Shown here one piece after another: positions 1 to 64,000 of a stretch of DNA of 64,000 nt (its first letter is position 1; each line of letters starts with the position of its first letter). Both the position numbers and the translations under genes were made by a program. Source of the DNA: Stappia taiwanensis (lineage in GTDB: Bacteria; Pseudomonadota; Alphaproteobacteria; Rhizobiales; Stappiaceae). The notes under the pieces were generated by a model, which was not told the DNA's origin, did no database searches, and worked only from the letters and a program-made list of their open reading frames with translations. The stretch spans positions 124,001 through 188,000 of the forward strand of contig NZ_BMCR01000003.1 of the NCBI RefSeq assembly GCF_014635285.1. Reading direction: 5' to 3'.

Positions 1-569
1 GCAGCCGGGGCTGTCTCCGCCGGCAGCTTGGAGAATTCGGTATAGGGCAGGAAGGGCAGGGGCTGGGCGAAGGCGCCGCGTTGGAACACCCCGTCGAAGT
101 CGTCCCCCTCAAGCGAGAACAGCCCGCCATTGTGGAAATAGGTCATCCGGCGTTCGGCGGGATCGAGCGCGGTGATCGCCACCGTCGTCTTGCCATGTTC
201 GCTGCGATAGCCAACCCCATGGGTGTCGGGCAGGAAATAGCTGTCGACCTCGACCAGGCACAGCCGGCCACGGGCGATCTGCTCCGCCACATGGTTCTCG
301 GTCCGGTCGTAAATCGCCAGTTCCTGTGCCCGGATGCCGTAAAGGGTTTCCAGATCCTCCAGCGGAACCTTGAAGAAGGTGAACTGGTCCCCTTCGAAAT
401 CCTGCGTCAGGGTGAAGCCGAGCATCGCCTCGGGCGTTTGCCCGAGCGCGTGCAGCACCTCGATCCACAGATCGACATAGCAGTTGGTTTCCGGCCAGAT
501 GCGTGTCGCCGCATGCAGGGCGTGCGGCTGGTAGCCATCAGGGCGAAGGGCGGCAAGGCGGGTGATCAT
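1..569 (-). CDS. DUF1839 family protein (3' part cut by window edge)
   Basis: An open frame runs from ATG at 569 to the left edge (189 codons seen, stop outside the window). The protein begins MITRLAALRPDGYQPHALHA and has the acidic, aromatic-rich character of DUF1839 proteins, which often accompany amino acid:carrier-protein ligases. It starts 14 bp after the ligase stop codon, so it is the last visible gene of a four-gene operon. No catalytic motif is recognised. By context it may handle the carrier-bound amino acid, for example by transfer or release, but that is inference. The family call is from memory of the sequence pattern and the neighbours. Confidence 0.75.
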   Translation of the reverse strand, partial: MITRLAALRPDGYQPHALHAATRIWPETNCYVDLWIEVLHALGQTPEAMLGFTLTQDFEGDQFTFFKVPLEDLETLYGIRAQELAIYDRTENHVAEQIARGRLCLVEVDSYFLPDTHGVGYRSEHGKTTVAITALDPAERRMTYFHNGGLFSLEGDDFDGVFQRGAFAQPLPFLPYTEFSKLPAETAPA

Positions 570-583
570 CGCGAGTGTGTCCG

Positions 584-1507
584 TTATCCCCACAGCGCCT
601 TGCGCACCGGCTCGGGCCAGTCGGCGGTGTCGAGCCCATGGCGGGCGAAAAGGGCGAGGGCGATCCGCTCCAGGCCGAAGCCGACACAGGCGGTGTGGGC
701 GGTCTCGCCGTTGACGGTCTTCAGGCCCCAGGTCTGGCCGAAATGGTCCTGATGGTAGTTGAAGCTGAGGCAGGCGGTCTTGGTGGTGGCCGAGGTCACC
801 GGGATCAACAGCTCGAACTTCAGCTTCTGTTCGCGCTGGTTGTTGCCGAGCATCTTGCCGGCGCGGCCGAAGAACGGATCATTGGCCGTGTCCAACTCTA
901 CATCAAGACCAACGGCAGAGACCAGCGTGCTGCCGCGCTCCATCCAGTCGCTGCGGAAGGCCATGACGTCGTCCGGCGTGCCGATGCGCACGAACTCGCG
1001 CATCCGGAACAGCTGCATCCGCGCCGGGTCCTTGGAAGGCTCGTGACGGAAGCAATAGGACTGCAGGTCGAAAAGACCGCCGCCTTCGGGCAGCGGGCCG
1101 CGCTTGGCGATGGTCGGGTAGAGCGGATAGCAGGCCGCCGGCGTCAGCACCACGTCGGTCGCTTCCTGCTTGCCGGTCCAGTCGTCACCTTCCGCCATGC
1201 ACTGCAGCAGGTTGACGTGGTCGAGTTCGCAGCCGCAGAAGCTGTGCACCGTACCGGCGAGCTGCGGGAAGCTCTTCATGTAGCCGGAGCCTTCGAAATG
1301 GGCCCGGTTCATGCCCGGCGGAAAGCGGATCACCTCCGCCGTGGCCTCGGGCGCATGGCGGGCGATCAGGGCTTCAAACCGGGCGATCACGTCTTCGAAG
1401 GCACCGCTGCGGCCATAAAGGCCGTCAACGCCGGTGTCGATCAGCAGGCCGGCGTCGAACAGCCGGTCAAGCAAATTGGTCTGCATGTCCATGTCGGTAC
1501 CCTTCAC
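584..1507 (-). CDS. amino acid--[acyl-carrier-protein] ligase (atypical SerRS homologue)
   Basis: 307 aa, too short for seryl-tRNA synthetase: it is the catalytic core without the N-terminal tRNA-binding coiled coil. The class II fold is visible, with motif 2 around residues 164-174 (RMREFVRIG) and motif 3 near 275-283 (GFGLERIAL). Presumed zinc ligands are C126 (PAACYPLY), E171 and C274. They sit at a constant offset of five from the ligands I recall for Bradyrhizobium Bll0957 (C131, E176, C279). Known members activate a small amino acid with ATP and load it on the phosphopantetheine arm of a carrier protein instead of tRNA. The carrier gene is two genes upstream. The start overlaps the dehydrogenase stop by 4 bp, indicating translational coupling. 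Substrate specificity cannot be read here. Confidence 0.9.
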
Positions 1508-2688
1508 GCCAAAAGGCTGGTGTCTTGCTTGTGGATCAGCAGCATGGTCGACGTATTGCCGAGAATGCGGTCGTTGGAGATCATCAACTGGGCGGAATGG
1601 GCATCGCGCAGATGCCGCCCCAAGCTATAGGGCGTGCCGTTCTTGTAGCCCAGGATGCCGCAGATCAGCATGCAATGGTTGATGATCGTCAGGATGGTCT
1701 GCGAACTGGCGATCTTGAGATTGTTCATCGCCACCGCAAAGCTCATGGCGGACAGCTTGTCCTCGTCGCCCCTCACCGCCTCATATTGCGTGAGGGCGGC
1801 AATGATGCTGGCCTTGACCCCCTGCAAGAGGGATGAGGCCTCGGCAACGCGCAAGGCGCCGGGCGGCATTGCCTCGGGCGAGCGGCGCGCGGCGGCGCGT
1901 ACGAAGGCCTGGGCCCGGGCGAAGGCATCGGCGGCGATGCCGTACCAGACGGCACTCCACAGAATATGCGCATGGGCGAGCATCGACTGGGCGGCGATCT
2001 CGGCAAAGGGGCGGGGCAGGATCTGCTGCGCCGGTGCCTCTCCCTTGAACACATAGCCGTCGGAGCAGGTGCCGCGCATGCCCAGCGCATCCCAGGTCTG
2101 GGTCTTGTCCAGGGTGTACTGGTCCTTCAGGAACACGGTCATCACCTGGTCGCTCGGCGCGGCATCCGCATGGGCGCGCGAGGTGATCAGGATCGCATCC
2201 GCCTGATCGCCATAGGAAATGACGGTGGCGTTCTTTTCCAGCCGGCAGGTGTCGCCGTCGACCTCGATCGCGCAGATCGAATTGCGCAGGTTTCCACCGA
2301 TACCGCCTTCCGTGGTGGCGGAGCCGAGCAGAAGCTGTTCCTCCGCCACCCGCGACATGAACGCTTCGTGCCAGCCGGCGCCGCTGCCATGAGAGACAAG
2401 GCTGGACACCTTGATCTGGTGCATGGCGAACACCATGGCGGCCGCCGAGCAGCCCTTGCCGAGGGTGGTGCAGATCTCGGCGATCTCCATCACCGAAACC
2501 CCTTCACCGCCCTGGGCAGTCGGGATCTGGATCCCCAGGAGCCGTTCGCTCCGCATGGCGGCAACCGCTTCGGCGGGAAACCGTCCTTGCACGTCGACCT
2601 GATCGGCATGTTCGGCGGCAATGGCGGCGACACGCTTCGCCCGGTCCATCAACGCCAGCGGTGCAACCGCGCCCTGGATGGTCATCAC
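1504..2688 (-). CDS. acyl-CoA dehydrogenase family flavoprotein
   Basis: 394 aa, the normal length for an acyl-CoA dehydrogenase. N-terminal helical domain, middle beta domain (about 120-225) and C-terminal four-helix domain ending with a run of small and polar residues before SLLA. It overlaps the carrier-protein gene by 4 bp upstream and the ligase gene by 4 bp downstream, so the three are coupled. In this setting the likely substrate is an aminoacyl thioester on the carrier protein rather than a free acyl-CoA, as with prolyl-carrier oxidases in pyrrole biosynthesis. That substrate is inference. The closest alternative is an ordinary short-chain acyl-CoA dehydrogenase or a flavin-dependent monooxygenase of the same fold. 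Confidence 0.85.
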
Positions 2689-2942
2689 GCGGCCTGCTGG
2701 TCTTTCGACAGTTCCGTCACCACCTCGACGATGGTCGCGATGGTGGAAAATGTCTTGCGGTTGAGGAGGTTTTCCGGGAACTCGATGTCGAACTCTTCCT
2801 CGATTGCCAGCATCAGCTGGACCGAGGCGAAGGAGGATAGGCCGGCCGCATAAAGATCGCTGTCCTCGTTGAGGGTGGCCGCGTCGACGGGGAGCTTGCC
2901 GTGCTGCGCCAGAATCGTTCGAATGGTGTCGGCAGTCGCCAT
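2685..2942 (-). CDS. acyl/aminoacyl carrier protein
   Basis: 85 aa, the size of an acyl carrier protein. The phosphopantetheine site is S37 within AAGLSSFASVQ, aligned on the usual G-x-D-S-L pattern, followed by the typical acidic helix LMLAIEEEFDIEF. It is the first gene of the operon. A good ribosome site (AGGAGAG) lies 9-10 nt before the ATG. It should be the partner of the amino acid:carrier-protein ligase two genes downstream, carrying an aminoacyl thioester that the intervening dehydrogenase could oxidise. It is unlikely to be the fatty-acid AcpP, because the DSL signature is altered and the neighbours are not fatty-acid genes. Confidence 0.9.
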   Translation of the reverse strand: MATADTIRTILAQHGKLPVDAATLNEDSDLYAAGLSSFASVQLMLAIEEEFDIEFPENLLNRKTFSTIATIVEVVTELSKDQQAA

Positions 2943-3144
2943 GACCTGCTCTCCTGCTATTTCTGATTAAAAAAACGGGCAGTCCGAGGGACCGCTTTGT
3001 GCCGGTGATGGTGAGGCTCCGGCGTTTTAAATTCCCTAAGATGCAACCGGGGCTCGTGGCAAAATTACGGACAAGGTTAACCGGAGCTCTCCGGCTGCGG
3101 GCGGCAGACAGCGGCTGCTCGGCGCCTTGCGCTCGAATTTAATT

Positions 3145-3156
3145 GACCGTCCGGTC
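3145..3156. promoter_or_regulatory. candidate operator GACCG-TC-CGGTC in a divergent promoter region
   Basis: The 314-bp gap 2943-3256 separates the divergent carrier-protein operon and the thiolase gene. It holds a short inverted repeat with 5-bp arms and a 2-bp centre. This shape is common for TetR-family operators. No confident -35/-10 pair was found, and nothing else in the gap is recognisable. Confidence 0.3.
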
Positions 3157-3256
3157 GGCTTATTATTTCATGCTGCAACGCGGCGCGGTTGACGCGCCGA
3201 ATGACGTGTCGGAAAAGACCTCCTGATTTTGTCAGGATTGGGCCCGCGGGAGGGGC

Positions 3257-4468
3257 ATGAGAATGCGCAACGCCTATATTGTCGATTACATTCGCACACC
3301 GATTGGACGGTTTGGCGGGGCGCTCAGCCCGGTTCGGGCCGACGATCTCGGCGCCGTTCCCATTCGTGCCCTGATGGAACGCAATGCCTCCGTCGACTGG
3401 GCCCGGCTGGACGATGTGATCTACGGCTGCGCCAACCAGGCGGGCGAGGACAACCGCAACGTGGCCCGCATGGCCGCCCTGCTGGCCGGGCTGCCGCAGG
3501 AGGTGCCGGGCACCACCGTCAACCGGCTGTGCGGCTCCGGCATGGATGCGGTGATCATGGCCGCCCGTGCCATTCGCTGCGGCGAGGCGGATCTGATGAT
3601 CGCCGGCGGTGTGGAAAGCATGAGCCGCGCGCCCTTCGTCATGCCCAAGGCGGACAGCGCCTTTTCCCGCAAGGCGGAGATCTTCGACACGACCATCGGC
3701 TGGCGCTTCGTCAATCCGCTGATGAAGGCGCAATACGGCATCGATTCCATGCCGGAGACGGCGGAAAATGTCGCCGAGGATTTCAACATCGGCCGGGCCG
3801 ATCAGGACGCTTTCGCTGCCCGCTCGCAGGCAAAGGCCGTCGCCGCCCAGGAAAACGGCCGCCTGGCCCGGGAAATTACGCCAGTGACCATTCCCAAGCG
3901 CAAGGGCGATCCGGTTGTCGTCGATCGGGATGAGCATCCGCGTGCCGGCACCACGGCGGACAAGCTTGCCAAGCTGCCAACTCCATTCCGCGCCGGCGGT
4001 TCCGTGACGGCGGGCAATGCCTCCGGTGTCAATGATGGCGCGGGGGCGCTGCTGATCGCCTCTGAAGAGGCGGTGAAAGCCTACGGCTTGACGCCGATTG
4101 CCCGGGTTCTGGGCGGCGCCGCCGCCGGTGTGCCGCCGCGTGTGATGGGCATCGGTCCGGTTCCGGCGACGCGCAAGCTGCTGGCGCGCCTCGGGCTGGC
4201 GGTGAGCGACATGGATGTGATCGAACTCAACGAGGCTTTTGCCGCGCAAGGGCTGGCGGTGATGCGCGACCTCGGTCTTGCCGACGATGCCGCCAACGTC
4301 AATCCCAATGGCGGGGCCATTGCGCTGGGCCATCCGCTCGGCATGTCGGGCGCGCGGATCGTCGGGACGGCGGCGCTGCAACTGGCCGAAACCGGCGGCC
4401 GCTACGGCCTGTCGACCATGTGCATCGGCGTTGGTCAGGGCATTGCCTGCGCCATCGAGCGGGTCTGA
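3257..4468 (+). CDS. pcaF: 3-oxoadipyl-CoA thiolase / acetyl-CoA acyltransferase
   Basis: 403 aa thiolase. Visible catalytic elements are the nucleophilic Cys in [10 protein letters not shown], the His in [10 protein letters not shown] and the C-terminal Cys in CIGVGQG. The stretches [19 protein letters not shown] and [18 protein letters not shown] are those of PcaF-type thiolases, which cleave 3-oxoadipyl-CoA to succinyl-CoA and acetyl-CoA in the beta-ketoadipate or phenylacetate pathways. No other pca or paa gene is in the window, so a broader thiolase role is possible. The ribosome site GGAGG ends 3 nt before the ATG at 3257 but 9 nt before an in-frame ATG at 3263, which may be the real start. 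A strong terminator follows. Confidence 0.85.
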
Positions 4469-4498
4469 GGGCGCTCTTTCCCGAGGTGCCATGACGAG

Positions 4499-4525
4499 GC
4501 CGTCCCGGATGCGGGACGGCTTTTT
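4499..4525 (+). terminator. rho-independent terminator after the thiolase gene
   Basis: Perfect 8-bp stem GCCGTCCC / GGGACGGC with a 6-nt loop and five T residues immediately after. It lies 30 bp after the thiolase stop and just before the convergent methyltransferase end. Confidence 0.9.
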
Positions 4526-4529
4526 CGCG

Positions 4530-5342
4530 TCAGTCGATCAGGGCCGCCATGTCCCTGTGTCCGACATGGCTGGTCAGGCGCTTCTCGGCGAGCGCTTTGC
4601 GATGGGCCGCAGAGAAGCCGGCAAGCCCCTCCTGGTCGACGCCCATCTCGCGCGCTGCCGTGATCCAGCCATCAAGCAGCATCTCCTGAAACCCGGTCTC
4701 GTCGCTGCGTGCCTGCCAGTCGGACTGGCCTTCGGTGATCTTGAAGCCTGCAGCGGCAAAGGTGCGCGCCGCGTGATCGGCGGCTTCCGGCCCGAGTGCG
4801 GGACCAAAGCCCTTGTCGCCGCGCTGATGGGTGTTCATCGCCGCGCGCACGGTCTCGTCAAACGGATGCGGTGGGGAAACGGACAGGCGCCCATCATAGG
4901 TCAGCATCGCCAGGAATGGCAGCCGAGCACGGGCAAGGTCTGTGGCCAGCCGGTCAAGCCAATCGCTGGAGACAAGATCGAGAAACGCCGAGGTGGTGAC
5001 TGCATCGACCCCGTCGAGCAAGCCGGGCGGCACCCCATCGGCAAGATCCGCCTCGACAACCTCGACCGGGACATCGCTGGGCAATGTCAGGTCTTGAGCG
5101 ATGGCGACTAGCGCGGGATCGAATTCGGCCAGCCGCCAGCGGTGAGGAAAAGGCAGGTGTGGCGACAGCGCCCGTGCGCTGGCGCCTGTACCCGATCCCA
5201 GATCGAGCAGGGTCAGCGGGCGTTGGAGCTGTGCCTGGCGCTGTTTGAGTGCGGAGACGAATGCCTCGCGCACGGCCGCGTTGCGTGCCCTGAGGTCGAC
5301 CGGCTCGCGCAAGGCGAGCCACTGGTGGGAAAACCCGCTCAT
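4530..5342 (-). CDS. class I SAM-dependent methyltransferase
   Basis: 270 aa. Rossmann-fold methyltransferase with motif I LLDLGSGTGASARAL near residues 44-58, an acidic residue after the second strand (LAEFDPALVAIAQ) and a post-I motif VVEADLADG. It is the last gene of a four-gene operon. Its start overlaps the glycosyltransferase stop by 4 bp. The substrate is unknown. By context it may methylate a small molecule made by the pterin-synthase-like and glycosyltransferase enzymes encoded upstream. Confidence 0.8.
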   Translation of the reverse strand: MSGFSHQWLALREPVDLRARNAAVREAFVSALKQRQAQLQRPLTLLDLGSGTGASARALSPHLPFPHRWRLAEFDPALVAIAQDLTLPSDVPVEVVEADLADGVPPGLLDGVDAVTTSAFLDLVSSDWLDRLATDLARARLPFLAMLTYDGRLSVSPPHPFDETVRAAMNTHQRGDKGFGPALGPEAADHAARTFAAAGFKITEGQSDWQARSDETGFQEMLLDGWITAAREMGVDQEGLAGFSAAHRKALAEKRLTSHVGHRDMAALID

Positions 5343-6424
5343 TCGGACAGTCCTTCCAGAAGCTTTGCGAAGGTCCGGGCCTGATCGGCCCAGGTCGGCA
5401 AGGACAGGGCATGCCTTCGCGCGCCCTCGGCAAGCGTCCGGCGTTGCTCCGGATCGACAATCAGCCGGCGCAGGGCATCGGCGACTGCCTCCACCGCTCC
5501 GGCGGGAAGCACCAGGCCGGCGCAGGCCGGGACGGTGGTGGCGACAGCGCCTTCGCCGGTGGCGATGACCGGCAGACCATGCGCCATCGCCTCGGCAAAG
5601 GCCATGCCATAGCCCTCGTACAGGGTGGTCAGCACGAAGATATCGGCGGCGCGATAAAGAGAGGAGACTGCCTCTTCGGGCAGGGCGCCATGGACGGTGA
5701 TGCGGCCCCCGAGCCCCAGATCCTCGATCCGCCGGCAGATCTCTCCGGCATGATCGGGGTCCGCGTCCCGGCTGCCGGCGATATCGAGATGCCAGTCGAG
5801 ATCGGTCATCCGTGCCAGCGCCGCCAGCAGGGTGGGGTAGTCCTTGCGGCGGATCAGCGAGCCGACCGCGAGCAGGCGGACACTGGGGCTGACGCCGGAG
5901 GCGGCGTTCCTGTTCAGGTCAGGCTCTTGCGGCGGGATTGAAAGCGCCGGCTCGACAACGCCGATCCGCTCCGGCGGAACGGCAAACTCGCGGGTCAGGG
6001 TGCTTGCGGTTGCCGCGCTGGTCGTGATCACCTGCCGGGCATGAGCAAGGGCGGCGCGTTCGCGGGCGGTGAGCTCCGCCATCCGGTCCGTGCTCAGCCC
6101 GCTTTCATGGGCCAGCGGGTGATGCACCAGCGCGACCAGCGCCAAACGCTTGCCATGCCGGCTGGCCGCCGCATCGAGCACGCCATAGGCCAGGCCGTCG
6201 ATCACCACCCGCGTGCCGTCGGCAAGCCCGGACAAAAGCGCATCCGCCTCCGCCAGCGTCTCTTCCGATGGCGCAGGATAGCCCTCACCAAGGGAGTGAG
6301 CCTCGACCGCAATGCCGATGTCCTCCAGCGCTCTCAGGAGCTGGCGGTCGTAGACATAGCCTCCGGTCGGCGTTTCCAGCCGACCGGGGTAGAGAAAAAC
6401 GATTGGCCGCGACCCTGGCGTCAT
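5339..6424 (-). CDS. glycosyltransferase family 4 protein
   Basis: 361 aa, GT-B fold. The N-terminal acceptor domain starts IVFLYPGRLETPTGGYVYDR. The C-terminal donor domain has the linker RLLAVGSLIRRKDYPTLLAAL and the retaining E-x7-E signature (YEGYGMAFAEAM, about 275-286) typical of GT4. It overlaps the methyltransferase downstream and the pterin-synthase-like gene upstream by 4 bp each, so all three should be translated from one message. No lipopolysaccharide or exopolysaccharide genes are adjacent, so a small-molecule acceptor is more likely than a polymer. That is inference from context. Confidence 0.85.
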   Translation of the reverse strand: MTPGSRPIVFLYPGRLETPTGGYVYDRQLLRALEDIGIAVEAHSLGEGYPAPSEETLAEADALLSGLADGTRVVIDGLAYGVLDAAASRHGKRLALVALVHHPLAHESGLSTDRMAELTARERAALAHARQVITTSAATASTLTREFAVPPERIGVVEPALSIPPQEPDLNRNAASGVSPSVRLLAVGSLIRRKDYPTLLAALARMTDLDWHLDIAGSRDADPDHAGEICRRIEDLGLGGRITVHGALPEEAVSSLYRAADIFVLTTLYEGYGMAFAEAMAHGLPVIATGEGAVATTVPACAGLVLPAGAVEAVADALRRLIVDPEQRRTLAEGARRHALSLPTWADQARTFAKLLEGLSE

Positions 6425-6822
6425 GCGATTGGCGCTTCGTACCAGGCGCGAGCCACATGGGATTCGTGCAAGGAAACCCGGATCGAATGCAGCTCGTTTC
6501 CGGGGCGGCCGAGCCGGTCGGCCCGGGCGGCTTCGGCCAGACGGTCGTGGATGTGCCGGGTCAGGAATTCGGTGGTGGTGTTCTTGCCGGCGAATTCGGG
6601 CAGCTCATCCAGATTCTGGAAGTTGAGCGGCTCCAGCACCTCCTTCAGCACCTCATGCGCCCGGCCAATGTCGATGACGATGCCATTGGCGTCGAGCGAC
6701 TGGGCGAAAAAGGCCGCATCGACCACGAAGGTCGCGCCGTGCAGCTTCTGCGCCGGTCCGAAGACCGCGCCGGAAAACGAATGGGCAATCATGATGTGGT
6801 CGCGCACTTCAACGGCATGCAT
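6421..6822 (-). CDS. 6-pyruvoyl-tetrahydropterin synthase / QueD-like protein with altered active site
   Basis: 133 aa, the length of QueD/PTPS proteins. The fold is recognisable: first His in IMIAHSFSG (H14), LHGATF (H28), DANGIVIDIGRAHEVL, LNFQNLD, NTTTEF and the closing SLHESHVARAWYE. In canonical enzymes the middle motif is C-x3-HGH, giving the catalytic Cys and two zinc ligands. Here it reads AQKLHGATF, so the second HGH histidine is Ala and the Cys is absent. The protein may use a different zinc set or chemistry, or bind a pterin without the usual reaction. It lies 23 bp downstream of the MDR dehydrogenase gene and overlaps the glycosyltransferase gene. Confidence 0.8.
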   Translation of the reverse strand: MHAVEVRDHIMIAHSFSGAVFGPAQKLHGATFVVDAAFFAQSLDANGIVIDIGRAHEVLKEVLEPLNFQNLDELPEFAGKNTTTEFLTRHIHDRLAEAARADRLGRPGNELHSIRVSLHESHVARAWYEAPIA

Positions 6823-6845
6823 GGGATATCTCCAGACGAAAGGGA

Positions 6846-7877
6846 TCAGTTCTGTGGTTCGGCGTCCCGGTAATCGATCACCTGGGCGAGCGCTTCCCGT
6901 TCGCCGGAAAAAATGGCGGGAAGGAGTCCGGGGGCATCGTCGAACGCGATTGCAGGGGAGAGAAGCGCGTCGAGGACAGGCTCACGCAAAAGTGAAAGGG
7001 CGGTTGCAAGGCGCCGCCGGTAGCTCCAGCGGGCGCGTCGCTCCGGTGGCACCTGGCCGACCTGGCTCGACTTGAGCGTGAGGCGTCGGCTGTGAAAACC
7101 GCCGCCGAGATGTGCCGTCACCGGCGCGGTGCCATACCAGCTCATTTCCAGAACCGTGGCTTCCTGTCCGGCCAGCGCCAGCGCGGTGTCGAGCCCCGCC
7201 GGATTGCCGCTGGTGTGCAGCACAAGGTCCTGTTCGCCGGCCGCCTGATCGGGAGCGGCGAAGCCGGCGCCAAGCCGCCGGGCGATCTCCGCCCGCGCCG
7301 GATTGACATCGACAATGGTGACCCGGGTTGCCGGAATGCGCGCCGCGAGCCAGGCGGCGAGCAGCCCGACGACACCGCCGCCGACCACGGTAATGTGATC
7401 CCCCGGTGAGGCCCTGCCGTCCCATAACCCATTGAGAGCGGTTTCCATATTGGCCGCCAGCAGGGCGCGCTCGGCGCTCACCCCCTGAGGCAGGGGGAGG
7501 GCCGCCTCGGCGGGGAGGTTGAACCGGGTCTGATGCGGATGCAACGTGAACACGAGGGTGCCGGCAGGAAGTCCGTCTCCGGCGACGATATCGCCGACAC
7601 AGGCATAGCCGTACTTGACCGGGAAGGGGAACTCTCCCTCCTGGAACGGGGCGCGCATGCGCTGCCACTCGCTCTCGGGCACCTTGCCGGTGAAGACCAG
7701 CCGTTCGGTGCCCAGGCTGATGGCGCTGAAGCGGGCGCGCACCTGAACTTCACCGGTGCGCGGCGGGGGGAGGGGGGCCTCCCGCAGCGCCAGTTTCCGG
7801 GGAGCCTCGGTCCACAACGCACGGGTGTATGTCGTGTCGCGGCTAAAATTTTTTTTCGGCGTCGGGCTGTGCGTCAC
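6846..7877 (-). CDS. MDR-family (zinc-type alcohol dehydrogenase-like) oxidoreductase
   Basis: 343 aa medium-chain dehydrogenase/reductase. The nucleotide-binding glycine motif is VVGGGVVGLLAAWLAA near residues 165-180, with an acidic residue after the next strand (IVDVN). The GroES-like N-terminal part has FSAISLGTERLVFTG where zinc enzymes carry a Cys, so the catalytic zinc site appears to be missing. The pattern resembles the BchC-like branch of the family. It is the first gene of the operon with the pterin-synthase-like, glycosyltransferase and methyltransferase genes. It is divergent from mdoH across 90 bp. The substrate is unknown. Confidence 0.8.
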   Translation of the reverse strand: MTHSPTPKKNFSRDTTYTRALWTEAPRKLALREAPLPPPRTGEVQVRARFSAISLGTERLVFTGKVPESEWQRMRAPFQEGEFPFPVKYGYACVGDIVAGDGLPAGTLVFTLHPHQTRFNLPAEAALPLPQGVSAERALLAANMETALNGLWDGRASPGDHITVVGGGVVGLLAAWLAARIPATRVTIVDVNPARAEIARRLGAGFAAPDQAAGEQDLVLHTSGNPAGLDTALALAGQEATVLEMSWYGTAPVTAHLGGGFHSRRLTLKSSQVGQVPPERRARWSYRRRLATALSLLREPVLDALLSPAIAFDDAPGLLPAIFSGEREALAQVIDYRDAEPQN

Positions 7878-7967
7878 AAATCCTCCTTACTGCGGCGTAA
7901 CGTATGTTGCATCGCAGCGTCGCAGTCGTCGACGTTGGGTATTCCGGATCCTCTAAAGGCTCACTGT

Positions 7968-9866
7968 ATGCTTGGAAAACGTTTGCCCCATTTCCTCGCC
8001 CCCGACCAGCCCGCAAGCGGCGGCGCTGGTGAGGACCAAGATTTGGACCGGCCACGCGTGCACCGGCCGGACGATGCGCGCCGGCTGTTCTGGCGCCGTG
8101 CGCTCTTTCTGCTTCTGGTCGTTACCAGCATGGCCGGCCTGACCGCGCTTCTGACCATGAGCCTTGCCGGTAATGGCATCGGCTGGGGCGAAGGGCTGAT
8201 GATCGCCTGTTTCGTCGCCACCCTGCCTTGGACGGTGATCGGCTTCTGGAACGCGGTGATCGGCTTTCTGGTGATGCGTCTGTCCCGCGATCCGGTGGAA
8301 AGCGTCTGCCCGATCGCGCCGGGCAATGCCAGCCGGACCGGCTCCGCTTCTACGGCGATCCTCTCCTGCATCCGCAATGAGGATGTGGATCAGGTGGCGG
8401 TCAATCTCGATGCCATGGCTGCGGATCTGCACCAGGCCGGCCGCTGTGAGGGCTTCTCGATCTATGTGCTGTCCGATACGGACCAGCCGGAGATCGCCGC
8501 CCGCGAGGAAGCGGTCTTTGCGGCCCTGCATGACCGCTGGACGGGACATATCGACATCTTCTATCGCCGCAGATCCGACAATTCGGGCTTCAAGGCCGGC
8601 AATATTCGTGATTTTTGTGAGCGCTGGGGCGCGGGCCACGACTATGCGCTGGTGCTTGACGCGGACAGCTTCATGGCCGCGCCGGCCATTCTTGACCTGG
8701 TGGCGCGGATGGACGCCAACCCCCGTCTCGGCATTTTGCAGACCCTGGTGGTCGGCATGCCGACGGTCAGCGCCTTTGCCCGGATCTTCCAATTCGGCAT
8801 GCGCCTTGGCATGCGCTCCTACACCCTGGGCAGCGCCTGGTGGCAGGGAGAATGCGGTCCCTACTGGGGGCACAACGCGATCCTGCGTCTGGCTCCGTTC
8901 GCCGAGCATTGCCATCTGCCGGAGCTGCCGGGCAAGGGGCCGCTGGCCGGCACGATCCTCAGCCATGACCAGGTCGAGGCGGTGTTGATGCGCCGGGCCG
9001 GCTACGAGGTGCGGGTGATCCCGCGTGAGACCGAGAGCTTTGAGGAAAACCCGCCCAACCTGCTGGAGTTCATCCGCCGCGATCTGCGCTGGTGTCAGGG
9101 CAATCTGCAGTATCTCAAGCTGCTGCGGATGCCGGGTCTTTATCCGCTCAGCCGGTTGCAGTTGCTGTTGGCGATCCTGATGTTCACCTCCGCCCCCGCC
9201 TGGCTGGCCTTCATGGCAACCGGCGCGGCACTGGCGGCGCTGAACAGTGGTGAGATGGTGCAGATCAACGCGGCGGCGGGTCTGGCCCTGTTCGCCACCA
9301 TCCTGACGATGATCTTCGCGCCGAAGATCGTCACGGTGATCGACATTCTGGCCCGCCGCGAATTGCGGACTGCCTATGGCGGCGGCGTGCGGGTGGTCGT
9401 CAGTGCGCTGACCGAGATCGTGTTTTCCGCGCTGCTGGCGCCGGTGATGGCCATTGCCGTGTCGCTGTTCATCGCCGGGCTGCCCTTTGGCCGCGCCATC
9501 GGCTGGGGCGCGCAGGTGCGCGAAACCAAGGGGCTGCCCCTTGGCCTTTGTGCCAGCAAGCTCTGGCCGCAGACCCTGTTCGGTGTGTCGGGCATCGCCT
9601 TTGCCGCCTGGCTGTCGCCGGTGCTGATCTGGCCGCTGTTGCCGGTGGTGCTGGGTCCGGCGCTGGCCGTGCCGCTGTGCATGGTGCTGTCGCGCCGCGA
9701 TGTCGGCGAACTGGCCCTGGCCACCCGGCTGTGGCGCCTGCCGGAAGAAACCGTGCCGCCCACCTGCCTCCTGCCGCTGCGCCTTCCGGCCCATGCCTCG
9801 CTCGGCGTGTCCTTCGCGCCGGTCGGTGCGATGTTCGGGGCCGAGGTGGAAAACGCCGAAGCCTGA
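7968..9866 (+). CDS. mdoH: glucans biosynthesis glucosyltransferase H
   Basis: 632 aa, the short form of OpgH/MdoH (the enterobacterial protein is longer). It builds and exports the beta-glucan backbone of osmoregulated periplasmic glucans from UDP-glucose. Visible are two N-terminal membrane segments (about 45-110), the GT2 domain with SCIRNEDVD, the metal-binding DADSFM, the acceptor-site RRDLRWCQGNLQY, and several C-terminal membrane segments. The ATG at 7968 is chosen because AAAGG precedes it and the sequence upstream is not conserved-looking. mdoG is not in the window. The succinyltransferase gene opgC lies 7 kb downstream on the same strand. Confidence 0.92.
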   Translation: MLGKRLPHFLAPDQPASGGAGEDQDLDRPRVHRPDDARRLFWRRALFLLLVVTSMAGLTALLTMSLAGNGIGWGEGLMIACFVATLPWTVIGFWNAVIGFLVMRLSRDPVESVCPIAPGNASRTGSASTAILSCIRNEDVDQVAVNLDAMAADLHQAGRCEGFSIYVLSDTDQPEIAAREEAVFAALHDRWTGHIDIFYRRRSDNSGFKAGNIRDFCERWGAGHDYALVLDADSFMAAPAILDLVARMDANPRLGILQTLVVGMPTVSAFARIFQFGMRLGMRSYTLGSAWWQGECGPYWGHNAILRLAPFAEHCHLPELPGKGPLAGTILSHDQVEAVLMRRAGYEVRVIPRETESFEENPPNLLEFIRRDLRWCQGNLQYLKLLRMPGLYPLSRLQLLLAILMFTSAPAWLAFMATGAALAALNSGEMVQINAAAGLALFATILTMIFAPKIVTVIDILARRELRTAYGGGVRVVVSALTEIVFSALLAPVMAIAVSLFIAGLPFGRAIGWGAQVRETKGLPLGLCASKLWPQTLFGVSGIAFAAWLSPVLIWPLLPVVLGPALAVPLCMVLSRRDVGELALATRLWRLPEETVPPTCLLPLRLPAHASLGVSFAPVGAMFGAEVENAEA

Positions 9867-9918
9867 GGCGCCCGCCTCCGCCGTGCCCTGGCGGGTCGCG
9901 GCAACGTGAATGCCTGTG

Positions 9919-9987
9919 CCCTCGGTGTCCCGAGACTGTGATTTGAGCGGATCTCCGCCATTTCCCACGTTAGCGGAACACCGAGGG
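9919..9987. repeat. long-range inverted repeat with inner hairpin
   Basis: Perfect 10-bp arms CCCTCGGTGT (9919-9928) and ACACCGAGGG (9978-9987) enclose about 49 nt that include a small GCGG-ATCT-CCGC hairpin (9947-9958). It sits in the 160-bp gap between mdoH and the next gene. It may fold as RNA or be a remnant of a small mobile element. No T-tract follows, so it is not a standard terminator. Confidence 0.5.
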
Positions 9988-10026
9988 TGACGACCGGATC
10001 GTCCCCGCTTCGCCGGAGGGACACGC

Positions 10027-10539
10027 ATGCATCAGGGCAAATCCACACCCGTTTCCGATACTGCCGCCTTGCCGGCCCTGTTTCCGCCGCTGACGGCGGC
10101 GACCCTCGGAACCATTCTTCTTGGCGGCATCCTGGCCGACGCGACCTGGGAGATCTGGGCCCGGTTCATCACCCCCTTCTGGGTTGGCGGACCGTTGCAG
10201 CCGGCAGCGCTCGTGCAGTCGGTGTTCGGGTTTCGCAACCTCGCGCTGGCGGAGTTGATCCACCTGGTCGTTGGCGTGGTGTTCTACCCCATCGGCTATC
10301 TCTATATCGCCCGGCCGATTGCGGATCGCTTTCTGCCGTTCCTGCCCTGGCCGGTCGTGGCGCTCGGCTATGGGGTCGGCCTGTGGACCTTCGCGCTTTA
10401 TGTGATGGCGCATCTGATCGCCGGCTTTCCGGCCTTCCTCGGCTTTATCCAGCTGACCTGGGCCTCGCTGGTCGGTCACCTGCTGTTCGCTCTGGTGCTC
10501 GGCGCGGTGGTGCAAAGGCGTCTGCCGGCGCCCCGGTGA
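10027..10539 (+). CDS. conserved hypothetical membrane protein
   Basis: 170 aa with about four hydrophobic segments (near 21-45, 72-92, 105-135 and 140-163). Tryptophan-rich loops such as WEIWARFITPFWVGG are notable. I do not recognise a named family. It starts with ATG after GGAGGGACACGC, a usable ribosome site. It lies alone between mdoH and a MITE. A role in the envelope is only suggested by its membrane segments. Confidence 0.65.
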   Translation: MHQGKSTPVSDTAALPALFPPLTAATLGTILLGGILADATWEIWARFITPFWVGGPLQPAALVQSVFGFRNLALAELIHLVVGVVFYPIGYLYIARPIADRFLPFLPWPVVALGYGVGLWTFALYVMAHLIAGFPAFLGFIQLTWASLVGHLLFALVLGAVVQRRLPAPR

Positions 10540-10598
10540 TGATGGCCCGAGCGGGCGGACTACGAAGGGTGCTTGGCGGCGGGGGAGCGGTATTCTAG

Positions 10599-10862
10599 GG
10601 TCTGAACTGATAAATGAGGTCGAAATGGTTTGAGACGGATTGCTTCTGATCGAGGAGCGGAAGCGCAGGAAATGTGGTTCATTTTCAAGCCTTTCGCGAC
10701 GCATGAGCAGGCGCAATCCGGTCAAATCCTGAAGGACATGGAAATGGCTTCACCCTGCATCGTCAGCGCATTTGACCGGGCAACAAGCCCGCTCCGCACG
10801 CCCTTCCTCGCGAGGCTTTGCCATTTCCCATGCCATGTCAGCCTCATTTATGAGTTCAGACC
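10599..10862. mobile_element. MITE-like non-autonomous element, IS5-type ends, CTAG target duplication
   Basis: 264-bp element with 21-bp terminal inverted repeats differing at one base (10599-10619 and 10842-10862, starting GGTCTGAAC), flanked by CTAG at 10595-10598 and 10863-10866. A 4-bp YTAR-type duplication is characteristic of the IS5 family. The interior has no transposase-like reading frame. It lies 63 bp upstream of the CoA-transferase start and could affect its expression. No parent copy is in the window. Confidence 0.85.
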
Positions 10863-10925
10863 CTAGGGGCGTTGCCGACCTGCGAAGCACTTCCCCGCCA
10901 CCCCTGCCGATGAAAGGGCCTTCTT

Positions 10926-12185
10926 GTGTGCGCAGAACGCTCCTCCGGCCCGCTTGATGGCCTCCTTGTCCTTGATCTCTCCCGCATTCTCGCCGGTCCG
11001 ACCGCCACGCAGCTTCTGGGAGATCTCGGCGCCCGGGTGATCAAGATCGAGCGGCCCGGTCGCGGCGACGACACCCGTGGCTGGGGGCCGCCGTTCCTGC
11101 GCGATGCGGACGGGCGGGAGACCGCTGAGAGCGCCTATTACCTCTCCGCCAACCGCAACAAGCAGTCGCTGGCCATCGATCTTGCCAGCACTGGCGGCCA
11201 GGAGATCATCCGCCAACTGGCGGCGCGCGCTGATGTGCTGGTGGAAAATTTCAAGGTCGGCGATCTCGCCCGGCGCGGGCTTGGCTATGACGATCTGAAG
11301 GCGGCGAACCCGGGGCTGATCTATTGCTCGATTTCCGGGTTCGGCCAGACCGGCCCCTATGCCCATCGTCCGGGGTACGATTTCCTGATCCAGGGCATGG
11401 GCGGCATCATGTCGCTGACCGGCCGGCCCGACGAGGAGGGGGGCGAGCCGACCAAGGCTGGGGTCGGCATCGCCGATGTGATGTGCGGCATGTATGCCTC
11501 CAATGCGATCCTCGCCGCCCTGCATCACCGCACCCTCACCGGCGAGGGGCAATACATCGATATCGCCCTGTTCGATACCCAGGTGGCTTGGCTGATCAAC
11601 CAGGGCGTTGGCTATCTGACCGATGGCCAGGTGCCGCCCCGGCGCGGCAACGCCCACCCGACCATCGTCCCCTACAATGCCTATCCGGCCAGCGACGGCA
11701 GTTTCATTCTGGCCGTCGGCAATGACGACCAGTTCGCCCGCTTCTGCCAGGTGGCGGGCGCGGCGCAACTGGCGACGGATCCGCGTTTCGCCCGCAATGC
11801 CGACCGGGTGCGCCGACGCAGCGAGCTGGAGCCGTTGATCCGCGACCTGACCCGCGCCCGGCCAGCGGCGGAATGGATCGCGGCACTGGAGGCGGCCGGC
11901 GTGCCTTGCGGTCCGATCAACGACCTTGCGGGCGTATTCGCCGACCCTCAGACCCAGGCGCGGGGCATGCGGATCGCCCTGCCGCATGAGACGGCGCGGG
12001 GCGGAGCGGTCGATCTGATCGGCAACCCGGTGAAGCTGTCGCGCACCCCGGTCACCTATCGCCATGCGCCGCCCCGGCGCGGCGCCGATGGGGTGGAGGT
12101 GCTGCGCGGGGTGCTGGGGCTGAATGACAAGGAAATCGCCGCGCTGATCGAGGGCGGCGTGCTGGACCCGGGAGACGATGTATGA
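10926..12185 (+). CDS. CaiB/BaiF family (class III) CoA-transferase
   Basis: 419 aa. Starts with GTG, because an in-frame stop lies at 10911. AAAGGG serves as ribosome site. Family features are the N-terminal LVLDLSRILAGPTATQLLGDLGARVIK (given in parts), VIKIERPGRGDDTR, the region ENFKVGDLARRGLGYDDL and GVGIADVMCGMYAS, whose Asp corresponds to the catalytic Asp of formyl-CoA transferase. It should move CoA between two carboxylic acids. The stop overlaps the start of the ThDP-enzyme gene by 4 bp, so the two act together, as in the frc-oxc arrangement. The acid substrate is not evident. The MITE just upstream may have altered its promoter. Confidence 0.88.
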   Translation: MCAERSSGPLDGLLVLDLSRILAGPTATQLLGDLGARVIKIERPGRGDDTRGWGPPFLRDADGRETAESAYYLSANRNKQSLAIDLASTGGQEIIRQLAARADVLVENFKVGDLARRGLGYDDLKAANPGLIYCSISGFGQTGPYAHRPGYDFLIQGMGGIMSLTGRPDEEGGEPTKAGVGIADVMCGMYASNAILAALHHRTLTGEGQYIDIALFDTQVAWLINQGVGYLTDGQVPPRRGNAHPTIVPYNAYPASDGSFILAVGNDDQFARFCQVAGAAQLATDPRFARNADRVRRRSELEPLIRDLTRARPAAEWIAALEAAGVPCGPINDLAGVFADPQTQARGMRIALPHETARGGAVDLIGNPVKLSRTPVTYRHAPPRRGADGVEVLRGVLGLNDKEIAALIEGGVLDPGDDV

Positions 12186-13810
12186 CCACCGGAGCGGATC
12201 TGATCGCCGAGCGGCTCGCCGGTGCCGGCTGCCGCCATGCCTTCGGCATTCCCGGCGGCGAAGTGCTGGCGCTGATGGGCGCGCTGGCCGATGCGGGCAT
12301 CGCCTTTCATCTGGTCAAGCATGAGAACGCCGGCGGCTTCATGGCCGAAGGGGTCTGGCATGCCGAGGCGCGGGCGGGAAAGGCGGCGCCGGGGATTCTG
12401 CTGGCGACCCTCGGTCCGGGCGTTGCCAATGCGGTCAATGTGGTGGCCAACGCCTGGCAGGACCGGGTGCCGCTGATCTTCCTGACCGGCTGCGTCGATG
12501 CCGCCGAGGCGGAGAGCTACACTCACCAAGTGTTCGATCATCAGCAATTGCTGCGGCCCATCGTCAAGGCCAGCTTCCGCGCCGCGCCCGGCGCCATCGG
12601 CCGGATGATGGACAAGGCGATTGCCATTGCCTTGAGCGGACAGCCCGGCCCGGTGCATGTGGATGTGCCGATCTCGGTCGCCGAAAGCCTGTGCGAGACC
12701 CGCGAACGACCAGCGGGCAAGGTCCCGCCGGCACCGCAGCTTCGCCCGGACGGCGTGGATCTGGAAGCGGCGCGGACCCTGTTCGCGGCCGCCGAACGGC
12801 CGCTGGCGATTGCCGGTGTCGATGCGGTCAATGAGGGCGCCGGCGCGGAAATTTCCGCTTTCTGCGACCGCTTCAATGTGCCGCTGATCACCAGCTACAA
12901 GGCCAAGGGCCTGCTGGACGAAGCGCACCCGCTGGCGCTAGGCGGCGCCGGCCTCAGCCCCAAGGCGGATGCCCATCTGCTGCCGCTGCTCAAGACCTCC
13001 GATTGTATCCTCTTGCTCGGCTACGATCCGATTGAAATGCGCATCAACTGGCGCGATCCCTGGCCGGACGCGGCGCCGGTGGTCGAGATCGCCGCTACGC
13101 CGCGTCTGCATGGCATGCACGCGGTGCGCCATCTTCTCCCCTCTGGTGTGGCCGCAGGGCTTGCCGCCCTGTCGGATGGAGTGACGCCGCGGGCGACCTG
13201 GTCCGATGGTGCCATCGAGGCCGCGCGCTCCGCGCTTGCCACCCAGTTCGCGCCCGAGCCGGACGGGTGGGGGCCGGCGACGGTGTTTCACACCCTGCGC
13301 AAGGCGCTGCCGCCTGAAACCGTTGCCACCGCTGACAGCGGCGCGCACCGGATCCTTGTGTCGCAGATCTGGCGGACGGGGCTTGCACGCGGGATGCTGC
13401 AATCCTCCGCCCTTTGCACCATGGCCTGTGCCCTGCCGCTTGGCATGGGGCAGCGGCTCGCCGACCCCACCCGTCCGGTGGTGGTATTCGTTGGCGATGC
13501 CGGGCTGGAAATGGGACTGGGGGAACTGGCGACCTTACGCGACATGGGGCTGTCGCTGATTGTCTGCGTGCTGGTCGATGAAAGCCTGTCGCTGATCGAG
13601 CTGAAACAGCGGAGCGGGCAGCGCGCCAATCTCGGCGTGGATTTCGCCGGAACGGATTTTCCGGCTCTCGCCCGGATCTTCGGCGGCCATGGGGTCTGGG
13701 TGGAGGATGCGAAGACGCTCGCGGCCGAAGCGCAGGCGGCGCTCGACCGCCCGACCTTCACCCTGCTCGCCTGCCGGATCGGACGGCGGGCCTATGATGG
13801 CAAGTTCTGA
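12182..13810 (+). CDS. thiamine-diphosphate-dependent enzyme (acetolactate synthase/oxalyl-CoA decarboxylase-like)
   Basis: 542 aa with the three domains of the decarboxylase group. The catalytic Glu is in KHENAGGFMAEG (about residue 50). The central domain covers about 195-335. The ThDP/Mg site starts with GDAGLEMGLGELATLRDMG and ends in VDES instead of the usual NN. It is translationally coupled to a class III CoA-transferase. Such a pair suggests decarboxylation or C-C cleavage of an acyl-CoA (oxalyl-CoA decarboxylase or 2-hydroxyacyl-CoA lyase type), but the precise substrate is unknown and plain acetolactate synthase is not excluded. Confidence 0.75.
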   Translation: MTTGADLIAERLAGAGCRHAFGIPGGEVLALMGALADAGIAFHLVKHENAGGFMAEGVWHAEARAGKAAPGILLATLGPGVANAVNVVANAWQDRVPLIFLTGCVDAAEAESYTHQVFDHQQLLRPIVKASFRAAPGAIGRMMDKAIAIALSGQPGPVHVDVPISVAESLCETRERPAGKVPPAPQLRPDGVDLEAARTLFAAAERPLAIAGVDAVNEGAGAEISAFCDRFNVPLITSYKAKGLLDEAHPLALGGAGLSPKADAHLLPLLKTSDCILLLGYDPIEMRINWRDPWPDAAPVVEIAATPRLHGMHAVRHLLPSGVAAGLAALSDGVTPRATWSDGAIEAARSALATQFAPEPDGWGPATVFHTLRKALPPETVATADSGAHRILVSQIWRTGLARGMLQSSALCTMACALPLGMGQRLADPTRPVVVFVGDAGLEMGLGELATLRDMGLSLIVCVLVDESLSLIELKQRSGQRANLGVDFAGTDFPALARIFGGHGVWVEDAKTLAAEAQAALDRPTFTLLACRIGRRAYDGKF

Positions 13811-13870
13811 CCGGTCAAAAACCGCCTGAAGTTTGTAGGCCGGTCAGGCCCTCGCCGCCTTGAGACCGGT

Positions 13871-15031
13871 TCAGCCCATGCCGAGTTTCAGCCGCAGTCT
13901 GGTGCCGGCAAGGCTGCCGATGAAGCCGAACACCAGCCACAGCCAGCCGTGCAGCGAGCCGGACACGATGCCGCCGAGATAGGCGCCGATGTTGCAGCCA
14001 TAGGCAAGGCGCGCGCCATAGCCCATCAGCAGCCCGCCGATGAGGGCGGTGAGGAGGTCGCGCCGCGACAGCTTCCAGACCGGCGCGTATTTGCCGGCCA
14101 GAGCCGCCGCCGTCATGGCGCCGAGCAGGATGCCGAAATTCATCACCGAGGTGGCATCGGCGAAGACCGAGGCCTCCAGCGCGCCCTTCTGCCACTGCCA
14201 GTAGGGCCAGTCGGTGACCGTAACGCCCAGCCCCTGCCAGATCTTCGCACCCCAAAGGGCAAAACCGGAGGTGATGCCCCAGGGGCGTCCGAGCACGAGG
14301 AAGGTGGCGATGCCGACGATGGCGATCATCACCGCCCCGAAGACGAGGGACCAGGGGCCGGTCAGAACGGACTCCGTGGCGCGCGGTTCCGCCAGCGATC
14401 CATGGGCGCGGGTTTCCACCCGCACGCTCCAAAGGGCGATTGCCCCGAGCACGACGGCGGTGATGGCGAAGGCGCCGATCGGTCCGAAATTGCCGATCAG
14501 GGAAAACGCCGGCAGTTTCGGCAATTGCCCCCATAGGTGCATGTGCGGGGTGGCGGCCACCGAGCCGGTGACGAAGGCGGCCAGGGTCACCATCATCCGC
14601 GTCGAGCCGCCGCCAGCGGTGAAAAGGGTGCCGGAGGCGCAACCGCCGCCAAGCTGCATGCCAAGGCCGAACAGAAAGGCGCCGATGGCCGCGGCGATGC
14701 CGAAGGGAAAGACGAAGCCGCCGGTGGGAAGGCCGATCCCGGCGCCCCAGCCGATCAGCGGGAAGGACACCAGGGCGGTCAGCAGGATCAGCAGGAACTG
14801 GGCCCGCAAGCCGCCGCCCCTCTTTTCGGTGACGATCCGGCGCCAGGCGGCGGTAAAGCCGAAGCTGGCGTGATAGAGCGACACGCCGGCAAGGCCGCCG
14901 ATCAGGGTGGCGAGACCGAGCGTATGCCCACCGTGAAGGGTGGCAAGAGCGGTGACCGCGACGAGACCTGAAAGCGCAGCCGCCAGCACCAGGCGGTTGG
15001 GTCCGGAGAAGGTTTGGGCAAGAGCTGTCAT
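13871..15031 (-). CDS. YeeE/YedE family transporter (thiosulfate/sulfur uptake type)
   Basis: 386 aa integral membrane protein with about ten hydrophobic segments. The two signature Cys sites of the TsuA group are present: GGGCASGTLF near residue 110 and YGCNIGAYLGG near 348. Members carry thiosulfate or related sulfur compounds through conserved cysteines. Its 3' end faces the ThDP-enzyme gene across 60 bp. A sulfurtransferase partner, common next to this family, is not seen. The promoter should lie in the 291-bp divergent gap 15032-15322, where no clear motif was identified. Confidence 0.85.
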   Translation of the reverse strand: MTALAQTFSGPNRLVLAAALSGLVAVTALATLHGGHTLGLATLIGGLAGVSLYHASFGFTAAWRRIVTEKRGGGLRAQFLLILLTALVSFPLIGWGAGIGLPTGGFVFPFGIAAAIGAFLFGLGMQLGGGCASGTLFTAGGGSTRMMVTLAAFVTGSVAATPHMHLWGQLPKLPAFSLIGNFGPIGAFAITAVVLGAIALWSVRVETRAHGSLAEPRATESVLTGPWSLVFGAVMIAIVGIATFLVLGRPWGITSGFALWGAKIWQGLGVTVTDWPYWQWQKGALEASVFADATSVMNFGILLGAMTAAALAGKYAPVWKLSRRDLLTALIGGLLMGYGARLAYGCNIGAYLGGIVSGSLHGWLWLVFGFIGSLAGTRLRLKLGMG

Positions 15032-15322
15032 GGGTATGGTCTACCTCTTTCCACCCTTGGGCCGGAAGGCTTCCTTTTCCAGTTGGCGCGCCGCGCGGGC
15101 AAATGCATTTCCCCAGGCGCGTGCTATTTGGAATATGGGCACTTTCGGGCGACGATCCTGACACGGCTGCCACAAGTTATTGTGTCTTGCGTGTCATTGG
15201 GGCAAGCGGAACACTCTGAGCCTCTCAGGAGAGGTCCGGCGCTCGGTCCGCGCCACCGTTCGGCCATGCTTTGCCCGCGATTGTGCGTCAAGACCTCCCG
15301 ATCGCACATTCAAGAGGCTGCC

Positions 15323-16705
15323 ATGAGCATCATCGACCCCTTTGGATACCCGTTGACCCTCACCGAGCCGGAGGCGCTTGCGCCCTGGAGCGGCACGGTC
15401 AATGCATTCCTGGCCCATGGCAAGGCAACCCCGGATCTGATCGGCGAGGCGCTGGCCTGCGATCCGCAGTTCGCCATGGGCCATGCGACGCACGGCCTGT
15501 TCTGCCTGTTGCTCGGGCGCCGGGAACTCTTGGCGGTGGCCGAGGGCGACTGGCGCGATGCCGATGCCGCGCGCCGGCTGGCGCCGGTGACAGCGCGCGA
15601 GACGGTGGTGATCGATGCGCTGCGCGACTGGCTCGACGGCTTTCCGCGAAAAGCGGCCGCCCGGCTCGATGCGGCGCTCGCCGACTTTCCTGCCGATCCA
15701 CTGCTGATGAAGCTGGCCCATGCGATCTACTTCGTGCTGGGCGAAGCTGCCGCGATGCGGCGCTCGGTGGAGAAGGTCCTGCCCGTCTATGGCGCCGATC
15801 ATCCGGCGCTGGGGTACACGCTTGGTTGCCATGCCTTCGCGCTGGAGGAAACCGGTGCCTATGCCGAGGCGGAGCGGGCCGGGCGACAGGCGCTGGAGCT
15901 TGCCGCCGACGATGCCTGGGGGCTGCACGCGGTGGCCCATGTCTATGACATGACCGGACAGGCCGAGACGGGGCGGAAATGGTTGGAGGGCCACACCGCC
16001 ACCTTCGCCCATTGCAACAATTTCGGCTATCACGTGTGGTGGCACCTGGCGTTGATGTATCTCGACAAGGGCGACATCGGCGAGGTGCTGTGGCTCTACG
16101 ATACCAGGATCCGGCGCGATCACACCGACGATTACCGCGACATTTCCAACGCCGCCTCCCTGCTGGTGCGGCTGGAGATCGAAGGCGTGGATGTAGGCCA
16201 GCGCTGGGAGGAACTGGCGCGGCTGGCGGAAACCCGGATCGACGACCGCTGCAATGTCTTCGCCAACCTTCACTACATGCTGTCGCTGAGCGGCGGCGGC
16301 CGCAGGCAAGCGGCCGACCGGATGCTCTCCGCCCTGTCCGGCTGGACGGAGGATCACTCGGACATGGGTGAGGTCGCCGCCCGCACCGGTCTGCCGGTGG
16401 CGCAGGGACTGGAGGCCTATCAGCGCGGCAATTTCTTCTCCGCCTTCCACCATCTTGACCGGGCGCGGCCGGGGCTTCAAAGCATCGGCGGCAGCCATGC
16501 GCAGCGCGATGTGTTCGAGCAACTGGCAATCGATGCGGCCCTGCGTGCCGGTCTTGCCGAGGATGCGGAACGCTTGCTGCGCGAGCGACAGGCGCTGCGC
16601 GGCGCCACCGATCGTTTCGCCAGCGAGCGGCTGGCGCAGGTGGAGCGGATGCGCCGCGCCGAGCGGGTCATGGGCGACGAGGGTCTGCGGGCCGTGCCCC
16701 TTTGA
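15323..16705 (+). CDS. tetratricopeptide-repeat protein, TTC38-like
   Basis: 460 aa, soluble, almost entirely helical. It contains TPR-like helix pairs, e.g. ALGYTLGCHAFALEETGAY and AWGLHAVAHVYDMTGQAETG, and the invariant-looking HCNNFGYHVWWHLALMYLDKG (given as two parts: HCNNFGYHVWW, HLALMYLDKG). These features match the TTC38 family of unknown function. The ATG at 15323 is preceded by AGAGGCTGCC. The opgC gene follows after 49 bp on the same strand, so co-transcription is possible. No enzymatic residue set is known for the family. Confidence 0.75.
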   Translation: MSIIDPFGYPLTLTEPEALAPWSGTVNAFLAHGKATPDLIGEALACDPQFAMGHATHGLFCLLLGRRELLAVAEGDWRDADAARRLAPVTARETVVIDALRDWLDGFPRKAAARLDAALADFPADPLLMKLAHAIYFVLGEAAAMRRSVEKVLPVYGADHPALGYTLGCHAFALEETGAYAEAERAGRQALELAADDAWGLHAVAHVYDMTGQAETGRKWLEGHTATFAHCNNFGYHVWWHLALMYLDKGDIGEVLWLYDTRIRRDHTDDYRDISNAASLLVRLEIEGVDVGQRWEELARLAETRIDDRCNVFANLHYMLSLSGGGRRQAADRMLSALSGWTEDHSDMGEVAARTGLPVAQGLEAYQRGNFFSAFHHLDRARPGLQSIGGSHAQRDVFEQLAIDAALRAGLAEDAERLLRERQALRGATDRFASERLAQVERMRRAERVMGDEGLRAVPL

Positions 16706-16754
16706 CCGGGCCAACGGCGCAAGGTTTCAAATTCACACAAGCGAAGGTCTTTCG

Positions 16755-18014
16755 GTGAACGTACACGCAAACACTCCGCTGCCGGTGCCAAGGCCGCGCG
16801 ATCCGCGGCTCGACTTCTTTCGCGGCATCGGCATGTTCATCATCTTTGTCGCCCATCTGCCGAACAACACCTGGACCTTGTGGATTCCGGCCCGGTTCGG
16901 CTTTTCCGATGCGACCGAGATCTTCGTATTCTGTTCCGGAATGGCCTCGGCCATTGCCTTCGGCCGGGTGTTCGACCAGCGCGGCTGGTGGATGGGCGCG
17001 GCCCGGGTCAGCCATCGCGTCTGGCAGGTCTACTGGGCGCATATCTGCCAGTTTCTGGTGATTGCCGCCGGCCTGATCGCGGTACAGCGCAGCGGTTACC
17101 TCGCCAGTTGCTGCGGCCTGACCCAGGACTATGTCGCCTCGCTGAATCTCGTGCATTTCCTGGACAAGATCGACACCACCCTGCCGGGGCTTCTGACCCT
17201 GACCTATGTGCCGAATTATTTCGACATCCTGCCCATGTACATCGTCATCCTGATGATGCTGCCGCTGGTCATGGCCGCGTCCCGTCTCGGGCGCGGCGCG
17301 GTCTTCGCGCTGATGGGGCTGAGCTGGGGGCTTGCCACCCTGGGCTATCTCGGTCTGCCGGCGGAACCCTGGTCCGACCGGGTCTGGTTCTTCAATCCCT
17401 TCGCCTGGCAGCTGATCTTCTTCACCGGCTTTGCCTTCATGCGCGGCTGGATTCCGGCACCGCCGGTGTGGCGCGGGCTGATCCTGCTGGCCGTGGCCAT
17501 CGTGGTGCTGACCGTGCCGTTTGCCTATTTCCGCGCCTATCAGGCGGTGCCGCTGCTGGCCGAGATGCGGCAGGCCATCGAACCGCTCTGGAACAAGACC
17601 CACTTCGGCATCCTGCGCTTCGTGCATTTCCTCGCGCTGGCCTATCTCGCCTGGGTCGCGGTCGGCTCCGGCGGACGCTATCTCGTCGTCGACAATGGCT
17701 GGGGCCGCTTCGTCAAGGTGGTTCAGAAGGTCGGACAACAGTCGCTGGCGGTGTTTCTCGCCAGTCTGGTGCTGGCTCAGGCGATCGGCATCCTGCGCGA
17801 CATGGCCTGGGGGCGTGGCAACATGCTTGCCGAACTCCTCGCCAATCTGGCGGGTTTCGCCGGGCTGATCGCGGTTGCCTATGTTGTTGCCTGGTACAAG
17901 AGCAATCCTTGGAAACGGGGCGGCGGCTCGGGCGGCAATGGCACGGCCCGGGCGCTCGAAGCCAGCCCGGAACCCTCCACAGACCGGCGGGTGCGGCTCG
18001 AAAGGGCCGGATAG
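16755..18014 (+). CDS. opgC: OpgC protein, periplasmic glucan succinyl/acyl transferase
   Basis: 419 aa, multi-spanning. Begins with GTG at 16755 after GAAGG. The N-terminus RDPRLDFFRGIGMFIIFVAH is the start of the acyltransferase-3-like OpgC fold, which adds succinyl groups to osmoregulated periplasmic glucans at the inner membrane. About ten hydrophobic segments are seen, including LIFFTGFAFMRGW and RFVHFLALAYLAWVAV. Together with mdoH at 8 kb this supports production of substituted periplasmic glucans. No ATG fits the frame near this start, so GTG is preferred. Confidence 0.85.
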   Translation: MNVHANTPLPVPRPRDPRLDFFRGIGMFIIFVAHLPNNTWTLWIPARFGFSDATEIFVFCSGMASAIAFGRVFDQRGWWMGAARVSHRVWQVYWAHICQFLVIAAGLIAVQRSGYLASCCGLTQDYVASLNLVHFLDKIDTTLPGLLTLTYVPNYFDILPMYIVILMMLPLVMAASRLGRGAVFALMGLSWGLATLGYLGLPAEPWSDRVWFFNPFAWQLIFFTGFAFMRGWIPAPPVWRGLILLAVAIVVLTVPFAYFRAYQAVPLLAEMRQAIEPLWNKTHFGILRFVHFLALAYLAWVAVGSGGRYLVVDNGWGRFVKVVQKVGQQSLAVFLASLVLAQAIGILRDMAWGRGNMLAELLANLAGFAGLIAVAYVVAWYKSNPWKRGGGSGGNGTARALEASPEPSTDRRVRLERAG

Positions 18015-18054
18015 CGAAAATCCAGCAAGGCCGGGGGCAGTCTGACGTTCCCCG

Positions 18055-18936
18055 CTAAGGAGCATCTTGCGTGTCGTTCTGCCGGTCCTGCTGAAGATCG
18101 TGGACAAGCGCGCGCCAGGCCCGGGCGATCCAGGCTGCGCGCAGGCTGTGGCCGCCCGCGTGCAGGCAGACCTCCAGGACCGCGTCTCCGGTTTCCTGCC
18201 GCTGGCACCCCAGCCCTTGCGCCGGGGCGGTCTTGGGAAAGACCACCGGCAGCCCGGCTTTGCGTTGCCAGACGGCGAGACTGTCGGCGACGGTCGATTG
18301 GTGCCAGCGCTCGCCGATCGGCCGGCCGGTGAGCGGCACGGTCCGGTCTTCGGTGCCATGCACATGATAAAGGTCGGGGACTGGCGACGGACAGCTCTCC
18401 GGAACCGGCTCCCAGAAGGCGCCGGCAACGGGCGCGTAGCCCGAAAACAGTTCGCCGCGATGGCAGGCGAGGTTCCACACCATCGACCCGCCGATGGAGA
18501 AACCGGCGGCCATCAGGTGCTCCCTGCGGATCGGAAAGCGCCGGGTCAGGTCGGAAACCAGATCCTCGAAAAAGGCGAAGTCATCCCGTAGCGCGTCTGG
18601 AGCTCCGGGATAGGACCAGGTGCCGTCCTTGCCCTCCGGGAGGACAACGGCGACGTTCAGCTGGTTGGCAAGCTGGGTCCAGGCCGGGTTGCGCAGTTCC
18701 GTGCGCGCCGATCCGCGCCAGCCGTGCAGAAAGACGATGGCGCCGAGCGGCGTGCGTTCGTTCCACCCTTCCGGAACGCGGATGCGGTATTCGCCCGTGG
18801 CGATCCGGCACGGAGTGTCCACGCCGCAGCTTGGCGCGCCGTTGCCGGGCCATGCGGGGAAGATCAGGAGCAAGGCGAGGCCGGGCAGGGCCGCCGCCAC
18901 GCGGCGCAAGAGGGGCGGTCGCTGCGCCATCGGCAA
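18055..18936 (-). CDS. secreted PHB-depolymerase-family esterase
   Basis: 293 aa with a signal peptide: basic MPMAQRPPLLRRVAAALPG, a hydrophobic stretch, then cleavage near NGAPS. The alpha/beta hydrolase core has the oxyanion region FLHGWRGSA, nucleophile elbow AAGFSIGGSMVW (Ser), an Asp in HGTEDRTVP and a His in AGGHSLRAAW. The pattern is that of the LpqC/PhaC-depolymerase-like esterases. The substrate is not known; feruloyl esterase and polyhydroxyalkanoate depolymerase activities occur in this family. It is convergent with opgC over 40 bp. Confidence 0.82.
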   Translation of the reverse strand: MPMAQRPPLLRRVAAALPGLALLLIFPAWPGNGAPSCGVDTPCRIATGEYRIRVPEGWNERTPLGAIVFLHGWRGSARTELRNPAWTQLANQLNVAVVLPEGKDGTWSYPGAPDALRDDFAFFEDLVSDLTRRFPIRREHLMAAGFSIGGSMVWNLACHRGELFSGYAPVAGAFWEPVPESCPSPVPDLYHVHGTEDRTVPLTGRPIGERWHQSTVADSLAVWQRKAGLPVVFPKTAPAQGLGCQRQETGDAVLEVCLHAGGHSLRAAWIARAWRALVHDLQQDRQNDTQDAP

Positions 18937-19047
18937 GCCTCCGGTCCATCGGTTCGCTGCCGATAGAATGACCGGTCTGGCCGTTGCCGCAAGCTGTGTT
19001 CGCCCGCCGTCACATCACGGCTTGGTGAGGACGGCGGGCGGATATCG

Positions 19048-19188
19048 TCAGAGAATGGCCCAGCGGATCGCCCCGGCGATGATGAAAAGGGCCAGCACCC
19101 CGGCCAGCCACAGACCGGCGAACCAGGCCAGCCGGCGGCTGAGGCCGCCGGGAGGGTGGTGCTTGTCCTGACCGTCTTGCCGGATCAT
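19048..19188 (-). CDS. DUF2474 small membrane protein of bd oxidase (CydX-like)
   Basis: 46 aa. Starts MIRQDGQDKHH and has one membrane segment, LAWFAGLWLAGVLALFIIAG. The ATG shares one base with the cydB TGA (TGATG), so it is the third coupled gene of the oxidase operon. DUF2474 proteins occur behind cydB in cyanide-insensitive-type oxidases and probably act as a small structural subunit like CydX. Confidence 0.85.
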   Translation of the reverse strand: MIRQDGQDKHHPPGGLSRRLAWFAGLWLAGVLALFIIAGAIRWAIL

Positions 19189-20195
19189 CAGTGATACCCC
19201 TCGCCGATCCGCACCTTGCCGCGAAACACCCAATAGGCATAGCCGCTATAGGCAAGGATCATCGGCACCAGCACGAGCGCGCCCACCAGCAGGAACAGCA
19301 GCGAGGACTGCGGTGCGGCCGCCTGCCAGATGGTGATGTGCGGCGGCACGATATGCGGGAAGAGGCTGATGCCAAGGCCGATATAGCTGACCAGGAAGAG
19401 ACCGAGGCCAGCAAGGAACGGCAGGCCGTCCCGGGTGCCCGACAGGCTGCGGAACAGGAGAACGGCAAGGGCGGCGACCATCAGCGGCACCGGCGCGGTG
19501 TACAGGATCTGCGGCATGGTGAACCAGCGCTCCGCGAACTGCGGGTGGAGGAACGGGGTCCACAGGCTGACGATGCCGATGACGCCGATCATCAGGACGG
19601 CGAAGATCCGGGCCTTTTCGCGGAAATGGGCCTGGGTCGGGCCTTCGCATTTCCAGATCAGCCAGCAGGCACCGAGCAGCGCGTAGCCGACCACCAGTGC
19701 CACGCCCGTCATGAGGGAGAACGGGCTCAGCCAATCAAGCCAGCCGCCCGCATAGCTGCGGCCCTCGACGGCGATGCCCTGAACCACCGCGCCAAGGGCG
19801 ACCCCTTGCGCGAAAGCGGCGGTCAGGGAGCCGAGGAAGAAGGCGATGTCCCAGATCCAGCGGCGTTCCGGGCGCGCCTTGAAGCGGAATTCGAACACCA
19901 CGCCCCGAAAGACCAGCCCGAGCAGCATGGCGATGATCGGTGCGTAGAGCGCCGGCATCAGCACCGAATAGGCAAGCGGGAACACGGCGTAGAGCCCGCC
20001 GCCGCCCAGCACCAGCCAGGTTTCGTTGCCATCCCATACCGGCGCGATCGAATTCATCATCAGATCGCGTTCCGTCGCCGAGCGGGCGGTGGGGAACAGG
20101 ATGCCGATGCCGAGATCGAAGCCGTCGAGCACGACATAGATGAAGACGGCGGCGGCGATGATGAGAGCCCAGACGAGGGCGAGATCGATTTCCAT
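19188..20195 (-). CDS. cydB: cytochrome bd-type (cyanide-insensitive) quinol oxidase subunit II
   Basis: 335 aa with eight or nine membrane segments. Typical N-terminus WALIIAAAVFIYVVLDGFDL with GIGILFPTARSATERDLMMN (separate stretches) and the early PVWDGNETWLVLGGGGLYAVFP motif seen in all CydB/CioB proteins. It stabilises the haem groups held by CydA. The gene starts 5 bp after cydA and is coupled to the DUF2474 gene. The complex oxidises ubiquinol and reduces O2 to water at high affinity. Confidence 0.95.
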   Translation of the reverse strand: MEIDLALVWALIIAAAVFIYVVLDGFDLGIGILFPTARSATERDLMMNSIAPVWDGNETWLVLGGGGLYAVFPLAYSVLMPALYAPIIAMLLGLVFRGVVFEFRFKARPERRWIWDIAFFLGSLTAAFAQGVALGAVVQGIAVEGRSYAGGWLDWLSPFSLMTGVALVVGYALLGACWLIWKCEGPTQAHFREKARIFAVLMIGVIGIVSLWTPFLHPQFAERWFTMPQILYTAPVPLMVAALAVLLFRSLSGTRDGLPFLAGLGLFLVSYIGLGISLFPHIVPPHITIWQAAAPQSSLLFLLVGALVLVPMILAYSGYAYWVFRGKVRIGEGYH

Positions 20196-20200
20196 CCGGT

Positions 20201-21607
20201 CTACTCCGTCGTGTTCGAGGGATGGGGGTCGGTAAAGGCGGGGGCCGGGGTCACGCCGGCGGCGCGCGCCGGTTCACCGGGTGTCGGGCCACTTCCGGTT
20301 TCAGGGCTACGCGACATGGCGGCGAGCATGTAGCCGGTGCCGATACCGAAGACGATGAAATAGACGATGATGAAGATCACCAATGAGGTGGCCACCGCCG
20401 GCGCATCAACCGGCGAGATGCTGTCGCTGGTGCGCAGCAGCCCATAGACCGTGTAGGGCTGGCGGCCCACCTCCGTGGTGATCCAGCCGGCAAGCACGGC
20501 GATGAAGCCGGAGGGCCCCATCACCATGGCAGCGCGGTGCAGCAGCGGGGTCTCGTAGAGCGTGCCCCGGTAGCGCAGCCACAGGCTCCAAAGCCCCATG
20601 CCGAGCATCAGGAACCCGAGCCCGACCATCACCCGGAAGGAGAAGAACAGGATCGCCGCATCCGGCCAGTCCTCGCGCGGGAAGTCCTTCAGCCCCGGCA
20701 CCCGCCCATCAAGGGAATGGGTGAGGATGATGCTGCCAAGCAGGGGAATTTCGACCTTGTAGTCGGTTTCGGCTTTCTCCATGTCGGGGATGCCGAACAG
20801 GATCAACGGTGCACCGTTCCCGCCCTCGAAGTGTCCTTCCATGGCGGCGATCTTGGCCGGCTGGTGCTCCAGCGTGTTGAGCCCATGCATGTCGCCGGCG
20901 AAGATCTGCACCGGTGTGACGATTGCCGCCATCCACATGGCCATGGAGAACATCACTCGCGCGGCGTCGTTGGTGCGGTCCTTCAGCAGATGATAGGCGC
21001 CGACCGCGCCGACGACGAAAGCCGTCGTCAGATAGGCCGCCAGCATCATGTGCACGAAACGGAACGGGAAGGACGGGTTGAAGACGATCTCCAACCAGTT
21101 TTCCGGGGCGAACTGGCCTGCCTCGTTGATCGTGTAGCCGGCGGGCGTCTGCATCCAGCTGTTGGCCGAAAGGATCCAGAAGCCGGAAAGTGCGGTGCCG
21201 AGGGCGACCATCGCGGTTGCCGTGAAATGCAGCCGTGGGCCGACACGGTTGAGGCCGAACAGCATGATGCCGAGGAACCCGGCCTCCAGGAAGAACGCCG
21301 AGAGCACCTCGTAGCCCATCAGCGGACCGAGGATTGGTCCGGTCTTGTCGGCGAACACGGCCCAGTTGGTGCCGAACTGATAGGACATGACGATGCCGGA
21401 GACCACGCCCATGCCGAAGGCGACGGCGAAGATCTTCAGCCAGTAGTGAAACAGCCGGAGATAGACCTCCCGCTTGGTGGTCAGCCACAGGCCCTCCAGC
21501 ACCATCAGGAAGCTGGCGAGGCCGATGGTGAAGGAGGGAAAGATGATGTGAAAGGAGATCGTAAAGGCGAATTGTATTCGCGCCAGATCGACTGCCGAAA
21601 TGTCCAT
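20201..21607 (-). CDS. cydA: cytochrome bd-type (cyanide-insensitive) quinol oxidase subunit I
   Basis: 468 aa, the length of CioA-type subunits with a short Q-loop. Visible are the N-terminal haem-ligand region FAFTISFHIIFPSFTIG, FGTNWAVFADKTGPILGPLM, LEAGFLGIMLFG, and GRQPYTVYGLLRTSDSIS in place of the GRQPW stretch of E. coli CydA. It is the first gene of the cydA-cydB-DUF2474 operon, with AGGAGAG as ribosome site. The 218-bp gap upstream shows no certain regulator site. No cydDC genes are present in the window. Confidence 0.95.
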   Translation of the reverse strand: MDISAVDLARIQFAFTISFHIIFPSFTIGLASFLMVLEGLWLTTKREVYLRLFHYWLKIFAVAFGMGVVSGIVMSYQFGTNWAVFADKTGPILGPLMGYEVLSAFFLEAGFLGIMLFGLNRVGPRLHFTATAMVALGTALSGFWILSANSWMQTPAGYTINEAGQFAPENWLEIVFNPSFPFRFVHMMLAAYLTTAFVVGAVGAYHLLKDRTNDAARVMFSMAMWMAAIVTPVQIFAGDMHGLNTLEHQPAKIAAMEGHFEGGNGAPLILFGIPDMEKAETDYKVEIPLLGSIILTHSLDGRVPGLKDFPREDWPDAAILFFSFRVMVGLGFLMLGMGLWSLWLRYRGTLYETPLLHRAAMVMGPSGFIAVLAGWITTEVGRQPYTVYGLLRTSDSISPVDAPAVATSLVIFIIVYFIVFGIGTGYMLAAMSRSPETGSGPTPGEPARAAGVTPAPAFTDPHPSNTTE

Positions 21608-21825
21608 TACATACTCTCTCCTGTCTCCGTCCTATGTGCTGTGCAACCCTGGGGATCGTATCCTAGCATACCCGGTTGCTGTCGGCGGTGCCGGCGCTCA
21701 TATCGTCGGCACGTGCCTGGTTTCGTTCGGCAAAATGGCGCATCTGCCGGTTACGACCATGTGACAGATTGAACCGCGTCCCGCCGCCGCGCGGCGCCAT
21801 GACGCGCAGGCGGACGGCAGGAATG

Positions 21826-22641
21826 CTATTCACCCTCGGTCGGGATATGGATCGTCCGCCCGCAATGCTTGCAGTGGACCGCGTCCGGATCGTGCCGTGA
21901 CAGGCCGCAATCGGGGCAGGTGTAGTTGATCTTCTGGGGGCGGAAGATCGTCTGCACGAGCCGCAGGAACAGGCCGACGCCAAAGATCATGATCACCACG
22001 GTGAGGAAGCGACCGAAACTGTCGGTCATGGTGATATCGCCGAAGCCGGTCGTGGTCAGCGTGGTCACCGTGTAGTAGAGCGCGTCCAGATAGGTGTTGA
22101 TCTCCGGATTGCGGTGGGCCTCCGCCACATAGACGATGGCCGTCACAACGAAGACGAAGACGACCAGGTTGATCGCCGACTGGATGATCTCTTCGTTCCG
22201 GCGGAAGAAGGCCGAGGCGTCGCGCAGCTCTTTCAAGAGGTGGTAGGAGCGCAGCAGCCGCAGCATCCGCACCACGCGCAGGAAGGCGAGATTCTCGATG
22301 AAGGCACTGGCCAGCAGCGACAGGATCACCACCAGATCGGTCACGGCGGTGAACTCGAAGGCGGCGCGCACCGGTCGGTGTGCGGCGGCAAGCCGCAGCA
22401 GGTAGTCGGCCGTGAGTACGGTGGCGATCAGGTAATCGGCAATGTGATTGGACCGGTTCGGATCGAGCATCGACGAGATCACGAAATAAGTGATGGTCAC
22501 GATGTCGAAGGTGAGCAGCGCCAGCCGCCAGCGCTGGGCACCCGGCGTCATGCCGTAGTAGAGGCGGCGCACGCCGGCGCGAAAGCGCTGGAACCGCGTA
22601 TCGGTCTGCGCTGTGCCGGACGGATTCGGATGCGATGTCAT
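21826..22641 (-). CDS. voltage-gated-type K+ channel with C-terminal zinc ribbon
   Basis: 271 aa from the ATG at 22641 (an upstream in-frame ATG at 22683 would add 14 residues). Six-segment channel: an S4-like segment FLRVVRMLRLLRSYHLLKEL with regularly spaced Arg, a pore helix and selectivity filter TTLTTTGFGD, and S6 FLTVVIMIFGVGLFLRLVQ. After S6 a zinc ribbon follows with two Cys pairs, CPDCG and CKHCG, near the end. The filter predicts K+ selectivity. The zinc ribbon tail is unusual for a channel and may sense metal or redox state; that is inference. Confidence 0.85.
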   Translation of the reverse strand: MTSHPNPSGTAQTDTRFQRFRAGVRRLYYGMTPGAQRWRLALLTFDIVTITYFVISSMLDPNRSNHIADYLIATVLTADYLLRLAAAHRPVRAAFEFTAVTDLVVILSLLASAFIENLAFLRVVRMLRLLRSYHLLKELRDASAFFRRNEEIIQSAINLVVFVFVVTAIVYVAEAHRNPEINTYLDALYYTVTTLTTTGFGDITMTDSFGRFLTVVIMIFGVGLFLRLVQTIFRPQKINYTCPDCGLSRHDPDAVHCKHCGRTIHIPTEGE

Positions 22642-22940
22642 GCCTTGACAAGAGCGCGACGACGGGGCCGGCGTCAATGGCAATACAGCGTCCTGGCAAG
22701 TCCGCCGGGACGGAAAACCTTAATGGTTCGTCAACGGTTTTGGACTCTTGCGCGAATCGGGTCAGAATTTGCAACCGGCGACGGCTGTCTGACCGCTCCG
22801 TCGCCGATCTTGGGTCGGTGTGTGCAAGACACGCCGGATCGAGGGACGATTCAGGGAAGCATGTTTGTCAAACCGGATGCCCGCAGCTCCGCTCATGGGG
22901 CGGGGGCGGCACGGGTGAGAGTGAAACAGGGGTTGGTGTC

Positions 22941-23234
22941 ATGTCGCGTCTTCAGCTTGCCCTTCCGACGCTGGACGATTCCCTGCGTTTCGCCGAGCGG
23001 CACGTCGGCGACATTCTGCACACGCCGAAATCGCCGGATGGCGCCGCTTATCGGTTCATCGTCCGCGGCCCAGGCCGCTTCGGCGAAGGGGCGCGAAGCG
23101 GCCGCGCCATCGAGATCGTGGCGACGACCCGCCGGGAGGCCGAGTTGAAGCGCCTGCACGCGGTCGCCACCAGCATTGCCCGGTATCTGGAAGAGCGCAT
23201 CGCGGCGGAACAGCCCGGGGTCGCCGCCGAGTAG
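22941..23234 (+). CDS. hypothetical protein, 97 aa
   Basis: Starts MSRLQLALPTLDDSLRFAER. Predicted alpha/beta, with a strand region AYRFIVRGPGRFGEG and IEIVATTRREAELKRLHAVA leading into a C-terminal helix. No family recognised and no membrane segment. The ATG at 22941 follows AGGGGTTGGTGTC, a plausible ribosome site. The 299 bp upstream (22642-22940) hold nothing recognisable. The gene stands between the K+ channel (divergent) and the dipeptidase (convergent). Confidence 0.5.
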   Translation: MSRLQLALPTLDDSLRFAERHVGDILHTPKSPDGAAYRFIVRGPGRFGEGARSGRAIEIVATTRREAELKRLHAVATSIARYLEERIAAEQPGVAAE

Positions 23235-23269
23235 TCCGTCGGGCGCTTGGCCGCAAGGTCAGGTGGAGC

Positions 23270-24325
23270 TCAGGCCCAGGTGCGTTCCAGCACCGAGACC
23301 CAGTTGCGCCAGGCGATCTTTTCGATCAGGTCTTCGCCGTAGCCGGCCTTGCGAAAGGCGTCGATCAGTTTGGGCAGCCCGGCTGCATCGCCGATGGCGC
23401 CGGGCACCATGCAGCCATCGAAATCGGAACCGAGGGCCACTCCGTCCTCGCCGAGCCGCTCCAGCAGATGGTCGACGTGACGGACCATCAGCTCAAGCGG
23501 CGTGTCGCTGCGATGGGCGCCGTCCGGGCGCAGGAAGGCAACGTGGAAGTTGAGGCCGACCAGACCGCCGCTTTCGGCGACCGCGTCGAGTTGCCGGTCG
23601 GTCAGGTTGCGCGAGGACGGGCAAATCGCATGGGCGTTCGAATGGGAGGCGACCAGCGGACGGTCGCTGAGCCCGGCGACGTCCCAGAACCCCTTCTCGG
23701 TGATATGCGACAGGTCGATCATGATGCCGAGCCGATTGCAGGCCCGCACCAGATCGCAGCCGGCCTCTGTCAGCCCCGGACCGGTGTCCGGTGAGGCCGG
23801 ACAGGTCATCGGCACCCCATGGCCGAAGATGTTGGACCGGCTCCAGACCGGGCCAAGCGAGCGCAACCCGGCGGAATGGAGCACTTCCAGCGATGTCAAC
23901 TCCGCGTCGATCGCCTCCGCCCCCTCGATATGCAGCACCATCGCCAGCACGTCGGAGGCAATGGCGGCGCGAATCTCCGTGGCATCGCGGCAGATCGCGA
24001 CCTGGCCGTCGCTGTCGCGCGCCAGCCGTAGAGCGCGGGCGGCCAGCTTCAGGGTGAAGTCGAGAGCGGGGCCATGGGCCACCTCGGCGTAGTTGGCCGG
24101 GTCGTCGGGGCGGTAGGGGGTCGCCGTATCGTCGCAGGCGCGCGAGGGCACATACATGGCGAACAATCCGCCGGCGAACCCGCCCTCTCGTGCGCGCGGC
24201 AAGTCGATATGTTCACGGCTGGAGCGCTCGAAGAACGAACGTTCCCGTGGTGTCCCGGCGCCGAGTTCGAGTTTCAGCAAGGTGTCGTTATGGCCGTCGA
24301 ACACGGGGACGGGGCGAGGCTGCAT
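23270..24325 (-). CDS. membrane dipeptidase, peptidase M19 family
   Basis: 351 aa zinc dipeptidase. Metal-binding elements seen: H-x-D in FDGHNDTLL at the N-terminus, the bridging Glu in MVLHIEGAEAI, His in IMIDLSHITEKGFW, and His in VASHSNAHAICPSSRNLTD (part). The C-terminal Asp is in GSDFDGCMVPG. Members cleave dipeptides, including those with D-residues, and some act on beta-lactams. No signal peptide, so cytoplasmic. A single gene, separated by 187 bp from mtnA. Confidence 0.93.
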   Translation of the reverse strand: MQPRPVPVFDGHNDTLLKLELGAGTPRERSFFERSSREHIDLPRAREGGFAGGLFAMYVPSRACDDTATPYRPDDPANYAEVAHGPALDFTLKLAARALRLARDSDGQVAICRDATEIRAAIASDVLAMVLHIEGAEAIDAELTSLEVLHSAGLRSLGPVWSRSNIFGHGVPMTCPASPDTGPGLTEAGCDLVRACNRLGIMIDLSHITEKGFWDVAGLSDRPLVASHSNAHAICPSSRNLTDRQLDAVAESGGLVGLNFHVAFLRPDGAHRSDTPLELMVRHVDHLLERLGEDGVALGSDFDGCMVPGAIGDAAGLPKLIDAFRKAGYGEDLIEKIAWRNWVSVLERTWA

Positions 24326-24512
24326 GGGGAACTCCTGATAGGGACCAGCGCGCGGTATGGAGGCGAAGTCTTGCCGCCGCCAGCGGGCATTGCAAGGGGA
24401 GAGAGAGGAAATTCAAAGGCGGCGCACCGCGCGCCATCGGTGACACCTTGGCCGATGGGGTCCGGGGGACCGGCGCGGAAGCTCCGCGCTCAGTCCGGGA
24501 TCGCCGGTCCGT

Positions 24513-25613
24513 TCAGGCGACCGCCCGTTCGGGGAACAGTGAGGCCAGGCCCGCCTGGCTGGCGCTGCACACGCCGCGCTCGGTGATCAGCCCGGTCACC
24601 AGCCGTGCCGGCGTCACGTCGAAGGCCGGGTTGGCCGCCGGCGAGGTCGGCGGGGCGATCAACACCTTGTCGACAACCCCGTCGGGCCGGCGCCCGTGCA
24701 CCCAGGTCACCTCGGCGCCGTCGCGCTCCTCGATCGGGATCTCGCGCACGCCGTCGCGCACGGTCCAGTCGATGGTCGAGGAGGGCAGGGCGACATAGAA
24801 GGGCACGCCGTTGTCCTGTGCCGCCAGGGCCTTCAGATAGGTGCCGATCTTGTTGCAGACATCGCCAAGCGCCGTGGTCCGGTCGGTTCCGGTGATCACC
24901 ATGTCGACCTGACCGTGCTGCATCAGATGCCCGCCCGCATTGTCGACGATCAGCGTGTGCGGCACCCCGTGCCTGCCCAGCTCCCAGGCGGTCAGGCTCG
25001 CACCCTGATTGCGCGGTCGGGTCTCGTCCACATAGACATGCACCTTCAGCCCGGCATCATGCGCCTGGTAGATCGGCGAGGTGGCGGTGCCCCAGTCGAC
25101 GGTGGCGAGCCAGCCGGCATTGCAATGGGTGAGGATGTTCACCGGCTCGCCCGCCGGCTTGCGCGCGGCCAGCGCGCGGATCAGCTCCAGCCCGTGGCTG
25201 CCGATGGCATGGTTGACGGCGACATCCTCGTCGCAGACCTCGGCGGCGAAATGCCACGCGGCCTCGGCCCGTTCAGTCGGGCTGAGTGGCGCTACCCGGG
25301 CCATCACCGCGTCGAGCGCCCATTTCAGGTTGATCGCCGTCGGCCGCGTGGCGATCAGCGTGTCATAGCCCGCCTTGAGGGCGCTGTCGCTGGCGTCTTC
25401 GCGCAGGGCGATCGCCATGCCATAGGCCGCCGTCGCGCCGATCAGCGGCGCGCCGCGCACCCACATGTCGCGGATCGCCACCGCGGCCTCGTCGAGGCTG
25501 CTGAGCTCCAGGGTGACGAATTCATGCGGCAGCCGGGTCTGGTCGATGATCCCGGCGCTGCGGCCGTCCGCCCCGGCCCAGATGGAGCGGTAGGCGGTGC
25601 CGTCGATTTTCAT
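24513..25613 (-). CDS. mtnA: S-methyl-5-thioribose-1-phosphate isomerase
   Basis: 366 aa, normal for MtnA. Recognisable motifs are [36 protein letters not shown] with the catalytic Cys, the catalytic Asp in [21 protein letters not shown] (shortened: GTDRT, NKIGTY), and [12 protein letters not shown]. It isomerises methylthioribose-1-phosphate to methylthioribulose-1-phosphate in methionine salvage. The divergent class II aldolase gene 214 bp away suggests the product is cleaved rather than fully salvaged. No mtnP, mtnK, mtnB or mtnC gene is in the window. Confidence 0.95.
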
Positions 25614-25827
25614 GAGTGTTCTCCGTTGAGGTCCATCCGGATGGTGCGGGTCTGGTGATCCTGGATGGGGTCATATCCTGGGAAGCCGAAACGAATTATG
25701 TCAAAGGCAATCGACAGATGATAGTTGCCTTGTCGGGGCATCCGCCGGCGGGCCGGTGGCGACCTTTATCTGGACGCGAGGGAAAGGCTCTCGTGCGCCT
25801 TTCGCAGCAAGCAGGACGAAGACCAGC

Positions 25828-26490
25828 ATGACCGCCCACGAGACCGAATTGCGCCAGTCGATCATCGACGCCTGCCGGGGCATGAACGCCTCCGGGCTCA
25901 ATCAGGGCACCTCGGGCAACATCAGCCTGCGCGTCGGCGACGTCATGCTGATCACCCCCTCCGGCGTGCCGTATGAAAAGCTCGAGCCGGCGATGATCGC
26001 TGCCCTGCCGCTGGGCGGGAAGGGCGCGTATGAGGGGCCGATGAAACCCTCGTCGGAATGGCGGTTTCATCTCGATATTCTCAATGCCCGGCCGGATATC
26101 GGCGCGGTGGTGCACACCCATTCCACCTACGCGACGGCGTTGGCCATTGCCGGGCGCGAGATTCCCGCCTGCCATTACATGATCGCCGCCACCGGCGGGC
26201 CGGTGGTGCGCTGCGCCGATTACGCCACCTATGGCACCCAGGAGCTGTCCGATGCGGTGCTTCAGGCCCTCGACGGGCGGCTGGCCTGTTTGATGGCCAA
26301 CCACGGGATGCTGGCCGCCGGCGCCGATCTTGCCAAGGCCATGTGGCTTGCCGAGGAACTGGAGACCCTGGCGCGCCAGTATTATCTGGCGCTGCCGCTC
26401 GGACCGCAGATCCTGCCCGATGCGGAGATCGAACGGGTGCGCGAAAAGTTCAAGGGCTACGGGCTCAGCGCGCAGACGGCGGCCGATTAA
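25828..26490 (+). CDS. class II aldolase (fuculose-1-phosphate aldolase type; probable methylthioribulose-1-P aldolase)
   Basis: 220 aa zinc aldolase of the FucA/AraD/MtnB fold. Seen: GMNASGLNQGTSGNISLR near the start, the catalytic Glu in KPSSEWRFH, zinc histidines in VVHTHSTYATAL and a later His in LMANHGMLAAG. In Rhodospirillum rubrum and some E. coli an aldolase of this kind (Ald2) splits 5-methylthioribulose-1-phosphate into DHAP and methylthioacetaldehyde and is encoded beside mtnA. The mtnA neighbour makes this the best guess. A general fuculose-phosphate aldolase is the alternative. The ATG at 25828 follows AGGACGAAG. Confidence 0.85.
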   Translation: MTAHETELRQSIIDACRGMNASGLNQGTSGNISLRVGDVMLITPSGVPYEKLEPAMIAALPLGGKGAYEGPMKPSSEWRFHLDILNARPDIGAVVHTHSTYATALAIAGREIPACHYMIAATGGPVVRCADYATYGTQELSDAVLQALDGRLACLMANHGMLAAGADLAKAMWLAEELETLARQYYLALPLGPQILPDAEIERVREKFKGYGLSAQTAAD

Positions 26491-27740
26491 CCGGCTTCCG
26501 GCTCGTCCGGGTGGGCGGGCGCAGCCGCTTCATCCCGCAGCAATGCGGCAAGGGCATTGCGAAAGGCGGTCTGGCCGGAGCTGCGCAGCGGTACGAACGG
26601 CTTGTTCAGCTTCTGGCACATGCGCTTGGCCCTGAGGCAGGCGTCATGGCTGACGCAATTGACCGGGCACAGCACGCAATCGACCGAGGGCAGCATGCCG
26701 TCGAGCCGCTGCGGCGTGTCCTCCACCCCGCCGTCGTGGTGGTGGAAGCTGGCGTTGAAGGCCTGGGCGATGCCGCGCAGCCGCTCGGTGCGGCCATGCA
26801 AACCGCCAATGTAGAGCACAGCCCGTTCCGGACGGGCTCCGGAAGGCTGCAGAGCCACCACGCTGGGCAGTGTCGTGGCCGAGGCGGAGGTCTGGGGCCG
26901 GGAGGCCGTGGCGCGCCTTGCCGATGCGGTTTCCAGCTCCGTCGCACGGGCCTCGGCCTGCCGCGCCCGCACCCGGGCCGATTGCAACGCCCGCTCCATC
27001 TTGTCGAGCCGCCGGGTGAGGTCCCGCGACGCGCCGCGCGGCTCGACCGGGGCAGGGGCCGCCTGGTCCGCTTTCAGCCGTGCCAGCGTGGCCCGCAGAT
27101 CCGCAAGCTCCCGGTCGCGCGCCTCCAGCGCCTGTTTTAGCCCGGCCTCGACCCGGCGCGCTCGGTCTTCTTCCTCCTGCAACTGGTCGCGCAGCGCCAC
27201 CGCTTCCACCGATTTTTGCCGGAACGAGGCGCCGGCCAGATGCGACAGCATGTGCACCTCGCCGAAGATCCGCACCCGCAAATCCGAGGGCACATGGCTG
27301 TGGGTCATGAAGGCCCAATAGGCCGGGGCGACCTGGCCGCGTTCGCACATGAGTTGCCAAAGGGCATTCAGATCCTGTGCGCAAGGGGTGCGCGCGACCC
27401 GGCGCAAGGCGCCTTCGAAGCGCTGGTCAAGCAGCTTCTGAAAGGCGCGGGTGAAGGGGGTGTCCATGGTGGCGAGACGGACGAAATGGCCGTGAATGTC
27501 GTAGTCCGGGGTGCCGCGCGCGATGTCGATGCCGACTTTGCGAGCGATGCGGCGCAGGTCGCCGACGCTGGCGCAGGTGCCAAGCAGCGAACAATGGACA
27601 CTGTCGTTCTGCTCCCACAGCGCGATCCTCCGCCGCGTCTGGCCGGCCTCCGCCGTATTGACCGCACGAGGGGAAGGGGCCGCCGCCGCCTTGACGGCGG
27701 CATCGATCGCCCGCGTCAGATCCTCCGCTCTACCGCACAT
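26487..27740 (-). CDS. DUF2325 domain protein
   Basis: 417 aa. N-terminal part rich in Cys and His (MCGRAEDL, VHCSLLGTCASVGDLRRI). A central helical region follows, then a coiled coil about 170-260 (LRDQLQEEEDRARRVEAGLKQ, shortened). The C-terminal DUF2325 domain has RAVLYIGGLHGR, FHHHDGGVED and DCVLCPVNCVSHDACL, where clustered Cys suggest metal or redox chemistry. It is divergent from hemP and shares its promoter region, and such genes may belong to iron or haem metabolism. Its stop codon overlaps that of the aldolase gene by 4 bp (convergent). Exact function unknown. Confidence 0.8.
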   Translation of the reverse strand: MCGRAEDLTRAIDAAVKAAAAPSPRAVNTAEAGQTRRRIALWEQNDSVHCSLLGTCASVGDLRRIARKVGIDIARGTPDYDIHGHFVRLATMDTPFTRAFQKLLDQRFEGALRRVARTPCAQDLNALWQLMCERGQVAPAYWAFMTHSHVPSDLRVRIFGEVHMLSHLAGASFRQKSVEAVALRDQLQEEEDRARRVEAGLKQALEARDRELADLRATLARLKADQAAPAPVEPRGASRDLTRRLDKMERALQSARVRARQAEARATELETASARRATASRPQTSASATTLPSVVALQPSGARPERAVLYIGGLHGRTERLRGIAQAFNASFHHHDGGVEDTPQRLDGMLPSVDCVLCPVNCVSHDACLRAKRMCQKLNKPFVPLRSSGQTAFRNALAALLRDEAAAPAHPDEPEAG

Positions 27741-27938
27741 GCTGAACCCGCCTTCTCAACAATGTCATCGGACATCGGCTTTCGCCGCTTGTTGCAAAAG
27801 CCTGGCTTGCTGGCCGACGAGGGAGCGAACGGCGTGGCTTGCTGGCGCTTGGACCGCCCATCGGGATGCCGGGGCACAACGGATCCCGTCGAAGGGCATT
27901 GCCTTGGGTATAAAAGATGAGTATTGCAGTCAAGAAAT

Positions 27939-27961
27939 AACTTGCGAATGACTCGCAAGTT
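27939..27961. promoter_or_regulatory. 9-bp-arm palindrome, candidate iron-regulator (Fur/Irr/Mur-type) operator
   Basis: Perfect inverted repeat AACTTGCGA - ATGAC - TCGCAAGTT in the 260-bp divergent region between the DUF2325 gene and hemP, about 40 bp before hemP. Its TTGCRAATGAxTYGCAA-like core resembles boxes bound by Fur-superfamily proteins in Alphaproteobacteria. The position suits joint control of both genes by iron. No -10/-35 pair could be assigned with confidence. Confidence 0.6.
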
Positions 27962-28000
27962 TGGAACGGTTCCAAAAAGCAGAGATTTCGGAAGGATTTG

Positions 28001-28201
28001 ATGATGCCCGAGACCCCGCATGCGCGCCGAGAGACCCTGACGGCCCCTCATGGCAGCGGTGCAGGCAAGGACCAGCCGGCCCCGGCGGTGCTGGACAGCG
28101 AGACCCTGTTCAAGGGCGCGCGCGAGCTGCATATCCGTCACAAGGACATGATCTACCGCCTGTCGATCACCCGGTTCGAGAAACTGCTTCTGACCAAGTA
28201 G
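28001..28201 (+). CDS. hemP: hemin uptake protein HemP
   Basis: 66 aa. The conserved C-terminal half matches HemP: SETLFKGARELHIRHKDMIY, then RLSITRFEKLLLTK at the very end. The N-terminal 30 residues are low-complexity. GGAAGGA lies 4-7 nt before the tandem ATG ATG at 28001/28004, so either may start translation. HemP is a small protein that in relatives promotes haem uptake genes under iron limitation. No haem transport genes are next to it here. It sits behind a palindromic candidate operator. Confidence 0.88.
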   Translation: MMPETPHARRETLTAPHGSGAGKDQPAPAVLDSETLFKGARELHIRHKDMIYRLSITRFEKLLLTK

Positions 28202-28578
28202 GCCCCTCCTCGCGCGCCGCCGGTCTTGCCATTCCCGCCGCGATCTGCGAAGGAATGGCCTCCAAGACAGGTGGACAGATGATGATCGCCCCATCCAGCG
28301 CGATGACCCGTGACGAGAGCCGGTTGCGGCCCTTGAGCGGCCCCGTGCGCGCGGCCGACCGTCTGCTTCCGCAAGGGCCTGCCTGCGGCCGATTTAGCAA
28401 GACCTCCTGATCCCCCGCCCCGATCCGGGTGTCTCCGTGCGGCCGACTGTCGCGCGGTGAGACCCCGTTTTCCCGCTGGCGGCTGGAAACCCCTTCAAAG
28501 TCTGATAAAAGACGCAAAATTCCTTGCAACGCGCCGCGCCGGTGCCGAACGCTGCGCGCCGCCAATCCCGACGGTGTC
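28202..28578 (+). other. gene-free stretch upstream of pheS
   Basis: 377 bp without a supported gene. No convincing terminator for hemP, no tRNA-like or T-box structure, and no clear promoter. A short A-rich patch (28507-28530) before pheS may hold its promoter. It is the proposed left breakpoint of a 20-kb inversion. Confidence 0.4.
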
Positions 28579-29630
28579 ATGTCCGATCTAGAAACCCTTG
28601 AATCCGAAATTCTCGCGGCGGTGGCCGCTGCGGCGAGCGAAAGCGCATTGGAAGAGGTGCGCATTGCCACCCTTGGCAAGAAGGGCTCGGTCTCCGAACG
28701 GCTGAAAATGCTGGGCAAGGTCTCGCCGGAAGAGCGGCGCGAACTGGGGCCGGCGATCAACGGCCTGAAGGCGCGGGTGGGCGAGGCTCTGGCCGCGCGC
28801 AAGGCGGTGCTTCAGGAAGAAGCTCTCACGGCCCGGATGGAGGCCGAGCGTGTCGATATCTCGCTGCCGCTGCGCCGGCCGCCGGCGGAAGAGGGCCGGG
28901 TTCACCCGGTCAGCCAGGTCATCGACGAACTCACCGCGATCTTCGCCGACATGGGCTTTTCCATTGCCGAGGGGCCGGACATCGAGACCGATCACCTCAA
29001 TTTCACCGCGCTCAATTTCCCGGAGGATCATCCGGCGCGCGACATGCACGACACGTTCTTCATGCATCCGCGCGCCGATGGCGAACGGATGCTGCTGCGC
29101 ACCCACACCTCGCCGGTGCAGGTCCGCACCATGATGAGCCAGAAGCCGCCGATCCGGGTGATCACCCCGGGCCGCACCTATCGTTGCGACAGGTCGAGGG
29201 GCTGGTGATCGACAAGGGCAGCCATATCGGTCACCTCAAGTGGGTGCTGCAGGAATTCTGCAAGGCGTTCTTCGAGGTCGATGAGTTGAAGATGCGGTTC
29301 CGCCCGTCCTTCTTCCCCTTCACCGAACCGTCTATGGAAGTCGATATCGGTTGCGACCGCTCCGGCGGCGAGGTGCGGGTCGGCGAGGGCAATGATTGGC
29401 TGGAAATCCTCGGCTGCGGCATGGTGCATCCGAATGTGATCCGCAATTGCGGTCTCGACCCGGACGAGTACCAGGGCTTTGCCTGGGGCATGGGCATCGA
29501 CCGGCTGGCCATGCTGAAATACGGCATGCCGGACCTGCGTGCCTTCTTCGATGCGGATGTGCGCTGGATCGAGCATTACGGCTTCCGCCCGCTCGACCTG
29601 CCGACCCTGTTCGGAGGGCTCTCGCGATGA
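28579..29630 (+). pseudogene. pheS: phenylalanyl-tRNA synthetase alpha subunit, frameshifted by a ~31-nt deletion
   Basis: The N-terminal part (28579-29208) is a normal PheS up to PGRTYRCD, then runs out of frame to a TGA. The rest continues in another frame from about 29190 with [20 protein letters not shown] to the end of the gene (stop 29630). Between them the family has about ten residues of motif 2 (S-D-Q-T-H-T-P-M-F-H), and these are absent. The frame change requires a loss of 3n+1 bases, and 31 nt fits. PheS charges tRNA-Phe with PheT and is essential, so this is either a sequence/assembly error, a recent lesion with another copy elsewhere, or a non-functional gene. pheT downstream is intact. 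Confidence 0.85.
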
Positions 29631-30310
29631 CGGCCTCCGGGAGGAGACGCGCGTGGATGATGGGACGTGGGGCGCTGTTCGCCCTGCTGGCGCTGGTGAC
29701 CGCTCTTCTGGGCGGGGTCGGTTCCGGTCCGGCGATGGCCCAGTCGCAGGAGACGCCCTCGTTCATCGAGGTCTGCGCCGACAAGACCGCGGAGCGTGGG
29801 CGCCTGCGCTATTGCGACGCCTATTTCCGCGAGGCGCTCGGTGCCAAGGCGGATCCGGTTCTGTATCTGCGCGATCGCATCACCCATTTGCGGGCCAGTC
29901 AGGAAGCCAATGCGGAAGACAATTACGAAAGCTTCCTGACCGCGGTGGCGATCACCGCCTTTCTCACCATTGCGACGATGATCCTGGTGGTCAGCGAGCG
30001 CCGGATCGCCGGAATTGCCAAATGGTCGACGGCGACCTCGGCCCTGGCGCTCCTGGTGATCATCGCCACCATGACCATCGGCTGGTTGGAGAAATACCGC
30101 GCCGAGGATGCGGCGATGCTCGAACTGGGGCTGTTGCGCGACCAGATCGAGACCGAGGCGTCGCAGGCAATCGTCACCGGCGGGACGTTGAGCGATGCTC
30201 AGATCCAGCGCTGGACCGACCGGCTGCACGACATTGGCAAGCGCTTTGCCGAGAACTACGGCAACTCCTCCATCGTGCCCGACCTGGACCGTTTCTCCCC
30301 GAAGAATTGA
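29627..30310 (+). CDS. small membrane protein encoded between pheS and pheT
   Basis: 227 aa. A signal-like N-terminus ([10 protein letters not shown], then a hydrophobic segment ending GPAMAQS) is followed by a Cys-containing region ([20 protein letters not shown]). Two further membrane segments lie near 105-125 and 133-152, then a helical tail. The ATG overlaps the pheS stop (ATGA), so translation is coupled to pheS. Family not recognised. It would be made with the pheST message, but no link to tRNA charging is evident. Confidence 0.7.
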
Positions 30311-30365
30311 TGCCGCGCCCCGGCGGGTGCCGGGCGGCCCGCGGCCAAGACAAGAGACCGACACC

Positions 30366-32792
30366 ATGAAATTCACCCTGTCCTGGTTGAAGGATCATCT
30401 GGAAACCGACGCGAGCCTCGATGAGATCGTCGAGACGCTGACCCGCATCGGCCTGGAAGTCGAGGAGGTGACCAGCCCCGCCGACCGCCTGCGCCCGTTC
30501 ACCATTGCCAAGGTGCTGGACGCAAAGCCGCATCCGAACGCCGATCGCCTTCAGGTGCTCAGCGTCGATGCCGGCGATGGTGCGGCGCCGCTGCAGATCG
30601 TCTGCGGTGCGCCGAACGCCCGGGCCGGGCTGGTGGGCGTTCTGGCGCGGCCGGGCGACTATGTGCCGGGCATCGACGTCACCCTCTCCGTCGGCAAGAT
30701 CCGCGACGTGGAAAGCTTCGGCATGATGTGCTCGGAGCGGGAGCTGGAGCTGTCCGATTCCCATGACGGCATCATGGATCTTGGCGAGGATGCGCCGCTT
30801 GGCGCCTCCTATGCCGAATACGCCGGGCTTGATGACCCGGTGATCGAGATCGGTCTGACGCCGAACCGGCCCGATTGCGCCAGCGTGTCCGGGATCGCCC
30901 GCGATCTGGCCGCAGCGGGCCTTGGTACCTACAAGGAAAACCGCCCGGCACCGGTGGCCGGCGAGGGCGCCTGCCCGGTCACCGTGCGCCTTGAGTTCGG
31001 CGACACGCCGCCGCTGTGCCCCGCCTTCGGCCTGCGTCTCGTGCGCGGCATCACCAACGGTCCCTCTCCGGACTGGATGCAGAAGCGGCTGGTGGCGATC
31101 GGCCTGCGTCCGATCAATGCTCTGGTCGACATCACCAACTACATCACCTTCGACCGGGGCCGGCCGCTGCATGTGTTCGACGCCGCGAAGGTCAGCGGCG
31201 ATCTGGTGGTTCGGCGTGGTCGCGAGGGCGAGGAACTGCTCGGCCTCGATGGCAAGACCTATCGGTTCGATGACAGCATGTGCGTCATTTCCGATGACAA
31301 TGGCGTGGAATCCATCGGCGGTATCATGGGCGGCGAGCTCTCCGGTTGTACCGAGGAAACCACCGATGTGCTGATCGAATCTGCCCTGTGGGATCCGGTC
31401 AACATCGCCCGCACCGGCCGGGCGCTCGGTGTCAGCACCGATGCGCGCTACCGGTTCGAGCGCGGCGTCGATCCGCAGTTCTGCCTGCCGGGCCTCGAAC
31501 TGGCGACGCAGATGGTGATCGACCTGTGCGGTGGCACGGCAACCGAGGTCATGTTCACCGGCGAACTGCCCAACAGCGACCGGATGATCGACTTCCCGGT
31601 GGCGGAAGTGAAACGGCTGACCGGCCTGTCGCTGACGACGCCGGAAATCAAGGGCGTGCTGACCCGCCTTGGCTTCTGGGTCACCGGCAGCGGCGACACC
31701 GTGAAGGTGGCGCCGCCCTCCTGGCGTCCGGATGTGCATGGCAAGGCCGATCTGGTGGAAGAGGTGGTGCGCATCGTCGGTCTCGATGAAGTGCCGGCAA
31801 CGCCGCTGCCCAATCTGTCGGCGGTCTCCGGTCGGGTTTTGACCCCTGGCCAGTTGCGCCGGGGGCAGGCGCGGCGCGCACTCGCCGTGCGTGGTTTGAA
31901 GGAAGCGGTCACTTGGTCGTTTATCTCCCGGGCGCAGGCCGAAGCCTTTGGCGGTGGCCGGCGCGACCTGGAGCTGGCCAACCCGATTTCGCCGGAGCTG
32001 TCGGACATGCGGCCGAGCCTCGTGCCGGGGCTGGCGGCGGCGGCGCAGCGCAATGCCGACCGCGGCTATCCCGATGTCGCTCTGTTCGAGGTCGGGCAGA
32101 TCTTCGGCGACGACACACCCAAGGGCCAGTCGATGGTCGCCGCCGGCCTGCGCCGGGGCACCGCTGGCTTCAATGGTGCTGGGCGGCACTGGTCCGGCAA
32201 TGCCCCGGTGGTGTCGGTGTTCGACGCCAAGGCGGATGCGGAAGCCGCACTTGCCGCGATCGGGGCGCCGGTCGAAAAGCTGATGGTCTTAGCCGAGGCG
32301 CCGGACTGGCTGCATCCGGGGCGGTCGGGCGAATTGCGGCTCGGCCCGAAGACGGTGCTCGCTCGCTTCGGTGAGTTGCATCCCCGGGTGCTGGCAGCGC
32401 TCGATCTGGAAGGTCCGATGGCCGCCTTCGAGGTCTATCTCGATGCGGTGCCGACGCCGAAGTCCAAGGCCCGGGCGGGACGTTCCAAGGGCGCGCTCGA
32501 TATTTCCGACCTGATGCCGGTGCGGCGCGATTTCGCCTTTGTCGTCGATGAGGCGGTCACCGCCGAGCGGCTGCTGAAGGCCGCGCGCGGCGCGGAAAAG
32601 ACGCTGATCACCGGGGTGACCCTGTTCGACGTCTATCGCGGCGCGGGCGTCGCCGAGGGGCAGAAGTCGATGGCCATTGATGTCACCCTGCAGCCGCGTG
32701 ACCGGACGCTGACCGATGAGGATATCGAGGCGGTCGCGGCCAGGATCCGTGCGGCGGTGGAAAAGGCCACTGGCGGCACCTTGCGCGGATAA
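30366..32792 (+). CDS. pheT: phenylalanyl-tRNA synthetase beta subunit
   Basis: 808 aa, full length. Begins [20 protein letters not shown]. The EMAP/tRNA-binding domain (about 40-150) shows [21 protein letters not shown] in parts. Then come the B3/B4 editing region with [19 protein letters not shown] (part), the B5 domain and the C-terminal ferredoxin-fold anticodon-binding domain starting near [15 protein letters not shown]. It pairs with PheS to charge tRNA-Phe and hydrolyses mischarged Tyr. It begins 55 bp after the membrane-protein gene. Intact, unlike pheS upstream. Confidence 0.96.
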
Positions 32793-32885
32793 CGCTCGAG
32801 CCGATCCATCGCCGGCGGGCGCTGCCCGCCGGCGATCCCCGTGGTGCTTGCGCCGGTCGCCGCCACATGCCATGTCGGAGGTGAC

Positions 32886-33665
32886 ATGAGACCACAACGC
32901 ACCTTGCGGGTCGTGCCCCGCCCTGCCGACCGGCCCTCACTCCTGCCGCTGGACCGGCGGAGCCTTGGCGATCCCTCGCTGACCAGCGAGCGGGACCGCC
33001 GGTGCATGCTGGAACTTCTGATCCGCACCGATGAGACCCTGATGGGCGTGTTGCGGACCGCGCGCGACCTTGCGCTGCCCGACTGGCGTCTGGTGAGCGG
33101 TGCGGTCTACCAGAGTGTCTGGAACGCCCTGACCGGCCGCCGCGCCGGGCATGGCATCAAGGATTTCGACCTTGTCTATTTCGATGCGTCCGATCTCGGG
33201 TTCGAGGCAGAGGATCGGGTGATCGCCCGCGCTGCCCCGCTTTTCGCCGGAGTGGGACGGCCGGTGGAGATCCGCAATCAGGCCCGGGTGCATCTGTGGT
33301 TCGAAAAGCGCTTCGGCGTGCCTTACGCGCCGCTGCGCTCCGCCGATGAAGCGCTCTTGCGCTATGCGGCACGCACCCATGCGGTCGGCGTGCGCCTCTG
33401 CCCGGATGACCGGCTCGATATCGTCGCACCGTTCGGCCTGGCGGATATCTTCGCCATGCGGCTGGTGCCCAATCTGGCGCTCGACAATCGTCGGGGCTAC
33501 GCGGAAAAAGCCCGTCGCATGAAAGTGCTTTGGCCAGAGCTGGAGGTCTTGCCCTGGCCAGAGGGCGCCTCGATGGAGGCTTCCGCCGAGGTCCGTCCGG
33601 TCTCGGCGTCATCGCGGGACTGGATGTCCGTTGCCACCAGCCCCCGCACCGAATTGCCGAAATAG
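32886..33665 (+). CDS. nucleotidyltransferase-family protein (DUF925-like)
   Basis: 259 aa. Starts with ATG after an excellent GGAGGTGAC ribosome site. The core shows LVSGAVYQSVWNALTGR, GIKDFDLVYFDASDL (D-x-D metal-binding pair of the nucleotidyltransferase fold) and a C-terminal RRGYAEKARRMKVLWPEL. The family's substrate is unknown. The last 56 codons overlap the 3' end of pabBC on the other strand for 169 bp. Residues after about 225 look non-conserved and may be read-through into antisense sequence. Confidence 0.8.
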   Translation: MRPQRTLRVVPRPADRPSLLPLDRRSLGDPSLTSERDRRCMLELLIRTDETLMGVLRTARDLALPDWRLVSGAVYQSVWNALTGRRAGHGIKDFDLVYFDASDLGFEAEDRVIARAAPLFAGVGRPVEIRNQARVHLWFEKRFGVPYAPLRSADEALLRYAARTHAVGVRLCPDDRLDIVAPFGLADIFAMRLVPNLALDNRRGYAEKARRMKVLWPELEVLPWPEGASMEASAEVRPVSASSRDWMSVATSPRTELPK

Positions 33666-35410
33666 ACCCTGTCCGCGCTGGCCAGATCGGCGGCGGTGAG
33701 GTCGGCCGCATGGGCGCGCCCGCTGTCCAGCAGGGCGGCGCGCAAGGTGCCCGGCAGCAACCCGTGCCGCAGTGCCGGGGTCAAGAGATGCCCGCCTCGG
33801 GCAATGAACAGATTGCTGATGCTGCCCTCGGTCAGAAACCCTTCCGCGTTGAAGAACAGCACCTCGTCGCAGCCGGTGTCCGCTGCAAGCCGCGCCCGCG
33901 CTTGGTCATAGTGGGCGCGGGCGGTGGTCTTGTGCCGCAGCAAGGGAAGCGGGACCTCGATGGGGCCATCGGCCAGAACCGCGCGCCAGCGCGGCGGTGT
34001 GGGGGACAGCGGGGCGTCAGTCACCGAAAAGCGGCCATCGGCGTCCAGTTGCACGCGCACCCGCCGGGCCGCGTCAAAGCTTGCCGCCCGCTGTGCCAGA
34101 TCCTGCCGGATGGCACCAAGCGGACAGGCGAAGCCAAGCTGGGCGGCGCTGTCCTCAAGCCGGGTCAGGTGCCGTTCCAGCAGCAAGTAGCCGTCGCCCG
34201 GGTGCCAGGCCATGGTCTCGAACAGGGCGAACTCCGGCGCGCCGCGCTCCAGGAAGGCAAGCTTCAGGCGGCATTCCTCATATTCCGGCTCGGCGCGGGA
34301 ATCGAACACAAGACCCGAGCCGGTACCAATCTCGAAACTGCCGTCCCGCGCCGCGACCAGCGTGCGAATGGCGACGTTGAAGCGGAAGTCGCCGCCTGGC
34401 TCCAGATAGCCGATGGAGCCGGTGTAGATGCCGCGCGGGCCGGTCTCAAGCTCCCTCAGGATCTCCATAGCCCTGAGCTTCGGCGCGCCGGTGATCGAGC
34501 CGCAGGGAAAGAGCCGCGCCATGCAGGCGGCAAATCCGGTGCCGGGTGTGATCCGCCCTTCCACCGTCGAGGTCATCTGGAACAGGGTGCGGTACTCCTC
34601 CACCTCCAGCAGCTTCGGTACCTGGACGCTGCCCGGATCGCAGATCCGCGAGATGTCGTTGCGCATCAGATCGACGATCATCACGTTTTCCGCGCGGGAC
34701 TTTTCGTCGGCGGCAAGCTCCGTGGCAATCGTCCGGTCTTCTTCCGGATCCGACCCGCGCGGGGCCGTGCCCTTCATCGGCCGGCTTTGCAGTCGCGCGC
34801 CCTGCCGCTCCAGAAACAGCTCCGGCGATAAGGACAGCACGCTGTGACTGCCTAGGTCGAGAAAGGCGGCATGGCCGACCGGCTGGGCGGCGATCAGCCG
34901 GCAAAACAGTGCGGCCGGGTCGCCATGCCAGGTGCCGCGCCCGCGCATGGTCAGGTTGGCCTGATAGATGTCGCCCTTGGCCAGGTGATCGCGGCTGGCG
35001 GCAAACGCCTGCGCATAGGCTTCGCGCGTCATGTCGAACCCGTCGAGGCGCAGTCCGGACGGCATCTCCTCGCTGCGCTCGTCTGCTGGCGCGGCGGTGA
35101 GCGCGGCAAGGGCCTCCTCGCGGTTCAGTTCCCGAGGCGGGCCATAGACGCCGAACCACACCAGCGGCACGGTGGGCGGCGTGAAGGGCGGTGTGCGCAG
35201 CTTGTCCTCGAAGGCAAAGCCGGCCTCATAGGCGAGATAGCCGGCGCAGTGATGGCCTTGCGCTGCGGCATGCTCGATGGCCTCTAGAACGGAGGGAACC
35301 TCTTCCAGCCGCGTGCAGGAGAGGATCCGTTCGGGAGCGGTGAAAAGCCGCGCCGTGCCGGCAAGCGCATCGAGAAGAAGAAGGGTGCCGGTCGAGGGGG
35401 TGTCGCGCAT
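33497..35410 (-). CDS. pabB: fused aminodeoxychorismate synthase component I / aminodeoxychorismate lyase
   Basis: 637 aa two-domain protein. PabB part (about 1-375): DIYQANLTMRGRG, SRPMKGTAPRG, IVDLMRNDISRICDPGSV and PCGSITGAPKLRAMEIL, which form the chorismate-binding site. PabC part (about 385-600), a PLP fold-type IV lyase: ALFETMAWHPGDGYLLLERH, NAEGFLTEGSISNLFI and LRHGLLPGTLR. Together they make p-aminobenzoate for folate; the glutamine amidotransferase PabA is elsewhere. The C-terminal 40 residues are low-complexity and overlap the nucleotidyltransferase gene in antisense, so the natural end may have been lost. Confidence 0.92.
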   Translation of the reverse strand: MRDTPSTGTLLLLDALAGTARLFTAPERILSCTRLEEVPSVLEAIEHAAAQGHHCAGYLAYEAGFAFEDKLRTPPFTPPTVPLVWFGVYGPPRELNREEALAALTAAPADERSEEMPSGLRLDGFDMTREAYAQAFAASRDHLAKGDIYQANLTMRGRGTWHGDPAALFCRLIAAQPVGHAAFLDLGSHSVLSLSPELFLERQGARLQSRPMKGTAPRGSDPEEDRTIATELAADEKSRAENVMIVDLMRNDISRICDPGSVQVPKLLEVEEYRTLFQMTSTVEGRITPGTGFAACMARLFPCGSITGAPKLRAMEILRELETGPRGIYTGSIGYLEPGGDFRFNVAIRTLVAARDGSFEIGTGSGLVFDSRAEPEYEECRLKLAFLERGAPEFALFETMAWHPGDGYLLLERHLTRLEDSAAQLGFACPLGAIRQDLAQRAASFDAARRVRVQLDADGRFSVTDAPLSPTPPRWRAVLADGPIEVPLPLLRHKTTARAHYDQARARLAADTGCDEVLFFNAEGFLTEGSISNLFIARGGHLLTPALRHGLLPGTLRAALLDSGRAHAADLTAADLASADRVYFGNSVRGLVATDIQSRDDAETGRTSAEASIEAPSGQGKTSSSGQSTFMRRAFSA

Positions 35411-35623
35411 CTTCGGTCAGGGAGAGGGGGATGGGGCGTGCCGTACGGCTATCCGGACGGCGATGGTGCGGGTCTTTGCGCCGGTCGGGAGATGGTTCCC
35501 GAACGGCCAAGCATCCGCCTGCTCTGGCGCTACCGTCTTGCGGGCGACATTGCAAGACCCCCAATCGCGACATGACCAGCGACATGCCCCTTTGGGCCGC
35601 CGCGACGAAACCGGCGCGGGCGG

Positions 35624-36283
35624 TCAGTCCGCCGCCGGCATCGGGCAGGTGACGCCGGTGCCGCCGAGGCCGCAATAGCCTGAAGGGTTCTTGGCGAGAT
35701 ACTGCTGGTGGTCGGTCTCGGCGAAGTAGAAGGCTTCCGCCGGCTTGATCTCCGTGGTGATCGTCCGGCCGTGACCGGCGCTGCCGAGCGCCTGTGCATA
35801 GGCCGTCTTCGAGCGTTCGGCCGCCGCGCGCATGGCCTCGCTGTTGAAGTAGATGGCCGAGCGGTACTGGGTGCCGGTGTCGTTGCCCTGGCGCATCCCT
35901 TGGGTCGGATCGTGTCCTTCCCAGAAGGCTTGCAGCAGCCGGTCGCGCGGCAACACCTTGGGGTCGAACACCACCCGCACCACCTCCGCATGGCCGGTCC
36001 GCCCGGTGCAGACCTCGTGATAGGTCGGGTTGGGCGTGTAGCCGCCCGCGTAGCCGACGGCGGTGACGACAACGCCTGGCATTTGCCAGAACAGCCGTTC
36101 CGCACCCCAGAAGCAACCAAGGCCGAGAAGCACCTCTTCCTGGCCGTCCGCTGGGCTCGCGTCGATCGGCACCCCACACACCGCATGCGCGCCGGGCGTG
36201 ACGATCGGCGTTTCGCGCCCCGGCAGGGCGGCATCGCGGCCCACAAGGGAGAACTTGTTGCTGAGCATGGTCATGAACGACAT
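35624..36283 (-). CDS. msrA: peptide methionine sulfoxide reductase A
   Basis: 219 aa. The catalytic Cys is in [14 protein letters not shown]. The family signatures [20 protein letters not shown] and [20 protein letters not shown] follow. Probable resolving Cys residues are at the end ([15 protein letters not shown]). It reduces methionine-S-sulfoxide in oxidised proteins with thioredoxin. The start ATG has AGGAGG 8 nt upstream. It is a single gene with 213 bp to pabBC. Confidence 0.96.
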
Positions 36284-36337
36284 GGCGGCGCCTCCTTGGG
36301 TGTTCAGGAAATGGCTGCGGGGCCTGATATCTTCGCC

Positions 36338-36658
36338 TCAGACAAACTCCGGCCGGCGGCGGGACCAGCGGCGCTCGCCAAGCCACAGGAGCAGGAAGCC
36401 GAGCGGTCCGGCGACGACCCAGACCGGCTGCACCAGAAGCGTCAGGAGCACCGGATCCCACAGGACCGGATTGACGTGACGCTGGATCGCCGCCTGGGTG
36501 ATATTCAGCGAGGTGGGCGAGATCTGGTACCAGTACTGGCCGAGCGGCGTGGTCGACCAGGCCGAGGCGGCGATGGTCTGGGTGCCATCGAGAACGATGG
36601 TGACCAGCGCGACAGCGACCAGCGCAAGGCCGAAAAGACGCAGGAAAAAACGTATCAT
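36338..36658 (-). CDS. hypothetical membrane protein, 106 aa
   Basis: Begins MIRFFLRLFGLALVAVALVT, a membrane anchor, and has a second membrane segment near 74-93 (LLVQPVWVVAGPLGFLLLWL) followed by a basic tail ERRWSRRRPEF. The middle part SAWSTTPLGQYWYQISPTSL should face the periplasm. The pattern recurs as a hypothetical protein in related alphaproteobacteria as far as I recall, without function. No good ribosome site is seen. Confidence 0.6.
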   Translation of the reverse strand: MIRFFLRLFGLALVAVALVTIVLDGTQTIAASAWSTTPLGQYWYQISPTSLNITQAAIQRHVNPVLWDPVLLTLLVQPVWVVAGPLGFLLLWLGERRWSRRRPEFV

Positions 36659-36780
36659 TGCGACGGTCCAATCCCCATGAAGGGCATGATCTGATCTGCC
36701 GGAAAGATAGGCGGAGGAGGGGCGCCGGGCAATGACGCTGACGGAATGTTGAAAACCACGTCAAAAAGGAATTTCGGCGC

Positions 36781-36808
36781 TTGAACTTGATCGCGTGCTG
36801 GGTATAGT
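36781..36808 (+). promoter_or_regulatory. sigma-70-type promoter for tRNA-Ser
   Basis: TTGAAC (36781-36786), 16-bp spacer, TATAGT (36803-36808). It is the best promoter match in the 256-bp gap before the tRNA gene and points toward it. Confidence 0.6.
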
Positions 36809-36814
36809 GCGCGA

Positions 36815-36855
36815 CTTGCGGGCACCGGAAACGGTGGCTGCAAGCCGCATTTTTT
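36815..36855 (+). other. hairpin with T-run between promoter and tRNA-Ser
   Basis: CTTGCGG pairs with CTGCAAG, then CACC with GGTG around a GGAAAC loop (36815-36844). Six T residues follow at 36850-36855. It begins almost at the predicted transcript start. It could be the 5' leader of the tRNA precursor or terminate a tiny RNA. Confidence 0.4.
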
Positions 36856-36914
36856 ACAGTGCGGTTCGGACCTGCGGGCCCCGGCTTCGGCCAGCCCATG
36901 AGGACCGAGACTGC

Positions 36915-37004
36915 GGAGAGGTGGCCGAGTGGTCGAAGGCGCACGCCTGGAAAGTGTGTAGGCGGGTAACCGTCTCGAGGGTTCGAATCCCTCTCTCTCC
37001 GCCA
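36915..37004 (+). tRNA. tRNA-Ser (anticodon GGA)
   Basis: 90-nt gene with long variable arm as expected for class II tRNA. Acceptor GGAGAG pairs with CTCTCC, followed by G and an encoded CCA. D-loop region GGCCGAGTGGTCGAAGGC, anticodon loop CTGGAAA (anticodon GGA), T-arm GAGGGTTCGAATCCCTC. It reads UCC/UCU serine codons. An IS481-type element begins 19 bp downstream. Confidence 0.97.
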
Positions 37005-37023
37005 TTTCGGCTTTGTCCGATCC

Positions 37024-38303
37024 GGAGAGATAGGTAACGGTTTGTACCGGAGACATGGGTTACAACCTCGTGCCGAACGGGTTGTCGATTGTCTGCAGTG
37101 TTCTCTGCTCCAGGTCGATGTATCCCAGATCATAGCTCATGAAGCTGATCAGCCAAATTCCCTCCTCCACTTCCTTGATGCCGAGCTTCTGACCTGCCAG
37201 CACGGTCGAGACGTTGATCTTCTTGCGATGCATGCAGATCCGTCCGCAGGCGGTGACCAGAGCGTCCCTGTCGTGGAAGGGATAGTCCAGGTCCGGCAGT
37301 CCCCGATAGTGCCTTGATGAGGGCCTGTAGACTTCCGCAGGTGTCTTCATGGCGAGCGCTTCATGGGGGCGTTCCTCGTTGAATTCCCTCACGAAAGCAT
37401 CGAATTTGGCCTGCTGCTGCAGGCTGTTCATGCCCGCAGGTCGGGTGGCTTCCTTCTTCAAGGTCAGGTGCATGCGCTCGTGGCGGCCGTTCTGCTGAGG
37501 GTGGCCGGGCTTGATGCGCTCAATGCCGATGCCCAGGCGCAGCCACCACACCGACAGCTTGGACAGATTGTAGAGCCCGTTCGGCGAGGCGAACGGCAAG
37601 CCGTTGTCCGTCCGGATCGCAGAGGGCAATCCGCGCTCTTTGAACAGGGCGAGGAAGGCCTCCATGACCGGCTTTTCCTTCGTTGAGTCAAAGGCCTCGC
37701 AGCTCAATAGAAAGCGGGACGCGTGGTCGGTGACCGTCAAAGGGTAACAATATTGCCGGTTGCCCAGCTTGAATTCGCCCTTGAAGTCGGCGGCCCACAG
37801 ATCGTTGGGGGCAAGACCTGCCGAAAGAGGCGTTCCTTCGGCCTTGTGGGCGCGTCGCCTCTTGCGGGCTCTGCTGACAAGGCCGTGCCGGTCCAGAACC
37901 GCATGCTCCGTGCTTTGCGCAGGAATGCGAACGTCACCGGCCAACTTCCGAACCAGCACTTCCCGGATCTTGCGCGCACCCCAGTGGGGCTTGTCCTTCC
38001 TCGTGGAGATAATCAGGCGCTCAACCTGCTCGGGAAGCTGGTTGGCATAGCGCCCGGCCGGCGCGACCGGTCGCAAAGCGCCTCCAGCCCATCGCGCTGG
38101 TAACGGCTCCAGATCTTGTAGCCGGTCTTGCGCGAAATGCCGAACTCCCGGCAAACCGCACTCATGCCTTCGCCAGCCAGCAGGCGGGCAATGAAACGAA
38201 GACGTTCCTCCACTTTGGACACCTCTTGCCACGGCATCGACACCTCCCGCCAAAGCGAAAAGTGTTACCCATGTGTCCGGAACGTTCTGTCACCTATGTC
38301 TCA
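37024..38303 (-). mobile_element. IS481-family insertion sequence
   Basis: About 1.28 kb. Imperfect terminal inverted repeats of roughly 40 bp can be aligned: left end at 37024-37065 (GGAGAGATAGGTAAC ... ACATGGGTTA), right end at 38262-38303 (reverse complement TGAGACATAGGTGAC ... ACATGGGTAA). One transposase gene fills it and is frameshifted. No clear target duplication was found. The element lies just behind tRNA-Ser. Exact ends are uncertain by a few bases. Confidence 0.85.
37060..38243 (-). pseudogene. IS481-family transposase, one-base frameshift
   Basis: The N-terminal helix-turn-helix part (MPWQEVSKVEERLRFIARL ... GISRKTGYKIWSRYQRDGLEA) is open from 38243 to about 38054. The DDE domain continues in another frame from YANQLPEQVERLIIS. 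The family has a Tyr or similar codon after DRSRRP, where this copy has two bases instead of three, so one base is missing. Catalytic residues are present: Asp in LWAADFKGEF, Asp in IRTDNGLPF, Glu in ERMHLTLKKE. An HTH after the first Met and Leu-rich start agree with the family. Probably inactive unless the shift is an error. Confidence 0.85.
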
Positions 38304-38614
38304 GGTCGGGCACTTAGAATTGGGAACGTCGCTTCCCGCCTGCAATCTCAAAAAAAACCACTGATCGTCGTAAGCCGCCACTGTGCTATAGAGTACTGTC
38401 GGTTGTTCTCTATGTCTTTGGTTCAAAAGCGTGCATCACGCAGCGTCTTGTCTGGCAGTCCTGCAAGTGGTCATGCGAATGAGATTTCGAATTATTTGAT
38501 GTAAGATGATGGTGTATTAGTGGTTTTTTATTTTCTGAGTGTGAGTAGGTAATGGGAAATATATAAAATAAAAAATTTAAATAATTCGGGAAGAGAACGG
38601 GAAATCTAGATCGT
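38304..38614. other. AT-rich gene-free stretch
   Basis: 311 bp, markedly richer in A and T than the rest of the window, especially 38510-38590. No reading frame of note, no repeat and no RNA structure that I can support. With the tRNA and the insertion sequence on its left it looks like acquired or decayed DNA. Confidence 0.6.
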
Positions 38615-39010
38615 ATGCGCGGAACGCAGCCACTTTTTCATCGTCTCTTTCCGGCAGCCTTTGCGACCTCGGTTTTTGCGGCACTGGCTCACGCCGGGCT
38701 GGTGGCGATCGCGGCCCGCTCGATCGGCCTGGAACTTGTCTATATCGCGTCCCTCAGCTTTGTCGTGGCGCTGGTCGTTGCCCTGCTGGGCGGAGCGGTC
38801 CTGCTCGCCGTTGTCGTGGCGCTCAAGTTGAAGCCGGTCTCGTCTTTGCTTCTGTTTCTGATTGTCATTCAGGTCATTGCGATCAGGCTGGAGATGTATT
38901 TCTTTGAAGGCGGCTTTAACGATGTCTCCTGGCAATACGGCCTTATATCGGTCCCGGCTTCTCTGATCGCCTGGTATCGCTCGGTCTATTACGTGTACAG
39001 AGAAAAGTGA
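38615..39010 (+). CDS. hypothetical membrane protein, 131 aa
   Basis: Four hydrophobic segments (about 13-32, 40-70, 77-92 and 108-122) with short polar loops, e.g. RLEMYFFEGGFNDVSWQYGL. Starts MRGTQPLFHRLFPAAFATSV. The upstream sequence GGGAAATCTAGATCGT contains only a weak ribosome site. No family recognised. It follows the AT-rich stretch and may have come with it, although its own codon use is closer to that of the other genes. Confidence 0.5.
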   Translation: MRGTQPLFHRLFPAAFATSVFAALAHAGLVAIAARSIGLELVYIASLSFVVALVVALLGGAVLLAVVVALKLKPVSSLLLFLIVIQVIAIRLEMYFFEGGFNDVSWQYGLISVPASLIAWYRSVYYVYREK

Positions 39011-39167
39011 GGAAGTTCTTTTCTCCCTAAATGTCACTGTATTTGAAGCGCAAAATTTTTTGTCTTCCTGCGATGCCAAGGCAGAAGATTCCAACGCGCA
39101 AGATCGGTTTGCATCCGGGTGCCGGGCCGGGTAATCGGTCGGGGCGGATGTCTCTCAAGGTTGAATC

Positions 39168-39923
39168 ATGCTGTCCTGGATGGTGATTGTCGCGGCCGGC
39201 TTTCTGGCGGGCTGTCTGAATGCGCTTGCGGGCGGCGGAACCTTTCTGACCTTTCCGGCGCTTGTCTGGTTCGGCCTGCCGCCGGTGATGGCCAATGCGA
39301 CGGCAACGGTCGCCGCCTTGCCGGGCTACATCGGCGCGGCCCATGCCTTTCGCGCCAGCTTGCGCGCCGAAGGGGCGCTGGGTCTGCGGGCCTATCTGCT
39401 GGTGGCCGCGCTCGGCGGGGTCATCGGTGCGCTCTTGCTGCTTGTCACGCCATCGTCGGTGTTCTCCGGCATCGTGCCCTGGATGCTGCTGCTGGCCACC
39501 GTGCTGTTTGCCGCCGGGCCGCGCCTGGTCGTCATCCTGCGGCGCGGCGACCGGCCGGGGCCGGGGCGGGCGGTGACCCTGATGGCGATGCTGGCCGTTT
39601 GCATCTACGGCGGATATTTCAACGGCGGCCTCGGCATCCTGTTGCTCGCTGCCTTCGGCCTCGTCGGGTTTCACGACCTCAATGGTATGAACGGGCTGAA
39701 GAACCTCTTGTCGGCGATCCTGTCGCTGCTGTCGGTGATGACCTTCGCCATTGGCGGCATCGTCTCGTGGCCCGAAGCGCTGGTGATGTCGGTGGCAGCG
39801 CTCACCGGCGGCTATGCGGGCGCTTGGGCGGCGCGCCACTGGCTGTCGCCCGGCGCTATCCGCTGGTTCGTCATTTTCGTCGGCGTGGTGATGACCGCCC
39901 TGTTCTTCTGGAAGGGCGCGTAG
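39168..39923 (+). CDS. TauE/SafE family sulfite/organo-anion exporter
   Basis: 251 aa, about eight membrane segments. Two repeated TauE/SafE motifs: AGFLAGCLNALAGGGTFLTF at the start and YGGYFNGGLGILLLAAFGL in the second half, followed by NGMNGLKNLLSAILS. The family exports sulfite or sulfonate-derived anions. No sulfonate pathway gene is adjacent, so the substrate is open. Ends convergently 5 bp from the HutD-like gene. Confidence 0.88.
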   Translation: MLSWMVIVAAGFLAGCLNALAGGGTFLTFPALVWFGLPPVMANATATVAALPGYIGAAHAFRASLRAEGALGLRAYLLVAALGGVIGALLLLVTPSSVFSGIVPWMLLLATVLFAAGPRLVVILRRGDRPGPGRAVTLMAMLAVCIYGGYFNGGLGILLLAAFGLVGFHDLNGMNGLKNLLSAILSLLSVMTFAIGGIVSWPEALVMSVAALTGGYAGAWAARHWLSPGAIRWFVIFVGVVMTALFFWKGA

Positions 39924-39928
39924 CGCAC

Positions 39929-40519
39929 CTATCGGTCGCCGGAGTGCTGGTGCCCAGCATTCTGGCGGAGCGCCAGCTGCACCGCCAGCAGTGCCGCCCC
40001 GGCCTCAAGCTCAAGGCGGCCTGAGCGGAAGAGCGCCGTCGCTCCCGCCGGAACCGCCTTGCCATCGAGACGCGCCGTTCCCGTCGTCACATGGATCATC
40101 CGCTGGATGCCGGCACGCGCCGGGTAGGCGCGCTCAAGCGGGCCGCGCTGCAATGCGACGCGGGCCTCGATGGTACTCTCACGATAGATCAGGTTGAAAT
40201 TGCGCACCGGTCCGTTCGGTAGCCGTCCCATGATGGGAAGCGTGCCGGAAAAGGTCACCGGCGCCAGCGGTTTTGCCTGAAGCGTTTCCTCCGGGGCCTC
40301 CAACGCCATGCCATCGCCCGCCACCACGGTCAGGGTGCGGGACATGGCGGGAAATTCCGAGAACGGCCCCTCCCGATCCACATCCGCCAGGCTGAGCCGC
40401 CACAAGACGCCTGCCGCATCGCTGTCCGCCGCGATTTCCCGGGTGATGCCGCCGCCATTGACCCAGGCAACCGGGCGCAGGGCTTCGGCCGGAATGATGC
40501 GGAGTGGGGCGTCGGTCAT
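39929..40519 (-). CDS. HutD/Ves family protein
   Basis: 196 aa cupin-like protein. Starts MTDAPLRIIPAEALRPVAWV, then NGGGITREIAADSD, RLSLADVDREGPFSEFPAMS and NGPVRNFNLIYRE, all typical of HutD. HutD is linked to histidine utilisation and is thought to bind formylglutamate or limit flux. No hut genes are here, so the local role is unclear. Start ATG at 40519. Divergent from the TetR gene over 159 bp. Confidence 0.85.
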   Translation of the reverse strand: MTDAPLRIIPAEALRPVAWVNGGGITREIAADSDAAGVLWRLSLADVDREGPFSEFPAMSRTLTVVAGDGMALEAPEETLQAKPLAPVTFSGTLPIMGRLPNGPVRNFNLIYRESTIEARVALQRGPLERAYPARAGIQRMIHVTTGTARLDGKAVPAGATALFRSGRLELEAGAALLAVQLALRQNAGHQHSGDR

Positions 40520-40645
40520 GGCGGCGGGGTCCGGGCTGGCTGGGAGGGGCGAGAGCGCTTTGTCGCTGCGGCGCGTGGCCCCGTTATGGCCCAACCGGCG
40601 ACAAGGGATCAATTGTCGCATTGCCGGGGAGGTCAATCTCTATAT

Positions 40646-40665
40646 GTTAGTGAGTAATTGCTAAC
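40646..40665. promoter_or_regulatory. candidate TetR operator before the ABC-exporter operon
   Basis: Inverted repeat GTTAG - N10 - CTAAC (arms extend to 5 of 6 bases), 13 bp before the TetR start codon. Its spacing and place suggest autoregulation by the TetR protein encoded next. Confidence 0.5.
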
Positions 40666-40678
40666 TTGAGGTGAGCGA

Positions 40679-41308
40679 ATGACCACCCGAAAACCGGCGC
40701 GGGAACGCAAGGCGGAAATCATTGAGGCGGCGCTTGGTCTGGCCGATGCGCTCGGTCCGGACCGGCTGACCACCGAGGCGATCGCCGAAAGCGTCGGCCT
40801 GACCCAGCCGGGGATCTTCCGGCATTTCCCGACCAAGCAGGCGATCTGGGTCGCGGTGGCGGAGCGCATCTCGCAGCTCATGGCCGAGGGCTGGCAGGCG
40901 GCGCTTGCGGGCCGGGAAGATCCGGCGGGGCGGCTGGAGGCGCTGGTACTGGCGCAATTCCGCATCATCCAGACGACGCCGGCGATCCCGGCAATCCTGT
41001 TTTCCCGCGAGTTGCACGCGGAAAACGACATGTTGCGCCAGACCTTCCTGGGGCTGATGCAAAAGTTTCAGGCAGCTCTCACGGCGGAGTTTCGGCGCGG
41101 GCAGGTCAGCGGGCGCTTCCGTCCCGACCTTGAGGCCGGCGATGCCGCGTTAATGCTGATCGGTCTCATTCAGGGGGTGGCCATTCGCTGGTCGCTGGGG
41201 GGGCGGTCGCGGCCGCTGGCCGAAGAAGGGGCGCGGTTGCTCGCTACCCACCTGCGCCTGTTCGCCGCTGGCGCGTTGGACATGTTGAATTTGGAGACGA
41301 TGGAATGA
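40679..41308 (+). CDS. TetR/AcrR family transcriptional regulator
   Basis: 209 aa. DNA-binding helix-turn-helix in residues 10-57: ERKAEIIEAALGLADALG, LTTEAIAESVGLTQPGIFRH, FPTKQAIWVAV. The C-terminal ligand domain is helical and not conserved. The gene starts after GAGGTGAGCGA. Its stop overlaps the start of the adaptor gene by 4 bp. It should repress the exporter operon it heads and respond to the exported compound; an inverted repeat in front of it is the likely operator. Confidence 0.92.
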   Translation: MTTRKPARERKAEIIEAALGLADALGPDRLTTEAIAESVGLTQPGIFRHFPTKQAIWVAVAERISQLMAEGWQAALAGREDPAGRLEALVLAQFRIIQTTPAIPAILFSRELHAENDMLRQTFLGLMQKFQAALTAEFRRGQVSGRFRPDLEAGDAALMLIGLIQGVAIRWSLGGRSRPLAEEGARLLATHLRLFAAGALDMLNLETME

Positions 41309-42468
41309 CCAAGCGACGGGTTTCCACCCTGATCGGCGTGCTGCTGCTGGCCGGGCTGGTGACGGGGGCGTATCTGTTCGTCCAGCACCGGCCGCTGTCC
41401 GTGCCGGTGGTGGCGCAGGAAACGAATGTCGACATTCGCGTCTTCGGACTGGGCACGGTCGAGGCGCGGGTGGTGTCCGAGATCGGCTTTGAGGTCAGCG
41501 CCGCCCTGACCGAGCTGCGCGCCGACCATGGCGATGCGGTGTCTAAGGGCGCGGTCCTGGCCCGGTTGCAGGACAGCGAGCAGCAGGCGCGGGTTCGGCG
41601 GGCGGAAGCGGCGGTCTTGGCCGCGTCTGTCACCATCCGCAAGGCGGAGGCCAACGTGGATCGCGCCCACTCGGTTCTGGAGCAGACCCGGCAGGTGAAC
41701 CAGCGCCGCAAGGCGCTGGTCGGCAGCAATGTGGTCTCGCAGCAACAGGCCGACGAGAGCCAGCGCGATGAGGAGGTGGCGGCGGCGGAGCTGTCGGTCG
41801 CTCGCAGCGAGGTCGAGGTGGCCAAGGCGCAATTGGCCGATGCGGAGGCGGCGCTGTCCTATGAACGGACGGTGCTTGGCCAGCACACGCTGACGGCGCC
41901 CTTCGATGCGGTGATCGTCCGGCGCCACCGGGAGCCCGGTGCCGTCGTGCGCGAAGGCGAGGCGATCTTCACCCTGATGGCACCGGAGACCGTGTGGACG
42001 CTCGCCTATGTGGATGAAGCGCGTGCCGGTGCCATTGAGCTTGGCCAGTCGGCGGAGGTGCGCTTGCGCTCGCTGCCCCATGATGTCTTCCCGGCAAAGG
42101 TGGCGCGGATCGGCATCGAAAGCGACCGGGTGAACGAGGAGCGCCGGGTCTGGGTCAGTTGTCAGCAATGCCCGCCGCGCGCCTTTCTCGGCGAACAGGC
42201 GGAAGTGCGCATCACGGTTGCCCGGCTGGACACCGCGCTGATGGTGCCAGAGGCGGCGGTGGCGGGGTTCGATGGCCACACCGGCCGGGTCTGGACCGTG
42301 GAGGATGGCCGGTTTCAGCGCCGGGCGCTGGTCTTTGGTCACCGCAGCGAGGATGCCCGGCTTGAAGTGACCGGCGGCCTGCCGGAGGGAGCGCGCATCG
42401 TCAGCGCGGCGGTGTCGGGGCTTCGCGAAGGCCGGATGGCCCGGGTGAGCGATGGGGCCGCGCCATGA
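41305..42468 (+). CDS. HlyD-type periplasmic adaptor (membrane fusion protein)
   Basis: 387 aa. N-terminal membrane anchor VSTLIGVLLLAGLVTGAYLF, a lipoyl-like half motif (DVRVFGLGTVEARVVSEIG-like), a long coiled coil about 90-195 (RRAEAAVLAASVTIRKAEAN), second lipoyl half LTAPFDAVIVRRHREPGAVV and beta-barrel DEARAGAIELGQSAEV. It connects an inner-membrane ABC permease with an outer-membrane channel. Coupled to the TetR and permease genes by 4-bp overlaps. Order adaptor-permease-ATPase matches DevBCA-type exporters. Confidence 0.9.
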   Translation: MTKRRVSTLIGVLLLAGLVTGAYLFVQHRPLSVPVVAQETNVDIRVFGLGTVEARVVSEIGFEVSAALTELRADHGDAVSKGAVLARLQDSEQQARVRRAEAAVLAASVTIRKAEANVDRAHSVLEQTRQVNQRRKALVGSNVVSQQQADESQRDEEVAAAELSVARSEVEVAKAQLADAEAALSYERTVLGQHTLTAPFDAVIVRRHREPGAVVREGEAIFTLMAPETVWTLAYVDEARAGAIELGQSAEVRLRSLPHDVFPAKVARIGIESDRVNEERRVWVSCQQCPPRAFLGEQAEVRITVARLDTALMVPEAAVAGFDGHTGRVWTVEDGRFQRRALVFGHRSEDARLEVTGGLPEGARIVSAAVSGLREGRMARVSDGAAP

Positions 42469-43598
42469 ACCTTGCCTATCGGGATGTACGCCACAACCTC
42501 TTCCGCTTTCTCCTGACCTGCTTCGGGCTCAGCCTGCTGATGGCCGTGGTGCTGTCGATGATCGGCATCTACAACGGGCTGGTGGTCGATGCCCTGACCA
42601 TCGCCCGCGCCCCCGGCGCCGATGTCTGGGTGGTGGAGGAGGGCACGCGCGGCCCCTTCGCCGAGGCTTCGCGCATTCCCGCCGACACGCGCGAATCGGT
42701 CGCCCGGCTGCATGGGGTGACGGCGGCCGGCAGCGTCACCTACCAGACGGCGGAGGCCGACTTCGCCGGCGGCAAGCTGCGGCTCTATGTGGTCGGCCAC
42801 GAGCCGGGACGACCGGGCGCGCCGAAGGATCTGGTCGCCGGCCGGCCGATTGCCCGCAGCCATTATGAACTGGTGGCCGATACCCGCACGAAGCTGGAAT
42901 TGGGCGACCGGCTGCGGTTGGGGCGCAATTCCTTCCAGGTGGTTGGCCTCGTCCGGAATCATGTCAATTCCGGTGGTGATCCGGCGGTTTACATCACCCT
43001 GAGCGATGCCCAGACCCTGCAATTCGAACTGGCGCCGCCGGCCGCGCGGGTGAAGATTGCCCGGGGTGGCTCGGTGGAGGGCACCGACACGGTCAACGCG
43101 GTGATCGCCCGGGTGGATCCCAACATCTCCGCCGATGCGGTTGCCGACACCGTGCGCCGCTGGAAGCATCTGGCAGCAATGAGCCAAGCGGGGCAGGAAA
43201 ACCTTCTCACCCGTTCCGTGGTGGATCGCGCCCGGCGGCAGATCGGCCTGTTCATGGCCATCCTGTTGACCGTTTCGGCGGTGGTGATTGCCCTCATCAT
43301 CTACACCATGACCATGGAGAAGCTGAAGCAGATCGCCACCTTGAAGCTGATCGGCGCGCCGGACCGCACCATCGTCGGCCTGATTGTCCAGCAGGCGTTG
43401 GCGCTGGGCGGCATCGGCTGGGCCTTCGGCCTCGGCGTCGTCATGTTGGTCAAGGACTACTTCCCGCGCCGGGTGGTTCTGGAGCCGGAAAACGCACTGG
43501 TGCTTGCCGGGATCATTGCCGCCGTCTGCATTCTGGCCAGTGGCCTGGGCGTGCGCGCGGCGCTGAAGATCGATCCGGCAACGGCATTGGGGGGCTGA
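42465..43598 (+). CDS. ABC transporter permease, FtsX/DevC type
   Basis: 377 aa. One N-terminal membrane segment (FLLTCFGLSLLMAVVLSMIG), a periplasmic domain of about 225 residues and three C-terminal segments (LFMAILLTVSAVVIALIIYT, LIVQQALALGGIGWAFGLGV, LVLAGIIAAVCILASGLGV). This four-segment topology is that of MacB/DevC permeases. It works with the ATPase encoded 4 bp downstream and the adaptor upstream to export a substrate from the periplasm or inner membrane. Confidence 0.9.
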   Translation: MNLAYRDVRHNLFRFLLTCFGLSLLMAVVLSMIGIYNGLVVDALTIARAPGADVWVVEEGTRGPFAEASRIPADTRESVARLHGVTAAGSVTYQTAEADFAGGKLRLYVVGHEPGRPGAPKDLVAGRPIARSHYELVADTRTKLELGDRLRLGRNSFQVVGLVRNHVNSGGDPAVYITLSDAQTLQFELAPPAARVKIARGGSVEGTDTVNAVIARVDPNISADAVADTVRRWKHLAAMSQAGQENLLTRSVVDRARRQIGLFMAILLTVSAVVIALIIYTMTMEKLKQIATLKLIGAPDRTIVGLIVQQALALGGIGWAFGLGVVMLVKDYFPRRVVLEPENALVLAGIIAAVCILASGLGVRAALKIDPATALGG

Positions 43599-43602
43599 GC
43601 CC

Positions 43603-44328
43603 ATGAGCACGCGCGACCGCAAGGTTCTGATTGAAATTGATGCCGTGTCGAAGCATTTCGGCGAAGGCGACACCCGGGTCGATGCCCTGCGCCAGGTGAG
43701 CCTCGACATTCGCTCCGGCGAGGTGGTGGCGCTTCTGGGCCCCTCCGGCTCGGGCAAGACCACGCTGCTCAACGTCATCGGCTGCATTGTCGAGCCTGCC
43801 GCGGGCCGCCTCGTCATTGATGGCGAGGACGTCTACAGCGGGCGCTGGCTACGCGGCGACCTGCGCCGCCTGCGCCTCGACAAGATCGGCTTCATCTTCC
43901 AGTTCCACAACCTGCTGCCGTTTCTCGACACCACCGACAATGTGGCTCTGGTGCTGGAACTGGCCGGCAAGAGCCGCCGGCAGGCGCGCGAGCGGGCGGT
44001 GGAACTGCTGGAGTATCTGGAGATCGGTCACCGCCGCGATGCCATGCCGGCGCAGCTTTCCGGCGGCGAGGCCCAGCGGGTGGCGATTGCCCGGGCGCTG
44101 GCCAACAATCCGCGCATCATTCTCGCCGATGAGCCGACCGCCGCGCTCGATTCCAAGCGGGCGGGCATCGTCATGGATCTCTTGCGCAAGCTCGCCGCCG
44201 AACAGGATGCCTGCATCGTCGCCGTGACCCATGACGAGAAGATCTTCGACCGGTTCGACCACATTTTCCACCTGCGCGACGGCCGGCTCGATGGCAATGG
44301 CGGCGAGGACGGCGCGGCGACAGGCTAG
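43603..44328 (+). CDS. ABC transporter ATP-binding protein, MacB/DevA type
   Basis: 241 aa. Walker A LLGPSGSGKTTLLNVIG, Q-loop FIFQFHNLLPFLDTTDNV, signature LSGGEAQRVAIARALANNP, Walker B IILADEPTAALD, and switch His in VAVTHDEKIFDRFD. The LolD/MacB type powers FtsX-like permeases rather than importers. Third gene of the exporter set. A small membrane-protein gene follows after 22 bp. Confidence 0.95.
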   Translation: MSTRDRKVLIEIDAVSKHFGEGDTRVDALRQVSLDIRSGEVVALLGPSGSGKTTLLNVIGCIVEPAAGRLVIDGEDVYSGRWLRGDLRRLRLDKIGFIFQFHNLLPFLDTTDNVALVLELAGKSRRQARERAVELLEYLEIGHRRDAMPAQLSGGEAQRVAIARALANNPRIILADEPTAALDSKRAGIVMDLLRKLAAEQDACIVAVTHDEKIFDRFDHIFHLRDGRLDGNGGEDGAATG

Positions 44329-44350
44329 CGACAAAACGGAGGGTGCGGCG

Positions 44351-44809
44351 ATGACGGCGGGCGCGGGACCGGAAACACGGGGTAAGGCGACAAACGGGCG
44401 CTGGCAACGGGTGGCCGCGGGAGCGGCCATCCTGTTCGGCGTGGTGACCGTGCTCGCTGGCGGGCGGGTGCTCTTCGGCGGTGCCGAAGCCCGGGCGGCG
44501 GCGGGCGATATCGTGCCCTTCGTGCTCTGGTTCAACTTTCTCGCCGGTTTTGCCTATGCGGCCGCCGGGGTGGGGCTGTGGCGCGGTCGCCGCTGGGCGG
44601 TGCGGCTGTCATGGGTGATCCTCGCCGCGACTCTTGCGGTTTTCGCAGGCTTTGCGGGGCATATCCTGATGGGCGGGGCGTTCGAGCCGCGCACGCTCGG
44701 CGCAATGACGGTCCGAACCCTTGTCTGGGCCGGCATCGTCTGGACCTTCCGCCCAACCCGGGGGGGAAACGTGAGGGGCAGGCGGGCTCTCCCGTTCAGG
44801 GCGCCATAA
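44351..44809 (+). CDS. hypothetical membrane protein, 152 aa
   Basis: Four hydrophobic segments (about 22-40, 52-75, 86-108 and 118-132), basic N- and C-termini. ATG at 44351 after GGAGGGTGCGGCG. It follows the ABC ATPase by 22 bp on the same strand, so it probably belongs to the TetR-controlled operon. I do not recognise the family. The arginine-rich end (RGGNVRGRRALPFRAP) may be loose. Confidence 0.6.
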   Translation: MTAGAGPETRGKATNGRWQRVAAGAAILFGVVTVLAGGRVLFGGAEARAAAGDIVPFVLWFNFLAGFAYAAAGVGLWRGRRWAVRLSWVILAATLAVFAGFAGHILMGGAFEPRTLGAMTVRTLVWAGIVWTFRPTRGGNVRGRRALPFRAP

Positions 44810-44902
44810 CGGCCGAAATCCTGGGGATGGCGAAATCGAGGAACGCGCGCGTTTTCGCTCCCTGCCGGGCCACAGGCCCTGCCTGAGGGCGCCCGCGTCA
44901 CC

Positions 44903-45355
44903 ATGGACGATGTGGAAGTGCGCCGGATTGTTGCGTCCGCCGACACGTTCTTCATCGCGTCCTGCGCAGAAGGAGGGGCGGATGTCTCCCATCGCGGCGG
45001 CGCGCCCGGGTTTCTCCGCTTGAGGGGCGACGGCGCGCTCTGCTTTCCGGATTACGCCGGCAATCGCTTCTTCAACACGCTCGGCAATATCGGCGCCAGT
45101 GGCCGTGCCGGGCTGTTCATTCCCGATTTTGCCAGCGGTGACGCCCTGCTGCTGACGGGCACGGCCGGGGTCGACTGGTCCCCGGCTCGGGTTGCCCCCC
45201 CCCCGCCGTCCCTGCCGGCGACTGACCTGATGTCCGCCCGGCCGCCCCGGCCAACGGTGGTAAAAAAACCTCCCGCTGGCCGGGGCAGCCACCCCCCTCC
45301 TCCCGCCACCGCAGGGCTGCCATGCAGTGGCGGCGGGGCGGGGTGCTTGACATAA
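44903..45355 (+). pseudogene. truncated pyridoxamine-phosphate-oxidase-like flavoprotein gene
   Basis: The first 95 residues match the N-terminal half of PNPOx-like FMN proteins: VASADTFFIASCAEGGADV, SHRGGAPGFLRL, FPDYAGNRFFNTLGNIG and GDALLLTGTAGVDW. After DWSPA the frame enters proline- and glycine-rich junk with a run of ten C (45195-45204). The expected second half, including the FMN-contacting end, is missing in all three forward frames that I checked. The gene looks cut off by a deletion that brought the PACE-operon promoter close. A sequencing error in the C run alone would not restore the family's end. Confidence 0.7.
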
Positions 45356-45375
45356 GTTACGATTAGTAATTTAAG
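45347..45375 (+). promoter_or_regulatory. promoter of the PACE operon with TetR-type operator in the spacer
   Basis: TTGACA (45347-45352), 17-bp spacer, TTTAAG (45370-45375). Inside the spacer lies TTAC-GATTA-GTAA (45357-45369), a TetR-like palindrome. A wider repeat TTACGA ... TCGTAA (45357-45362 and 45381-45386) also spans the -10 box. A repressor here would block RNA polymerase. The start codon of the PACE gene is about 210 bp downstream, leaving a long leader with no recognised element. Confidence 0.65.
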
Positions 45376-45588
45376 GGCGGTCGTAATTCGCGTATCAACC
45401 CCGGCCCGGTGCCATGTTCTCAACTGCCCTCCTCTTCATCAGCGATCCCGCGTGGGCGGGCGACCAGGCCGACCGGCGGGACCTCCCGCGCCGCTGGCGC
45501 CGGGGCCGCTGCACGCACTGTCCTCCCGGTCCGTGACGTGCCGGCCCCTGGCCGTCCTTTCGCGCGTTGGATTTCACGGAGACAGAAG

Positions 45589-46008
45589 ATGCAGGGCATC
45601 AAGAGACGGGTCACCTATGTGGCCCTTTACGAGGCGTTGACCTTTCTCATCATCAGCGCCGCCTTTATCGCCGCTTCGGGCAAGGATGCGGTGCATTCCG
45701 GCAGCCTCGGGGTAATGACCGTGGTGGTCGCCATCGTCTGGAACACGATCTACAACAGCCTGTTCGAGATGTGGGAGGCGGGCCGCGCCCGCCGTGGCCG
45801 CTCGCTCGGCCGGCGCATTGCCCATGCGGTCGGCTTTGAAGTCGGTCTGGTGACGATTACCCTGCCGATGTTCGCCTGGTGGCTCGACATGACGCTGGCC
45901 GAAGCCTTCCTGCTCGACGCCAGCCTGACGCTTTTCTTCATGTTTTTCACCTTCGCCTACAACTGGGCCTTCGACCGGGTTTTCGGTCTGCCTCTTGCTG
46001 CTCAATGA
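45589..46008 (+). CDS. PACE-family efflux transporter (chlorhexidine/biocide type)
   Basis: 139 aa, four membrane segments in two bacterial-transmembrane-pair repeats. Signature residues: Glu in VTYVALYEALTFLI, WNTIYNSLFEMWE at the end of helix 2, RRIAHAVGFEVGLV at helix 3 and AYNWAFDRVFGLPL at the end. AceI-type PACE proteins export chlorhexidine, acriflavine or short diamines by proton exchange. First gene of an operon with a carboxymuconolactone-decarboxylase-like gene and a TetR gene (gaps of 16 and 32 bp). Confidence 0.92.
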   Translation: MQGIKRRVTYVALYEALTFLIISAAFIAASGKDAVHSGSLGVMTVVVAIVWNTIYNSLFEMWEAGRARRGRSLGRRIAHAVGFEVGLVTITLPMFAWWLDMTLAEAFLLDASLTLFFMFFTFAYNWAFDRVFGLPLAAQ

Positions 46009-46024
46009 CCAAAGGAGCTTCCCG

Positions 46025-46567
46025 ATGAACCGCATGACCCCCGTCACCGTCGACAGTGCCGACCCGGTGGCAACGCCGATCCTTGAAGGCTTCAAGACGC
46101 AATATGGCATGATCCCGAACTTCTTCGCCGCGCTCGGCGTCGATGGGGCCAGCCTCAGCGCCTATCTGAACTTCGCCAAGGCGCTGGAGGAAAACGACCT
46201 TCTCACCGAGCGGCTGCGCGAGATGATCGCGCTCGCCGTCGCCAATGCCAATGGCTGCCACTATTGCGTCAGCGGCCACACCTTCTCCGGCAAGAAGGCC
46301 GGCCTGTCGCCAGAGGACTGCATTGCCGCCCAATGCGGCAAGGCGGAAGACGCGCGCGAACAGGCAGCGCTGACCCTTGCCTTGCGGCTGATCGAGGCGC
46401 GCGGCCATCTGGAGGATGCGGAACTGGCGGGCGCGCGCGAGGCGGGCCTGAGCGAGCCGCAGATCGTGCAGATCTGCGCCTGGACCGGGCTGAACGCCTT
46501 CAGCAACTGGATCAACAACCTCGCCCGGCCGAAGATCGACTTCCCCAAGGTACCGCTTCAGCCGTAA
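46025..46567 (+). CDS. carboxymuconolactone decarboxylase/AhpD-like peroxidase-related protein
   Basis: 180 aa. AhpD-like redox site NGCHYCVSGHTFSGKKAG (CxxC with following His). All-helical, with the family tail GLNAFSNWINNLARPKIDF. Such proteins take part in hydroperoxide reduction or use the dithiol for other reactions. It starts after AAAGGAGCTTCCCG, 16 bp behind the PACE gene, so it may support tolerance to the same stress. Confidence 0.88.
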   Translation: MNRMTPVTVDSADPVATPILEGFKTQYGMIPNFFAALGVDGASLSAYLNFAKALEENDLLTERLREMIALAVANANGCHYCVSGHTFSGKKAGLSPEDCIAAQCGKAEDAREQAALTLALRLIEARGHLEDAELAGAREAGLSEPQIVQICAWTGLNAFSNWINNLARPKIDFPKVPLQP

Positions 46568-46599
46568 AAAGGGCGGGCGGCAACGAGGGGAGAGGCACA

Positions 46600-47184
46600 A
46601 TGCAGCAGCGCCGAATGTCGAAAGAGGCCCGAAGGGACCATCTTCTGGACACCGCCGCCGAGATCGTTGCCACCCGGGGCGCCGAGGCGCTGACACTGAC
46701 GACGCTCGCGGAAGCCGCGGGCGTCACCAAGCCGATCACCTACAATCACTTCGAAAGCCGGGAGTTTCTGCTCTTGGCGCTCTACCGGCGCTACGACGAG
46801 TGGCTCGCTGCCCGCATGCGCGAGGGCCTGCGCGGCAAGGCGCGGGATCTTGCCGGCGCCGCCAGGGTGATCGCCGCAAGTTATCTCGATTGTACCGTGA
46901 CCTACGGCGGGGTCTATGACGCGGCGGTCGCCGCGCTCGCCGCCTATCCGCAGCATCAGGGCATTCATGGCAAGATCCGCCGCGCCTATTGCGCGGCGTT
47001 CAGCCGCGCGCTTGGGCCGTTTCTGTCCGGGGCCGAAGGCTTGCTGACGCCCGGCCGCTGGATCGCCCTTTATGGCGTCGCCGAGGAACTGGGGCGTGCG
47101 GTGCTGGACGGGGACTTGCCCCGCGCCGAGGCCGAGGCCGAGATTGCCTCGGCGATGATCGCGCTCACCCTCCATCCGGGCTGA
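46600..47184 (+). CDS. TetR/AcrR family transcriptional regulator
   Basis: 194 aa. Helix-turn-helix in residues 9-55: RRDHLLDTAAEIVATRGAEA, LTLTTLAEAAGVTKPITYNH, FESREFLLLALYR. The C-terminal domain is helical. It is the last gene of the PACE/AhpD-like operon and is the probable repressor of the palindromic promoter before the PACE gene. The ribosome site is GAGGGGAGAGG. Confidence 0.9.
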   Translation: MQQRRMSKEARRDHLLDTAAEIVATRGAEALTLTTLAEAAGVTKPITYNHFESREFLLLALYRRYDEWLAARMREGLRGKARDLAGAARVIAASYLDCTVTYGGVYDAAVAALAAYPQHQGIHGKIRRAYCAAFSRALGPFLSGAEGLLTPGRWIALYGVAEELGRAVLDGDLPRAEAEAEIASAMIALTLHPG

Positions 47185-47210
47185 GCGAAAGGGAGGCGTT
47201 CCCCGTTTCG

Positions 47211-48269
47211 TCAGCTCATCCAGCGCAGGGTGCGGGCCTTGACCGGGTTCTGGAACGGGCGGTTTTCCGCGCCAGAGCGCACCCATTCGTCCTTGAGTTG
47301 CATCCACCAGCGCCCTTGCGTGTCCGCATCGTTGATCAGCATCAGCTTGGGATTGTACTTCAGCCCCTCGCGCTGCTGCACCACGACGCGCCGGTCCTGG
47401 TCGAGGAACACGGTCATCAGGTGGCGGATCAGCGGCTTGAACGGCCGCACCCAGCCCATGCTCGCCCAGAACATCTGCCGCACTTCCGTGTGGGTGCTGT
47501 CGATCGGTGTGATCGAGGTCAGCCCGACCACCGAATGCTTGCTGCCCTGGATGTGCTCGATGCGCAGCCCCGGCAGGGCGTAGCGGATTTCCGTGGTGAC
47601 ATCGTCGCCCAGCACCTTGTAGGCGATGTTCTGCGGCGGCAGCTTGTGTCGCACCATTGCCCAGCCCAGCTCGGACGGCGCGAACGGCTTCTCCTTCGGC
47701 CGCAGTCTCTTGGCGTTCTTCTTGAACCACCAGGAGGTGTGCACGAAGGCGGCGTGGGTCGGGTCCATCAGCCCCAGCGCCGCATGATCGACCGAACAGA
47801 CGAAGGGCAGCATGATCGCCAGTTGCGGCGCCGCATCGGCGGCGAAATCCGGCAACAGCGGCGGCGCCGGCTGGCGACCGTCTTCCGGGCGCTCGCCGTT
47901 TTCCGGGAAGTAGATCCAGATCAACCCGTTCTGCTCGCGTGCGGCATAAGCGCCGCAGGTGATCTTGGAGGTGTCGATGGTCTGGGCCGCGTGGGTGGAG
48001 GGGATCTCCACACAGGTGCCGCCGGTGTCGAACCGCCAGCCGTGATAGCAGCATTGTACCGTCTCGCCGTCGAACCAGCCATGGCGCAGCGGAATGCCGC
48101 GATGCGGGCAGATGTCGCGCAAGGCAAAGACGCTGCCGTTCGCCGCGCGGCCGATCAACACCGGCTCCCCCATCAGGGTCTTGCCCAGCATCTTGCCGGC
48201 GGCGATCTCGGAGGAAGGGCAGGCGACATACCACAGACCGCGCAGCAGGTCGGCCTCAAGATTGTTCAT
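47211..48269 (-). CDS. Rieske-type aromatic ring-hydroxylating oxygenase, alpha subunit
   Basis: 352 aa from ATG 48269 (MNNLEADLLRGLWYVACPSS). Rieske [2Fe-2S] ligands CPHRGIPLRHG (C-x-H) and CCYHGWRF (C-x2-H) near residues 50-75. Mononuclear iron site DPTHAAFVHTSWW near 165. This is the PaO/VanA/LigX-like single-component oxygenase type; it needs a reductase encoded elsewhere. The substrate is unknown. The minus strand has an ORF that could start upstream, but the conserved region begins here. Confidence 0.88.
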   Translation of the reverse strand: MNNLEADLLRGLWYVACPSSEIAAGKMLGKTLMGEPVLIGRAANGSVFALRDICPHRGIPLRHGWFDGETVQCCYHGWRFDTGGTCVEIPSTHAAQTIDTSKITCGAYAAREQNGLIWIYFPENGERPEDGRQPAPPLLPDFAADAAPQLAIMLPFVCSVDHAALGLMDPTHAAFVHTSWWFKKNAKRLRPKEKPFAPSELGWAMVRHKLPPQNIAYKVLGDDVTTEIRYALPGLRIEHIQGSKHSVVGLTSITPIDSTHTEVRQMFWASMGWVRPFKPLIRHLMTVFLDQDRRVVVQQREGLKYNPKLMLINDADTQGRWWMQLKDEWVRSGAENRPFQNPVKARTLRWMS

Positions 48270-48406
48270 GGAACGCAACTCCGGCGCTGGGGGGCGGACA
48301 CCCCGGCGGTTTACCCGGTTGCGCCGCCGCACTCAAGCGCGGGCAATGCCGGATGGCGGGCAAAGGGGCGCAACGGGTGAGGGGGCGGAAACGGTGGAGG
48401 CACGTG

Positions 48407-48438
48407 AAAAAGGCGCGTCTCCGAGTGGAGCGCGCCTT
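48407..48438 (-). terminator. rho-independent terminator after rplT
   Basis: Reading on the minus strand: AAGGCGCG, loop with a secondary CTCC/GGAG pairing, CGCGCCTT followed by T residues. It lies 59 bp after rplT and ends the rpmI-rplT transcript. Confidence 0.88.
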
Positions 48439-48496
48439 GATCTTGTCTTGTCCGGAAGCGCCTTGCGGCGGCGGGCTGGCCCGCCGGCGAAGCGTC

Positions 48497-48856
48497 TTAC
48501 GCGCCGAGCGCGCCCTTGGCCTTTTCGGTCAGCGCCTTGAACGCTTCCGGCTCGCGGATGGCGAGATCGGACAGCACCTTGCGGTCAACCTCAATGCCGG
48601 CCTTGTTCAGACCGTCGATGAAGCGGCCATAGGTAAGGCCCTGCTCGCGCACCGCCGCGTTGATCCGCTGGATCCACAGCGAGCGGAAATTGCGCTTGCG
48701 CGCCTTGCGGTCGCGGTAGGCGTACTGGGCGGCACGCTCGACCGCCTGCTTGGCGACGCGAATCGTGTTCTTGCGCCGGCCGTAGTAGCCCTTGGCGGCC
48801 TTGATGACCTTCTTGTGCTTTGCGTGGGCGGTTACGCCCCTTTTGACACGCGACAT
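48497..48856 (-). CDS. rplT: 50S ribosomal protein L20
   Basis: 119 aa with the canonical start [20 protein letters not shown], central [20 protein letters not shown] and end [19 protein letters not shown]20 is an early-binding large-subunit assembly protein and in many bacteria represses its own operon. AAGGAG lies before the ATG. It follows rpmI after 38 bp. In many relatives pheS follows next, but here a Rieske oxygenase gene does. Confidence 0.98.
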
Positions 48857-48894
48857 GGGTAGTACTCCTTGGAAAGTCTAAGACGCCGTCAGGC

Positions 48895-49092
48895 TCAGCC
48901 GTAGGGCAGGAACTTCTTGACGATGCGAGCGTCGGCCTCGCACAGCACGGTGGTGCCGCGCGCGTTGCGGATGAACTTGTTCGTCCGCTTGATCATGCCG
49001 TGACGCTTGCCCGCCTGGGCGGTCTTGACCTTGCCGGTCGCGGTCAGTTTGAAGCGCTTCTTTGCGCCGGACTTGGTTTTCAGCTTGGGCAT
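48895..49092 (-). CDS. rpmI: 50S ribosomal protein L35
   Basis: 65 aa starting [20 protein letters not shown] and ending IVKKFLPYG, full length. The ATG at 49092 is chosen over upstream in-frame starts because the family begins MPK and AAAGGA precedes it. First gene of the rpmI-rplT unit, with its own promoter and a hairpin leader of about 140 nt. Confidence 0.98.
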
Positions 49093-49185
49093 TTTGCATC
49101 CTTTCTTGCACGGCTGGCGCTGAACCAGCCGATGTGTGTTGGAAGCCGTTATGAACCGCCACGGCATGCCCTTTTGTCGCAAGGG

Positions 49186-49202
49186 GTTGGCGCAAGGCCA
49201 AC
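49186..49202 (-). other. leader hairpin before rpmI
   Basis: GTTGGC - CTTGC - GCCAAC hairpin (minus strand) about 95 nt upstream of rpmI. It could belong to an L20-binding autoregulatory leader; that is inference from position only. Confidence 0.35.
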
Positions 49203-49236
49203 GGGTCCCGCGAAGCCGGGCGGCTCAGGACAGGCG

Positions 49237-49265
49237 CTTATAGGCAGCGTTCCGGCAAAACACAA
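49237..49265 (-). promoter_or_regulatory. promoter of rpmI-rplT
   Basis: Minus strand TTGTGT (49265-49260), 17-bp spacer, TATAAG (49242-49237). It lies between the terminator after infC and rpmI, which shows rpmI-rplT can be transcribed on its own. The rest of the 338-bp gap (49093-49430) holds a leader hairpin and the infC terminator. Confidence 0.7.
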
Positions 49266-49326
49266 GAGGATTCGTGCCGCTTTCCCGCCCCGATGCGCGC
49301 CCGGTCCGGATGGCGCCGGCGGAACG

Positions 49327-49357
49327 AAAAAGGCCCGGCGCGAGGGCCGAGCTTTTT
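49327..49357. terminator. bidirectional terminator hairpin between infC and rpmI
   Basis: GGCCC / GGGCC stem around a 7-nt loop, flanked by five A on one side and five T on the other. On the minus strand it ends the infC message about 75 bp after the stop. Confidence 0.85.
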
Positions 49358-49430
49358 GGCGTTCCGGTCAGTGTCCCGACGATGCGCTGGCGCGGAGCTC
49401 CGGCGCTGTCGTCAGGGCGCTGCGCGAAGG

Positions 49431-49973
49431 TCAGCGGGCGATCGGCGCCAGCACCATCACCATCTGCCGGCCTTCCAGCCGCGGGTGAGATTCGACCTTG
49501 GCGAATTCGGCGGTCTCGTCACGCACCTTGTTCAAGAGGGCGATGCCGAGGTCCTGATGCGCCATTTCGCGTCCGCGAAACCGCAGGGTCACCTTCACCT
49601 TGTCGCCTTCGTCGAAGAAACGCTTCATGTTCCGCATCTTCACCTCATAGTCATGGGTGTCGATGTTCGGCCGCATCTTGATTTCTTTGACTTCGACGAC
49701 CTTCTGCTTCTTGCGCGCCTCTGCCGCCTTCTTCTGGCTCTGGTACTTGTACCGGCCATAATCGAGGATCTTGCAGACGGGCGGAGAAGAGTTCGGCGAG
49801 ATTTCGACCAGGTCGAGGCCAGCATCAACGGCGCGCTGCAGGGCCTCTTCCGTCGGTGTCACACCGAGGTTGCTCCCGTCATGGTCGATGAGCTGCACTT
49901 CCCGAACGCGGATCTCTTGGTTTGTGCGCGGGCCTTCCTTGGTCGGCGGCGGTGCGCGGTATGGACGGCGAAT
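49431..49973 (-). CDS. infC: translation initiation factor IF-3, ATT start codon
   Basis: 180 aa if translation starts at ATT 49973. The reading frame is open upstream of the first GTG (49898) and encodes the family's N-terminus, [20 protein letters not shown], so the short form from GTG would lack the start of the N-domain. AGAGGAG lies 9 nt before the ATT. infC of many bacteria uses AUU, which IF-3 itself rejects, giving autoregulation. Conserved parts: [31 protein letters not shown], and C-domain [16 protein letters not shown]. It prevents premature subunit joining and proofreads the start codon. Confidence 0.96.
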
Positions 49974-50020
49974 GGTCGCGATCTCCTCTGTTGTCCAAAC
50001 AAACGATGGGCCCGAATCGC

Positions 50021-50038
50021 AAAAGCCTTCGAAGGCTT
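50021..50038 (-). terminator. palindromic hairpin with T-tract between GT4 gene and infC
   Basis: AAGCCT-TCGA-AGGCTT followed on the minus strand by TTTTGCG (A residues at 50021-50024). It should end the glycosyltransferase message or attenuate read-through into infC, whose start lies about 50 bp downstream. Confidence 0.65.
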
Positions 50039-50123
50039 ACGCCAAAGGCCCCGCACGTTGAACGCCGAGGTCAGGAAGGCAAGCAATCCGGAGACATGAA
50101 AATCCAGTGAAACCGCGGCAAAG

Positions 50124-51356
50124 TCAACCGTGTTTGCTGCCGGCGCGGCAATTGTCGATGAGCCTGTCATAGATCGCAAGGGTTGCCCCGCACATGGCCT
50201 CGCGCGAGAAGCGCGCGCTGACATGCCTGAGCGCCCGTGCGGTCACGTCAGTGCGGGTCCCGGCGTCAAGCGCCAGCACCTCGTCGAGGGCATCGGCAAG
50301 GGCGGACGCATCGCCGGCCGGAACCCGCCAGCCGGTGCGCGCCTCCTCCGTCACCTCGGGCGGGGCGAGCACGGTTTCGCGCGCGCCGCCAAGGTCGGTG
50401 GCGATGATCGGCACCGAAGCCGCCTGGGCTTCCACCGCCGCCCGGCCGAAGGCTTCGGGCTCCGTCGAGGCGACCACCGAGACATCGGCCAGCGCCAGCG
50501 CCGCCGCCACATCGGCGCAATGGCCGGGCAGTCGTATCCGGTCGGCGAGCCCCGCCGCCGCGATCCGCGCCCGTAGCATCTGCGAATAGTCCCGCCGGCC
50601 CTGGTCGTCGCCGGCAAGAATCGCGGTCCACGCCGCGTCCGGATTTGTGCTCGCCAGCCGCGCCAATGCGTCGATCAGCACCGTCTGGCCCTTCCAGCCG
50701 GTCAGCCGCGCCAGATTGAGGATCACCGGCGTCTCGGGTGCGATCCCCCAGGCCTGCCGCAGGGCGTTGCGGCGCGCGTCGGACACCGCATGCGGCGCCA
50801 GGCCGCCCAGATCCGAGCCGCGGTGGATCACCGTCAGCCGGTCCGCGGCGAACGGATGACGTTCGGCGATCAGATCGGCGGTGTAGCGGGAGTTGGCGAT
50901 CACCACGTCGCCTCGCACCATGACGGAATTGTACAGCCCCTTCAGTGCGTTGGTCTGCTTGTAGATGCCATGATAGGTGGTGACGAATGGCCGCGCCGTA
51001 CGCCGTGCGGCGATCAGCGTCGACCAAGCCGGGGCGCGGGAGCGCGCGTGCAGGAGGTCGACCCGTTCCCGTTCGACGATTCGCGCCAGCGTACCGGCGT
51101 TGCGCCAGATCCGCCAGGGGGATTTCGTCGCCAGCGGCAGGGTGATGTGCTTGGCCCCCAGTGCTTCAAGCTCCGTCACCAGCCGCCCGCCGGCGGAGGC
51201 GACCAGCGCCCGGTGGCCGGCGGCGACCAGCGCGGCGGCAATGTCGACGGTGGTCCTTTCCGCGCCGCCGGTTTCCAGCTCCGGGATGATCTGAAGAACG
51301 CAATAGGGGGGCACGGCGGGGTCCTTGGCGGGGCCTGTGGCGGCGATCTGTCGCAA
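50124..51356 (-). CDS. glycosyltransferase family 4 protein
   Basis: 410 aa, GT-B fold. N-terminal VLQIIPELETGGAERTTVDI with the glycine-rich GGAE loop, central LLHARSRAPAWSTLIAARRT, donor-domain start VILNLARLTGWKGQTVLIDA and EPEAFGRAAVEAQAASVPII, the E-x7-E signature. This type transfers sugars in lipopolysaccharide core or capsule synthesis; the acceptor is unknown. It is upstream of infC on the same strand, separated by a terminator-like hairpin. Confidence 0.9.
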   Translation of the reverse strand: MRQIAATGPAKDPAVPPYCVLQIIPELETGGAERTTVDIAAALVAAGHRALVASAGGRLVTELEALGAKHITLPLATKSPWRIWRNAGTLARIVERERVDLLHARSRAPAWSTLIAARRTARPFVTTYHGIYKQTNALKGLYNSVMVRGDVVIANSRYTADLIAERHPFAADRLTVIHRGSDLGGLAPHAVSDARRNALRQAWGIAPETPVILNLARLTGWKGQTVLIDALARLASTNPDAAWTAILAGDDQGRRDYSQMLRARIAAAGLADRIRLPGHCADVAAALALADVSVVASTEPEAFGRAAVEAQAASVPIIATDLGGARETVLAPPEVTEEARTGWRVPAGDASALADALDEVLALDAGTRTDVTARALRHVSARFSREAMCGATLAIYDRLIDNCRAGSKHG

Positions 51357-51438
51357 ACGGCGCGATGGAAAGGGCGGCCCTTCTCATCGGCGCGCGCCTG
51401 TGCCAAACCCGGCAACAGGCGAGGCATGGAGGCATAGT

Positions 51439-52245
51439 ATGTCAGCACCGGAACTGCAATTCATCACGGTTGGCGAGGGCGCGGACGCCCGCCGCATCGC
51501 CATCGACCGGGCCGAGGGGACACCTGGCCGTTGCGGCTTTTTCTGGCTGTCCGGCTTCAAGTCGGACATGGCCGGAACCAAGGCGGAAGAGCTCGCCGGT
51601 TTTGCCGCGCGGACCGGCCGGGCGATGACCCGCTTCGATTATTCCGGTCATGGCGTGTCGGAAGGCGACTTCGAGGCGGGCACGATTTCCCGCTGGGCGG
51701 AGGAAGCGCTGGCGGTGTTCGACCGCTGCTGCGCCGAGCCGACGGTCGTGGTCGGTTCCTCCATGGGCGGCTGGATTGCGCTGCTTCTGGCGCGGGCGTT
51801 GCGCGCGCGCGGGCAGGCCGTCGCCCCGCTTGCCGGCATGGTGCTGATCGCTCCGGCACCCGATTTTACCGAGGAACTGATGTGGAAGCAGGAGTTTACC
51901 GACGAGATCCGCGAGATGATCCTGCGTGACGGCCGATTCGAACGCCCGTCCGAGTATGACGACAGCCCCTATGTGATCACCCGCGAGCTGATCGAGGATG
52001 GCCGCAGCAACCTGCTGTTGGGCGGGGCGGTGGAAACCGGCTGTCCGGTGACCATCCTGCAGGGCCAGCGCGACGATGCCGTGCCGTGGCAACACGCCTT
52101 GCGGCTCGTGGAGTGCCTGGCGCGCGACGATGTGACCCTGACCCTCGTCAAGGATGGCGATCACCGCCTGTCGCGGCCAGAGGACATGGTTCGGCTGATG
52201 GCGGCGGCGGCAAACCTTGCCGAGGGCGCGGAGGCCGATATCTGA
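51439..52245 (+). CDS. alpha/beta hydrolase, ABHD10/palmitoyl-thioesterase-like
   Basis: 268 aa. LSGFKSDMAGTKAEELAGFA and FDYSGHGVSEGDF near the start, nucleophile elbow VVGSSMGGWIALLLA (Ser), Asp in QGQRDDAVPWQHAL and His in KDGDHRLSRPEDM. This arrangement is that of bacterial homologues of ABHD10, with esterase or thioesterase activity. No signal peptide, so cytoplasmic. The start is supported by GGAGG 6-10 nt upstream. Confidence 0.85.
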   Translation: MSAPELQFITVGEGADARRIAIDRAEGTPGRCGFFWLSGFKSDMAGTKAEELAGFAARTGRAMTRFDYSGHGVSEGDFEAGTISRWAEEALAVFDRCCAEPTVVVGSSMGGWIALLLARALRARGQAVAPLAGMVLIAPAPDFTEELMWKQEFTDEIREMILRDGRFERPSEYDDSPYVITRELIEDGRSNLLLGGAVETGCPVTILQGQRDDAVPWQHALRLVECLARDDVTLTLVKDGDHRLSRPEDMVRLMAAAANLAEGAEADI

Positions 52246-52350
52246 CGGCGCGGGCGGAATTTTCCACCTCAGGTCATCGCTTTGTCGTATTTCGCGAAAA
52301 GGCTTGTCTTGGCATCATCTTTCCATCGGTTCCCAAGCGGTGAGGATTCC

Positions 52351-53415
52351 ATGACAGGTCGCAAGCATTTCATTCTCGCAATCGACGGCGGCGGTGTGCG
52401 CGGGCTGGTCCCCTTGCGGGTTCTGGAAAGCCTCGAAACGCGGATGCGCGCCCGTGGCAAGTCCGGGCCGCTGCACCGCTATTTCGACCTGATGGCCGGC
52501 ACCTCCACCGGCGGCCTGATCGTCGCCGGCCTCAGCGCGCCGAAGCCCGACGACATGAGCGGAGCCCCGGCGGCGACCGTCGAGGAGTTGCGCGGCTTCT
52601 TCGAGGTGGAGGCCCGCGAGGTGTTCCACCGTCGGCGGCTGCTGGAGCGGCTCGTCACCAATCCGCTGACGCTGTTCGATCAGCGGTATGACGAACGTCC
52701 GCTGGAGGGGCTTCTCAAGGCGCGGTTCGGCTGGACCTCGATCGCCTCGGCGCTGACCCATGTGGTGCTGACCGCCTATGACATGGAAGCGCGCGAGGCG
52801 GTGTTCATGACCAATGGCCGCCAGAGCGACGGCAGCCGCCCGGATGATTTCTATTTCTGGCAGGCGGTGCGCGCGACCACCGCCGCGCCGGTCTATTTCG
52901 AGCCGGCCAAGGTGGAGAACCTGACCCGGGGCACCGATCAGGTGCTGGTCGATGGCGGCGTCTTCCTCAACAACCCGGTGCTCGCCGCCTATGTGGAAGG
53001 ACGCAAGCTCGGCTGGCGGCCCGAGGATATGGTGATCCTGTCGTTGGGCACTGGCGCGCGCCGTCACCGGGGCTACAGTTACGAGGAGGCTGCCGGCTGG
53101 GGCGCGCTTGGCTGGTTGTCGCCGGCAAATGACACGCCGCTCTTGTCGGTGCTGTCTCACGGGCAGGCCACCACCGCCGCCTATCAGGCCGACTGGCTGC
53201 TGCCGGAGGCGGGCGTTGGTGAGGTGATTCGCCTTGATGGCGAGTTGCCGCGTGCGGCCGAGGCAATCGACAACACCCGGCCGGGCAACATCATCGAGCT
53301 GAACGGGGTCGCCGACCGGATCATTCGCGACAACACCGAATTGCTCGACCGGCTTGCCGGGGAAATCTCCGAGCGGAGCGACTGGACCGCCGGAGGGCTG
53401 TCGCAGCATGGTTAA
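52351..53415 (+). CDS. patatin-like phospholipase
   Basis: 354 aa. Glycine-rich oxyanion loop AIDGGGVRGLVPLRVLE, catalytic Ser in LMAGTSTGGLIVAGL and catalytic Asp in LVDGGVFLNNPVLAAY: the Ser-Asp dyad of patatins is complete. They release fatty acids from lipids; related proteins serve as effectors in anti-phage (CBASS) systems, but no cyclase or other defence gene is adjacent here. A single gene with a start after GGTGAGGATTCC. Confidence 0.9.
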   Translation: MTGRKHFILAIDGGGVRGLVPLRVLESLETRMRARGKSGPLHRYFDLMAGTSTGGLIVAGLSAPKPDDMSGAPAATVEELRGFFEVEAREVFHRRRLLERLVTNPLTLFDQRYDERPLEGLLKARFGWTSIASALTHVVLTAYDMEAREAVFMTNGRQSDGSRPDDFYFWQAVRATTAAPVYFEPAKVENLTRGTDQVLVDGGVFLNNPVLAAYVEGRKLGWRPEDMVILSLGTGARRHRGYSYEEAAGWGALGWLSPANDTPLLSVLSHGQATTAAYQADWLLPEAGVGEVIRLDGELPRAAEAIDNTRPGNIIELNGVADRIIRDNTELLDRLAGEISERSDWTAGGLSQHG

Positions 53416-53513
53416 CCGAGTGTAAACGCCTCGGTGTGACACTTGCGTGAGCGCTCTTCAGGCCCCGTTCATCAGGGCAAGAAGCAGCCGCAGGCAGGTG
53501 GAGTGAGGGAGAA

Positions 53514-54707
53514 ATGCGGATGTCCCGGGTCCATCACGCACAGGAGATCCGCCGGAGAGCCGGTGTGACAAGCCGCGCTGCCGCATTCTGTCTGGCGCTC
53601 GCCGGCAGCGTGCCGGTGGCATCTTCGGCACTGGCGGAGACGCCGCTGCCGCGCGCCAAGCCCTCAGCCGATATCGCCCGATTGGTTGCCACCTCCACCA
53701 TCACGCCGGCAGCGCTGATGCCGGCAATCACGGCGCCTGCTCCGGTCGCACCGTCGCAGGGCGGGGACAAGGCGCAGCTGTTGGTGGTTCCGCTGCCGGT
53801 CCCGGCACCGCAAAACCGCCCGCCCGCCGGCTCCCTTGCACCGCCGGTGGCCCGTGAGGCAGCATTCAAGCGCCCCTCCCGCAAGGCGGTTGCCAAGACC
53901 TATTTCGGCGCCCGGACCACGCCGGCGCCGCTCGCCGCCCGCTCCATCGGCTCCTATGCCAAGGGCTGTCTGGCCGGCGGGCGCGCCCTGGCGATCAACG
54001 GGCCGAGCTGGCAGGTGATGCGCCTGTCACGCAACCGCAACTGGGGCCATCCTGAGCTGATCGATTTTCTGGAGAGCCTTGCCGCCGATGCGCCCAGGCT
54101 CGGCTGGAACGGGCTTCTCGTTGGCGATCTGGCGCAGCCGCGCGGCGGGCCGATGCTCTCCGGTCACGCCAGCCATCAGATCGGCCTGGATGCGGATATC
54201 TGGCTGACGCCGATGCCGGACCGGGTGCTGACTCGACAGGAGCGCGAGGAGATTTCCGCCGTCTCCATGCTCAAGGGGCCGTCGAACCTGAAGAACGCTG
54301 ACCGGGGCGTTGACCCGGCGAAATGGACCGCCTCCCGCGCCCGGCTGATCCGCCGCGCCGCGAGCGATCCGCGCGTTGCCCGCATCTTCGTTCATCCGGG
54401 CATCAAGCAGGCGCTGTGCCGCTTTGAGACCGGCAATCGCGGCTGGCTGCGCAAGGTCCGGCCGTGGTGGGGGCACCACTATCATTTCCACGTGCGCATG
54501 GCGTGTCCCGCAGGCAGTGCCGGCTGCAAGGACCAGAACCCGCCACCGCCCGGCGATGGCTGCGGCAAGGAGCTGGCCTGGTGGCTGTCCGACGAGCCCT
54601 GGGTGCCGAAAAAGTCGAAGAAACCATCGAAACCGGCGAAGAAAAAACGCGGCCTGAGCCTCGCCGCCCTGCCCAATGCCTGCATGGATGTGCTGATGGC
54701 AAGGTAG
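53514..54707 (+). CDS. mepA: penicillin-insensitive murein endopeptidase
   Basis: 397 aa. Signal peptide (hydrophobic stretch AAFCLALAGSVPVASSALAE after a basic start), a proline-rich linker about 40-130, then the MepA metallopeptidase domain: SHASHQIGLDADIWLTP with zinc ligands His and Asp, and WWGHHYHFHVRMACP with the later His. It cuts peptide cross-links of peptidoglycan in the periplasm. The long linker and the Lys-rich end are additions to the E. coli type. ATG at 53514 or 53520. Confidence 0.92.
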   Translation: MRMSRVHHAQEIRRRAGVTSRAAAFCLALAGSVPVASSALAETPLPRAKPSADIARLVATSTITPAALMPAITAPAPVAPSQGGDKAQLLVVPLPVPAPQNRPPAGSLAPPVAREAAFKRPSRKAVAKTYFGARTTPAPLAARSIGSYAKGCLAGGRALAINGPSWQVMRLSRNRNWGHPELIDFLESLAADAPRLGWNGLLVGDLAQPRGGPMLSGHASHQIGLDADIWLTPMPDRVLTRQEREEISAVSMLKGPSNLKNADRGVDPAKWTASRARLIRRAASDPRVARIFVHPGIKQALCRFETGNRGWLRKVRPWWGHHYHFHVRMACPAGSAGCKDQNPPPPGDGCGKELAWWLSDEPWVPKKSKKPSKPAKKKRGLSLAALPNACMDVLMAR

Positions 54708-54793
54708 GGTGCGAACCTCAGAGGGCATTAATCCCCTTTGGGCTTGCGTGAATCCCCTTTGCGCCTGCCTGCGGTGATGGTAAACGGGCGCGC

Positions 54794-56599
54794 ATGAGCA
54801 CCAAGACCATCTCCGATATCCGCAACTTTTCCATCGTCGCCCATATCGACCATGGCAAGTCGACATTGGCCGACCGCCTGATCCAGATGACCGGGACGCT
54901 GACCACCCGTGAGATGAAGGAGCAGGTGCTCGATTCGATGGACATCGAGCGCGAACGCGGCATCACCATCAAGGCGCAGACCGTGCGCCTGATCTACACC
55001 GCCAAAGACGGGCAGCAATACAAGCTGAACCTGATCGACACCCCGGGCCACGTGGACTTCGCCTATGAGGTGTCGCGCTCGCTGGCCGCCTGCGAGGGCT
55101 CGCTGCTGGTGGTCGATGCCAGCCAGGGTGTCGAGGCGCAGACGCTGGCCAATGTCTATCAGGCGATCGACAACGATCACGAGATCGTCCCGGTGCTCAA
55201 CAAGGTCGATCTGCCGGCGGCCGAACCGGACCGCATCAAGGAGCAGATCGAGGATGTGATCGGCCTCGATGCCTCCGATGCGGTGATGATCTCGGCCAAG
55301 ACCGGTCTGGGCGTCGACGAGGTGCTGGAAGCCATCGTCACCCGCCTGCCGGCGCCCCAGGGCGACCCGGATGCGCCGCTCAAGGCGCTGCTGGTCGACA
55401 GCTGGTACGACGCCTATCTCGGCGTGATGGTACTGGTGCGCATCATCGATGGCCGGCTGAAGAAGGGCCAGAAGATCAAGATGATGGGCACCGGGGCCTC
55501 CTATGAGGTGGACCGGGTCGGCGTCATGACGCCGAAGTTCCTGACCATCGACGACCTCGGCCCCGGCGAAATCGGCGTTCTCACCGCCTCGATCAAGGAA
55601 GTGGCCGATACCCGTGTCGGCGACACCATCACCGATGACCGCAAGCCCTGTGCCGAGGCGCTGTCCGGGTTCAAGCCGGCGCAGCCGGTGGTGTTCTGCG
55701 GCCTGTTTCCGGTCGATGCCAACGACTTTGAGGATCTGCGCGCGGCCATGGGCAAGCTGCGGCTGAACGATGCCTCCTTCTCCTTCGAGATGGAGACCTC
55801 GGCGGCGCTGGGCTTCGGCTTCCGTTGCGGCTTCCTCGGCCTGTTGCACCTGGAGATCATTCAGGAGCGGCTGGAGCGCGAGTTCGATCTGGACCTGATC
55901 GCCACCGCGCCCTCGGTGGTCTACCGGATGCATCTCACCGACGATACCTTGCAGGAGCTGCACAACCCGGCCGACATGCCCGATCCGGTGAAGATCGCCA
56001 GCATCGAGGAGCCGTGGATCCGCGCCACCATCATGACCCCCGACGAGTATCTCGGGGCGATCCTGACGCTCTGCCAGGAGCGGCGCGGCGTGCAGGTCGA
56101 TCTGAACTACGTCGGCAGCCGGGCGATGGTCACCTACGACCTGCCGCTGAACGAGGTGGTGTTCGATTTCTATGATCGGCTGAAGTCGATCTCCAAGGGC
56201 TATGCCTCGTTCGACTATCAGATCACCGAGTACCGCGAGGGCGATCTGGTGAAGATGTCGATCCTGGTCAATGCCGAGCCGGTCGATGCGCTTTCGGTGC
56301 TGGTGCACCGGTCGCAGGCGGACCGGCGCGGCCGGGCCATGTGCGAGAAGCTCAAGGACCTGATCCCCCGGCACATGTTCAAGATCCCGATCCAGGCCGC
56401 CATCGGCGCCCGGGTCATCGCCCGCGAAACCATTGCCGCCCTGCGCAAGGACGTCACCGCCAAGTGCTACGGCGGCGATGCCACCCGAAAGCGCAAGCTT
56501 CTGGAGAAGCAGAAGGAAGGCAAGAAGAAGATGCGCCAGTTCGGCAAGGTGGAGATCCCGCAGGAAGCCTTCATCAAGGCCCTGAAGATGGATTCCTGA
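54794..56599 (+). CDS. lepA: elongation factor 4 (LepA)
   Basis: 601 aa. GTP-binding motifs [18 protein letters not shown] (G1), [15 protein letters not shown] (G2), [14 protein letters not shown] (G3) and [14 protein letters not shown] (G4), then domains II, III, V and the LepA-specific C-terminal domain with [20 protein letters not shown]. It back-translocates or remodels ribosomes under stress. Full length and intact. It ends 24 bp from the convergent radical SAM gene. Confidence 0.98.
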
Positions 56600-56623
56600 G
56601 TATCGGCGTGGCGCTGTCGCGGC

Positions 56624-58228
56624 CTATTCGGCGGCGACCAGCGCTGGCGGCTGCCACGCGCCGCTTTCGATTTCCGCGATCTGCCGGTCGATCTGTTCCA
56701 GCACGAAGCGGGCAAACGGGCCGAGGTGGACATAGAGCGCCACCATCTGCAGCATCGGATTGAGCGCGCGCGGATTGCGCAGCAAGGTGTGGCCGATCAT
56801 CCGCCACAGAGCACCGCGATGGGCGGGGTGCTTGCGCGTGATCGACCAGATCAGCCGGCCCAGCTTCCTGATATCCGAGCCGAGACGGGCGTTGAGCATG
56901 TCGCCATTGGGTCCGCTCATGTCCAGCAGCGACACCAGCTTGCGCAGTCGGGAGAAATAGGCCTCCGGCGCATAGACCCGTTCGATCACCTTGCGATAGT
57001 CGGCAAGGATTTCCGCGCGCGGGCGCAGGGTTTCGAAGTTGAGCCCGGCGGTGCATTGGTCGCCGACCTGATGCTCCGGATCGGCCACGTCGAATTCGGC
57101 GTGAAGCCGCCCCTGCGCCGCCAGCCTCCGGGTGAGCTGGGTGGTGGGCAGGGCATAGAGCAGCCCGGCCATGGCAACCGGCACGGCCGCCTCCTCGATC
57201 AGCCCGGCAATCTCATCGGCCACCTGGTCGCTTTCCTCATCGAAGCCGACGATGAAGCCGCCGACCACGAAGATGCCCGCCTCATAGACCTTGCGGACGC
57301 TGGCGGCGATGTCGCGGCGGGTGTTCTGCTTCTTGCGCGTGGCGGTGAGCACGTCCGGATCGGGGCTTTCGATGCCGATGAACACGGCGAAGAAACCGGC
57401 CTGCTGCATCATGGTCAGAAGGGCCGGGTCGTCGGCCAGGTTGAGTGAGGCTTCGGTCGACAGTTCGAACGGGCGCCTATGGGCCTTCTGCCAGGCGATC
57501 AGCTCCGGCAGGAACGCCTTCACCGCCTTCTTGTTGCCGATCAGGTTGTCATCGACGAAATCCACGTGGCCGCGATAGCCGAGATCGTAGAGCGCCTGCA
57601 GCTCGCGCAGGATTTGCGCATTGGTCTTGGTGCGCGGCTTGCGCCCGTAAAGCTCGATGATGTCGCAGAACTCGCAGGTGAACGGACAGCCGCGCGAGTA
57701 CTGCACATTGACCTGAACGTAATTGTCGAAATTCAAAAGGTCGAAGCGCGGCACCGGTGTCTGGGTGACGTCGGTCTTGAATTTCTCCGCTTCGAAGGTG
57801 CCCGCGCGCTCGCCCCGCTCGAAGGCGGCGATGAAGCGCGGCAAGACCTCTTCCGCCTCGCCGAGAACCCGGAAGTCGGCGTCGCCGTACTGCTCCGGGC
57901 TTGAAGTCACGTCGGGGCCGCCGACCACCACCGGCACCCCTGCGCTTCGGCATTCTGCGATGATCGTCTGCACATCTGACTGTTGCGGCAGCATGCCGCC
58001 GGTGAAGACGATATCCGCTGACCGGATGTCGCTGTCCGCCAGCGTTTCGGTGTTGCGGTCGATCAGCCGCACGTTCCAGGTGTCCGGCAGCATCGCCGCG
58101 ACGGTGATCAGGCCGAGCGGCGGGGCGGGGTATTTCGCGCCAACCAGTTCGCAGGTGCTCCGGTAGTTCCAGAAGGACCCGGCCTGAAAGCGGGGGTAGA
58201 CCATCAGAACTTGGATGTCGGTCGGCAT
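56624..58228 (-). CDS. B12-binding radical SAM protein, DUF4070/HpnP-like
   Basis: 534 aa from ATG 58228 (MPTDIQVLMVYPRF); another in-frame ATG lies at 58240. N-terminal cobalamin-binding fold (ADIVFTGGMLPQQSDVQTII), then the radical SAM core with the cluster Cys motif RGCPFTCEFCDIIELYGRKP (C-x3-C-x2-C), VDFVDDNLIGNKKAVK, TEASLNLADD and FIGIESPD. A DUF4070 tail follows. The group includes the hopanoid C-2 methylase HpnP and uncharacterised members, so a lipid-type methylation is plausible but unproved. No hopanoid genes are next to it. Confidence 0.85.
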   Translation of the reverse strand: MPTDIQVLMVYPRFQAGSFWNYRSTCELVGAKYPAPPLGLITVAAMLPDTWNVRLIDRNTETLADSDIRSADIVFTGGMLPQQSDVQTIIAECRSAGVPVVVGGPDVTSSPEQYGDADFRVLGEAEEVLPRFIAAFERGERAGTFEAEKFKTDVTQTPVPRFDLLNFDNYVQVNVQYSRGCPFTCEFCDIIELYGRKPRTKTNAQILRELQALYDLGYRGHVDFVDDNLIGNKKAVKAFLPELIAWQKAHRRPFELSTEASLNLADDPALLTMMQQAGFFAVFIGIESPDPDVLTATRKKQNTRRDIAASVRKVYEAGIFVVGGFIVGFDEESDQVADEIAGLIEEAAVPVAMAGLLYALPTTQLTRRLAAQGRLHAEFDVADPEHQVGDQCTAGLNFETLRPRAEILADYRKVIERVYAPEAYFSRLRKLVSLLDMSGPNGDMLNARLGSDIRKLGRLIWSITRKHPAHRGALWRMIGHTLLRNPRALNPMLQMVALYVHLGPFARFVLEQIDRQIAEIESGAWQPPALVAAE

Positions 58229-58652
58229 CGGATCCCTCATGTCCGGGCTTTGCAGGTTTGACCTGTACCCGTCTCCGTCGGCGCGCTCTCGTTGAGAGAC
58301 GTTAACAAAAAACACGTGAAAATACAGACCGAAAACGGCGGCGCACCGCGCAGGAAGCGTGCCTGCCAGATCTTTTCACGTATCGGTCTGATGGGAGCTA
58401 TTGCAATTTGCAGAACAGTCACCATTTCTTAACAGTGATTGTTCATAAGTATTCGGCGCATTCGGAACCGATAAGGTTTCTGCGGCCGGGCGACCCGAAT
58501 TTCTACCCGGGCACGGCTGCTTCCGAAAATTCGCGTTCTCAGTGTCCGCCAGGGCCGGACGTCCGTTCGGCTTCTTGGGCGGTGTGCCTGATGACAGGCG
58601 GCGTCGGGAAGAATGGGCAATTGCCAAAAAAGCAAAATGAAAGAGACTTGAA
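58229..58652. other. divergent intergenic region with long leader of the cold-shock-like gene
   Basis: 424 bp without a gene. It contains a 9-bp inverted repeat ACGTGAAAA (58314-58322) / TTTTCACGT (58373-58381), followed and preceded by a second shared CAGACCGA-type word, and an AT-rich patch near 58420-58460. It may hold promoters of both flanking genes and a long 5' leader as in cold-shock genes. No promoter is assigned. Confidence 0.4.
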
Positions 58653-58853
58653 ATGCAGCTTGGAAATGTAAAGTGGTTCGATATCGGCACCGGTATCGGA
58701 CAGATTGAAGCGGACGAAGGCGACTTCGTTCATGTGGGCATCGATGTGGTTCGCCGTGCCGGCGAGGCAACGCTGCGCGAAGGCCAGTTGGTTGTCTATG
58801 ACCTGGAATATGCCAAGGGCCGTTCGGTCGCCGACAACCTGCGAGTTCTGTAG
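58653..58853 (+). CDS. divergent cold-shock-domain protein
   Basis: 66 aa, one small OB-fold. Starts MQLGNVKWFDIGTGIGQIEA and ends KGRSVADNLRVL, aligning end to end with CspA-type proteins. The first RNA-binding motif, usually K-G-F-G-F-I, is TGIGQI here, so both stacking Phe residues and the Lys are lost. In the second motif FVHV remains. It probably has weak or different nucleic-acid binding. GAAAGAGA precedes the ATG. A hairpin of CCCGGACC / GGTCTCCGGG follows the stop without a T-tract. Confidence 0.8.
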   Translation: MQLGNVKWFDIGTGIGQIEADEGDFVHVGIDVVRRAGEATLREGQLVVYDLEYAKGRSVADNLRVL

Positions 58854-58992
58854 AACGTGAAACGAGCTGTCCCGGACCAGACAAGGTCTCCGGGGCGGAT
58901 GGATTGACCTCTTGTACTGATGCATCGAGGGCAGCTCCGTGAGAGCGCCAGATGCCGGAAACGGGGCGCCGTGCGTGTGAAGCGCGTCGCCT

Positions 58993-60246
58993 TCAGTTTC
59001 CTCCGCCCGCCGGCGTGGACCGGGTTTGGGCCGACATCTTCCGTAACCGTAGCATCGCCACGAGGCCAAACGCCGGGCCGAGCGCCAGAAGGGCCAGCAT
59101 GACCGGCCAGCCGAGCGCTTCGGCCAGCATTGGCGTTGCCTGTACGGTGAGAAAGCTCAAGGTAAAGCCGAGCGCGGTTTGTAGGGTCATCAGGCTGCCG
59201 GCTTGCTCCGGCGGGGCATGATCGGCCACCAGCGCGGAAAACTGCGCGGAGTCCGGAATGATCGAAAACCCCCAGAGCAGAAAGATCGCACCGACCAGCA
59301 GCGGCGCGCCGCCGAAGCTGAGCGCCGCGGCGATGGCGCAGCTGCCGCTGGTCGCAAGTGCGGCAATGGCAACGTTTTCCTTTCCGATCCGGTCGGCGAT
59401 CCAGCCCGCGCCGATACAGGCGCAGCCCCCTGCGGCGATGGCGGCGAAGGTAACGATACGCGCCCACGCCAGCGCATCGCCGCCGTCGAGGGTGAGAGCG
59501 AAGGAGGCGGCCATGGCGGTGACCGCCCAGGTCCACATCGCATAGAGCTCCCACATATGGCCGAGATAGCCCGCATAGGCGAGGCGGATGCCCCGATTGG
59601 TCCAGGCGGATGCAACGACGCTGGGGTCGAACCGGGTGGCATTGGCATGGTGCGGCCCGAGCCGGACCAGCAGCGCCAGTCCGGCGGCGGCAAGCGCTGC
59701 CAGCGAGGCGGTGACGACCGTCGCCCGCCAGTTGGCGCCGCCAGCAAAGGAGATCAGATACGGCGCGGCAGAGCCGAGTGTCACGGCGCCGACCAGAAGG
59801 CCGACGAGAAACCCCCGGTCGCGTACCCCCCAGCCAACCGCGATCTTCATGCCCACCGGATAGACCCCGGCGAGCAGCGCGCCGGTGGCCATGCGTGCGG
59901 CAATCGCCGCGATGCCGCCGATGGGCAGCACCAGAAGGCTGGCGTTGACCAGTGCGGCCAGCGCGGCACAGGCGGCGAACAGCCGGCTGGGATGGATCCG
60001 GTCGGCCAGACCGAGCACCGCCGAGGTCAGCGCGCCGATGACGAAGCCGATCTGCACGCCGCTCGACAGCAGCGCCTGGCGCGGGCTGGACACCGGCGCC
60101 TCGCGCAGCATTTCCGGCAGGATCGCCGCCGAGACGAACCACAGGGAAAGTGCGGCCACCACGGCAATGGCCAGCAAGGTGAGGGCGGTGGTCTTGATGG
60201 CCGTGGCTCCTGTCGGTCGGTGGCGGATGGCCGGACGAGCAAGCAT
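58993..60246 (-). CDS. major facilitator superfamily transporter
   Basis: 417 aa with about twelve hydrophobic segments. N-terminal [20 protein letters not shown], the loop [14 protein letters not shown] at the MFS loop 2-3 position, [20 protein letters not shown] in the second half, and [20 protein letters not shown]. Substrate not predictable. It ends convergently near the cold-shock-like gene and is divergent from glpK. Confidence 0.85.
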
Positions 60247-60334
60247 CCTGTGTTTTTCACAGGCCGGTCAAGCGGCTGGTCAAGCCAGGTGATGGCCGAC
60301 GAGACGGGTGGTATTTTCGATTGACCGGATTTTT

Positions 60335-60380
60335 GTTTCGTTTGATTGTCCGGCCAGCTGACATTGAAAGAAAACGAAAC
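60335..60380. promoter_or_regulatory. GTTTCGTTT / AAACGAAAC inverted repeat before glpK
   Basis: Perfect 9-bp arms at 60335-60343 and 60372-60380, 28 bp apart, 18 bp before the glpK start. TTTCGTTT words are typical of DeoR-family (GlpR-type) operators. A TTGACC box at 60321-60326 may be the -35 element, but the -10 is weak. Confidence 0.55.
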
Positions 60381-60398
60381 TTCGGGAGGCGTTGCCGG

Positions 60399-61904
<1,506 letters not shown>

Positions 61905-61911
61905 GTCTTCT

Positions 61912-62778
61912 CTAGCGCCAGCCGTCCCGGTAAAGCGCTTCGAGAGCCTGTCGGTAGTTTGGAAAGCGGAAGGCGTAGCCCAGCTCCCGCTTCAGCCGGG
62001 CGTTGGAAACCCGCTTGTTCTCCCCATAGAACGAACGGGCCATCGGCGTCAGTTCGGCGGTTTCGAAATCCTGTTCCGGCGGCGGGGTGCGGCCCAGAAG
62101 CTGGGCCGCATAGGCGACCACATCCTGCGGCGGGGCCGGCTCGTCGTCGGTGACGTTGTAGATCCGCGTTGCCGAAGGGGTGTCGATGGCCGCCTCCAGC
62201 GCGCCGGCGATATCCGCGACGTGAATGCGGTTGAATACCTGCCCCGGCTTGACCAGCCGCCGGGCCGTGCCCTTGTCGAAGTTGACGAAGGCATTGCGCC
62301 CGGGGCCGTAGATGCCGGCCAGACGAAAGATCTCAACCGGAAGGCCGGTGGCCTTGGCCCAGTCGAGCCATGCGTCTTCCGCCGCCAGCCGCTGCACCGA
62401 CCGCCGGGACACTGGCCGGCAGGGCGTCTCCTCATCGACCCAGGCGCCATCGTGATTGCCGTAGACCCCGACGGTGGACAGGTAACCGGTCCACTGCGGC
62501 CGGGCTGCGCTAAGATCGTCCCGGTAGTGCCGCAGCACCGGGTCGCCGTTCGCATCCGGGCCGATGGAGATGAGCACGTGACTGGCCTGCCGCAGCGCTT
62601 CGGCGGTTGCCGCGTCGCGTGCCGTGCCGTCGAATAGGAACGGCGCGACGCCCGCCGCCGTCATCGTCGCCGCCTTGTCGGAAGAGCGCGTGGTGGCGCC
62701 GATCCACGAACAGCGGCCGCGGACCCGCTCGACGAAGGCTGAGGCGGAATAGCCGTAACCGAAGATGAACAGGCGCAT
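61912..62778 (-). CDS. SDR-family NAD(P)-dependent epimerase-like protein (YeeZ type)
   Basis: 288 aa. Rossmann start MRLFIFGYGYSASAFVERVR with a G-x-G-x-x-A/S pattern, STVGVYGNHDGAWVDEETPC, and FRLAGIYGPGRNAFV. It matches the extended SDR subgroup around E. coli YeeZ, in which the catalytic Tyr is part of VYG. Substrate unknown. 20 bp downstream of the TrmH-type gene on the same strand, so it may be the third gene of that transcript. Confidence 0.85.
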   Translation of the reverse strand: MRLFIFGYGYSASAFVERVRGRCSWIGATTRSSDKAATMTAAGVAPFLFDGTARDAATAEALRQASHVLISIGPDANGDPVLRHYRDDLSAARPQWTGYLSTVGVYGNHDGAWVDEETPCRPVSRRSVQRLAAEDAWLDWAKATGLPVEIFRLAGIYGPGRNAFVNFDKGTARRLVKPGQVFNRIHVADIAGALEAAIDTPSATRIYNVTDDEPAPPQDVVAYAAQLLGRTPPPEQDFETAELTPMARSFYGENKRVSNARLKRELGYAFRFPNYRQALEALYRDGWR

Positions 62779-62798
62779 GGCGGACCTTTGCGGTTGGG

Positions 62799-63638
62799 TC
62801 AGGTCAGCGACAAGTCGTCGCGGCGGATCTCGTAAAGCATCACGGCGGTGGCGACCGCAAGGTTGAGGCTGTCGGCCTGGCCCACCTGGGGAATGCGCGC
62901 CAGATGGGTGCAGGTCTCGGCCATTTCGTCCGGCAGGCCGGCCTGCTCGTTGCCCATCAAAAGGAGGGTCGGCCGCGCGTAGGGGATGGTGCGGTAGTCG
63001 GTCGAGCCCTTGAGATGGGTGCCGACCACCGTTCCCGGCCATTTTTTCACCAACGCGCGAAACGCCTCGCGGCTCATCCGCGTCATGGGCACGTGGAAGA
63101 TGGAGCCCATGGTCGCCCGCACCGCTTCCACGGCGAAGGGATCGGTGGTCTCGCCGATGAGCAGGAGCCCCCGGGCGCCGACCGCATCGGCGGTGCGCAG
63201 GATGGTGCCGAGATTGCCCGGATCGCGCACGTGGTCAAGGGCGACCCAGACCCCTTGTGGATCCTGTGCCACCGCCTCGGGGGCGAGGAACTTCTGTTCG
63301 TAGACACCGACCACCATCTGCGGATTGTCGCGGCGGGTGACGGCGGCCAGAACGGCGGTGGAGACCTCCAGGATGGTGGCCCCGCGTGCCCGCGCCCGGG
63401 CGGCGGTCTCGCGCGCCGCGTCGCTTTCCAGCGCCTCCGGCCCCAGAACCAGCATGTCGATGGTCCAGCCGGCGGCGAGTGCGTCTGTCGCCAGCTTCAG
63501 CCCTTCCGCGACGAAGCGACCGGTCCGCTGCCGGTGCTTGCGCTGGCCGACCAGCGCCTTGATGTCCTTGATCAGCGGATTGGAGAAGGAGGTGATCTTC
63601 TTGACCGCGCCGGGCCGTCCCGTGCCGCCGGCGCTCAT
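62799..63638 (-). CDS. TrmH-family (SpoU) RNA 2'-O-methyltransferase
   Basis: 279 aa. An N-terminal RNA-binding part (ITSFSNPLIKDIKALVGQRK, EGLKLATDALAAG) precedes the SPOUT knot: LDHVRDPGNLGTILRTADAV (motif 1), LLMGNEQAGLPDEMAETC (motif 2) and GQADSLNLAVATAVMLYE (motif 3). The type methylates a ribose in 23S rRNA (RlmB-like), though the exact nucleotide cannot be read. Overlaps the upstream methyltransferase by 4 bp. Confidence 0.92.
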   Translation of the reverse strand: MSAGGTGRPGAVKKITSFSNPLIKDIKALVGQRKHRQRTGRFVAEGLKLATDALAAGWTIDMLVLGPEALESDAARETAARARARGATILEVSTAVLAAVTRRDNPQMVVGVYEQKFLAPEAVAQDPQGVWVALDHVRDPGNLGTILRTADAVGARGLLLIGETTDPFAVEAVRATMGSIFHVPMTRMSREAFRALVKKWPGTVVGTHLKGSTDYRTIPYARPTLLLMGNEQAGLPDEMAETCTHLARIPQVGQADSLNLAVATAVMLYEIRRDDLSLT

Positions 63639-64000
63639 GCTCCGCTCCAGCGCGAGAACAGCGAGGTGGACAGCGCCCGGTCGCCGGCTTCGGCCCTGAG
63701 CACCAGCTCTCCAGATTCCAGAAGGCCGCCCCGGGTCTTCAGCGTGTCGGCCATCACCTCGTGCAGAGACAGGAAGGAGGAGCGGATCGCATAGGCGGTC
63801 AGCACCAGGAAGCGCGCGTCTGGCGCCAGAATGCGCTCCAAAAGGGTGAGCATCTCCGGCAGGCTTTCATAAAGGTCCCAGATCTCGCCCTTGGGGCCGC
63901 GTCCGTATTTCGGCGGGTCGAGGACGATGCCGTCATAGGTGTTGCCGCGCTTGACCTCGCGGGTGACGAATTTCAGCGCGTCGTCGCAGATCCAGCGGAT
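63635..64000 (-). CDS. class I rRNA methyltransferase, RlmI-like (5' part outside window)
   Basis: 121 codons of the C-terminal end are visible up to the right edge. The catalytic loop GIVLDPPKYGRGPKGEIWDL and the strand FLVLTAYAIRSSFLSLHEV are as in RlmI/RlmL-type enzymes that modify 23S rRNA bases. It is the first seen gene of a minus-strand group with the TrmH-type and SDR genes; its stop overlaps the TrmH-type start. The N-terminus and start are not in the window. Confidence 0.82.
   Translation of the reverse strand: MRWICDDALKFVTREVKRGNTYDGIVLDPPKYGRGPKGEIWDLYESLPEMLTLLERILAPDARFLVLTAYAIRSSFLSLHEVMADTLKTRGGLLESGELVLRAEAGDRALSTSLFSRWSGA

Follow-up and report, generated by a model that had tools for sequence, protein, structure and literature searches.

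A carrier-protein aminoacylation operon of Stappia taiwanensis with a predicted amide synthase-like DUF1839 protein and a possible glycan target

The genes for a stand-alone carrier protein (CP), an ACAD-fold flavoprotein (ACAD), an amino acid:[carrier protein] ligase and a DUF1839 protein at the start of the window, the 64,000-nucleotide stretch of Stappia taiwanensis DNA analysed here, form the first part of a five-gene operon whose fifth gene, encoding a GH2 glycosidase, lies outside the window (Table 1). The operon is a copy of a gene set already known from bacteria, which attaches an amino acid to a small CP; new here are the fold matches of DUF1839, the Ile or Val that occupies the Glu376 column of the ACAD protein, and four ligase-less relatives. 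On balance, we lean slightly towards the operon being a module dedicated to the aminoacylation of a glycan, in which DUF1839, as its modelled fold suggests, may hand the amino acid to an amine that is probably on a cell-surface sugar.

Table 1 Features of the operon and their positions.
Feature	Position	Strand	Details
Stand-alone carrier protein (CP)	2685..2942	(-)	85 aa; S37 in GLSS; PF00550 3e-9; NF005480 113 bits
ACAD-fold flavoprotein	1504..2688	(-)	393 aa from ATG at 2685; PF02771/PF00441; without canonical catalytic Glu
Amino acid:[carrier protein] ligase	584..1507	(-)	NF005479 512.8 bits; C126, E171, C274 (GTG numbering)
DUF1839, N-terminal 189 codons only	1..569	(-)	PF08893; C30, T128/T129, H146
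GH2 family protein	L002:9027-11522, wholly left of window		831 aa; fifth operon gene

The initial annotation located its four genes correctly but missed the GH2 gene, which starts 45 bases past DUF1839 and is conserved among DUF1839 loci, ruling out a plain four-gene operon. DUF1839 is cut by the window edge; its full protein of 333 aa (L002:11568-12569) ends 433 bases to the left. Of the close coupling described for the four genes, the 14-bp gap between ligase and DUF1839 stands, whereas the two 4-bp overlaps (CP/ACAD and ACAD/ligase) depend on GTG starts. When the ATG starts from gene calling are used instead (MTIQ.. and MDMQ.., the latter as in relatives), CP and ACAD overlap by 1 bp (TGATG) and ACAD and ligase are separated by 11 bp. 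The conserved ligase start is probably the ATG at 1492, giving 302 aa.

The ligase and the CP score above the NCBIfam cut-offs of NF005479 (357 bits) and NF005480 (72 bits). The earlier proposal that the operon performs chemistry on a carrier-bound amino acid, its product being unsettled, is supported. The ligase matches 4h2w (1e-100) and 3mey (3e-96) in the PDB, and a stretch of 11 residues resembles the segment that distinguishes 4h2w from 3mey. C126, E171 and C274, which we take to be the zinc ligands, align with identical residues in 4h2w, and S37 of the CP sits in its GLSS motif; the initial annotation had described these sites as intact. The 4h2w structure includes a CP like that of Stappia, and the best PDB matches of the cognate CP, encoded beside the ligase, are 4h2w_C and Atu2571 (2jq4), at about 1e-24, Atu2571 being the closest solved relative of this CP. 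Outside the closest relatives of the host (L091-L094), the ligases of named loci are 71-80% identical to this one. Close homologues adenylate a small amino acid and load it onto the phosphopantetheine of a CP, and the ligase would do the same as the first step of the pathway. An aSerRS-like ligase/CP/Atu2574 system of Agrobacterium, which has its ligase and CP families and its neighbourhood in common with the Stappia operon, was reportedly described by Mocibob et al. in 2010. To our knowledge, no use of the amino acid loaded on such carrier proteins has been established since the first description of the ligases. Among the papers listed in literature searches, none was seen to report a use for it; the excerpts of two papers (PMC12930378 and PMC6594144) concern DltA. 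A short note by Iyer et al. (2010) describes, in the part available, neighbouring genes for an ACP, a redox enzyme, a conserved ORF, a glycosidase and polysaccharide functions, and calls the redox enzyme Rossmann-fold, in contrast to the ACAD fold of the Stappia model (PMC2922099).

A survey of gene neighbourhoods, as the initial annotation had proposed, covered 117 DUF1839 loci and found ACAD in all 117, GH2 in 116 (it is missing from L055), the ligase in 113 and the CP in 111, on one strand by gene calling; this recurrence indicates that the neighbourhood does not arise by chance. The gene order was kept in 80/80 named loci, a figure that leans to close relatives because these are the best 80 of at least 582. 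In four genomes (L051-L054), CP, ACAD, DUF1839 and GH2 are kept and the ligase was not found. A replacement loader inside these operons was rejected, as the intervals from ACAD to DUF1839 span only 120, 66, 85 and 15 bases.

The DUF1839 protein scored 430.1 bits against PF08893 (cut-off 22.5) and was modelled with a pLDDT of 93.9. All 18 solved structures found by Foldseek at E<=0.001 were CcbD, CtaG or AziU3/U2, and structural comparison (VIA) gave Z scores of 16.6-19.6 over 274-292 residues, with the next row at 7.4. The likeness of the model to CcbD and CtaG favours the suggestion that DUF1839 is a group-transferring enzyme and is new evidence for this putative role, which had been predicted in print in 2010 (excerpt of PMC2922099); the link to CcbD makes that short prediction concretely testable. 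AziU3/U2, which ranks first among the Foldseek matches, has been described as an aziridine synthase and not an acyltransferase (according to the excerpt of PMC12559475), and since it shares the fold and has other chemistry, the fold alone leaves the chemistry of DUF1839 unfixed.

CcbD is a ping-pong amide synthase with prolyl-CP as donor and a thio-octose amine as acceptor (excerpt of PMC12945683). CcbD and LmbD resemble DUF1839 over nearly the whole length of the fold (Z 18.8-19.6), although sequence identity is 12-13%. The catalytic Cys of CcbD (C19, from the title of 9dks) lies near the N-terminus, like C30 of DUF1839, which is placed at the start of helix 30-41 in the model. This Cys is kept in 116/118 copies, two loci having an in-operon DUF1839 without it; the H146 motif is present in 118/118 copies and an H-x-K-T/S-T/S motif in 115/118. 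The conserved K281, R289 and R293 of DUF1839 may correspond to the CP-binding arginines 312-324 of CcbD, as a C-terminal offset of 31 in the structural comparison hints. The DUF1839 site is given as C(T/S)H (excerpt of PMC10318531), in contrast to the Cys-His-Glu triad of CcbD. CtaG, the closthioamide peptidyl transferase, also shares the fold (Z 16.6-17.9), but its acyl group and acceptor differ, as its predicted reaction takes hydroxybenzoate off a carrier protein and joins it to tri-beta-alanine bound to another (excerpt of PMC6772006); the solved C11, H128 and D144 variants suggest that CtaG has a conventional triad. The Cys-His-Glu/Asp order of the CcbD/CtaG type is not found in DUF1839, which from its model may work like a CP-dependent amide synthase of this type and is not filed as a member. 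The lincosamide clusters also differ in their loader, a stand-alone A-domain (excerpt of PMC4351081) rather than the class II aaRS-like ligase of Stappia.

The butirosin enzyme BtrH (PF14399) is, according to the excerpt of PMC10318531, a papain-like ACP:aminoglycoside acyltransferase. Both proteins are papain-like, but membership of DUF1839 in BtrH_N was set aside, a profile comparison with eight of the nine BtrH_N proteins found being not significant (hhalign probability 4.4%). An 11-sequence DUF1839 profile matched only 5hu4 (E 1.2) among PDB sequences, and no match was found in PHROGs. The DUF1839 alignment comprised 41/44 listed sequences and a further one 42/50; the L044 protein, which contains a stop codon with tblastn coordinates, was aligned with the called coordinates.

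The ACAD protein carries PF02771 (2.8e-10) and PF00441, and its model (pLDDT 91.8) adopts the ACAD fold, with Z scores of 38.0-40.4 among the 50 structural matches listed. The initial annotation had placed a dehydrogenase between CP and ligase; the fold agrees, but the dehydrogenase chemistry is weakened by the residues at the MCAD 376 and IVD 254 places, which we take to be the catalytic Glu positions. The Glu376 column holds Ile in 121 and Val in 4 of the 125 called copies (Ile369 in Stappia), and Glu was found at neither the MCAD place nor the IVD-type place (isovaleryl-CoA dehydrogenase Glu254) in 20 aligned copies; four of the six ACAD paralogues of the same genome have Glu at the MCAD place. 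Ordinary acyl-CoA dehydrogenation thus appears unlikely from the Glu376 column. By sequence, its solved relatives include both dehydrogenases and flavin monooxygenases, and a choice between the two by structural score was abandoned as the Z values tie. Monooxygenation is at least as likely as dehydrogenation, and was also proposed in the 2010 note (excerpt of PMC2922099). In the second step, the flavoprotein would modify the aminoacyl group on the CP; monooxygenation or some other non-classical oxidation is the likelier chemistry here, ahead of an alpha,beta-dehydrogenation that depends on Glu. The rival for this step alone is a true dehydrogenase that yields a dehydro- or imino-aminoacyl-CP, chemistry known from ColB1 and the prolyl-carrier-protein dehydrogenases. 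It draws on the ACAD fold itself, on the match to ColB1 (7xp7, titled 'Assembly Line-Tethered Cysteine Dehydrogenation'; Z 39.1), on the two best PDB profile matches, both dehydrogenases, on prolyl-ACP dehydrogenase (4irn, 1.1e-11) and on NF045652 (1.2e-6; 27.6 bits, cut-off 650), but with no Glu at either place we regard it as rather unlikely.

In the third step, the papain-like DUF1839 would take the group from the CP onto Cys30 and pass it to an amine to form an amide; this step is modelled on CcbD, with its prolyl-CP and amino sugar, and suggested by the fold, the conserved Cys and the operon. The two papain-like Cys activities, hydrolysis and transfer, also allow DUF1839 to be a thioesterase or editing hydrolase that frees the oxidised amino acid from the CP, making the operon an amino-acid oxidation route. 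That reading corresponds to the 'release' option of the initial annotation and is favoured by nine loci in which ACAD is tied to the ligase without DUF1839, but we consider it improbable, since two CP-linked acyl transferases share the modelled DUF1839 fold along almost its entire length and the conserved GH2 partner would be left unexplained. E418 and E499 are present in 115/115 GH2 proteins longer than 700 aa, and GH2 gave the only PADLOC match (35 bits). In Stappia, the annotated neighbours are most often polysaccharide genes, and flippase-type, Wzz, GT4, GT2, GumK-like, GH5 and polysaccharide deacetylase proteins are encoded near some loci; a GTc glycosyltransferase is near 40/80 named loci and was not found in the other 40, and inspection by eye of the L111 gene list revealed no glycosyltransferase. 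GH2 and these neighbours, both absent from the initial reading, point to a sugar acceptor. In the fourth and least certain step, judged from this context, the acceptor would most likely be an amino sugar belonging to the precursor of a surface polysaccharide; GH2, apparently cytoplasmic, may process that glycoside. Within the host family, DUF1839 is present in all 47 genomes whose ligase exceeds its cut-off, which also favours the glycan module.

The same enzymes could instead build a soluble, lincosamide- or closthioamide-like amide natural product, with GH2 trimming a glycoside intermediate. CcbD and CtaG, the acyl-transfer fold matches, serve small-molecule antibiotics, and the core is self-contained and patchy: it occurs in 51/87 genomes of the host family and 5/385 over the class, with a patchy presence in Rhizobiaceae; the ligase exceeds its cut-off in 47/87 host-family genomes, and among those of phylum-draw group f175, 6 have it and at least 9 do not. 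Outside the core, every gene cluster was confined to at most 74 of the 134 stretches analysed. A small-molecule product nevertheless seems unlikely to us, as a single compact operon, and not a bigger cluster of varying content, recurs across many genera among those best 80 of at least 582 relatives, and in view of the polysaccharide genes of Stappia. Counted against the glycan module were the ligase-less operons, the two Cys-less DUF1839 proteins, L055 without GH2, the non-universal polysaccharide neighbours and the patchy distribution, as well as the other chemistry of AziU3/U2, the departure of DUF1839 from the usual Cys-His-Glu/Asp order and the missing BtrH_N profile link. Extending the glycan module is more tentative: DUF1839 might be a widespread papain-like amide synthase family with a rearranged Cys-Thr/Ser-His site. 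It would be supplied by an aaRS-like loader in place of an NRPS module and, after flavin-dependent oxidation of the CP-bound amino acid, put an as yet unseen oxidised aminoacyl group on surface-polysaccharide amino sugars in Rhizobiaceae, Stappiaceae and some other families of Pseudomonadota. If the predicted CcbD-like role holds, a single module in bacteria of soils, plant-associated habitats and the sea would combine a synthetase-derived loader with lincosamide-type condensation and the decoration of glycans.

Phylum-draw loci were fetched for 27/45 matches (20/28 over the cut-off), and ACAD adjoins the ligase in all 20 strong-ligase loci fetched, 9 of which are without DUF1839 and GH2; this counts in favour of the second step. 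The type II ligase loci L181-L189 have the ACAD-ligase pair (9/9), with a CP nearby on the opposite strand in 7/9 (none was found in L188 and L189), but differ from the Stappia operon in that neither DUF1839 nor GH2 occurs in the 14-20 kb fetched. Clades were compared in 28 chosen loci (27 for GH2), with support values for ACAD, ligase, DUF1839 and GH2. The ligase 'B' clade (8 rows) was recovered in the ACAD (support 100) and DUF1839 (94, not starred) trees, indicating that ACAD, ligase and DUF1839 share one history and arguing against an ACAD-ligase cassette that moves alone; among ACAD, DUF1839 and GH2, it was rejected only for GH2 (p-AU 4e-7). Pairwise identities over 25 loci correlated at 0.82 for ACAD and ligase, 0.74 for ACAD and DUF1839, 0.68 for ligase and DUF1839, 0.48 for ligase and GH2, and 0.46 for ligase and CP.

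The initial annotation described four genes at the left edge of the window (C3:124001-188000 within a 4.42 Mb, 20-contig genome), encoding a stand-alone carrier protein (CP), an acyl-CoA-dehydrogenase-like flavoprotein (ACAD), an amino acid:[carrier protein] ligase and a DUF1839 (PF08893) protein. All four are present on the minus strand, but the count was one short: DUF1839 is completed beyond the window edge and a GH2 glycosidase gene begins 45 bases past it, so that the operon comprises five genes. Among the matches listed, Stappia indica SN13-18 is the closest named relative at this locus, its DUF1839 being 95% identical.

Genes of the operon and its divergent neighbour (window positions, or positions in the fetched host locus L002)
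Gene	Position	Strand	Remarks
CP	2685-2942	minus	
ACAD	1504-2688	minus	
Ligase	584-1507	minus	
DUF1839, first 189 codons	from 569 leftwards	minus	
DUF1839, whole (333 aa)	L002:11568-12569		completed outside window
GH2 (831 aa)	L002:9027-11522		PF22666, PF17753
Thiolase, divergent	start 3257		NF006551, 3-oxoadipyl-CoA thiolase

The five genes lie on one strand in the Stappia order in 80/80 named loci by tblastn (the best 80 of at least 582 relatives). By gene calling at 117 DUF1839 loci, ACAD is present at every one, GH2 at 116, the ligase at 113 and CP at 111, with the operon neighbours on a common strand in every pair. The median gaps of the four neighbour pairs were -1, 5, 8 and 16 bases, and gaps of ≤100 bases occurred in 105/111, 113/113, 112/113 and 95/116. 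At least two of the absent CPs are gene-caller misses, because tblastn detects CP in loci L054 and L153. Of 87 Stappiaceae (host-family) genomes, 51 carry DUF1839, among them all 47 with a ligase over the cut-off, as do 5 of 385 genomes sampled across the class. Upstream of the operon, many Rhizobiaceae carry genes for EF-P, a class II lysyl-type tRNA-synthetase-like protein and a lysine-2,3-aminomutase-like radical SAM protein (clusters c6-c8, 56-57 of the 80 named loci; families checked in the single locus L100, L100:4549-7382), reflecting either a functional link or mere synteny.

The AlphaFold model of DUF1839, built with 41 sequences, had a mean pLDDT of 93.9 and a pTM of 0.92, and all 18 of its PDB matches at E≤0.001 were AziU3/U2, CtaG or CcbD. 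VIA-align Z scores were 18.8-19.6 for CcbD, 18.6-18.9 for AziU3/U2 and 16.6-17.9 for CtaG, the next row reaching 7.4, with 274-292 residues of these proteins aligned at 3.6-4.1 Å and 10-13% identity. In excerpts of the respective papers, CcbD works by a ping-pong mechanism in which its own Cys first takes up proline from the CP and then passes it to the amine of a thio-octose sugar (PMC12945683). A role as closthioamide peptidyl transferase has been proposed for CtaG (PMC6772006), and AziU3/U2 is an aziridine synthase (PMC12559475). Because AziU3/U2 performs aziridine synthesis, acyl transfer is unproven by the fold alone. Literature searches for DUF1839, BtrH/papain-like proteins, CcbD and CtaG found no paper tying DUF1839 to CcbD. 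Passages of PMC10318531 assign DUF1839 to the papain-like proteins, give its site as C(T/S)H and suggest that it acts in glycan processing in an acyl-CoA-dependent manner; in our reading of these passages, T128/T129 take the usual His place. All 118 copies carry the H146 motif and 116 of them the Cys; H125 is likewise invariant in the 41-sequence alignment. The copies without Cys are the in-operon ones of loci L175 and L180. L180 holds two copies (L180:10449-11357 and 15232-16299), the in-operon one lacking Cys and the second, intact, lying ~4 kb off.

The flavoprotein has the ACAD fold. Its catalytic columns were assigned by MAFFT and HMM alignments, with Glu376 of MCAD and Glu254 of IVD taken by us to be the catalytic residues. 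The MCAD Glu376 column is occupied by Ile in 121 and Val in 4 of 125 called copies, and Glu is absent at the IVD Glu254 place in 20/20 aligned copies. Four of six ACAD paralogues in the host genome have EGT or EGS at the MCAD Glu376 place, and two do not. By profile, the solved relatives are a mixture, comprising 7p98 (cyclohexene-carboxyl-CoA dehydrogenase, 4e-24), butyryl-CoA dehydrogenase (2e-22), 3m9v, presumably KijD3 (2e-20), DnmZ (3e-20), nitrososynthase (1e-19) and, more weakly, DszC (7e-16) and prolyl-ACP dehydrogenase (1e-11). KijD3, DnmZ and nitrososynthase oxidise amino sugars at nitrogen. We propose that the flavoprotein would oxidise the CP-bound group by a non-standard route; monooxygenation is our first guess.

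The ligase most resembles Bradyrhizobium ligase 1 (4h2w, 1e-100; 3mey, 3e-96), and an 11-residue stretch is 4h2w-like in a part of the alignment where these two structures differ. 4h2w, which we take to be a chimera built for the Agrobacterium CP, carries a CP resembling Atu2571 (2jq4), the closest solved relative of the Stappia CP. Homologues of the ligase load glycine or alanine. The host-family ligases form two groups, the second on a long branch. Two positions ahead of the zinc-binding Glu, 13 ligases, including 8/9 of the second group, have Gln in place of Met; a switch in the loaded amino acid is possible.

Across the phylum, the ligase exceeded the cut-off in 28 of 398 sampled genomes, with patchy presence: in group f175 it occurs in 6 genomes and is absent from at least 9. 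Twenty of the 28 loci were fetched; ACAD adjoins the ligase in 20/20, while DUF1839 and GH2 are both present in 11 and both lacking in 9. ACAD and ligase therefore form a constant pair, and DUF1839 with GH2 looks like an optional output stage. At seven loci whose ligase relatives are weak (about 30% identity), none of the partners was detected at E≤1e-4. The second locus type (L181-L189) has ACAD-ligase, with CP on the opposite strand in 7/9, and neither DUF1839 nor GH2. The genes after ACAD-ligase in L188 encode a Cys/Met-metabolism PLP enzyme and a homoserine O-succinyltransferase-like protein, and relatives of both follow in L189. Four Stappiaceae genomes (G031, G038, G052 and G060; loci L051-L054) keep CP, ACAD, DUF1839 and GH2 with intact motifs, the CP of L054 being visible by tblastn only, and no ligase was found at E≤0.001 anywhere in them. 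Either the carrier must be loaded otherwise in these genomes or the system must work differently there.

In the excerpted text of Iyer et al. 2010 (PMC2922099), a note in proof lists a neighbourhood of ACP, redox enzyme, conserved ORF, glycosidase and liposaccharide genes, the redox enzyme is considered probably a monooxygenase, and the Agrobacterium protein Atu2574 is predicted to join an amino acid to a cell-surface sugar via an amide. The Stappia operon therefore belongs to an already described, unproven system, to which our analysis adds the CcbD/CtaG link, the absent catalytic Glu, a core of five genes, two types of locus and variants that lack the ligase. E418 (GGSE) and E499 are invariant in 115/115 GH2 proteins and, from their position, are the putative acid/base and nucleophile; inspection by eye revealed no obvious signal peptide at the N-terminus. 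In part of the family, ligase, ACAD and DUF1839 share a clade that the GH2 tree (27 loci) rejects (p-AU 4e-7); the glycosidase therefore has a history of its own. Near the operon in Stappia lie genes for GT4 enzymes, a flippase-type protein (PF01943), a GH5, a polysaccharide deacetylase and an alpha/beta-hydrolase, and relatives additionally have Wzz, GT2 and a GumK-like transferase. These neighbours vary by locus, with a GTc relative in 40/80 and an alpha/beta-hydrolase relative in 48/80 named loci. A tight minus-strand set at window 4530-7877 encodes methyltransferase, GT4, PTPS (QueD-like) and zinc-dehydrogenase-like proteins and adjoins an MdoH-like glucosyltransferase gene (7968-9866); relatives of the set were called in 15-17 of 25 fetched loci (L037-L061).
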